Part shown: piece after piece, positions 1-30,303 of the stretch
Layout of the letters: every line of letters begins with the position of its first letter
Position numbering within the stretch: position 1 is the first letter of the stretch
From: a virus
IMG/VR virus record: IMGVR_UViG_3300032282_002891
Span: 1 to 30,303 of that record
Direction: 5' to 3' (one strand)
DNA length: 30,303 nt
Position numbers and translations under genes: made by a program
The notes under the pieces: model-generated
What the model saw: the letters and a program-made list of their open reading frames with translations, nothing else
Told to the model about the DNA's origin: nothing
Database searches by the model: none

Positions 1-94
1 CATCTTTACAACTGAATGTGCGATTATGCGCACCGTCTGCTTATAAACACACTTTTCGTTTCTTACCAAGTCTCGTTTCTAAGGGGTTTTTTGC

Positions 95-442
95 ATGAAG
101 GAATCGCACGATGAGCGAATTTCGAAAGAGATTAAACGACTTAAAAAATTATTCGCGGAGATACCAAGAGATTTAATGTCTACGGTCATCTCACTCATCA
201 ACAATGCTGCTTTCATGTCGATCACGCTAGAAGACTTGCAAGAAGCGATCATCACCAAAGGTGTTGTTGATATATACGTTCATGGTACCAATCAGACAGG
301 AACGAAAAAGACTCCGGAAGTTGATATATATAACTCCATGATTAAAAACCAAATGCAGATCATGAAGCAGCTTGTCGATCTCTTACCTGCGCAGGAAAAC
401 GTCAAGAAGAAAGATCAACTCCTGGAGTTTCTGAAGAAGTGA
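95..442 (+). CDS. terS: Phage terminase small subunit, P27 family
   Basis: Recognises the packaging site and hands DNA to the large terminase. The 115-residue protein is mostly alpha-helical, with a central segment (about residues 40-75, including 'EDLQEAIITKGVV') and a C-terminal helical segment rich in Asn, Met and Lys, as in P27-type small subunits. An AAGGGG ribosome site lies 8 nt before the ATG. The stop codon overlaps the GTG of the large terminase gene, the usual terS-terL coupling. Family assignment rests on sequence character and position directly before terL; it was not tested by a profile search. Confidence 0.85.
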   Translation: MKESHDERISKEIKRLKKLFAEIPRDLMSTVISLINNAAFMSITLEDLQEAIITKGVVDIYVHGTNQTGTKKTPEVDIYNSMIKNQMQIMKQLVDLLPAQENVKKKDQLLEFLKK

Positions 443-2082
443 ATTACATCGAAGAATATTATAAACAGATTTCAAGCGGTCAAATCGTTGTCAGTAAGCG
501 GATCGAACGCACCTACTCAAAATTGGTGCATGACATCAATAATCCATCTGATAAATGGCGCTTTGACGAACGACTCAGCAAACGACCAATTGAATTTATC
601 GAAACGCTTTGTAAGCACTCCAAAGGTGAGTGGATCGGTCAACCGGTCAAACTTGAGTTGTTTCAAAAAGCGTTTATATCAGCGCTCTTCGGATTTGTGG
701 ACTCAGCAGGTTTCCGCAAATTTAAAGAAGCGTTTTTTCTTGTCGCTAGGAAAAATGGAAAGTCCACACTACTCAGCGGAATCATGCTTTATATGCTAAT
801 CGCAGATGGGGAAGGTGGCGCTCAAATTGTTTCAGCTGCTACAAAGCGCGAACAGTCGAGCATTGTGTTTAACGAGTGCGTTAACATGGTTTCTCAGTCT
901 CCATCACTAAGGCAGCACTTAAAGAAACGTAAAACGGATCTGTATTTTCCGCTTACGTTTTCAAATATGACTGCATTAGCTAGTGATTCAAATACGTTAG
1001 ATGGTCTTCATCTGCATTTAGCGGTTATCGATGAACTTCACGCAGTTAAAGATCGTAATCTTTACGAAGTATTGAAACAAGGTATGTCAGCACGCCGGCA
1101 ACCGTTGATGGTCATGATTACAACTGCCGGTACGGTCCGCGAGAATATCTTCGATGACATGTATGAATACTCGTGCAAGGTTTGCGAAGGCACAATAACA
1201 GATGAACGCTTTTTGCCGATTCTGTACGAACTGGACGAACGTTCAGAGTGGACGGACTATCGATGTTGGGAGAAAGCAAATCCAGGACTCGGGAAAATTA
1301 AAAAATTAGAAGATATCACCGAGAAAGTCGAACGAGCGAAATCCAACTCTAAAGATTTGCCTGGTATCCTTTGCAAGGACTTCAACGTTCGCGAAACTTC
1401 AACTGGTGCATGGTTGACGTTCGAGGATATTGATAATACAGATACGTTCGACATTGAAGAATTGCGAGATTGTTATGCTATCGGTGGTGTTGATCTATCA
1501 TCCACAACCGATTTAACGTGCGCAACTCTTGTCATTATGAAATCGAACAGCGAGAAAAAGTTTGTGCTGCAACAGTATTTTTTGCCGGATGAACATTTGG
1601 AAAAGAAAATTAACGAGGATCGAATACCATACGACCGTTGGAACGAGCGAGGACTTCTCACGCTCAGTGAAGGCAACAGAGTTGATTATAGCGATGTGAC
1701 GAAGTGGTTTATGCGCATGGTCAACAATTATGGAATCAGACCAATTTGGGTAGGTTTCGACTCCTGGAACGCTCAATATTTTACGCAAGAAATGCGTGAA
1801 CATGGTTTTGACATGGTAGAGGTGCGTCAAGGTTATAAAACGTTATCAACTCCAATGAAGGAATTACAATCAGATCTGATGGGGAACCGAGTTAACTATA
1901 ATTCGAATCCGATTCTTAAATGGAATTTTACAAACGTTGCGATCAAGACGGATGAAAACGCGAATATAAGACCGGTTAAAGGCACAAACGCAAAAAGTCG
2001 TATTGATGGTGCGGTTTCATTAATAATTGCTTATAGCGTGTTGCATCAGCATTTAGCGGATTATAAAACGTTAATGTCGTAA
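439..2082 (+). CDS. terL: Phage terminase large subunit (ATPase/nuclease)
   Basis: Motor that packages DNA into the prohead and cuts the concatemer. Visible motifs: Walker A-like ARKNGKST (residues 103-110), Walker B LAVIDELH (194-201, Asp198/Glu199), and the three nuclease acidic residues Asp352 (GGVDLSS), Asp441 (VGFDSW) and Asp523 (SRIDGA). At 547 residues it is full length for the Terminase_1/HK97-type family. It starts at GTG 439, overlapping the terS stop. Together with an HNH gene just before terS at the other end of the window, this predicts cos packaging with an HNH-assisted terminase, as known for HK97-like phages. Confidence 0.96.
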   Translation: MNYIEEYYKQISSGQIVVSKRIERTYSKLVHDINNPSDKWRFDERLSKRPIEFIETLCKHSKGEWIGQPVKLELFQKAFISALFGFVDSAGFRKFKEAFFLVARKNGKSTLLSGIMLYMLIADGEGGAQIVSAATKREQSSIVFNECVNMVSQSPSLRQHLKKRKTDLYFPLTFSNMTALASDSNTLDGLHLHLAVIDELHAVKDRNLYEVLKQGMSARRQPLMVMITTAGTVRENIFDDMYEYSCKVCEGTITDERFLPILYELDERSEWTDYRCWEKANPGLGKIKKLEDITEKVERAKSNSKDLPGILCKDFNVRETSTGAWLTFEDIDNTDTFDIEELRDCYAIGGVDLSSTTDLTCATLVIMKSNSEKKFVLQQYFLPDEHLEKKINEDRIPYDRWNERGLLTLSEGNRVDYSDVTKWFMRMVNNYGIRPIWVGFDSWNAQYFTQEMREHGFDMVEVRQGYKTLSTPMKELQSDLMGNRVNYNSNPILKWNFTNVAIKTDENANIRPVKGTNAKSRIDGAVSLIIAYSVLHQHLADYKTLMS

Positions 2083-2098
2083 GAAAGGAGTTGATGGA

Positions 2099-3307
2099 GT
2101 GGCAGAAAAACGATCACTTTTTGATTTTATATTTGGCAAACCTAAAGAAATCAACAACGTAACTAGCATGAAAATGCTCAATGGTTTTACTCCTTATTTT
2201 AATAATTTTAGCGGTTATGCTTACGACAGTGATGTTGTTAGATCGGCTATCGATGCAATCGCCAGGAACGCTGCCAAACTAAATGCTAAACATGTTCGAA
2301 ATGCGAACGGTAATGTTAATCTACCAAACTCAAACATCGAAAGACTATTAACCATTGCACCGAATCCGCATATGGATGCGTACCAATTTTTATATAAAGT
2401 GGTTACGCAGCTCATGGTTAAAAATAATGCGTTTGTGATGATTGATTGGGATAAAAACGGTACGGTCAAGGGATTTTATCCGCTTAACGCATCATCCGTT
2501 GAGTTTTTGGAAAACGACAAACAAATATTTGTTCGCTTTTTATTTTTAGGCGGTCAACGTGTTGTGTTGCCATATACGGACATCATCCATTTGCGCAGAT
2601 TCTTTTATAAGAATGATATGTACGGTGAGACTTCTGATAATGCGCTCAATCCGACGCTTGAACTTATTAACACAACAAATCAAGGAATTATAAACGCAGT
2701 CAAATCGAGTGCATCGCTACGAGGTTTGTTGAAGTTTCAGAGTATGCTCAAACCGGACGATATGAAAAAGCAGCGCGATTCGTTCATTACTGATTACCTG
2801 GACGTTTCGAACAATGGAGGCATAGCAGCAACGGATGCCAAAGCTGATTACGTTCCGTTGACTAACGATCCCAAGGTAATCGACCAAAAGACAATGGAAT
2901 TTATAGATGATAAGGTTTTTAGATATTATGGAGTTTCTGCCAACATCATCAAATCAACGTATAGCGAAGAAGAGTGGAACGCTTTTTATGAGTCGGTGAT
3001 TGAGCCGATTGCGATTCAATTATCACTCCAATTTACGTCAAAACTGTTTAGCGATCGCGAACAAGGATTCGGGAATCAAATTATATTTGAATCTGACCGG
3101 CTGCAATACGCAAGTAATAAAACAAAAATCAGCCTGGTCGAGACGTTGATGGATCGCGGTTTGATTAGCATTAACGAGGGTAGAAGTATTTTTAACATGG
3201 CACCGGTTGAAGGTGGAGAAAAGCGTTTGGTGTCGCTTAATTATGTCGATTCCAATATTCAAAATGATTATCAGATGGGCGGTGAAAAAGTTGTCACTCA
3301 GAAATGA
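2099..3307 (+). CDS. Phage portal protein, HK97 family
   Basis: Forms the dodecameric ring at the capsid vertex through which DNA passes and to which the tail connects. The 402-residue length, the N-terminal 'RSLFDFIFG' start and the order terL-portal-protease-capsid all fit HK97-type portals (Phage_portal family). The conserved middle, about residues 75-250, has the usual 'NPHMDAYQFLYKVV' and 'DIIHLRRFF' segments. Start GTG 2099 follows AAGAAAGGAG by 8 nt. Its 3' end overlaps the start of the protease gene, which suggests coupled translation. Confidence 0.94.
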   Translation: MAEKRSLFDFIFGKPKEINNVTSMKMLNGFTPYFNNFSGYAYDSDVVRSAIDAIARNAAKLNAKHVRNANGNVNLPNSNIERLLTIAPNPHMDAYQFLYKVVTQLMVKNNAFVMIDWDKNGTVKGFYPLNASSVEFLENDKQIFVRFLFLGGQRVVLPYTDIIHLRRFFYKNDMYGETSDNALNPTLELINTTNQGIINAVKSSASLRGLLKFQSMLKPDDMKKQRDSFITDYLDVSNNGGIAATDAKADYVPLTNDPKVIDQKTMEFIDDKVFRYYGVSANIIKSTYSEEEWNAFYESVIEPIAIQLSLQFTSKLFSDREQGFGNQIIFESDRLQYASNKTKISLVETLMDRGLISINEGRSIFNMAPVEGGEKRLVSLNYVDSNIQNDYQMGGEKVVTQK

Positions 3308-3878
3308 TCGCGAATATCGCAAGTTTGCCGAATTTGAAATTCGAATGATGGATGATCCACAGCAGATGATCGTTGAAGGTTACGCATTAACCTTTGACCA
3401 ACCAACAGTCCTATTTGAGATGGATGGTATCCAATATAAAGAGATGATCGGTAAAGGATCATTAGTCGGAACTGACCTAACAGATGTCATTTTCAACTAC
3501 GATCATTCCGGTAAAGTAATGGCACGTACTCGTAACAATACGCTTGAATTAACGGTTGATGATCGCGGCTTAAAGATTCGCGCACGACTTGACGGAACAA
3601 AAGAAGGTCAAGCGTTATATGAAGAAATCAAAGGTGGTTATATCGACAGAATGTCATTTGCTTTTATGACATCTGCCGAAGAATATAACAAGGAAACTCG
3701 AACACGCACCATTACAGGTATTAAAAAAATCTATGATGTTGCGGCAGTTTCGATTCCGGCTTATGAGTCAACGTCAATTTCAGCAAGGAGTTTTTTCGAA
3801 CTGGAGAGGGAGAAAGAGCGTAAAGCACTGGACAGTGCCGAATTGCGTAAAAAATTGATTATGTTGACCTATGTATAA
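3282..3878 (+). CDS. HK97-type prohead maturation protease
   Basis: Serine protease that cleaves the delta domain of the capsid protein during prohead maturation. The probable catalytic His is in FNYDH (residue 75) and the Ser in DRMSFAF (residue 125), counted from GTG 3282. The frame is open from 3207, but that ATG has no ribosome site and lies deep inside the portal gene. GTG 3282 gives a typical N-terminus (MKKLSLRNDREY) and 198 residues; TTG 3291 is an alternative. The C-terminal Glu/Lys/Arg-rich tail is usual for this family. Confidence 0.9.
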   Translation: MKKLSLRNDREYRKFAEFEIRMMDDPQQMIVEGYALTFDQPTVLFEMDGIQYKEMIGKGSLVGTDLTDVIFNYDHSGKVMARTRNNTLELTVDDRGLKIRARLDGTKEGQALYEEIKGGYIDRMSFAFMTSAEEYNKETRTRTITGIKKIYDVAAVSIPAYESTSISARSFFELEREKERKALDSAELRKKLIMLTYV

Positions 3879-3882
3879 AATC

Positions 3883-3896
3883 AAATAGTTAAATAG
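3883..3896. repeat. 14-bp motif AAATAGTTAAATAG, copy ahead of the capsid gene
   Basis: Reverse complement of CTATTTAACTATTT, which also occurs exactly at 14978-14991 and 18106-18119. Here it holds two AATAG units 8 bp apart (3884, 3892) and abuts the capsid gene's GGGAGG ribosome site. It may be a binding site for the RHH partition protein or a chance match. This is the least certain of the three copies because it lies inside the late operon. Confidence 0.4.
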
Positions 3897-3910
3897 GGAG
3901 GTAGTTGGAT

Positions 3911-5065
3911 ATGAAAGGTTTTGCAGAAATCGAAACACGCAAACAAGAAATTCGTTCATTACTTCAAAGTGATGAACAAGTTGATTTGGAAGCATTGCAA
4001 CAAGAATTAAAAGCATTGAACGATGAAAAAGAGTCCATTGAAAAGCGTTCACGCTTAGCAGCTGAAATTGGCACAGGATCCGTAGCAGTAGCAGAAATTC
4101 AAAAACCCGAAGAAAGAGGTGTTCAATCCATGATTGAAATCCCAGTAGTTGAAACAGCAGAATATCGCGTAGCATTTTTGAAAAACTTGCAAGGCAAACA
4201 ATTGTCAGAAATTGAAAAACGTACATTAACAACAACTTCCGGTGCAACAGGCGCAGTACCAACAACAACGCTTAACCTAATCATCGATAAATTGCGTCAA
4301 GTTTCCGTATTGTTTCCACGAGTTTCCGTTTCCTTTGTCCCAGGAAATTTATCTTTCGTTGTTGCTAACGCTAAAAACGCTGCAGCATGGCATGTTCAAG
4401 GGGCAGCAGGTACAGCTTATGATGATACCGTTGCATCAGTTTCCTTGTCCGGTTACGAGTTGATTAAATTGGTTGAAGTTTCTATTGCAGCTCAACAAAT
4501 GACAATTGACGCTTTCGAATCATATATCGTTGCTGAGATTGGTCGCCAATTGGCAATCGCGCTTGAAAATGCAATTCTTAACGGTTCCGGATCCGCACAA
4601 CCGACAGGTATTCTGAACGGTGTTACATGGGATTCTTCCAACTCGACAACTTGGGCGATCAACTCCACTTTGTCTTATGACAATATTGTTGACGGTTTAG
4701 CGTTGTTGCCAACGATGTATCATCCACAAGCAGTTTTTGTTATGTCGCGTAAAACGTTGTTTAGCGGACTTAGAAAGATTAAAACTACTTATGGCGAACC
4801 TTTGTTCACATACGCACCGACCGACAAAGCAGCAATGAGTATTTTAGGTTATCCGGTAATCGTCGATGACTACATTGCAGATGACACAATCTTGTTTGGT
4901 GATTTAAGCTATTACAAATTAAATTTCAGCTTAGCACCAACAATTGAAACTTCACGCGAAGCAGCATTCTCTTACGGTAAAATTACTTATCGTGGTCTTG
5001 CGGTCGTTGATGGTAAACCTGCATTGTCAGAAGCATTCGTTAAAATCTCAAAAGCATTAGCTTAA
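3911..5065 (+). CDS. Major capsid protein, HK97 gp5-like
   Basis: Main shell protein. Residues 1-104 form a charged coiled-coil scaffold-like delta domain (Glu/Lys/Gln rich); residues from about 105 form the HK97 fold, with a glycine/threonine-rich opening (TLTTTSGATGAV) and a conserved 'ILNGSGSAQPTGILN' segment. The likely protease cut is after EIEKR near residue 104, close to the size of the HK97 delta domain. ATG 3911 is preferred over TTG 3905 because GGGAGG at 3896-3901 then has a 9-nt spacing. Length is 384 residues. Confidence 0.95.
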   Translation: MKGFAEIETRKQEIRSLLQSDEQVDLEALQQELKALNDEKESIEKRSRLAAEIGTGSVAVAEIQKPEERGVQSMIEIPVVETAEYRVAFLKNLQGKQLSEIEKRTLTTTSGATGAVPTTTLNLIIDKLRQVSVLFPRVSVSFVPGNLSFVVANAKNAAAWHVQGAAGTAYDDTVASVSLSGYELIKLVEVSIAAQQMTIDAFESYIVAEIGRQLAIALENAILNGSGSAQPTGILNGVTWDSSNSTTWAINSTLSYDNIVDGLALLPTMYHPQAVFVMSRKTLFSGLRKIKTTYGEPLFTYAPTDKAAMSILGYPVIVDDYIADDTILFGDLSYYKLNFSLAPTIETSREAAFSYGKITYRGLAVVDGKPALSEAFVKISKALA

Positions 5066-5077
5066 GAGGTGATTTAA

Positions 5078-5359
5078 TTGGCGCTGATCGATGACATAAA
5101 AGACGTTTTGCGCTTGTCGGGAAACGACCTGGACACAGAGGTCAGCGACTTGATTAGTGCTGCGCAAGCAGACTTAAAACTAAGTGGCATTTTAGCTGCT
5201 AAATCAACTTCAACGACAGACTCGTTAATTCGTCGAGCGGTCGCTTTGTATGTTAAAGCCAATTTCGGTTGGGACAACGCAGAATCTGAACGGTTTCAGA
5301 TGTCATATAATATGCTTAAAAATCATTTGTGTTTATCACAAGAATATACAGTGGGGTGA
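5078..5359 (+). CDS. Head-tail connector / DNA packaging protein (gp6-like)
   Basis: Small helical adaptor that joins portal and tail. The 93-residue protein begins MALIDDIKDVLRL and has the usual 'VSDLISAAQADLKLSGI' and 'RRAVALYVKANFGW' helices of the phage gp6-like connector family. It starts at TTG 5078 after GAGGTG. Its position right after the capsid gene and before a head-closure gene supports the role. Confidence 0.85.
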   Translation: MALIDDIKDVLRLSGNDLDTEVSDLISAAQADLKLSGILAAKSTSTTDSLIRRAVALYVKANFGWDNAESERFQMSYNMLKNHLCLSQEYTVG

Positions 5360-5364
5360 TTATT

Positions 5365-5679
5365 ATGCGTTCGGATATGCGTGATAAGCTCACATTCAAA
5401 TCTCGTGGTAGCACTCAAAATGATTATGGCGAAGAAGTTTCCTGGTCAAATTTCAATACCGTTTGGGGAGCAGTCGAACCTATTTTAGGCAAAGAGTATT
5501 TTGCAGCTGCAACGGTTGAATCGCAAGTAGAAATTAAATTTCGTTGTTATTATTTTGAAGGTGTCACCAATCAAATGCGAGTATATTTTAACGGTTTTGA
5601 TTATGATATTTTATCGGCAATCAATGTAAAATCGCTGAATCGTGAATGGTTGGTTTACGCAAAAAAGGTTATTTTATGA
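5365..5679 (+). CDS. Head closure protein (head-tail adaptor)
   Basis: Beta-rich 104-residue protein of the phage head-tail joining family (SPP1 gp16-like): 'MRDKLTFKS' at the N-terminus, 'VWGAVEPILGKEYF' in the middle, then several strands. The open frame begins upstream at 5329, but ATG 5365 follows GGGGTGAT with good spacing and starts just after the preceding stop. The stop overlaps the next ATG (ATGA), so translation is probably coupled. Confidence 0.85.
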   Translation: MRSDMRDKLTFKSRGSTQNDYGEEVSWSNFNTVWGAVEPILGKEYFAAATVESQVEIKFRCYYFEGVTNQMRVYFNGFDYDILSAINVKSLNREWLVYAKKVIL

Positions 5680-6170
5680 AGGCAAATGTCGTCGGATTAA
5701 AGGACATCGAAAAAATACTTAAAAATTTTAACCAGTTGCCGCAAAAATGCGTAAACAAAGCAGCAAAGCAAGGCGCTAAAATTGCATTCAATGCAGCGAA
5801 GCGACTCGCACCGGTTGACACTGGAGATCTGAAACGACATATGATTTTGAAAGCAGAAAAAACCAAAATTAAAGGTAAAAAAGTTTTTGCAATTGCATTT
5901 AAGGATGGTTTTTTTGACCAGGTAAAAACCGAACGCAAAAAACCAAAAAAACTTAAACTTGTAAAATCAATTTTATCTTTTATGAATCAAACGACAGAAA
6001 AAAAGACGTATTCATTTTATCCGGCATTGCAGGAATACGGTTATTTTTTGGAAAACGGACGTTTTATTCCCGGTTATGGTTTTATGCGCAAATCAATCGA
6101 TAACAATAAAGAAGCCATTGAACAAAAAATAATAGATGTTTTATATGACGAAATCGACAAATTGGGGTGA
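5676..6170 (+). CDS. HK97 gp10-like head-tail joining protein
   Basis: Completes the head-tail interface. The 164-residue protein contains the family signature near residues 40-55, 'RLAPVDTGDLKRH', and a C-terminal 'YGYFLENGR' and 'PGYGFMRKSI' segment. It starts at ATG 5676 in an ATGA overlap with the previous gene; the frame extends upstream but without a ribosome site. It is longer than many relatives because of a Lys-rich insert (about residues 60-110). Confidence 0.87.
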   Translation: MKANVVGLKDIEKILKNFNQLPQKCVNKAAKQGAKIAFNAAKRLAPVDTGDLKRHMILKAEKTKIKGKKVFAIAFKDGFFDQVKTERKKPKKLKLVKSILSFMNQTTEKKTYSFYPALQEYGYFLENGRFIPGYGFMRKSIDNNKEAIEQKIIDVLYDEIDKLG

Positions 6171-6174
6171 TGAC

Positions 6175-6564
6175 GTGAATTTTGAGCAAGGACTGAGAAA
6201 CGAATTAATTAGCATTTCAAATCTTAATAATAAAGTGTTTCCAATGATTGCGCCGGAACTCACGTCATCACCGTATTTAATTTATTCGAAATCGAAAGTA
6301 GAATACATCAAAACGTTCAGCGGAACACAAACGACTCGAGCAGCAGTTTTTGAGTTTGATTTACTCGCTCAAACCTATACTTTATTACAAGATCTGATTG
6401 TAGATCTTAAAAATAAATTAATTTCAATTGAAAATCGTAATATTGGTTCGACTGGCCCATTTATACAGTCGGTTCAAATTGATAATTTGGTTGAGATGTA
6501 CGAGAATTTACCGAAATTGTACAGAGCAAATATAGAAGTATCATTTTATTTTGGAGGTGTTTAA
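6175..6564 (+). CDS. Tail terminator-like protein (DUF3168 type)
   Basis: Probable tail completion protein capping the tail tube. The 129-residue protein is similar in layout to DUF3168 proteins: short N-terminal helix, 'VFPMIAPELTSSPYLIYS', then mixed alpha/beta with 'AVFEFDLLAQTYT'. GTG 6175 is chosen because GGGGTGA lies just upstream and the start is 4 nt after the previous stop. The gene order (gp10-like, this gene, tail tube) matches the standard module. Confidence 0.78.
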   Translation: MNFEQGLRNELISISNLNNKVFPMIAPELTSSPYLIYSKSKVEYIKTFSGTQTTRAAVFEFDLLAQTYTLLQDLIVDLKNKLISIENRNIGSTGPFIQSVQIDNLVEMYENLPKLYRANIEVSFYFGGV

Positions 6565-6567
6565 ATC

Positions 6568-7272
6568 ATGGCAGTGGCATCTATGGGAACAAAACTACTA
6601 GTCGGAGCAAGTGCGATTGTAGAATTAACTAGTATTTCCGGTTTAGAATTAAAAGCAGACACGATAGAAACAACCAATTATGATTCCGCAGGTTGGAGAT
6701 CATATGTCCAAGGATTGCGCGATGGAGGCGAAGTTTCCGTAAGTGGTTTCTTTAATCCAGGAGATACGAATGGACAATATGCAGTTTATAGCGCATTTGG
6801 TAGCGGAACACAAACAGCATTTACTATCACGTTCCCTGCTTCACTAGGCGCATCGTGGACTTTTAATGGTATTGTCAGCGGATTTACAACAAGCGCTGAT
6901 ATGGAGCAGACGGTTACGTTCGAAGCAACAATCAAAGTGACAGGCGCACCTTCACTTGGGTTGACTGCATCCGGCGGTTTGACTGCATTGACTGCAAACG
7001 GTACAAGCGGTGCATTCTCGCCAACATTTGCAAACGGAACGTATTCTTATGCGTACTCGTTCACAACAACTACAAGCCTTACAGTTACACCTACTGCTGC
7101 GAATCATACAATCAACCTTTATGTTGATGGTGTATTTAGTCAAACGATTACAAGCGGATCTGCATCAAGCGGTATTGCCTTTACGGTGGGTTCGAAAAAA
7201 CTTACATTTGTTTGTTACGAGAGCGGCAAAACGCAAAAAATCTATGACGTGGTTGCAATCCGTACATCTTAA
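6568..7272 (+). CDS. Major tail tube protein with C-terminal cadherin-like Ig domain
   Basis: Building block of the tail tube. Residues 1-130 look like a beta-barrel tail tube protein ('IETTNYDSAGWRSYVQGLRDGGEVSVSG' region, including the conserved GW and GEVSVSGFF). Residues about 130-234 form a separate Thr/Ser/Gly-rich beta-sandwich of the type 'FSPTFANGTYSYAYSFTTT', like the cadherin-like/Ig-like domains added to virion proteins to stick to cell surfaces. TTTGGAGGTG precedes the ATG. An intrinsic terminator follows, which would reduce expression of downstream tail genes relative to this abundant protein. Confidence 0.9.
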   Translation: MAVASMGTKLLVGASAIVELTSISGLELKADTIETTNYDSAGWRSYVQGLRDGGEVSVSGFFNPGDTNGQYAVYSAFGSGTQTAFTITFPASLGASWTFNGIVSGFTTSADMEQTVTFEATIKVTGAPSLGLTASGGLTALTANGTSGAFSPTFANGTYSYAYSFTTTTSLTVTPTAANHTINLYVDGVFSQTITSGSASSGIAFTVGSKKLTFVCYESGKTQKIYDVVAIRTS

Positions 7273-7300
7273 TTTGCTTTTATCGAGCAAATCACAATTC

Positions 7301-7334
7301 AGACCTAAGCATTCAGCCGCTTAGGTCTTTTTTT
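7301..7334 (+). terminator. Intrinsic terminator after the tail tube gene
   Basis: Perfect 10-bp stem AGACCTAAGC / GCTTAGGTCT (7301-7310 with 7319-7328), 8-nt loop, then six T residues. It sits between the high-copy tube protein and low-copy tail assembly genes, where partial termination would set the ratio. Confidence 0.88.
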
Positions 7335-7357
7335 ATTACAACAAAGGACGTGTTCAA

Positions 7358-7672
7358 ATGTACACACCAATTCAATTGGATAAAGTAAGAAATTTGCGTT
7401 ATGGGATGAAAGCTTTTCATTTAATAGAACAAAAGTTGAATACTAAAATATCTAAAATTGATTTTGACGAATTAAGTTTCCACGAGCAAGCAGTTTTAAT
7501 TTGGGCAGGTTTAGCGCATGAAGATTCATCGTTAAGTGTTGATGTTGTTATGGATCTGATTGACCAGTATAGCAGCATCGGAGAAGCGATTGAGTTATCC
7601 GGCAAAGCAATTTCGGCAGCGTTTGGAAAGAGTGAAGAATCGGGAAAGACAGCGGCGGCGAATTTGAAATAA
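7358..7672 (+). CDS. Tail assembly chaperone, short form (gpG-like)
   Basis: Chaperone that binds the tape measure protein during tail assembly, in the position of lambda gpG. The 104-residue zero-frame product has a helical body ('KAFHLIEQKLNTKI', 'AVLIWAGLAHED'). ATG 7358 follows AAAGGAC. Near the 3' end, codons GGA AAG sit in the slippery heptamer GGGAAAG (7642-7648). Ribosomes that do not slip end at TAA 7670-7672. Confidence 0.85.
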   Translation: MYTPIQLDKVRNLRYGMKAFHLIEQKLNTKISKIDFDELSFHEQAVLIWAGLAHEDSSLSVDVVMDLIDQYSSIGEAIELSGKAISAAFGKSEESGKTAAANLK

Positions 7673-7965
7673 TAGATTTTATGGAAATCGCTGCAACAAT
7701 CGGGATCGATCCATTGACGTTTTGGGATCTGACAATCAGTGAATTAAATGTAATGGTGAGAGCTGCCAATAAGCGACAAGAACAAGAACACGAAAATCAA
7801 ATTACGATTGCTTATATGAATGCTTATTGGCATCGAGTTAAGCAAATGCCATCACTCAAAGAAGTAATCGGAGATAAGCATCCAGTTGTAAAAGAACAGA
7901 AAGCAGAACAAATGTTAAACGAAATTATTAAGTTGAATCAAATGTGGGGCGGTACGGTTTATTAG
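7358..7965 (+). CDS. Tail assembly chaperone, -1 frameshift form (gpGT-like)
   Basis: A -1 slip on G GGA AAG joins residues 1-97 of the short form to a second frame read from 7648 to 7965, giving about 202 residues. The second frame reads on without a stop through 'DSGGEFEIIDF' into 'MEIAATIGIDPLTFWDLTISE', a typical T-domain that recruits the tail tube protein. The ATG at 7681 in that frame has no ribosome site, so separate translation is less likely. The order tail tube - G - GT - tape measure matches lambda and most long-tailed phages. Confidence 0.88.
7642..7648 (+). promoter_or_regulatory. Programmed -1 frameshift heptamer GGGAAAG
   Basis: Zero-frame phasing is G GGA AAG, the same heptamer used in phage lambda gpG/gpGT. 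The two frames overlap from 7648 to 7672 and the shifted frame is the -1 frame. I see no strong pseudoknot immediately downstream. Confidence 0.88.
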
Positions 7966-7978
7966 GAGGTGATCGATC

Positions 7979-10540
7979 ATGAGTGTTGTTCGTAATCTAC
8001 TCGTTCGCGCCGGTGCTGATTTCAGCGCGATGCGTAAAGGGTTAAACGATGCCGCATCAAGTGTAAAAAACTTTTCGCGCAGCGTCAAAAATCAGATGAA
8101 CTTTTCGCCAAAGTTTAATCAAAGCGCATTTCGGCGAGGAATGGATCAAACAAAAAACACAGTTTCGAGATCGAAAGATGATTTGAAATCTCAATTTTCG
8201 GATGTATTTTCACCGTCAAACATTGGACTCGCAGCGCTGACATATGGAATAGTTGAATTTTTTAAGCAATCATCCAAAGAAGCGATGCGGTTAGAATCAG
8301 CGGTTAGTGGTGTAAACCGGATGATGGGCGATTCAGCCAATACATTTAAGCAGTGGACGAACAACTCCGCATTGGCTTTTAACTTGTCCAAGTCGGATGC
8401 AATGGACTATGGCAGATCATTCTCATCGATGATTGCAGGTTTTGCTACAGACTCGAAACAAGTCGAGAAGTACACAGAAAACATTTTGAAAGCTAGTGCA
8501 GTAATCGCAAGTGGTAGCGGACGAACAATTGATGACGTTGTAACCCGGTTGATGTCGGGTTTGCGTGGTGAAACGGACAGCGTAGAAGATTTGTCAATTT
8601 ATGTGAATCAATCCATGATTAAAAATACTGCTGCTTTTAAGCGTTTTGCAGGTAATAAGTCATGGGCAGATTTATCATATCAAACGCAGCAGCAAATACT
8701 TTATTTTGCAGAATTAGAACAAGCAACAAAAGTTTATGGAACAACATTAGCGGATACGACAGCAGGAAGATTGGCTCAATTTAGTGCAAACCTTCGTAAT
8801 ATGCAAGCTGATCTTGGTAAGTCGATCAATGTTTTAGCCAACTCATTTTTACCTGCGTTAACGTCAATTGTTAACGGTATTTCTCAAATCATGAGCAATA
8901 GCTACGATTTCGGTTATGCATTTGCAAGTGGTAAAACGTCAGATATCAACAATCAAACAGCAGCAATGATGAACCAACAGCAAGCTATGTCTGATTATAA
9001 TCAACAAATGTCAGATTACAATTCAAGAATGAAAAGTTATAAAGACGGAATCAAAGGTGCAGCCGCAGCACAAAAAAACATGATTGCCGGGTTTGACGAA
9101 GTCAATCAATTGGCTGATAAGCAAAAGAATTTTTTAGATGCACCGGAAAAACCTAAAAAACCAAATTTAAGCGATTTTATTAATAATGATCCAGGAAACA
9201 ATAACAACAATGATGGAGAACAGAGTACAGGTTCAAAAATCGGAAAAGCGTTCAATGATTTTTTCAAACTTCCTGATCCGCAAGAAATCGAAAAAAATAA
9301 AAAGTTGATTTCGGATAAATTAAACGGTTGGTTGGACGATTGGGATACGTTTTGGAATGTTAAAGTACCGGAAGCATTTGTTAATGGATGGGAATGGTTT
9401 AAAAATAAAGATTTATTCAAAATTGATATTACTTTCCCTGACACAAGCGGTTTCACAACAGGATTAGATAAATTTAAGACTGATGCAAGTACAAAATGGA
9501 ATGATTTTTTAAGTGGTTTCGGCAAGTTTGGCGAATCAACAAAAACCAATTTCAACTCAATTGCCGATCAACTCGCAAACTCTGATTTGATCAAAAATAC
9601 AAAAAAGAATGCATCTGATTTATGGGATAATATCACCGGTGTTTTTAATGACGCGAAAACTGGAGTTTCAAGTTTCTTTTCAACGTCATTCACTAATATT
9701 GGCAGTGCATTATCAAAAATCGATTTGAAAGCATCAACGGATGCAGCCTGGACAAAAATTAAAAGTGTATTTAACGATACAAAAACTGGAGTATCAAGTT
9801 TTTTTACAACGTCATTTGGTGATATCAAAACAGCATTAACAAATTTAGATGTAAAAACTTCAACTGATAATGTATGGACAAAAATAAAAAATGTATTTAA
9901 CAACACAAAAACTGGAGTCTCAACGTTTTTTTCTGATATTTGGAAAAACATCACTGATGCGTTTGATAATAAAGATTTTTTGAAGTCAATTGGAACTGCA
10001 GCTGATGGAGTTTGGACAAAAATAAAATCATCATTCCAAGATGCGTCTACTTGGTTTGATACAAATGTAGCAACTCCAATCTCAACAGCGATTGAAAAAA
10101 TTAAAAGTGCATTCTCAGGTGGAATTGTTGACGGTTTAAAAACTATTTTGAACCAGTTTATTGACACGCTAAATAAAGGTTTTACCGATTTTAATTCATT
10201 TAAAAACAATTTACCTGGCGGTTCATACATTCCAAACATTCCACAAATCCCGAAACTCGCAAGAGGTGGGATTGTTGATTCACCAACCATTGCGCAAATT
10301 GGCGAATCCGGCAAAGAAATGATTGTTCCATTAGAAAATACATCGTTCACCGATCAATTGGCATCAGCACTTGGATCTGCAGTCATGGCAGCGATGCAAA
10401 TGACAAGCGGTTCAAACAACAATCAACGCACAAGCGAAACCGTTATTAAAATCGATGGTGTCAGCATCGCACGAGCAATTACACCATATTTGACCAAAGA
10501 GAGCAGCCGAGTTGGAAATGCAATGATTAAAATTAATTAA
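7979..10540 (+). CDS. Tail tape measure protein
   Basis: Sets tail length. At 853 residues, the family's rough 0.15 nm per residue would give a tail of about 130 nm (inference). The N-terminal third is helical with 'SAVSGVNRMMGDSANTF' and 'TLADTTAGRLAQFSANL', as in the tape-measure core (about residues 60-310). Residues 549-680 hold three to four near-repeats of about 42 residues with the core W-x2-I-x3-F-N-D-x-K-T-G-V-S-x-FF. The C-terminus has the usual 'RGGIVDSPTIAQIGESGKE' signature. ATG 7979 follows TAGGAGGTGATC. Confidence 0.96.
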   Translation: MSVVRNLLVRAGADFSAMRKGLNDAASSVKNFSRSVKNQMNFSPKFNQSAFRRGMDQTKNTVSRSKDDLKSQFSDVFSPSNIGLAALTYGIVEFFKQSSKEAMRLESAVSGVNRMMGDSANTFKQWTNNSALAFNLSKSDAMDYGRSFSSMIAGFATDSKQVEKYTENILKASAVIASGSGRTIDDVVTRLMSGLRGETDSVEDLSIYVNQSMIKNTAAFKRFAGNKSWADLSYQTQQQILYFAELEQATKVYGTTLADTTAGRLAQFSANLRNMQADLGKSINVLANSFLPALTSIVNGISQIMSNSYDFGYAFASGKTSDINNQTAAMMNQQQAMSDYNQQMSDYNSRMKSYKDGIKGAAAAQKNMIAGFDEVNQLADKQKNFLDAPEKPKKPNLSDFINNDPGNNNNNDGEQSTGSKIGKAFNDFFKLPDPQEIEKNKKLISDKLNGWLDDWDTFWNVKVPEAFVNGWEWFKNKDLFKIDITFPDTSGFTTGLDKFKTDASTKWNDFLSGFGKFGESTKTNFNSIADQLANSDLIKNTKKNASDLWDNITGVFNDAKTGVSSFFSTSFTNIGSALSKIDLKASTDAAWTKIKSVFNDTKTGVSSFFTTSFGDIKTALTNLDVKTSTDNVWTKIKNVFNNTKTGVSTFFSDIWKNITDAFDNKDFLKSIGTAADGVWTKIKSSFQDASTWFDTNVATPISTAIEKIKSAFSGGIVDGLKTILNQFIDTLNKGFTDFNSFKNNLPGGSYIPNIPQIPKLARGGIVDSPTIAQIGESGKEMIVPLENTSFTDQLASALGSAVMAAMQMTSGSNNNQRTSETVIKIDGVSIARAITPYLTKESSRVGNAMIKIN
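9623..10012 (+). repeat. Tandem 42-codon repeats in the tape measure gene
   Basis: Units begin with TGG codons at 9623, 9749 and 9875 (126, 126 and about 138 bp), and a degenerate fourth starts at 10013. Each encodes W-x2-I-x3-F-N-x2-KTGVS-x-FF. Such units can change in number and so alter tail length. Confidence 0.85.
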
Positions 10541-10552
10541 GGGGTGGGATTG

Positions 10553-10903
10553 ATGGCATTTATTACGGTAGCAGGTGTTAATCTTCCTGCTCCTTCAGAT
10601 TTTCAAGTTTCGATCATGGATTTGTCGAACGCACTTAGAACAGCGGACGGAACAATGCAAATTAGAAGGATTGCAACAAAAAGAAAACTAGAATTATCTT
10701 GGACTTATTTATCCAAGACTGACCTGCAGACAATTTTAAGCGCAGTTTCAACCGTAAAATTTTCAGTGACATATACAGATCCGGCGCTAAATACAACAAA
10801 TACATCATATTTTTATGCAGGTGATCGCACCAGTGGAATGCTTGATTTTAAGAATGGTGTACCACGTTATAAAGATGTGAAATTCTCGCTAATTGAGTAT
10901 TAG
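10553..10903 (+). CDS. DUF6711-like tail protein
   Basis: 116-residue protein between tape measure and distal tail genes. 'ITVAGVNLPAPSDFQVSI' at the N-terminus and 'RRIATKRKLELSWTYL' in the middle fit the DUF6711 family of Bacillota siphophages, which lacks an established function but always lies at this tail-tip position. ATG 10553 is preferred over GTG 10544 because GGGGTG at 10541-10546 serves as its ribosome site. Confidence 0.8.
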   Translation: MAFITVAGVNLPAPSDFQVSIMDLSNALRTADGTMQIRRIATKRKLELSWTYLSKTDLQTILSAVSTVKFSVTYTDPALNTTNTSYFYAGDRTSGMLDFKNGVPRYKDVKFSLIEY

Positions 10904-10915
10904 GAGGTTGAATAA

Positions 10916-12532
10916 ATGTATGCAGTAACTCAAAATTTCAAAGACAACATTTATTCTTCTAATCTTAAAATCGCGGGAAGAGTGACATTCGATATATCAC
11001 CGGTTGAAATTGACGCTGATTCGCCAACAGTAACAACATCAAGTGAATTTTTTATCAGCAAATCGTCAACTCAATTAAATAATAATATTAGGCAAAGTAG
11101 CTTATTTTTATCATCGTGGGAATCAAATCGAACGTTGTTAAATGGTAACTTCACGTTTCCATCTGATACAAGTACAAATTGGGGAGAAGTCGGTTGGGTA
11201 TCGGGAGCAATTTGTGATGCTAATAAAACATTTACAACAACTGTTCCTGGAGCGTTACCGGCAATGCTTCTTACAACTCCATCACCGCAGCAGATAACAT
11301 TAATTTATAACGTAACGCACACATCAGCCGGGCTGACAATTACGTTTGATCCTCTTTTTAATGAGTACGCAACAGATTTCACAATTAACGTTTTTAATGC
11401 AAGTAATGGTATTATTTTTAATGTTGATGTAACTGGAAATACAAATGTCCAATATCAATTAATAACCCCATTAACTAATTTTAAAAAAATACAAATTATC
11501 ATATCAAAATGGTCGGTTGCTTATCGCAGAGCAAGAATTGCAGAATTAGATGCCGGAGTTGTTATAGTATATGAAAATGATTCGCTCGTTCGAATGAATT
11601 TGAGCGAAGAATTGGATCCAATTTCATCCACTATTGTTATTCCGGAGTTTGAATTTACAATCAACAACATTAATCAAGAATTTGACATTATGAATCCTGC
11701 CGGGATTTATTCAAGTTTGCAGCAGCGGCAGCGGATCCAACCCGAGATTGGCTTAGTGTTTACGGATCACACCGAATGGGTACCACTTGGATTGTTTTAT
11801 TTAATTGAATGGCGGTCAGACGTTGGGACATTAAGCGCTACGTTTAGAGGTAGGTCAAAACTTGATTTGCTTGATTTAACTTATTTTGAACAGACAACTG
11901 CTCAGAGTAGTTACAATTTATCAATGATGGCAACTGCAGTTTTAAGCGCTGCCGGTGTTACTGGTTATTATATTGATCCGGCATTAGCAACAATCAACAC
12001 AACTGGTTTGGTGTCAAAAACGACATGCCGCGAAGTATTGCAGATGATTGCAATCGCAGGACAAGCTACAATTAGAATTTCGCGAGATGACGTATTAAAA
12101 ATTGAATCAACGCGAGGTACAACAGCACTTGATGCAGTCACATTTGCGCAACTCCACGAAGAACCGCGAATCGATTTAGGGAAACAGGTTCAAAGTGTAA
12201 CAGTCAGTTATTTTACAACGTTAAACGGATCAGCAGGAACATCAGTTGTAACAGATAGCAGCGTTTCAAACGGTGAAGTCATCACGCTTGATTCGAACAC
12301 ACTGATTAATACAAGCGTTCAAGCGCTCGCGGTTGCAACCTGGATTAAAAATATTAGGTCAGAACGAAGAATGTTCCGGGTTAACTGGATCGGCAACCCG
12401 GCATTAGAGATTTATGACTACATGACATTGCAAACAAGGTTTGTCTCATCTTTGGGAGTGCGAACAACGAAAAATGAACTTCATTATGAGGGATATTTAA
12501 GTTGTTACACAGAGGGGAGAGCGACAACATAA
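10916..12532 (+). CDS. Distal tail / baseplate hub protein
   Basis: 538-residue protein directly after the DUF6711-like gene. Residues about 75-200 look like an inserted beta-sandwich carbohydrate-binding-like domain ('WGEVGWVSGAIC' to 'FKKIQIIISKW'), while residues 220-380 ('LGLFYLIEWRSDVGTLSATF') and the C-terminal third resemble tail hub proteins, where bacterial 'virulence-type' tails mount the tip. I recognise the position and general style rather than a specific family, so the exact role (hub, tail-associated lysin scaffold or receptor binder) is open. It starts at ATG 10916 after TAGGAGG. Confidence 0.72.
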   Translation: MYAVTQNFKDNIYSSNLKIAGRVTFDISPVEIDADSPTVTTSSEFFISKSSTQLNNNIRQSSLFLSSWESNRTLLNGNFTFPSDTSTNWGEVGWVSGAICDANKTFTTTVPGALPAMLLTTPSPQQITLIYNVTHTSAGLTITFDPLFNEYATDFTINVFNASNGIIFNVDVTGNTNVQYQLITPLTNFKKIQIIISKWSVAYRRARIAELDAGVVIVYENDSLVRMNLSEELDPISSTIVIPEFEFTINNINQEFDIMNPAGIYSSLQQRQRIQPEIGLVFTDHTEWVPLGLFYLIEWRSDVGTLSATFRGRSKLDLLDLTYFEQTTAQSSYNLSMMATAVLSAAGVTGYYIDPALATINTTGLVSKTTCREVLQMIAIAGQATIRISRDDVLKIESTRGTTALDAVTFAQLHEEPRIDLGKQVQSVTVSYFTTLNGSAGTSVVTDSSVSNGEVITLDSNTLINTSVQALAVATWIKNIRSERRMFRVNWIGNPALEIYDYMTLQTRFVSSLGVRTTKNELHYEGYLSCYTEGRATT

Positions 12533-12939
12533 TGGCATGGATCACACCAAAAACAAATTGGACATCAAGCGATTATTATAATTTCGCGGATCTAAATAGA
12601 GTTGAAAATAATATTAATGAGCTGCGCATTTATTTGGTGTCGATTGGCTATTTAATTCCGGCTATTACAGTCAATACAACAAGAATAAATACGTCATATG
12701 ATTTAGTTTCTTCTATAAATAGAATTGAAAACAACATAAATACAATTCGATTAGCGTTTGTTACTCCTGGCGATTGGCAATCAACAATTACTTGGGATTA
12801 TACAACCAAATTTACAGAAGCTCATGCCAACCGGTGGGAGTCTTCTGTTTTTAATTTATACACATTAGCGCAGAACGTTTACGCATCTTTTACCTATTCG
12901 GGTACTTTCGCGAGTGGTAATCAAGGAGGTTTGGCTTAA
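12532..12939 (+). CDS. Tail-tip protein with paired N-R-x-E-N-N-I-N repeats
   Basis: 135 residues beginning MAWITPKTNWTSSDYYN, a start commonly seen in small tail-tip proteins of Bacillota phages. Two helical repeats are visible: 'LNRVENNINELR' and 'INRIENNINTIR' (about residues 20-35 and 62-76). The start overlaps the previous stop (TAATG), with AGAGGGGAG upstream. Probably part of the tip or fibre attachment; no biochemical role can be assigned. Confidence 0.7.
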   Translation: MAWITPKTNWTSSDYYNFADLNRVENNINELRIYLVSIGYLIPAITVNTTRINTSYDLVSSINRIENNINTIRLAFVTPGDWQSTITWDYTTKFTEAHANRWESSVFNLYTLAQNVYASFTYSGTFASGNQGGLA

Positions 12940-13211
12940 TGGCATACACAAAAACAACCTGGGCAGACCGAGTTGTGCAGTATCCCACAACGTACACAAA
13001 GACGAATGAGACATCATCCGTTGTCACGTTGACTGCTGCACCAGGAACGATCACAGCAGCCGGAACAGCGGTCAACGCTACGAATCTGAATAATATCGAA
13101 ACAGGAATTTTTAACGCACATACGGACATCGCAACTGCGAACACAAATATATCAACGTTAACAACTGAAATTAATAATCATTATGTAATTTTAGCGATGG
13201 GAGGGTTTTGA
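12939..13211 (+). CDS. Small tail fibre / tip attachment protein
   Basis: 90 residues. The N-terminus 'MAYTKTTWADRVVQYPTTY' and the following 'TITAAGTAVNATNLNNIETGI' are typical of N-terminal attachment regions of baseplate upper proteins or fibres in Bacillota phages; here they stand as a separate short protein. It ends in a short coiled-coil-like segment. TAATG overlap with the preceding gene implies coupled translation. Confidence 0.7.
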   Translation: MAYTKTTWADRVVQYPTTYTKTNETSSVVTLTAAPGTITAAGTAVNATNLNNIETGIFNAHTDIATANTNISTLTTEINNHYVILAMGGF

Positions 13212-13214
13212 GTT

Positions 13215-13547
13215 ATGGCAGTTTTTACACCGAAAAAACTTTATACTGGTCAGCCTGGAACGACTGCAACAACTCTTTACACAGCTCCTTCTAGCACAAC
13301 GAGTGTTATTAAGAATATTATTATTTGCAATACAACATCTGCAGCTGCAACGGTCACGTTGTCATTGGTTCCGTCGGGAGGATCCGCAGCGGTGACGAAC
13401 AGAATCATGTCAGCGCTAAATATTAGCGCAAATGATACAGTTGCGATGGACCTAAGTGGAGTATTAGCTACTGGTGATTTTATTTCAGCGCTTCAAGGAA
13501 CAAGCGGAGCAATAACACTTCATATTACCGGAGTGGAGGTAGTTTAA
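13215..13547 (+). CDS. Small beta-sandwich virion protein
   Basis: 110-residue Thr/Ser/Ala-rich protein with alternating hydrophobic strands ('SVIKNIIICNTTSAAATVTLSLVP' region and 'AITLHITGVEVV'). This pattern is common in small tail or decoration proteins of phages. GGGAGGG lies just before the ATG. Function not established; called structural by position between tip and lysis genes. Confidence 0.6.
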   Translation: MAVFTPKKLYTGQPGTTATTLYTAPSSTTSVIKNIIICNTTSAAATVTLSLVPSGGSAAVTNRIMSALNISANDTVAMDLSGVLATGDFISALQGTSGAITLHITGVEVV

Positions 13548-13548
13548 G

Positions 13549-13992
13549 ATGGCTATAACTTCTCTTAGTGGTAAAGCAATTCAACCGACACAAGCAAAAA
13601 CAGCAATTTTGGATCAATTTAATACTTCCACAGTTGCTACTCAAAACACATGGTATACAGTTTTAAATGTTTCAAGCGCAAAAGGTACATTTAATCGAGT
13701 TTCTGCAGCTATTTATGCTTCCGGAAGTTTCAATTGGAATAGATACACAGAAGTTAGAATTACAATTGATGGTGTCGCAAATTCAATTACAAATACATTT
13801 GCTACTGGAAATAATTATTTTAATGGTTTACGAGGTTTTGACCATACTTCTGGTACACCTGCTGCAAATGCAGGATTAGTTTTTGAATATAATTCAACTT
13901 TATATTTCAATCAATCATTAGTCGTTGAAGTGAGACAAACTCTATTAACATCATGTAATATTCAAGCACTTGTCGATTACGCATTAATTTAA
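13549..13992 (+). CDS. Probable tail fibre / receptor-binding beta protein
   Basis: 147 residues, predicted all beta, Asn/Thr/Ser-rich, without recognised motifs. GTGGAGG precedes the ATG by 8 nt, and the gene starts 1 nt after the previous stop. As the last structural gene before the lysis cassette, it occupies the usual place of a receptor-binding or fibre protein (inference from position). Confidence 0.55.
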   Translation: MAITSLSGKAIQPTQAKTAILDQFNTSTVATQNTWYTVLNVSSAKGTFNRVSAAIYASGSFNWNRYTEVRITIDGVANSITNTFATGNNYFNGLRGFDHTSGTPAANAGLVFEYNSTLYFNQSLVVEVRQTLLTSCNIQALVDYALI

Positions 13993-14010
13993 CAGGCGGT
14001 GAAAAAAAAC

Positions 14011-14193
14011 GTGGATCACGACAATGAAATTCTGCAGCGCCTGGTGCGAATCGAAACGAAATTAGAGTTGATGTTATTAGATCCGACTACTAACAAGCGC
14101 CTGGACTCTATTGAAGAAAATCAGCAATGGCTATGGCGAGCGGTTATTGGATCGGTGATTGCCGCAGGAATCGCATATTTAATGAAAGGATGA
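14011..14193 (+). CDS. XhlA-like membrane protein (lysis cassette)
   Basis: 60 residues: an N-terminal coiled-coil-like helix ('EILQRLVRIETKLELML') and one C-terminal membrane helix ('WLWRAVIGSVIAAGIAYLM') ending in Lys-Gly, the build of XhlA/hemolysin-like proteins that assist holin-endolysin lysis. GTG 14011 is preferred to GTG 13999 because AGGCGGTG at 13994-14001 is then correctly spaced. Confidence 0.75.
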   Translation: MDHDNEILQRLVRIETKLELMLLDPTTNKRLDSIEENQQWLWRAVIGSVIAAGIAYLMKG

Positions 14194-14199
14194 TGCAAA

Positions 14200-14388
14200 T
14201 TGAATAAAGCACTCTTAGCGCCTATCGTGGCGCTTTTTTGTTTGTTGTTGAAACAAGTTTTTGGCATTTCATTAGATGATTCCATGCTTAACACTGCGAC
14301 CGATGGACTTTTGGCTATTATCACAATGGCAGGGATTTTCATGGATCCTAAACACCAGGAGGACAATGATGACGACCTGGAACCATAA
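14200..14388 (+). CDS. Holin
   Basis: 62-residue membrane protein that would permeabilise the membrane to release the endolysin. Two hydrophobic segments (about residues 4-22 and 33-48) are followed by an acidic tail (DPKHQEDNDDD), a layout close to phiLC3-type holins. It starts at TTG 14200 after AAAGGATG. A terminator-like hairpin lies within its first codons, and the endolysin start lies inside its 3' end. Confidence 0.8.
   Translation: MNKALLAPIVALFCLLLKQVFGISLDDSMLNTATDGLLAIITMAGIFMDPKHQEDNDDDLEP
14217..14239 (+). terminator. Terminator-like hairpin inside the holin gene
   Basis: AGCGCC (14217-14222), 6-nt loop, GGCGCT (14229-14234), then a T run to 14239. It has the form of an intrinsic terminator but lies within codons 6-14 of the holin gene. 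It could attenuate lysis gene expression, or be harmless when translation follows closely. Confidence 0.55.
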
Positions 14389-14935
14389 GTACACCATTGG
14401 AAAGTTTCATCTTAAAAAACCTTCGAAACGCAGATCCGGTATTCTAATGCCAAAAGTTATTGGCATTGTGGCACATGACACTGGGAACGCAGGTTCGACC
14501 GCATGGCAAAATGTGCGCTATTATGATCGGTCTTGCGACGAAATGTCAGCGTCAGCACACCTATTTGTTGACGATAAGGACATCATCGAATGCATCCCTG
14601 CCCTATCCGCTCCTGCCGAAAAAGCCTGGCATGTATTATATGAGAAAACCAAAGACAATGAGATATTTGGTGATGATGCAAATGACGTTTGTATTGGGGT
14701 TGAATGGTGTTACGGTGGACAGATCAATCTAACCGAATCATATAAAAAATATATTTATACGATGTCTTACATTTGTGATCGGTTTAATATCGATCCATTA
14801 ACTAAAATTTCAGCGCATTATATTTTGGATCCGGAGCGTAAAACGGATCCAAAAACTCCACTTAAGTTGATGAATAAATCACTAGACGACTTAAAGCGCG
14901 ATGTATTAAATGAGCTGAAAGCATGCAGACAATAA
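14369..14935 (+). CDS. Endolysin: N-acetylmuramoyl-L-alanine amidase (Amidase_2 type)
   Basis: Cuts the amide bond between muramic acid and the peptide stem. Zinc-site and catalytic residues visible: His36 (IVAHDTGN), Glu112 (GVEWCY), His150 and Asp160 (SAHYILDPERKTDP). The 188 residues cover only the catalytic domain; no separate wall-binding domain is seen. AGGAGG at 14357-14362 fits ATG 14369 (6 nt) better than ATG 14366 (3 nt). There is no signal peptide, so export depends on the holin. Confidence 0.9.
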   Translation: MTTWNHKYTIGKFHLKKPSKRRSGILMPKVIGIVAHDTGNAGSTAWQNVRYYDRSCDEMSASAHLFVDDKDIIECIPALSAPAEKAWHVLYEKTKDNEIFGDDANDVCIGVEWCYGGQINLTESYKKYIYTMSYICDRFNIDPLTKISAHYILDPERKTDPKTPLKLMNKSLDDLKRDVLNELKACRQ

Positions 14936-14944
14936 ACTTTTTTC

Positions 14945-14968
14945 CCCTACTTCGGTAGGGTTTTTTTT
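14945..14968 (+). terminator. Intrinsic terminator ending the late operon
   Basis: CCCTAC - TTCG - GTAGGG stem with a stable TTCG tetraloop, followed by eight T residues. Lies 10 nt after the endolysin stop. Confidence 0.92.
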
Positions 14969-14977
14969 ATTTTATAA

Positions 14978-14991
14978 CTATTTAACTATTT
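14978..14991. repeat. 14-bp motif CTATTTAACTATTT with 8-bp phased units ahead of the 15-kb operon
   Basis: CTATT units at 14978 and 14986, and a variant CTACT at 15002, all share the same 8-bp phase and run into the -35 box of the promoter at 15006. The 14-bp sequence is identical to that upstream of parA at 18106-18119. Candidate operator for the RHH partition protein. Confidence 0.55.
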
Positions 14992-15005
14992 TATTAGTTA
15001 ACTAC

Positions 15006-15054
15006 TTGACCCGCTATCGGTTATATGATAATATTTACATATACCCGATAGCGG
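15006..15054 (+). promoter_or_regulatory. Promoter with paired inverted operators
   Basis: -35 TTGACC (15006-15011) and -10 region around TGATAATAT (GATAAT 15027-15032 or TAATAT 15029-15034). The 10-mer CCGCTATCGG (15011-15020) lies in the spacer, and its exact reverse complement CCGATAGCGG (15045-15054) lies just past the -10 around the start site. Each 10-mer is itself flanked by CCG...CGG. A repressor dimer pair bound here would block the promoter; its identity is unknown. Confidence 0.75.
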
Positions 15055-15077
15055 TATATAACAAGGAGGAATTTAAA

Positions 15078-15290
15078 ATGAAAAACGCTACATTGAAATT
15101 CGAACAAGGTCTTCAAATCCTCGCAAAACTTCGCTCAGACGAAGTCATGAAATCAAACGCTCGCAGATCTTTGAAAGGTTTGTTGTATAAAATCGCTGAA
15201 GATTTATCACATCTTGAAATTTTAGAACCATCTGAATACAAGGAGGAATTTAAGCAACTACTTCCCGACCGGTGGGAGTTGAAAAAATGA
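15078..15290 (+). CDS. Conserved-style small protein of unknown function
   Basis: 70 residues, helical and charged ('LKFEQGLQILAKLRSDEVM', 'LLYKIAEDLSHLEI'), not recognised. It has a very strong ribosome site (AAGGAGGAATT) before ATG 15078 and is the first gene after the operator-controlled promoter, so it should be the best expressed of this operon. The frame is open upstream, but those codons lie over the promoter. Confidence 0.75.
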   Translation: MKNATLKFEQGLQILAKLRSDEVMKSNARRSLKGLLYKIAEDLSHLEILEPSEYKEEFKQLLPDRWELKK

Positions 15291-15508
15291 CATATGCAAT
15301 TCAAGTTTCAAACCGGGATGCGTCAACTAGTTTTACGTTTGAAATTGATTCTAAATTTGTTGTTGATGGATCAATAAATCTTATGCATACGCTAAAAGCT
15401 TATAAACTCAACGCTAGCGACCTTTTAAGCTCCGGTAATACAATTGTATTCGGAACGATAGAAAACGACAATTTCAAGCCATTACACGCATTTGGGGAAG
15501 GTATGTAA
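15287..15508 (+). CDS. Small protein of unknown function
   Basis: 73 residues beginning MTYAIQVSNRDASTSFTFEI; beta-rich first half, helical middle. Starts at ATG 15287 in an ATGA overlap with the previous gene, with GTGGGAG upstream. Not recognised. Coupled translation suggests it works with its neighbours in the operator-controlled operon. Confidence 0.65.
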   Translation: MTYAIQVSNRDASTSFTFEIDSKFVVDGSINLMHTLKAYKLNASDLLSSGNTIVFGTIENDNFKPLHAFGEGM

Positions 15509-15512
15509 AAAA

Positions 15513-15674
15513 ATGAATCCACTCGAGCAAATTATGGGAGTCATGGAAGCATCATCTATTTGGGAATTGCACCCTGACTACATCAAAAAATTGGCGCAGC
15601 AAAATAAAGTTATCGCGCGAAAGATCGGTCAAACTTGGATTTTGATAAAGGATCAGCCAAATCCAAAAAAATAA
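15513..15674 (+). CDS. Excisionase/MerR-like helix-turn-helix mini protein
   Basis: 53 residues. 'VMEASSIWELHPDYIKKLAQ' followed by 'RKIGQTWILIKDQ' matches the pattern of excisionase-type winged HTH proteins (x-A-A-x-x-W-x-L then helix, then R-K-x-G-x-x-W-x-I). GGGGAAGG lies 13-20 nt before ATG 15513. It could bind the operators at 15011-15054 as an autoregulator, but that is inference. No integrase is nearby, so a true excisionase role is unlikely. Confidence 0.65.
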   Translation: MNPLEQIMGVMEASSIWELHPDYIKKLAQQNKVIARKIGQTWILIKDQPNPKK

Positions 15675-15678
15675 AATA

Positions 15679-15728
15679 CCACTCACGCTAATGAGTGGCA
15701 TGGAGCAAAACTAGGTCGGCTTTGCTCC
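15679..15728 (+). other. Two adjacent hairpins without a T run
   Basis: CCACTCA (15679-15685) pairs with TGAGTGG (15692-15698), and GGAGCAAA (15702-15709) pairs with TTTGCTCC (15721-15728). Neither is followed by a T tract. They may form an RNA leader, processing site or weak terminator pair between the HTH gene and the small membrane protein. Confidence 0.5.
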
Positions 15729-15759
15729 TCCACTTTATCACATCCAGGAGGAAAATAAT

Positions 15760-15846
15760 ATGAATGAAACACCATTGATTTTATTGACTGCAATTATTAA
15801 AATTTCGTTTTTGGCGCTATGTTTTTACTTGTCACAATTCATTTAG
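15760..15846 (+). CDS. 28-residue single-span membrane peptide
   Basis: Short frame MNETPLILLTAIIKISFLAL... ending SQFI, almost wholly one membrane helix (about residues 5-25). A perfect AGGAGG (15747-15752) lies 7 nt before the ATG, which is the main evidence that it is real. Function unknown; phage miniproteins of this build include holin-like, antiholin and superinfection-exclusion peptides. Confidence 0.55.
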   Translation: MNETPLILLTAIIKISFLALCFYLSQFI

Positions 15847-15904
15847 CCTCCCTCCTATCTTCCGATTGCTACAATTTGGAACATAAAATTTAAATAGGGG
15901 AGGG
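15847..15904 (+). promoter_or_regulatory. Pyrimidine tract able to mask the downstream ribosome site
   Basis: CCTCCCTCCTAT (15847-15858) can pair with ATAGGGGAGGG (15894-15904), which is the ribosome site of the next gene. The core is six continuous G-C/A-T pairs (CCCTCC with GGAGGG) with flanking pairs across small bulges. This could keep the next gene untranslated until the structure opens. Confidence 0.5.
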
Positions 15905-15911
15905 AAGGATA

Positions 15912-16037
15912 GTGACAAAAGCAAAGTCAGACGACAAAAACCTTTTAACAAGTCTTATGCTACATGCGGTTTTATTATTGGCGGTTGTGTTTTATTTTCA
16001 ACCGATCAGCAAGTTTTTACACACATTCATGAAATAG
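15912..16037 (+). CDS. 41-residue single-span membrane protein
   Basis: GTG-started frame, MTKAKSDDKNLLTSLMLHAV and on to HTFMK: charged N-terminus, then one hydrophobic helix (about residues 16-30) and a short basic tail. A purine-rich ribosome site (GGGGAGGGAAGG) precedes it. It is the last gene before the terminator at 16050. Not recognised; a membrane-acting immunity or lysis-control peptide is possible. Confidence 0.55.
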   Translation: MTKAKSDDKNLLTSLMLHAVLLLAVVFYFQPISKFLHTFMK

Positions 16038-16049
16038 GTTTCACAAGAT

Positions 16050-16075
16050 AAGGACTCATTAAATGAGTCCTTTTT
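16050..16075 (+). terminator. Intrinsic terminator between convergent operons
   Basis: AAGGACTCA / TGAGTCCTT stem (16050-16058 with 16064-16072) with an AT loop, then TTTTT. It ends the plus-strand small-gene operon. The minus-strand rep stop codon lies in the loop; that side has no clear T run, so it is mainly a plus-strand terminator. Confidence 0.8.
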
Positions 16076-16793
16076 CGTATTCTCTAACCTTAAGACGCAC
16101 ACGTTCGACTTCCTCGCGATTTTTTGACCACTCCAATATGTCTTTTAATTTCTCATCATCAATATCAACTGGATCATTTTCAAAGCTAACCATTTTTACA
16201 TCCGGACGTTTTGATTTTTGTTTCGGTTCATTGGCGATCAACTTCTCGACATAGCTATAAAGGTTGTGAATTTTAGTTTTGTTGTGTAATATTTTTTGTT
16301 TGATTTTTTCTTTTTGTTCATCAGAAATTGTAAAAGATGAAAGACACTCATCTATCTCTTTTAAATCTCTTTTAATCTCTTTAAGATCTTTTAAATCTTT
16401 TAAATCTTTATAGGGTATCTCACAGATACTAGGGTGGTCTCCCACAGATACTAGGGGTGGTATCTCACAGATACTAGGGTGGTCTCCCACAGATACTAGG
16501 TTATATGTATTTGTTGCATTCATAATTTTACGTTCAGCAGTAACAGTTAAGTTTGTTTTTTTGATTAAAAGACCTTTTTCCTCAAGTCCTTGAACAGCTC
16601 GAATTGCTGTCAAACGTGACATGCTGCCATTTTCAGCAATCGTTTTATAACTAGGGAACGCAGAGTTATCTCTAGGATTGCAAAACGAACGAATCACAAC
16701 GTATGCCATTTTTTCATAAATCGTCAAACCTTTAATTGTTAAAATTTCAACCGGTACAATAAATGCGTTTAAATCTGAATTTAACTTGTCCAT
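16059..16793 (-). CDS. Plasmid replication initiator (RepN-like, HTH_36 type)
   Basis: Likely starts plasmid-mode theta replication. Residues about 20-100 form a winged HTH ('TIYEKMAYVVIRSF', 'FPSYKTIAENGSMSRLTAIRAVQGLEEKGLL') as in plasmid Rep and phage replisome organisers. A direct 15-residue repeat (LVSVGDHPSICEIPP, LVSVGDHPSICEIPY, about 98-128) and a KDLKDLKDLKEIKRD stretch are encoded by DNA that looks like an origin. The C-terminal part is charged and helical. At 244 residues it resembles Bacillus pLS32 RepN in having 22-bp iterons inside the gene (from memory). It is read toward the terminator; the ribosome site is AAGGGAG. Confidence 0.8.
   Translation of the reverse strand: MDKLNSDLNAFIVPVEILTIKGLTIYEKMAYVVIRSFCNPRDNSAFPSYKTIAENGSMSRLTAIRAVQGLEEKGLLIKKTNLTVTAERKIMNATNTYNLVSVGDHPSICEIPPLVSVGDHPSICEIPYKDLKDLKDLKEIKRDLKEIDECLSSFTISDEQKEKIKQKILHNKTKIHNLYSYVEKLIANEPKQKSKRPDVKMVSFENDPVDIDDEKLKDILEWSKNREEVERVRLKVREYEKGLI
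16355..16412. repeat. AT-rich 9-11-mers inside rep: candidate unwinding element
   Basis: Near-tandem CTCTTTTAAAT, CTCTTTTAAT, CTCTTTAAGAT, CTTTTAAAT, CTTTTAAAT, CTTTATAG units lie directly next to the iterons. Such AT-rich tandem blocks beside iterons are where plasmid origins melt. Confidence 0.65.
16421..16500. repeat. Four iterons (CACAGATACTAGG) inside rep: plasmid origin
   Basis: Exact 13-bp copies at 16421-16433, 16443-16455, 16466-16478 and 16488-16500, spaced 22, 23 and 22 bp (two helical turns), each followed or preceded by GTGG and a TCTC-like segment. The 45-bp double unit corresponds to the 15-residue repeat in the protein. With the adjoining AT-rich block this is a candidate replication origin. 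Confidence 0.8.
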
Positions 16794-16826
16794 AATATAA
16801 TTTGCTCCCTTTTTTTTAAACAGAAA

Positions 16827-16857
16827 AGACCTGTAATCCGCAGTGGGATACAGGTCT
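16827..16857 (-). terminator. Attenuator hairpin in the rep leader
   Basis: AGACCTGTA (16827-16835) pairs with TACAGGTCT (16849-16857). Read on the minus strand, the stem is followed by TTTTCTGTTT and then, about 35 nt on, the rep start. It has the form of a transcription attenuator, as in plasmids whose rep is controlled by antisense RNA. Confidence 0.65.
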
Positions 16858-16867
16858 CATTTTACAC

Positions 16868-16897
16868 TTGAAAACCAATCAGCTTATGTTGTACACT
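16868..16897 (+). promoter_or_regulatory. Putative promoter of a rep antisense RNA
   Basis: TTGAAA (16868-16873) and TACACT (16892-16897), spacing 18 bp. It faces against rep transcription and would make an RNA covering the rep leader. Both boxes are imperfect. Confidence 0.45.
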
Positions 16898-16903
16898 GAG
16901 GTA

Positions 16904-17008
16904 GTCAAAGTCTATTTTCAGAGTCCTGTTTCCCGAAGTCATCTTTCGGATCAAGCAGCTTCGGTCGCCAAACCGAGTACTTGTGAAACTAGGCTTTTTG
17001 TTTTTTTA
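16904..17008 (+). ncRNA. Putative countertranscript RNA controlling rep
   Basis: Non-coding stretch complementary to the rep leader, with hairpins CCGAA/TTCGG (16934-16949 region) and CAAG..CT(T)CGGT / ACCGAG..CTTG (16952-16983), and a T-rich tract TTTTTGTTTTTTT at 16995-17007. Location, structure and the attenuator on the opposite strand match antisense control of plasmid rep genes. No conserved family is recognised; transcription is inferred. Confidence 0.4.
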
Positions 17009-17021
17009 ATTTACATTGCTG

Positions 17022-17050
17022 ATTTTATACGTCAATTAAATAATAGTCAA
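17022..17050 (-). promoter_or_regulatory. rep promoter
   Basis: On the minus strand, TTGACT (17050-17045), 17-bp spacer, TAAAAT (17027-17022). Close to consensus. It gives a leader of about 220 nt before rep that contains the attenuator hairpin. Confidence 0.75.
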
Positions 17051-17055
17051 TTAGA

Positions 17056-17086
17056 AAATAGACAACCAATTAATGGTTGTCTATTT
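17056..17086 (-). terminator. Intrinsic terminator of the par operon
   Basis: Perfect 13-bp stem AAATAGACAACCA / TGGTTGTCTATTT with a 5-nt loop containing the stop codon of the RHH gene. On the minus strand it runs into TTTTC. It separates par transcription from rep. Confidence 0.8.
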
Positions 17087-17348
17087 CTTTGTCCAAATAC
17101 TCCAGGATTGCTTTATTAACTATTGTGTACATTTCTATTTCACTCTTATAAGACAAGTCTTTGAGTCGCTTATGTGTGGATCGCAGGAGCTGAAAGTTGA
17201 ATTGAATATACGTTTCTTCTTTTTTGATTTTTTCGCGTTCCTTTTCGGCTGCTTTTTGTTCTTTTGCGCGGATCCGATCAGCTTTGAAAACTTCCTTCGG
17301 TTTTACAACTTCTTTATTAATCATCCGGTTTACTAAATTATCTAACAC
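17070..17348 (-). CDS. Small ribbon-helix-helix partition partner (ParB/ParG-like)
   Basis: 92 residues: a flexible basic and coiled-coil N-terminal half (about 15-50, Lys/Glu/Arg rich), then a strand-helix-helix unit ('YIQFNFQLLRSTHKRLKDLS', 'EMYTIVNKAILEYLDKE') typical of RHH DNA binders. It overlaps the 3' end of parA by 11 bp, so it is translated with it. In type Ib systems such proteins bind tandem short repeats upstream of parA and stimulate ParA ATPase through the N-terminal arm. The 8-bp repeats at 18098-18126 are the probable site. Confidence 0.75.
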   Translation of the reverse strand: MLDNLVNRMINKEVVKPKEVFKADRIRAKEQKAAEKEREKIKKEETYIQFNFQLLRSTHKRLKDLSYKSEIEMYTIVNKAILEYLDKEIDNH

Positions 17349-18081
17349 GTCCGATCAACTCCTTTTCGAGTAAAATATATTGTCTTAATGCGTTTCGGTC
17401 TGATAGTCCTAAAATCGAAATACCTTCAGACGACATTCTTCTTAAACGGATCCGCTTGTAAATTGTAGCGTCAAATAGCAGATTTTTGAAAATCGTTTTA
17501 GCAGCCTCGAATACTTCTTGAGAATAATTATCCGTTTCAAACATCGCGACGACAATTCCGATCAACTTTAGGTGCGTGTTAATCTGTTTTACCTGTTCGA
17601 CTTTAGAAATAAATCTACCCATTGCATCAAGCGAAAACGGTTGTGATTGCATCATGCCGATTACGTGCGTAGAAGCAATTAATGACGTAAGTAAATGGTC
17701 TCCAAGTGAAGGAGGTGTATCGATCAATATATAATCGTAATCGCTTAAAACCGGTTCAAGCGTGTTTTTTAACAAGTAGTAATTGTCTGTACGAAAAAGC
17801 GCTAAATCTTCAACAGCAGGGAGCAGATGTAGGTGATGATTTTTAAGTTTTGTGTCGTAGATGTAATGTGCAGCGTTTTGTGATTCAATTGCGTGCAGCA
17901 CGTTAGCATGTTCAAATACGCTACTATCCTGGATTGATATCATCTGCGTGAGATTTGTCTGCATGTCCATATCAACAGCAAGGACTCGATAGGTGCGAGA
18001 AAGTAGCCAGGCTAATATTGCGGTGGTTGTCGTTTTTCCGACACCACCTTTTTGATTACCAATTGTTATAATTTTTGTCAT
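17338..18081 (-). CDS. parA: ParA-type partition ATPase
   Basis: Distributes plasmid copies at division. Deviant Walker A KGGVGKTT (residues 11-18), Walker A' 'VDMDMQTNLT' (36-45) and Walker B 'ILIDTPPS' (118-125, Asp121). At 247 residues with no N-terminal DNA-binding domain it is of the short type Ib/Soj-like class. First gene of the minus-strand par operon; the RHH gene follows with overlap. A partition ATPase in a phage genome without integrase strongly suggests a plasmid prophage state. Confidence 0.95.
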   Translation of the reverse strand: MTKIITIGNQKGGVGKTTTTAILAWLLSRTYRVLAVDMDMQTNLTQMISIQDSSVFEHANVLHAIESQNAAHYIYDTKLKNHHLHLLPAVEDLALFRTDNYYLLKNTLEPVLSDYDYILIDTPPSLGDHLLTSLIASTHVIGMMQSQPFSLDAMGRFISKVEQVKQINTHLKLIGIVVAMFETDNYSQEVFEAAKTIFKNLLFDATIYKRIRLRRMSSEGISILGLSDRNALRQYILLEKELIGRVR

Positions 18082-18097
18082 TTATCTAACAACCTTT

Positions 18098-18126
18098 CTA
18101 TTCGACTATTTAACTATTTTACTATT
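18098..18126. repeat. 8-bp phased repeats at the parA promoter: candidate centromere/operator
   Basis: CTATT cores at 18098, 18106, 18114 and 18122, exactly 8 bp apart; the octamers are TTTCTATT, CGACTATT, TAACTATT and TTACTATT. They span the parA transcription start on the minus strand, so a bound RHH protein would repress the operon and could nucleate the partition complex. Confidence 0.65.
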
Positions 18127-18145
18127 AATGTTTCACATTCTGCAA
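18116..18145 (-). promoter_or_regulatory. parA promoter
   Basis: On the minus strand, TTGCAG (18145-18140), 18-bp spacer, TAAAAT (18121-18116). The phased octamers overlap the -10 and start site. Confidence 0.6.
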
Positions 18146-18157
18146 GTTTTTATTATT

Positions 18158-18166
18158 TGATATAAT
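18158..18166 (+). promoter_or_regulatory. Early-region promoter with extended -10
   Basis: TGATATAAT is a perfect extended -10 (TGN-TATAAT), divergent from parA. No good -35 box at 17 bp. The transcription start would be near 18173, just ahead of a palindrome at 18193. Confidence 0.65.
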
Positions 18167-18403
18167 ATGACAAAATTCGACAAATACACCGATTGCGCAT
18201 GGTGCGCAAACGTGCTATTTTCAAATAAAAGTAAATTAATTTACAAAAGTTTACTCTATCGAAAATTGTTTGATTTTGAAATAAAAAGTGTAAAACTTTC
18301 AAAATTTGTTATTGTAATCGAAATTCAAGATGTTTATAGTATGAAAGTCAAATGTAATAAGTTGCAAAAAGTGGAAGTTATAGAGATAAGGGGAGAAAAA
18401 TGA
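18167..18403 (+). CDS. Doubtful 78-codon open frame before the XRE gene
   Basis: An open frame whose stop overlaps the XRE start (ATGA), which would suit a coupled gene. Against it: its ATG touches the -10 box, so the expected transcript starts downstream of it, and no ribosome site or recognised motif is seen. A shorter form from GTG 18212 is possible. If it is not a gene, 18082-18399 is a promoter region plus an AT-rich leader. Confidence 0.3.
   Translation: MTKFDKYTDCAWCANVLFSNKSKLIYKSLLYRKLFDFEIKSVKLSKFVIVIEIQDVYSMKVKCNKLQKVEVIEIRGEK
18193..18209. promoter_or_regulatory. Palindromic operator TTGCGCA-TGG-TGCGCAA
   Basis: Perfect 7-bp inverted repeat with a 3-bp centre, about 20-36 bp after the predicted early start site. 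Typical size for a dimeric HTH repressor. The adjacent XRE protein is the obvious candidate ligand (inference). Confidence 0.6.
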
Positions 18404-18621
18404 AACATCCGTTGAAAAATCTCAGAAAAGAATTTAATTTGACGCAGCAACAGGTTTGCAATCGAACAATGCTTAACATTCCATTATTGTCACGTTTTGA
18501 GCGAGGAGAGCAAATTCCAACATACCGGGAATCGAATTTACTTGGTCAAGTTTTTAAAATGGAATGGCATCAGATCATGGAATTATGCGAACGCTTTTAC
18601 GAACACCGTATTCTTTTCTAG
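18400..18621 (+). CDS. XRE-family helix-turn-helix regulator
   Basis: 73 residues, essentially one HTH_3 domain: 'LRKEFNLTQQQVCNRTMLN', 'PLLSRFERGEQIPTY', 'VFKMEWHQIMEL'. AAGGGGAG lies before the ATG. It has no dimerisation or cleavage domain, so it resembles a Cro-like or small repressor. Being the first clear gene of the early operon, it probably controls that operon through the palindrome at 18193. Confidence 0.85.
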   Translation: MKHPLKNLRKEFNLTQQQVCNRTMLNIPLLSRFERGEQIPTYRESNLLGQVFKMEWHQIMELCERFYEHRILF

Positions 18622-18676
18622 CAAAAAGACTGAATCTTAAGACTATGCAGACGTTTGCATAATAGGAGTTGTTAAT

Positions 18677-18829
18677 ATGTGGAAGCAATATCAACATCAA
18701 ATTCTGTATTATCAGCGCCAAATGATGAGTACAGCGGATTTGGCATCAAAAGAAATATACATATCGGTAATAAAAGATTTGCGTTGTTATCAACTAGAAA
18801 TTGAAAAGGAGTTTTCGAATGTCGGATGA
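18677..18829 (+). CDS. Small early protein, 50 residues
   Basis: MWKQYQHQILYYQRQMMS... a Gln/Tyr-rich helical protein of unknown function. TAGGAG lies 8 nt before the ATG, and its 3' end overlaps the next gene's start by 11 nt. Recognised as a gene by ribosome site and context only. Confidence 0.55.
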   Translation: MWKQYQHQILYYQRQMMSTADLASKEIYISVIKDLRCYQLEIEKEFSNVG

Positions 18830-18989
18830 GGTCATCGACTTTTTAGGCGAGATTTACGTTAACAATAACATTGGTCGTTTTCGTAAGATCACGTTTTATC
18901 AGTTTTTAGAAGCAGCAACGAAGGAACCGAAAACAATTGAAAATTTAATTAGACTGGAGCGATATTTTCTAAATGGAATTAACTATTAA
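18819..18989 (+). CDS. Small early protein, 56 residues
   Basis: MSDEVIDFLGEIYVNNNIGR... acidic then basic helical protein, not recognised. The ribosome site AAAGGAG (18806-18812) fixes ATG 18819; the frame also extends upstream. It overlaps the following gene by 17 nt. Confidence 0.6.
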   Translation: MSDEVIDFLGEIYVNNNIGRFRKITFYQFLEAATKEPKTIENLIRLERYFLNGINY

Positions 18990-19275
18990 AATCGATGCAC
19001 CGGATATTGTCGAGGCAATCAACAATTTGGCTCATTCTATTAATAACTTTTCGGCAACAGGCAATTGCGTGAGCGAGCTGATCGAGAAGTCTGTTGAAGT
19101 ACATAACAAGCCAACTGTCACATTGGAAGAAGTGCGCGGTCATTTAGCTGAGTTAGCTAAAACCGGTAAGCAAGCAGAGGTCAAAGAGCTTCTGAAGAAG
19201 TACAACGTCAGCCGGTTAACAGATATTCCACCGGATCGCCTCGAAGAAATTTGGGAAGATGCAAAAAGTTTATGA
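18973..19275 (+). CDS. Small early protein upstream of DUF2800 (Rrp5-like name in phages)
   Basis: 100 residues. The C-terminal half ('TLEEVRGHLAELAKTGKQAE', 'VSRLTDIPPDRLEEIWEDA') matches a small protein commonly found just before the DUF2800 gene in Bacillota phages and often labelled 'rRNA biogenesis protein rrp5' without experimental basis. Its ATGA overlap with the next gene suggests cooperation with the DUF2800/DUF2815 pair. Confidence 0.7.
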   Translation: MELTIKIDAPDIVEAINNLAHSINNFSATGNCVSELIEKSVEVHNKPTVTLEEVRGHLAELAKTGKQAEVKELLKKYNVSRLTDIPPDRLEEIWEDAKSL

Positions 19276-20408
19276 GCGTGCAGCACGCTGACCGCGCACA
19301 CGCATTATTAGGCGCAAGTAAAGCAAAACAATGGCTGATCTGCACTCCATCGGTTCGCCTGGAGGAACATTTCGAGGATAAAACATCTGAACACGCAGCA
19401 CTTGGAACATTGGCGCATGAATTGTCGGAGTTGATGATATCCGAACGACTCAATTTATTAAGTCGTTCAGAATTAAAAAGTCGCTATGATCGCATCGAAT
19501 CTGATTCGTTATGTTCAAGTGAACTAGTTATATATGTAAGTAGCTATGTAGATTACGTGATTGAACGAGTCAACGCAGCTTATCAGACATGTGCGGATGA
19601 GGTTGTACTACTTGAACAGCGCCTAGATTTTAGCGAGTGGGTGCGTGATGGGTTTGGCACTGGTGATGTTGTGATCATCACCGATCAGACGGTTGAGGTC
19701 ATCGATCTTAAATATGGAATAGGTGTACCGGTATCAGCGGTTGAGAATCCGCAGCTCAAGTTATACGGATTAGGAGCAATCAATGCGTTCGGTTCGTTAT
19801 ACGGATTTGACAACGTCAGATTGACAATCGTTCAGCCAAGACTCGATAGCATATCAACGTGGGAAATCATGGTCGATGACCTGCTCAAATGGGGCGATGA
19901 CTACGTTCATCCGAGAGCGCAACTAGCGTTTGAGGGGAAAGGTGAGTTTGTGCCGGGGAAGCATTGTCAATTCTGCAAAGCAAAAGCAGCGTGCCGAGCA
20001 AGAGCAGATCAGAATTTAGAATTAGCGAAATTGGATTTTAAGCCTCCTGGCTACTTGGAATTGCACGAGTTAACAGACGTTTTGAAGCAAGCGGATCTGC
20101 TTAAAACGTGGGTAAGTGACGTGCAAAAATACGCACTCGAAGCGATTTTAAACGGAAAAGCAATTGATGGTTTTAAGGTTGCGCCTGGTCGATCCAGTCG
20201 AAAATATAGCGATGAGCAAGTTGTCATGAGTACGCTATATGACATTGGTTATGCAACTGAAGAGATCTGTAAGCCTATTGAACTTGTCGGTATTGGCGAG
20301 TTAGAGAAGCGGATCGGTAAAAAGAAGCTAAACGAATACATTGGACATCTGTTTATTAAGACCGAAGGTAATCCGAAGTTAGCGGAAGTAAATAACGATT
20401 TTATATAA
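19272..20408 (+). CDS. DUF2800 protein, PD-(D/E)XK nuclease-like
   Basis: 378 residues. 'GTGDVVIITDQTVEVIDLKY' (about 134-153) has the D...D-x-K spacing of Cas4/RecB-type nucleases, and 'HCQFCKAKAACRARA' (about 235-250) supplies three of the Cys used for an iron-sulfur cluster; the N-terminal 'SASKAKQWLICTPS'-like start has a further Cys. It pairs with the ssDNA-binding protein that follows, as in many phages, so a role in DNA end processing or recombination is likely. It starts at ATG 19272 in an ATGA overlap. Confidence 0.85.
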   Translation: MSVQHADRAHALLGASKAKQWLICTPSVRLEEHFEDKTSEHAALGTLAHELSELMISERLNLLSRSELKSRYDRIESDSLCSSELVIYVSSYVDYVIERVNAAYQTCADEVVLLEQRLDFSEWVRDGFGTGDVVIITDQTVEVIDLKYGIGVPVSAVENPQLKLYGLGAINAFGSLYGFDNVRLTIVQPRLDSISTWEIMVDDLLKWGDDYVHPRAQLAFEGKGEFVPGKHCQFCKAKAACRARADQNLELAKLDFKPPGYLELHELTDVLKQADLLKTWVSDVQKYALEAILNGKAIDGFKVAPGRSSRKYSDEQVVMSTLYDIGYATEEICKPIELVGIGELEKRIGKKKLNEYIGHLFIKTEGNPKLAEVNNDFI

Positions 20409-20423
20409 AAGAGGAGTTTTGAC

Positions 20424-20948
20424 ATGACGAAAGTAGTTACCGGTAAAGTACGTTTTAGTTTTCCACATCTTTTTAGTCCGTCCGCGATGGAAGGACAAGC
20501 TCCTAAATATAGCGTGCAGATTCTTATTCCGAAGTCGGATAAAGAGACGATAGGCGCGATTCACGCAGCGGTCGAGCAAGCCAAGCAAGAGGGGATTGCT
20601 AAGTTTGGCGGCAAGATCCCGGCGATACTTAAAACTCCATTAAGAGATGGCGACCAGGAGAAACCGGATCGTGATGAGTACATTGGACACTACTTTTTAA
20701 GCGCTTCCTCGAAAACGCGACCTGGAGTCGTGGACAAGCACCGAAATATTATTAGCGACGAAACAGACGTATATGCAGGTTGCTTTGGCCGGGTGTCGCT
20801 CAACTTTTACGCATTTAACCAGTCCGGCAACAAGGGTGTTGCGTGCGGTTTGAATAACGTTCAAAAACTGGAAGACGGAGAGAGTTTTGGCGGCAAACCA
20901 TCAGCATTTGCAGACTTTGGTGATGAAGACGATGATTTTTTAAGTTAA
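20424..20948 (+). CDS. DUF2815 ssDNA-binding protein
   Basis: 174 residues with an OB-fold-like beta pattern ('VVTGKVRFSFPHLFSPS', 'YSVQILIPKSDKETI', 'VYAGCFGRVSLNFYAFN') and an acidic C-terminal tail ending EDDDFLS, like the partner-binding tail of single-strand binding proteins. AGAGGAG precedes the ATG. Acts with DUF2800 and the primase-helicase on replicating DNA. Confidence 0.88.
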   Translation: MTKVVTGKVRFSFPHLFSPSAMEGQAPKYSVQILIPKSDKETIGAIHAAVEQAKQEGIAKFGGKIPAILKTPLRDGDQEKPDRDEYIGHYFLSASSKTRPGVVDKHRNIISDETDVYAGCFGRVSLNFYAFNQSGNKGVACGLNNVQKLEDGESFGGKPSAFADFGDEDDDFLS

Positions 20949-20959
20949 TTATATAAAAG

Positions 20960-20986
20960 ACGAGGACGGTGGCCCTCGTTTTTTTT
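20960..20986 (+). terminator. Intrinsic terminator after DUF2815
   Basis: ACGAGG (20960-20965) pairs with CCTCGT (20974-20979), then a T run. It would lower expression of the downstream regulators relative to the SSB. Confidence 0.8.
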
Positions 20987-21005
20987 ATACCTTTGGAGGT
21001 CAAAA

Positions 21006-21434
21006 ATGCTCGTAACTCAGATGTGGATGGACATAATCAACTTTACTCGAGAACCGAAAAAACTTGAAGATATTGCAAATGAAATTGGTTATGACAACAA
21101 CCATATGTCCAGGATTCTCAACTATTTAATTGGTCGCGGCTGCATCGTACAAAAAGCATATTACTTTAAATCAATCAAACAAGATTATGTGATATCAACG
21201 CATAACAAGATTAAAGCAGAGTCAATGATATTAGGCGATCGAATCGAGATCCCACCAATTTTTGTTGATATTCCTTCATACGATATATGCGAACAAGTTA
21301 AAGCGCTTGTTAAGCAAAATGTCAGCAGATCTCAAATTGCGCGGCAGCTTAACATTAAAAAAACTCAAGTCTTATGGGCGGTGACGACAATTGCAGGACA
21401 AAAATGTTCGGATGAGGCTATTGGAAGTACATAA
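21006..21434 (+). CDS. Double HTH DNA-binding protein
   Basis: 142 residues. The N-terminal winged HTH ('PKKLEDIANEIGYDNNHMSR', 'ILNYLIGRGCIVQK', about 17-52) is followed by a second HTH near the C-terminus ('KQNVSRSQIARQLNIKKTQV', about 104-123). TTTGGAGGTC lies before the ATG. In related phages this interval usually holds a DNA polymerase gene; here it holds this and the next regulator-like gene. Role unknown. Confidence 0.7.
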   Translation: MLVTQMWMDIINFTREPKKLEDIANEIGYDNNHMSRILNYLIGRGCIVQKAYYFKSIKQDYVISTHNKIKAESMILGDRIEIPPIFVDIPSYDICEQVKALVKQNVSRSQIARQLNIKKTQVLWAVTTIAGQKCSDEAIGST

Positions 21435-21654
21435 GATTTTAATGGAGACAAAAGAAAATAACGCGATAACGGTAAAAAAAATCATTGAACGATTGAACCG
21501 ATCAATCCAATTATCTAAACCTTTTACAGATCGAAAAGCCATATATAAAGACGTAGAAGCAATGAATTACAGTATTTTATGTAGATGCGGGTCTGTTGTT
21601 AAAGGTGATTGCGCTGCATGTCCAATATGCGACAAACCGATTCATGCAGAATAA
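21412..21654 (+). CDS. DeoR-like HTH with C-terminal zinc ribbon
   Basis: 80 residues from ATG 21412 (TTG 21391 is an alternative). 'LLEVHKILMETKENNAITVK' and 'DRKAIYKDVEAMN' match the N-terminal HTH of DeoR/WYL regulators; it then ends with Cys-x-Cys ... Cys-x2-Cys-x2-Cys (LCRCGSV, CAACPICDKP), a zinc ribbon in place of a WYL domain. The ribosome site is weak, and the gene overlaps the previous one, so coupling is likely. Confidence 0.6.
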   Translation: MRLLEVHKILMETKENNAITVKKIIERLNRSIQLSKPFTDRKAIYKDVEAMNYSILCRCGSVVKGDCAACPICDKPIHAE

Positions 21655-21669
21655 CTAAAAAAGTGGTTA

Positions 21670-21684
21670 GTGCAAAATTTGCAC
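21670..21684. promoter_or_regulatory. Palindrome GTGCAAA-A-TTTGCAC
   Basis: Perfect 7-bp inverted repeat in the 72-bp gap before the next gene, extended by TGG...CCA arms. No T run follows directly. Either an operator for the neighbouring HTH proteins or an RNA hairpin. Confidence 0.5.
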
Positions 21685-21726
21685 ATACCAATTGAGTTTA
21701 ATTTTTTAATATAAAGGTGATGCGGA

Positions 21727-21927
21727 TTGAAAATATCAAAAATGCAAGCTATGTATATTCAATCTATTTATAACAACGCTTCTTTTGAAGAAGAGGAACA
21801 AGCTGTTGAAAAAATGCTCGATACATTGGGTATTAAGTCACTTGATGGTGAGGATAGATGGCTAAATATTATTTATTATGAGAGCGCTATTTTGCCTAGT
21901 AAGCGGTATGGAGATGATGCGGAATGA
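21727..21927 (+). CDS. Small acidic protein of unknown function
   Basis: 66 residues from TTG 21727 (ribosome site AAAGGTGAT): 'MQAMYIQSIYNNASFEEEEQ' then 'GEDRWLNIIYYESAILPSKR'. Helical and acidic; not recognised. Overlaps the next gene by ATGA. Confidence 0.65.
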   Translation: MKISKMQAMYIQSIYNNASFEEEEQAVEKMLDTLGIKSLDGEDRWLNIIYYESAILPSKRYGDDAE

Positions 21928-22082
21928 TTTACGGTGTAATTTTGAAACAACGCACAACCGGAAAATTGAGTGAATACTGGTTTACGAACATTGCAGATCG
22001 TGAAAAGTTTATTAATCGATATGACTTAACGCAGTTTCAAATCGTTGAGTATCTAGGCGATCAAGCAGAATTAAATATTTAA
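21924..22082 (+). CDS. Small protein, 52 residues
   Basis: MIYGVILKQRTTGKLSEYWF... beta-alpha-beta pattern, not recognised. It starts at ATG 21924 in an ATGA overlap with the previous stop. GATGATGCGG upstream is only a weak ribosome site, so expression probably depends on coupling. Confidence 0.55.
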   Translation: MIYGVILKQRTTGKLSEYWFTNIADREKFINRYDLTQFQIVEYLGDQAELNI

Positions 22083-22103
22083 ATATAAAGGTAGGTGACT
22101 AGA

Positions 22104-22382
22104 TTGAATCGTGATTTAAGACGCTCAATGGAGATTAAGCAGCATCACAAAAAACAAATTATCACGCTAGATAATCAGCAGATGATGCACCGGCAGCACA
22201 TCAAAAATGCGATTGATGAAGGGATTTGGATGGGATTCAAAGCAGCAAGTGACATTTTTGAACAAGCTGCACGAAGCGTTCCAGGCATTGGTGATAAACG
22301 AATTGTATTAATCCTGGAAAAGGTGCATGAACGCATGGAGGAATTGAAACATGCTGCAAATCGTCCAAAAACAAAGAATTGA
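22104..22382 (+). CDS. Helical protein upstream of the primase-helicase
   Basis: 92 residues from TTG 22104, chosen because AAGGTAGGTGA is then 6 nt away (GTG 22095 lies inside that site). Basic, largely helical ('IKQHHKKQIITLDNQQMMHR', 'GIGDKRIVLILEKVHERMEE'); 'VPGIGDKR' resembles a helix-hairpin-helix DNA-contact loop. It overlaps the primase-helicase gene by 32 nt. Function unknown. Confidence 0.6.
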   Translation: MNRDLRRSMEIKQHHKKQIITLDNQQMMHRQHIKNAIDEGIWMGFKAASDIFEQAARSVPGIGDKRIVLILEKVHERMEELKHAANRPKTKN

Positions 22383-24768
22383 AGTCGATCACGATTCAGA
22401 GATCACAATAGCAATTGCAAAAAGTCGATTCTCGCAGCATCTGACTAATGAGCAAGTGACTTGGTCAGAATTTATCAATAGACTGCAGAACACCAAGCAG
22501 ATCAATCAGACGAATGATGAATACAGCAAGCTGACAAAGGACAAGCAGGATGACCTAAAGGACGTTGGAGGCTTTATAGGCGGTACGTTAATTGCTGATG
22601 GCAACAAGACGTTGGACAACATTAAGTCGCGTTCTATGCTTACGTTTGACGCTGATAACCTACCTTCTAACAATGACGTATGGAGCGATTATCAGAGCCT
22701 CTACGGTAACGCTGCGGTGATGTACTCAACGATTAAACATAAGCCATCTGCACCACGTTTTAGGCTATGCATCTTACTGAATCGCCAAGTTACAGCAGAT
22801 GAATATATAGCGATTGCGCGTAAAGTTGCATCGGACTTAAATATCGATTATTTTGATCCACGTTCATTTGTTCCAGCGCAAATTATGTACTGGTCAACGT
22901 CGCTTAAAGGTGCAGATCGAATTTTTGAATATACCGATTATGAGCCGCTTGATGCTGATGCAGTTTTGGCTACCTATGCTGACTGGACGGATCACACTGA
23001 GTATAAATATTCCGCACAAGAGACCAACGTGCAGTTTTCGGACGCAAAGCCGAGGCATGGTAGCAACAAGCAGCAAGATCCGCGAAACAAAGATGGACTC
23101 ATCGGGGAGTTTTGCCGGACATATAACATTCACCAAGCAATCGATACGTTTTTAGCGGATATCTACATTAGATCTGACCGCGACAAGACGAGATACACCT
23201 ATTACAACTCCACGACATCTAACGGTGTTGTGACGTATGACGATTTGTTTTTATACAGTAATCATGCGAGCGATCCGCTGAACATGCAGCTGCTTAACGC
23301 ATTCGATTTGGTCATGCAAGCAAGGTTCGTATACTTAGATGAAGGAACACATTTGAGCGTACCAAAAAATAAGCGTCCATCATTTTTGGCTATGCTCGAT
23401 TTGATCCAAAAGGACAAGCATGTCATGGCGCACGAATTTGAGCATCAGATCGTTGAGCGTGAGCAGGAGATCCGGTCAGATGATCCGCTTATTACTCGTC
23501 TTGCTCGTAACGACAAAGGGAAGCTGCTGCACACCATCGACAACATTGTGATGATCTTAACTAACGATGACATGTACAAAGCTAAGATACGTCAGAACCT
23601 TTTTACACAGCGACCGATGATCGGTAGTAAGAACATGAGTGATACGGACGAAGCGAAGATCAGACATTATATTGAGCTTCGCTATGGTATTAATCATCGA
23701 AAGAATATCACCGATGCGATTACGATTGTACTTGATGAAAACCGATTCCACCCGGTGCGAGACTACCTTAATAGTATTGCTTGGGATGGAGTCGAAAGAG
23801 TCGATCGGTTATTGATTGATCTGCTCGGTGCAGCGGACACCGAATATGTAAAAACTGTTACACGCAAAACGTTGATCGGCGCGGTCGAAAGAGTAATGAA
23901 TCCAGGTTGCAAATTCGATACTATGCTTATTCTGACAGGCGCACAAGGTATCGGTAAATCATCTATATTTGACTGTTTAGCCGGAGAGTGGTTTACGGAT
24001 AGCCTTGAAAGTTTTAGCGGTAAAGACTCGTATGAGCTGATACAGGGTAAGTGGATCTGTGAAATTGGTGAGTTAAACGCGATGAGCAAAAATGAAAATA
24101 AAGAGGTAAAACTGTTTCTATCTAAATCAGTTGATACGTTTAGAGCATCATACGGACGACTTCCAAACGATTATCCGCGTCAATGTATCTTTGTCGGTAC
24201 GACTAATGAAGATGAATTTTTATTTGACGAGACAGGAAACAGACGCACATGGGCGGTTGAGGTAAAAGGTAATAAAGATATAAGAAAGATTGTAACCAAA
24301 GAATTTGCAGCGCAAATCTGGGGTGAAGCGTTTCATTATTTTCAACTTGGTGAACCATCCAGGCTAACCACAGATGAACAAAAACGTATGCAGGTCAATG
24401 AACAAAAACGCTATACGTTTGTTGATCCAATGGTCGGTATGCTTGAATCTTTTCTTAAAAAACCTATCACAATGAACTGGTATTCGATACCAATCTATGA
24501 CCGAAAAGCACATTTTGACGTGACATTTGGACGAGAAGTTGCAGGAACAAAAACAGCTCGAACACAAATAAGTGCTATTGAAATTGCGTATGAAATGTTA
24601 GGGATTGATCGTATTAATTACGCTAAAAATCGTGCATTACAGAATCAAATTACAAAAGCAATGAAGCAAATCAATAATTGGAAAAAGTCAGAGAATCGAT
24701 ATGATGCAGGTCATGAATATGGTCAACAGAGACCATTTGTTAATGAAGATTTCTCATTTTTACTTTGA
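22351..24768 (+). CDS. Primase-helicase, VapE (PF05272) family
   Basis: Replicative enzyme for the lytic cycle. The N-terminal part (about 60-200) has 'MLTFDAD' (Asp100, Asp102), 'SAPRFRLCILLNR' and 'QIMYWSTS', consistent with an archaeo-eukaryotic-type primase fold. The C-terminal part is a superfamily 3-like helicase: Walker A GAQGIGKSS (530-538), Walker B-like 'WICEIGELNAM', then 'FVGTTNEDEFLFDETGNRR'. 805 residues is full length. GGAGG lies 9 nt before the ATG. It is the only replicative helicase seen; no phage DNA polymerase is present, so the host polymerase must be used. Confidence 0.92.
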   Translation: MLQIVQKQRIEVDHDSEITIAIAKSRFSQHLTNEQVTWSEFINRLQNTKQINQTNDEYSKLTKDKQDDLKDVGGFIGGTLIADGNKTLDNIKSRSMLTFDADNLPSNNDVWSDYQSLYGNAAVMYSTIKHKPSAPRFRLCILLNRQVTADEYIAIARKVASDLNIDYFDPRSFVPAQIMYWSTSLKGADRIFEYTDYEPLDADAVLATYADWTDHTEYKYSAQETNVQFSDAKPRHGSNKQQDPRNKDGLIGEFCRTYNIHQAIDTFLADIYIRSDRDKTRYTYYNSTTSNGVVTYDDLFLYSNHASDPLNMQLLNAFDLVMQARFVYLDEGTHLSVPKNKRPSFLAMLDLIQKDKHVMAHEFEHQIVEREQEIRSDDPLITRLARNDKGKLLHTIDNIVMILTNDDMYKAKIRQNLFTQRPMIGSKNMSDTDEAKIRHYIELRYGINHRKNITDAITIVLDENRFHPVRDYLNSIAWDGVERVDRLLIDLLGAADTEYVKTVTRKTLIGAVERVMNPGCKFDTMLILTGAQGIGKSSIFDCLAGEWFTDSLESFSGKDSYELIQGKWICEIGELNAMSKNENKEVKLFLSKSVDTFRASYGRLPNDYPRQCIFVGTTNEDEFLFDETGNRRTWAVEVKGNKDIRKIVTKEFAAQIWGEAFHYFQLGEPSRLTTDEQKRMQVNEQKRYTFVDPMVGMLESFLKKPITMNWYSIPIYDRKAHFDVTFGREVAGTKTARTQISAIEIAYEMLGIDRINYAKNRALQNQITKAMKQINNWKKSENRYDAGHEYGQQRPFVNEDFSFLL

Positions 24769-24782
24769 CACTACATTTAAAA

Positions 24783-24836
24783 AGTCCGTTCGAATGTCTG
24801 TACGTGTCTGTACGTTGTCTGTACGTTGTCTGTTCG
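24783..24836. repeat. TGTCTGTACG direct repeats (candidate lytic-origin iterons)
   Basis: Exact copies at 24795-24804, 24805-24814 and 24816-24825, variant TGTCTGTTCG at 24827-24836 and a degenerate copy at 24783-24792. Periods are 10-12 bp, one helical turn, in the 301-bp gene-free interval (24769-25069) after the primase-helicase. Confidence 0.75.
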
Positions 24837-24931
24837 TCAAAAAAACCTTTATCTATCACCTTTTTTTAATATTTTATATTAATTAGAACAGAGAACAGAA
24901 AAAAGTATAATTTCAGAAATAAAAAAAATTT

Positions 24932-25007
24932 AGGCGCTACAGGCGCTACATTTTAATTTTTAAGATTTTTTGTAGCGCCTGTAGCGCCTGTAGCGCCTGT
25001 AGCGCCT
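24932..25007. repeat. Inverted and direct 9-bp repeats (GTAGCGCCT) around an AT-rich core
   Basis: Two contiguous AGGCGCTAC copies (24932-24949), 22 bp almost purely A/T, then four contiguous reverse-complement GTAGCGCCT copies (24972-25007). The inner pairs form a 19-bp perfect stem. With the TGTCTGTACG iterons, this forms a candidate origin for lytic replication; a T run after 25008 means it could also terminate transcription. The rest of 24769-25069 shows AT-rich sequence only. Confidence 0.8.
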
Positions 25008-25069
25008 GTTTTTTGTGTAAATGTTAAAAGTGTGTTTTTTCTGTTCAGTCTGTTCACAAGGAGGGTAAA

Positions 25070-25357
25070 ATGCTCGAATCGTTGATCGAAAAGCGGCTTA
25101 AGAAGCGCGTTGAAGGGATGGGAGGAATCGCGTTAAAAGTTGATGCGATGTCATGGGCAGGAGCGCCCGATCGGCTTGTGTTATTGCCGGGTGGACAAGT
25201 CATTTTTGTAGAGTTAAAAGCTCCTGGCAAGAAGCCTAGACCAATTCAAATCAAGCGACATGAACAACTTCGTGCTATTGGGTTTGAGGTCATCATCATT
25301 GATTCATTGGAGGAGATCGATGAGCGATTTACAAGCAAACGGACGAATGGGATATGA
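25070..25357 (+). CDS. VRR-NUC domain nuclease
   Basis: 95-residue minimal nuclease, the stand-alone phage form of the VRR-NUC (PD-(D/E)XK) family acting on branched DNA. Motifs: Pro33-Asp34 (WAGAPDRLVL), Glu48-Leu-Lys50 (FVELKAPG) and a downstream 'PIQIKRHEQL' with the Gln. AAGGAGGG precedes the ATG. In phages it usually sits between the primase-helicase and the SNF2 helicase, as here; a role in resolving replication or packaging intermediates is inferred. Confidence 0.92.
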   Translation: MLESLIEKRLKKRVEGMGGIALKVDAMSWAGAPDRLVLLPGGQVIFVELKAPGKKPRPIQIKRHEQLRAIGFEVIIIDSLEEIDERFTSKRTNGI

Positions 25358-25580
25358 TCCGTCATTCCATTTTGCACATGGGAAACGGTTCAACATGGAT
25401 GAGTTGATTTACCTTTGCAAGTTTTACGAGTATGACGGGTCAAGGAGCGTAGGGTTTGCGCTCGGTAAAACGGAGGCCACAATCACAAAGGTTTTTTTGC
25501 AGATGAGACAAAACGGAAAATTTTATTTATATAAACGAATGTCATTGGAGGAATGGGAAAATCGAATTTACTCCTCATGA
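25320..25580 (+). CDS. SANT/Myb-like small DNA-binding protein
   Basis: 86 residues from ATG 25320 (GGAGGAG upstream). 'FNMDELIYLCKFYEYDGSRS' followed by 'VGFALGKTEATITKVFLQMR' has the three-helix Myb/SANT pattern with 'LGKT...I...L...G'. Usual neighbour between VRR-NUC and SNF2 genes. Its 3' end overlaps the SNF2 start region by about 20 nt. Likely helps load the helicase or acts as a regulator (inference). Confidence 0.65.
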   Translation: MSDLQANGRMGYDPSFHFAHGKRFNMDELIYLCKFYEYDGSRSVGFALGKTEATITKVFLQMRQNGKFYLYKRMSLEEWENRIYSS

Positions 25581-26913
25581 GTACCAAGCCTATGCAATCA
25601 ATCGGATAATCGAACAAACGCATATAGCACTCTTGCTTGATATGGGCTTAGGGAAAACAGTTTCAACGCTAACAGCGATTGACGAGTTGATGCACAACAG
25701 GTTTGATATCAAGCGGTGCCTAGTCATCGCACCGCTAAGAGTTGCAGAGGACACTTGGAGTCGCGAGTGCCAAAAATGGGATCATTTGAATCACATCAAG
25801 ATTAGCAAGGTATTAGGCATGGAACGAGAACGGATACACGCACTCAACAGCAAAGCGGACATCTACGTCATCAACCGAGAAAACGTAGAATGGTTAGTGG
25901 ATCTTTACGGTAAACACTTCCCTTTTGATATGGTCGTCATCGATGAATTGTCATCGTTCAAATCTCCAAAGTCGAAACGGTTCAGAGCGCTGCGGAAAGT
26001 GTTGAGCGGAGTTAAAAGAGTTGTAGGCTTAACCGGAACACCCACTCCAAACGGATTATTGGACTTGTGGTCACAAATGTATTTAATCGATCAAGGTCAA
26101 CGACTTGGAAAGTCTATGACAGAATATCGTGATCGCTATTTTGTAGCAGCAAGGCGAAACGGTTACATCGTGTTTAGCTACGATTTGAAACCAAGTGCAG
26201 AACGAAAAATATATGAGTCAATTGGCGATGTTGCGATCAGTATGTCAGCCAAAGATTGGTTAGCTATGCCAAAGCGAATTAATAACATTGTACCGGTCAA
26301 AATGTCTGACCAAGCATTGCAGACGTACAAGCAATTAGAGCGCGATCTGCTGCTGCCATTTGCTGACGGAGACATCACAGTCGCAAACGCTGCGGTGCTA
26401 TCAAACAAGCTGCTACAGCTCGCCAATGGTGCGATTTATAGCGATGATAAAAAAATTGTAGAAATACATAATGCCAAATTGGATGCACTCGGGGATCTGA
26501 TCGAGGCAGCGAACGGAAAACCGATGCTCGTGTTCTATTCGTACAAGCATGATGCGCAGAGAATTGCAGAACGGTTTGTGGTTAGGCATTTAACAGATTC
26601 AAAAGATATTGCAGATTGGAACGCAGGGAATATACCAGTTTTAATTGCGCATCCGGCAAGCACAGGTCATGGACTCAATCTGCAAGATGGAGGATCAACT
26701 ATCGTATGGTTTGGTGCTACGTGGTCATTAGAACTGTACGAACAAGCGAACGCAAGGTTACATAGACAAGGTCAAAAACAAAGCGTCATTGTGCATCATT
26801 TAGTAGCAAATAGAACGCTTGACGTTGATGTGATGGAAAGTTTAGCAGACAAAGGAAATAGGCAGGAGAGACTATTAGAAGCGCTGAAAGCGAGGATTAT
26901 AAATGAGAATTAA
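25561..26913 (+). CDS. SNF2-family helicase/ATPase with anomalous start
   Basis: About 450 residues. The Q-like motif 'EFTPHEYQAYAINRII' is encoded from 25564, then Walker A 'DMGLGKT' (27-33), DExx 'VVIDELSS' (Asp128/Glu129), 'GLTGTPTPNG' (about 155-165) and 'ANARLHRQGQ' (396-405). The first in-frame ATG/GTG/TTG is TTG 25633, which would delete the Q motif and has no ribosome site. GGAGG (25547-25551) lies 9 nt before ATC 25561. Alternatively, ATG 25553 reads GGA AAA across a slippery GGGAAAA and a -1 slip enters this frame. Either is unusual; a one-base error is also possible. Confidence 0.88.
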   Translation: MEFTPHEYQAYAINRIIEQTHIALLLDMGLGKTVSTLTAIDELMHNRFDIKRCLVIAPLRVAEDTWSRECQKWDHLNHIKISKVLGMERERIHALNSKADIYVINRENVEWLVDLYGKHFPFDMVVIDELSSFKSPKSKRFRALRKVLSGVKRVVGLTGTPTPNGLLDLWSQMYLIDQGQRLGKSMTEYRDRYFVAARRNGYIVFSYDLKPSAERKIYESIGDVAISMSAKDWLAMPKRINNIVPVKMSDQALQTYKQLERDLLLPFADGDITVANAAVLSNKLLQLANGAIYSDDKKIVEIHNAKLDALGDLIEAANGKPMLVFYSYKHDAQRIAERFVVRHLTDSKDIADWNAGNIPVLIAHPASTGHGLNLQDGGSTIVWFGATWSLELYEQANARLHRQGQKQSVIVHHLVANRTLDVDVMESLADKGNRQERLLEALKARIINEN

Positions 26914-27319
26914 GAAACTGCAAGATGATGCGATCATCCCGACTTATGCGACTCCAGGTTCAGCAGGATTTGATTTACACGCTAACACAGATGTATTTAT
27001 TGCAACTGGTCAAACATTAGCGATTCCAACAGGATTAGCGTTTGAGGTTCCTTTAGGTTATGAGTTACAAGTGAGACCGCGATCAGGAATATCACTCAAA
27101 ACAGAATTAAGGGTAATACTCGGAACTGTTGATAGTGATTATCGCGGAGAAGTCAAAATAATTATTCAAAATGTAGGCAGAGAAATTGACTACATCAGAA
27201 AATATGATCGAATTGCTCAAGCGGTTTTATGTCCAATTGTGCAAACAGAATTTGAAGTAGTAGATGAATTGAATACAACAGAACGAGGATCGAACGGATT
27301 CGGCAGCACTGGACTATGA
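26903..27319 (+). CDS. dut: dUTPase
   Basis: Hydrolyses dUTP to dUMP, keeping uracil out of phage DNA. All five trimeric dUTPase motifs are present: AGFDLHA, RPRSGIS, GTVDSDYRGE, YDRIAQAV and RGSNGFGSTG. 138 residues is complete. It overlaps the helicase stop by 11 nt. Confidence 0.96.
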   Translation: MRIKKLQDDAIIPTYATPGSAGFDLHANTDVFIATGQTLAIPTGLAFEVPLGYELQVRPRSGISLKTELRVILGTVDSDYRGEVKIIIQNVGREIDYIRKYDRIAQAVLCPIVQTEFEVVDELNTTERGSNGFGSTGL

Positions 27320-27519
27320 CATGCTACTGCGGTGTTAAATTGAACAAGGGTAGAACGTTTTGTAACTTAAAGTGTCAAAAAGACTATATGGCAAGAGGTT
27401 TTTCAGCAGGTCATGATAAGCGGAAATGGAGATTAAAACATGAAGGTATCGGATCATTTGAAAATGATAATCGACCAACAGGAACAAAAGGGATTGAACA
27501 AGTACGGACAGATAGTTGA
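27316..27519 (+). CDS. Small zinc-finger-like protein
   Basis: 67 residues: 'CYCGVKLNKGRTFCNLKCQK' gives Cys-x-Cys ... Cys-x3-Cys in the first 20 residues, then a basic stretch. ATGA overlap with the dUTPase stop; no separate ribosome site. Its last third lies over the start of the next gene in another frame, so the C-terminus is less constrained. Function unknown. Confidence 0.55.
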   Translation: MTCYCGVKLNKGRTFCNLKCQKDYMARGFSAGHDKRKWRLKHEGIGSFENDNRPTGTKGIEQVRTDS

Positions 27520-27622
27520 TGATGCAAAGCTAACGGATGCCGAGTGGCTCCGACATGCGCAAGAAGAAATTGTGGATCTGCTCGTGTATTTGGAGAAATT
27601 AAAACGCTCATTAGGAGAGTGA
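27440..27622 (+). CDS. MazG-like all-alpha NTP pyrophosphohydrolase fragment or mini-protein
   Basis: 60 residues. 'GLNKYGQIVDDAK' and 'WLRHAQEEIVDLLVYLEKLK' match the core of small MazG-like proteins, where E-E-x-x-D binds magnesium. It is shorter than typical MazG, similar to the minimal phage forms. The ribosome site GGAG precedes the ATG. Nucleotide-pool role alongside dUTPase is likely. Confidence 0.75.
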   Translation: MKVSDHLKMIIDQQEQKGLNKYGQIVDDAKLTDAEWLRHAQEEIVDLLVYLEKLKRSLGE

Positions 27623-27625
27623 CAT

Positions 27626-28045
27626 GTGAGACTTCGCCGAGGTGTTTTTATATATATAGAAGACGAATTGTCACATTACAACGAGACGATAAAAGAAATA
27701 GAACGCACGAAACGTGACATCTTGTTCGGTTCACAAGGGAATGACGATGAAAATATTGGCGGTGGTAAGTCGAATCTTCCCGGTGATCCAACCGGAAGAC
27801 GTGCAATAGCTCTTGCAACTAATACACGCATTGATCGCATGGAGTCGATCATCCATGCAATTGATAGCGTTTATGAACGACTTCAACCGGAGAAGCGGAA
27901 ACTCATTGAATTGATGTATTGGACAAGACCACGAAATTATACTTGGGATGGAGTCGCCATGAAATTGCATATCACCAGGCGAACGGTTAGCAGGTGGAGA
28001 TCAGAAGTCTTATGTGCGATTGCAAGTCGTGCAGGATTGTCCTAA
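27626..28045 (+). CDS. RinA/ArpU-type late transcription activator
   Basis: 139 residues. 'RKLIELMYWTRPRNYTWDGV' followed by 'AMKLHITRRTVSRWRSEVLC' is a sigma-region-4-like HTH as in RinA and ArpU family proteins, which switch on the packaging and structural operon. It has the usual position at the end of the early operon, directly upstream of the late promoter. Start GTG 27626 follows TTAGGAG. Confidence 0.88.
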   Translation: MRLRRGVFIYIEDELSHYNETIKEIERTKRDILFGSQGNDDENIGGGKSNLPGDPTGRRAIALATNTRIDRMESIIHAIDSVYERLQPEKRKLIELMYWTRPRNYTWDGVAMKLHITRRTVSRWRSEVLCAIASRAGLS

Positions 28046-28046
28046 A

Positions 28047-28081
28047 GATGTCCCATTTTGCACACACTTTGGTGTTATGAT
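28047..28081 (+). promoter_or_regulatory. Probable late promoter with activator box
   Basis: GATGTCCCATTTTGCAC followed by an extended -10 TGT-TATGAT (28073-28081) without a consensus -35. This is the pattern of activator-dependent late promoters after RinA/ArpU genes. A second GATGTCC-like sequence occurs near 28103. Confidence 0.65.
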
Positions 28082-28184
28082 GCTACTATCAAATGTTGTG
28101 TAGATGTCCTAGAGCGGTCAGATCACAATATATAAAACCCTTCAGAGTTGTTGGGTTGAGGCGCATGGTGGCGCTTAGATGCGG

Positions 28185-28210
28185 AGACCTCGACGTTGTC
28201 GGGGTCTTTT
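28185..28210 (+). terminator. Leader terminator-like hairpin before the virion fibre gene
   Basis: AGACCTCGAC (28185-28194), GTT loop, GTCGGGGTCT (28198-28207) then T-rich. It lies between the late promoter and the first late gene, so it either ends the early transcript or acts as an antitermination point. Confidence 0.6.
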
Positions 28211-28233
28211 ATGTTTTAGAAAGGAGAATTAAA

Positions 28234-29670
28234 ATGCCATACGACATAAGCACATATTCCCCGACATTTGGCGGTGTAATCAACAGTAGCGGTAATGTTG
28301 TTAATGTTGGTGATACGGTGGATGGATCCGGGAATGTAAAGGTTGCAGTGCAAGGTGGAATCACTGTAAACACCGGTGACATTGAAATTGGAGCGGTAGA
28401 ATTAAAAGACGGAACAACAGATACTCGCGCAGTTGTCGACTCAACATATGGACTAGGAGTAGATGTAAAACGTATTACTGGAACAGTCACAACAAGCATT
28501 AGCGGAACACCGAATGTAACAGTTACACCTACAATGTCTGCACTATTAACGTTTCAAACTGGAGCGACGACAACTGGAAACGGAACAGCGGTTGATGTAA
28601 CTGGTTATAATACAATTGTTGTGATGAACACAATTAGTGGTACAGCAACAGTGACGTACGAAGTGTCACAAGATGCTACTACATGGGCAACAATCGTAGG
28701 TCAAAACATTGGAACATTTGGATCGTTATCAGCGACCGGTTCTGCGACTGGACAAGTCAGAATAAATATTTCCGGTTCAAAATGGGTTCGTGTTCGTGTT
28801 AGTGCATTTACAAGCGGAACAGTTGATGTCATTGGTTATGCGTCAGTTGCTTCTAACTTTTATACACCTTATGCTGCTGCTTTTGGTAATAGCGATACAA
28901 ATAGTGCAGGTCAAACAATACAAGGTGTTGGAGCATATAACTTGCTTTTTGATGGGACTAACTTCTCAAGACAACGCTCAGTAGGTGCACTAGGTGATGC
29001 AACATCGTCATCCGTTCTTGGGCTACCTTCAACCGCTTTACATGGGTACAATGGAACCGGATATGATCGCGTTAGAACAATTGTAGGTGCTGCTGACGGT
29101 TCGGCGGGAACCGGTGTAGTAGCAAACTCTAATATTTTATATAACGGTACAACGTACAATAAATCTCGTGATGGTGTAGGGGTTGCAGACGGTTCGACCG
29201 GAGCGGGCATTCAAGGAACAACGCTCAGTGCTTGGAACAACGCGACATATGATCGTGTTCGCATGGGAAATCGTGATGATTATGCATATGGCATTCTTGG
29301 TACCGTACCTATGGGTTGGTCAAGTACAGGAGTTTACACACGTCAACGTTTGAATGATCTCAAGGGTAATAAATTTTTAGGGATTGGTACATTTACAGCT
29401 GCTACAGAATATTTGGTTTTAACTCCAACAACCGGAAAGACATTTAGACTTATGGGGATTTCGGTTAATTATACTGGAGTAGGAAATGTATTTATTCGAG
29501 ATGGTTCGGGTGGTAATTTTCATTCCATGAGTTTTGCGGTCGCAAAAGATACGCAGACATTTTATTTTGGTAATGGCTATTTGTTTGGCGCGGCCAACAA
29601 TTCACTTTACATCTATAACAATGCGACTACAGGGTCGGCTTGGATTACGGTTTGGGGGATGGAAGAGTAA
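28234..29670 (+). CDS. Large repetitive virion protein (probable fibre/decoration)
   Basis: 478 residues, beta-rich. Residues about 90-220 look like Ig-like/adhesin strands ('VDVTGYNTIVVMNTISGTA', 'SKWVRVRVSAFTSGTVDVIG'). Residues about 225-370 carry near-repeats of the pattern [F/Y]-[D/N]-G-T-x-[F/Y]-[D/N/S]-[R/K]-x-R (LLFDGTNFSRQR, HGYNGTGYDRVRT, LYNGTTYNKSRD, WNNATYDRVRM). ATG 28234 follows AGAAAGGAG; the frame is open from 28093, but that covers the leader hairpin. It is the first late gene, far from the tail module, so capsid fibre or decoration is as likely as tail. Confidence 0.7.
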   Translation: MPYDISTYSPTFGGVINSSGNVVNVGDTVDGSGNVKVAVQGGITVNTGDIEIGAVELKDGTTDTRAVVDSTYGLGVDVKRITGTVTTSISGTPNVTVTPTMSALLTFQTGATTTGNGTAVDVTGYNTIVVMNTISGTATVTYEVSQDATTWATIVGQNIGTFGSLSATGSATGQVRINISGSKWVRVRVSAFTSGTVDVIGYASVASNFYTPYAAAFGNSDTNSAGQTIQGVGAYNLLFDGTNFSRQRSVGALGDATSSSVLGLPSTALHGYNGTGYDRVRTIVGAADGSAGTGVVANSNILYNGTTYNKSRDGVGVADGSTGAGIQGTTLSAWNNATYDRVRMGNRDDYAYGILGTVPMGWSSTGVYTRQRLNDLKGNKFLGIGTFTAATEYLVLTPTTGKTFRLMGISVNYTGVGNVFIRDGSGGNFHSMSFAVAKDTQTFYFGNGYLFGAANNSLYIYNNATTGSAWITVWGMEE

Positions 29671-29969
29671 TGAATGTAAAATTTGTTAAAACAATTTTTG
29701 TTGATTCTTCTCGTCAAAACAAATCACAAGCACTCGTGGAAATCGATGGACAAGAAGTAATTGTGGATTTTTGGATTGATCTGATCGATCAATGGGGCAA
29801 GGAAGACGTGAAAATATTTATTTGTGCAGAAGCGTTAAAGGATACCGGAAACCTGGTCGATGCTCACAATTTATTAAAACCATATGCGAAAGATGGCACA
29901 TGGTTTAAAAATTGGATGAACGATTATCCACTTCAAAATAATATATTGGTAGTTGATCCGTTAGCGTGA
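29670..29969 (+). CDS. Small late protein of unknown function
   Basis: 99 residues from ATG 29670 (TAATG overlap, GGATGGAAGAG upstream): 'MNVKFVKTIFVDSSRQNKSQ', 'VIVDFWIDLIDQWGKEDVKI'. Mixed alpha/beta, acidic, not recognised. Between the fibre-like gene and HNH; may be a fibre chaperone or accessory. Confidence 0.6.
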   Translation: MNVKFVKTIFVDSSRQNKSQALVEIDGQEVIVDFWIDLIDQWGKEDVKIFICAEALKDTGNLVDAHNLLKPYAKDGTWFKNWMNDYPLQNNILVVDPLA

Positions 29970-30253
29970 CAACTCATCACCATCCATTCTATTCATCGAG
30001 AAAATGGAGGAAGACAAGATCGGCTTACATTCAATCGGTGTTCAATCAATGTGAACGATGTAATAAACCAGGCACGCAGCTGCATCACAAGATTCATCTT
30101 AATCAGGAAAATATCAATGACGCTGACGTGACACTTAACCATGACAACCTTGAGTATTTATGTGCTGAATGTCATAGAAAGCATCATCAAATCAAACCTG
30201 GATACAATAATGGGTTAATTTTCACCGAAAATGGCGATTTAATCAAAATTTAA
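29966..30253 (+). CDS. HNH endonuclease next to the packaging genes
   Basis: 95 residues: zinc-binding Cys29-x2-Cys32 and Cys66-x2-Cys69, the beta-beta-alpha-metal motif with His40-His41 (LHHKIHL), Asn58/Asn61 and His70/His73-His74. Such HNH proteins just before terS work with terminase to cut cos in HK97-type phages. GTG start in a GTGA overlap with the previous stop. Confidence 0.92.
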   Translation: MTTHHHPFYSSRKWRKTRSAYIQSVFNQCERCNKPGTQLHHKIHLNQENINDADVTLNHDNLEYLCAECHRKHHQIKPGYNNGLIFTENGDLIKI

Positions 30254-30303
30254 CTGGCAAAAGCACCCCCCCATAGGTGATTTTGAAAACAACCCTTTTT
30301 AGC
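30254..30303. other. Candidate packaging/cos region (right end)
   Basis: Gene-free 50 bp after HNH with a run of seven C residues (30266-30272). In HNH-terminase phages the cos site lies between HNH and terS, often beside a G/C tract. The left 94 bp of the window would complete this interval if the ends are joined; that part contains a GTGCG/CGCAC hairpin near 18-34. Exact cut positions cannot be read from the sequence. Confidence 0.45.

Follow-up and report, generated by a model that had tools for sequence, protein, structure and literature searches.

Two phased octamer arrays in a virus genome, one in the parA leader and one at a phage promoter, are candidate sites of an RHH partition protein

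The window, by which we mean the whole stretch of 30,303 bases that was analysed and the whole of its virus record, carries two four-copy arrays of TAGTNRAA-type octamers with a period of 8 bp, one in the leader of a parA gene (array 1) and one beside the promoter of an operon at 15 kb (array 2) (Table 1). The explanation that we favor, and hold as a whole to be probable, is that a small RHH ParB encoded with parA would occupy both arrays, array 1 being its centromere and operator and array 2 a second site.

Table 1. Features of the window that bear on the two arrays
Feature	Position	Strand	Description
Octamer array 1	18093..18124	-	Period-8 array; TAGTAAAA (18117-18124), TAGTTAAA (18109-18116), TAGTCGAA (18101-18108), and degenerate TAGAAAGG (18093-18100), in parA sense; candidate centromere (parS) and parAB operator
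Octamer array 2	14973..15004	-	Period-8 array; TAGTTAAC, TAATAAAA, TAGTTAAA, and TAGTTATA, read from 15004 down to 14973; candidate second RHH site by the 15-kb promoter
parA	17338..18081	-	Walker-type ParA ATPase of 247 aa, lacking an N-terminal DNA-binding domain
RHH protein (ParB-like)	17070..17348	-	92 aa; GTG start; 11-bp overlap with the end of parA
rep-like HTH_36 gene	16059-16793	-	Contains 22-bp repeats
15-kb operon promoter	15006..15034	+	TTGACC-17-TAATAT, TG before the -10
15-kb operon	15078..15674	+	Three ORFs (70, 73, and 53 aa)
70-aa ORF	15078-15290	+	No family
73-aa ORF	15287-15508	+	No family
53-aa ORF	15513-15674	+	HTH protein: HTH_59 (1e-6); excisionase-like PHROG (3e-7)
Claimed third site, capsid leader	3886..3909	+	TAGTTAAA TAGGGAGG TAGTTGGA; overlaps the ribosome site; weak

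Results

An unbiased scan of the 30 kb returned exactly these two four-copy period-8 arrays (scan positions 14973 and 18095), both on the minus strand and with 17 bp identical between them. The observed score was 28/32, and no other place in the window reached the threshold of at least 27/32. Simulations with an order-4 Markov model of the same composition gave 0.003 arrays per genome at a score of 27/32, and no array at 28/32 arose in 300 simulations; practically none is expected by chance. Array 2 is thus supported by statistics of its own and not merely by the 14-mer that it shares with array 1, since such a period-8 score is rarely reached in simulations. A sequence-only reading of this DNA had reported four CTATT copies exactly 8 bp apart and a 14-mer recurring at three loci, and both reports were confirmed: the cores lie at 18098, 18106, 18114, and 18122, and the 14-mer (CTATTTAACTATTT) is present exactly at 14978 (+) and 18106 (+) and inverted at 3883. 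Local tandem repeats aside, no other 14-mer of the window occurs at three sites. The copy at 14978 is part of a genuine array of four octamers, array 2.

With three good copies and one degenerate copy, array 1 is short next to the array of pTEF1; it fits TAGTNRRR, with TAGTA in only one of its four octamers. The repeats had been said to cover the start of parA, which holds for the leader, including the likely Shine-Dalgarno AAAGG inside the array, and fails for the start codon (18079-18081), which lies outside; array 1 is confined to the leader, where it also overlaps a poor candidate -10 (TAAAAT). Its place directly upstream of parA is one where RHH partition proteins bind, in keeping with the earlier proposal, and array 1 is most likely the centromere and parAB operator of a known kind of system.

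ParA of the window matches Pfam AAA_31 (8e-37) and the PHROG ParA-like partition protein (6e-48), as well as NCBIfam PrgP at 7e-25, under the cut-off of that model. Several marks of a type Ib ParABS system were found: a short ParA whose Walker domain starts at residue 2, leaving no N-terminal DNA-binding domain; a small RHH partner directly downstream; and, in array 1, what would be a short phased-repeat centromere beside the operon. Assignment of the 92-aa partner to the RHH proteins, as the sequence-only reading had it, is borne out by the agreement of an RHH profile with the predicted fold. Searched alone, the protein had no match in Pfam and its closest matches among solved structures were at chance level; it matched the PHROG Arc-like repressor at 1.3e-5. 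A profile of five sequences, made of the window protein and four relatives so that its matches belong to the group, matched the solved RHH proteins 56B (5e-9), ParG (2e-4), and omega (3e-3). In the alignment-based model of the protein, residues 45 to 91 form, at high confidence, an extended segment and then two helices, and RHH proteins were the best Foldseek matches to this model (high target TM-score, E-values of >0.1); the charged N-terminal half, for which model confidence is low, agrees with the plan of ParG/omega. A single-sequence model consisting of one long helix was not trusted. The parA gene and the gene overlapping it are likely a type Ib partition pair (ParA plus RHH ParB), of which the RHH protein is the likely binder of the octamers.

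Relatives of the parA cassette were compared at 27 loci (the window, L002, L077, 22 plasmid or phage loci, pTEF1, and pCF10), at each of which a small partner ORF overlaps or adjoins the gene for this ParA. At each locus, 260 bp upstream, 260 bp downstream, and a control stretch within parA were tested, and a phased repeat was counted when a four-copy repeat with a period of 5 to 14 was matched by at most 1% of dinucleotide shuffles. Phased repeats were present upstream of parA at 17/27 loci (window included), after parB at 10/27, and inside parA at 1/27; since ten periods were tried per stretch, a few chance matches per class are expected, which the control gauges. The search in relatives that had been proposed as a check thus recovered repeats at the expected place, with periods of 6, 8, 9, or 12 bp. 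Period 8 upstream of parA was seen in the window, L002, L065, L066 (which other periods fit too), L077, and pTEF1, and the lineages divide into a 6-bp AACGTA type, an 8-bp TACA type (L002, L065, and L077), an 8-bp TAGT type (pTEF1 and the window), and a 9-bp type in pCF10. In the ParA tree, like periods clustered beyond shuffled labels, and the window ParA, on a long branch, grouped with plasmid ParA proteins and not with two chromosomal Soj proteins (support, 92/77).

Arrays lie on both sides of parAB in pTEF1, pCF10, L002, and several 6-bp types. Every triplet of TACA octamers in L002, a 33-kb viral contig, is just upstream of parA or after parB, and no arrays away from partition and replication genes were found in L002 or in the pTEF1 stretches searched, a point against the favored explanation. 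In the par locus of Alicyclobacillus ferrooxydans (L077:9600-11070), clusters of ATACAGGA precede parA, occur near the parA start, and are found again within and beyond parB; a further octamer pair of L077, at 16686 within a glycosidase-like gene, was attributed to chance. Two in-phase octamers (TAGTCAAT and TAGAAAAT, 17044-17059 within 17034-17065, +) stand just after parB of the window, the position of the second array in several relatives; genome-wide, the pair is no better than chance and was set aside. Among viral contigs at large, TAGTNRRR arrays gave 25 matches, mostly simple tandem repeats, with no ParA motif in the DNA fetched.

The -35 box of the 15-kb promoter begins 2 bp past array 2. 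Control of this operon by the RHH protein is a fair inference, because array 2 ends so close to the -35 box of a good promoter, and the operon is a plausible second target. By analogy with omega of pSM19035, which has sites at several promoters, array 2 is probably a second site of the same RHH protein; a passive role as second centromere element is nearly as consistent with the data as control of the operon. Since no whole-phage close relative was found in searches with the RHH protein, primase, ParA, and capsid-relative records, the case for array 2 is made from statistics and precedent. The same promoter has around its -10, at 15011-15054, a perfect inverted repeat of 10 bp (CCGCTATCGG/CCGATAGCGG) that occurs nowhere else in the window; it is likely the operator of another repressor, and because it sits there a second regulator probably acts at this promoter.

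The maintenance region spans 15.0-18.4 kb of the window, with rep and parAB located between the two arrays. The rep-like gene contains within its coding sequence, at 16414-16500, about four 22-bp repeats (GGTATCTCACAGATACTAGGGT...), which are probable origin iterons. Between rep and parB, the predicted folding of 16815-17020 surpasses that of shuffled sequences for either strand (z about -3.1), and a plus-strand promoter-like site is present at 16868-16897. This region could encode an antisense transcript that controls copy number by targeting the rep leader; the Rfam search gave no match, there or elsewhere. Farther along, at 24795-25009, tandem 11-bp (TGTCTGTACGT) and 9-bp (TGTAGCGCC) repeats follow a primase-like gene.

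Terminase, portal, capsid, tail, and lysis genes are also present, and the window is probably the genome or near-genome of a temperate phage persisting as a plasmid, a reading drawn from the presence of rep and par genes and from meeting no integrase among the genes examined. Neither the RHH protein nor the primase retrieved close relatives as a query. TerL relatives at 70% (L020 and L021) were set aside as short contigs without ParA, and the closest match in a genome scan with the window ParA was at 38%, the matches being mostly chromosomal Soj-type, as judged by titles.

Capsid expression had also been placed, with reserve, under the partition protein, on account of the inverted 14-mer. At this site, two good octamers flank a poor middle one, the octamer of the ribosome site; with the motif TAGTNAAA the three copies score 16/21, for which 0.37 sites are expected per genome, and a site at 7425, within a coding gene, scores equally. 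By chance, a 14-mer of either array would recur at some unrelated locus with a probability of 0.023 (about 2%, borderline). Fifteen viral loci with a capsid 56-64% identical had no TAGT octamers in the capsid leader and no ParA motif in the DNA fetched for them, and the window ParA had no match in seven of these records, each searched in full, a result that proves little for fragments. The structural and maintenance modules seem to be of separate history, because the capsid relatives show neither octamers nor ParA motif. With two good octamers only, a near-chance match, and no counterpart in the 15 relatives, we dropped the capsid regulon as unsupported; the site is probably not part of the partition system, the comparison with relatives being silent on function in the window itself.

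Discussion

We infer binding of the RHH protein, autoregulation of parAB, and an effect of array 2 as follows. RHH dimers would sit side by side on the octamers. In the parA leader, the four octamers of array 1 would be centromere and operator at once: RHH protein bound there would stimulate ParA, leading to segregation, and would repress parAB, as the overlap of array 1 with the leader, the Shine-Dalgarno, and the candidate -10 suggests. Array 2, upstream of the 15-kb promoter, would be bound by the same protein and act as a second centromere element, in control of the operon, or both.

Array 2 might instead have no regulatory role and be a displaced second half of a centromere of which array 1 is the other, placed at the far edge of the maintenance module, with its closeness to the promoter incidental. 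Arrays flanking parAB are found in the relatives named above and in pBMB165 (PMC1626470), and arrays 1 and 2 share one orientation and bracket the 15.0-18.1 kb that hold rep and parAB; however, array 2 lies 2.1 kb beyond parB rather than adjacent to it and stops at a classic control position, 2 bp before a -35 box, and we consider this account unlikely. A still smaller chance attaches to array 2 being the AT-rich UP element of a strong promoter that resembles array 1 by accident: it is A+T-rich, lies just upstream of the -35 where UP elements act, and contains one octamer (TAATAAAA) that deviates from the motif, but its period-8 score together with the exact 17-bp identity with array 1 is hardly reached in same-composition simulations. 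That the octamers are iterons for the Rep protein and not partition sites, as the loss of replication of pBMB165 upon deletion of its 8-bp repeat region might suggest (PMC1626470), is very improbable, given that the rep-like gene has its own four 22-bp repeats as a better origin candidate and that phased repeats accompany the parA leader across relatives.

Within the preferred reading, of one RHH protein on both arrays, we put forward tentatively, and as the more doubtful part, that this protein couples segregation of the prophage to the 15-kb phage operon, so that centromere-type occupancy would report the lysogenic state at a promoter with a separate palindromic operator. If so, the phage would join the replicons whose segregation protein also regulates more than one operon, and arrays 1 and 2 would be two defined 32-bp sites for direct testing.

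The octamers resemble those of the pAD1/pTEF1 RepB-RepC cassette of Enterococcus faecalis, in which, as in the window, ParA is encoded with a small overlapping downstream gene. In pTEF1, which is pAD1-like, TAGTARRR forms two runs totaling 24 phased copies in the interval that separates the ParA gene from repA, oriented as parA, and recurs three times past the partner gene. It thus shares with the window TAGT octamers spaced 8 bp apart that precede the ParA gene in like orientation, with a few copies farther off; it differs in having more than 20 copies rather than four, in a ParA that is merely 28% identical, and in a second cluster right after the partner gene instead of before a phage operon. 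The iterons of pAD1 are described as TAGTRRR (PMC9743546). The pTEF1 partner is a DUF5388 protein to which the window RHH protein has no detectable similarity, so that the common octamer may be convergence, and the window is not filed under the RepB/RepC family; pAD1-type octamers here occur with a partner protein without detectable similarity to RepC. Nor did the partner prove to be a PrgO homologue: it aligned with PrgO of pCF10 over 44 residues (E value of 2e-4 in one comparison) and scored 15 bits against NCBIfam PrgO, for which the cut-off is 100. As a source of TAGT octamers, pCF10 was discarded, having 9-bp repeats instead.

Other known systems have features in common with the window. 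In plasmids of the pBMB165/pXO2 type (Bacillus cereus group), 8-bp repeats flank an overlapping parA-like/partner pair, an arrangement needed for stability in pBMB165; their consensus, however, is AT[A]GTGTAA, and the repeat region is required for replication (PMC1626470). Bacillus phage B83, a plasmid prophage, combines a ParG-like RHH adaptor for partition with iterons that precede the operon; its motor is ParM, not ParA, and the part of the account consulted mentions no second site (PMC6669507). ParF-ParG of TP228 has, like the window, an RHH ParB (its ParG structure being among our profile matches) and a short-repeat centromere beside the par operon, which is regulated through additional repeats; its repeat sequence is another, its centromere is larger, and no second operon is mentioned in the portion of the source drawn on (PMC5016525).

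A precedent for more than one site is omega/delta of pSM19035, where an RHH protein again works with a ParA. Omega binds short contiguous repeats, its parS sites overlap the copS, delta, and omega promoters, and full ParA activation requires four contiguous repeats, which suffice (PMC9499535), the number present in each of arrays 1 and 2. The repeats of pSM19035 are 7-bp WATCACW, at six sites of 7-10 copies, and its genes form separate transcription units; in the window the repeats are 8 bp long with the motif TAGTNRAA, and parA and parB overlap. The precedent invoked by the sequence-only reading, one RHH protein acting at several promoters, is real (PMC9499535), and the window may be a further case, its two arrays lying in the leader of parA and beside a promoter.
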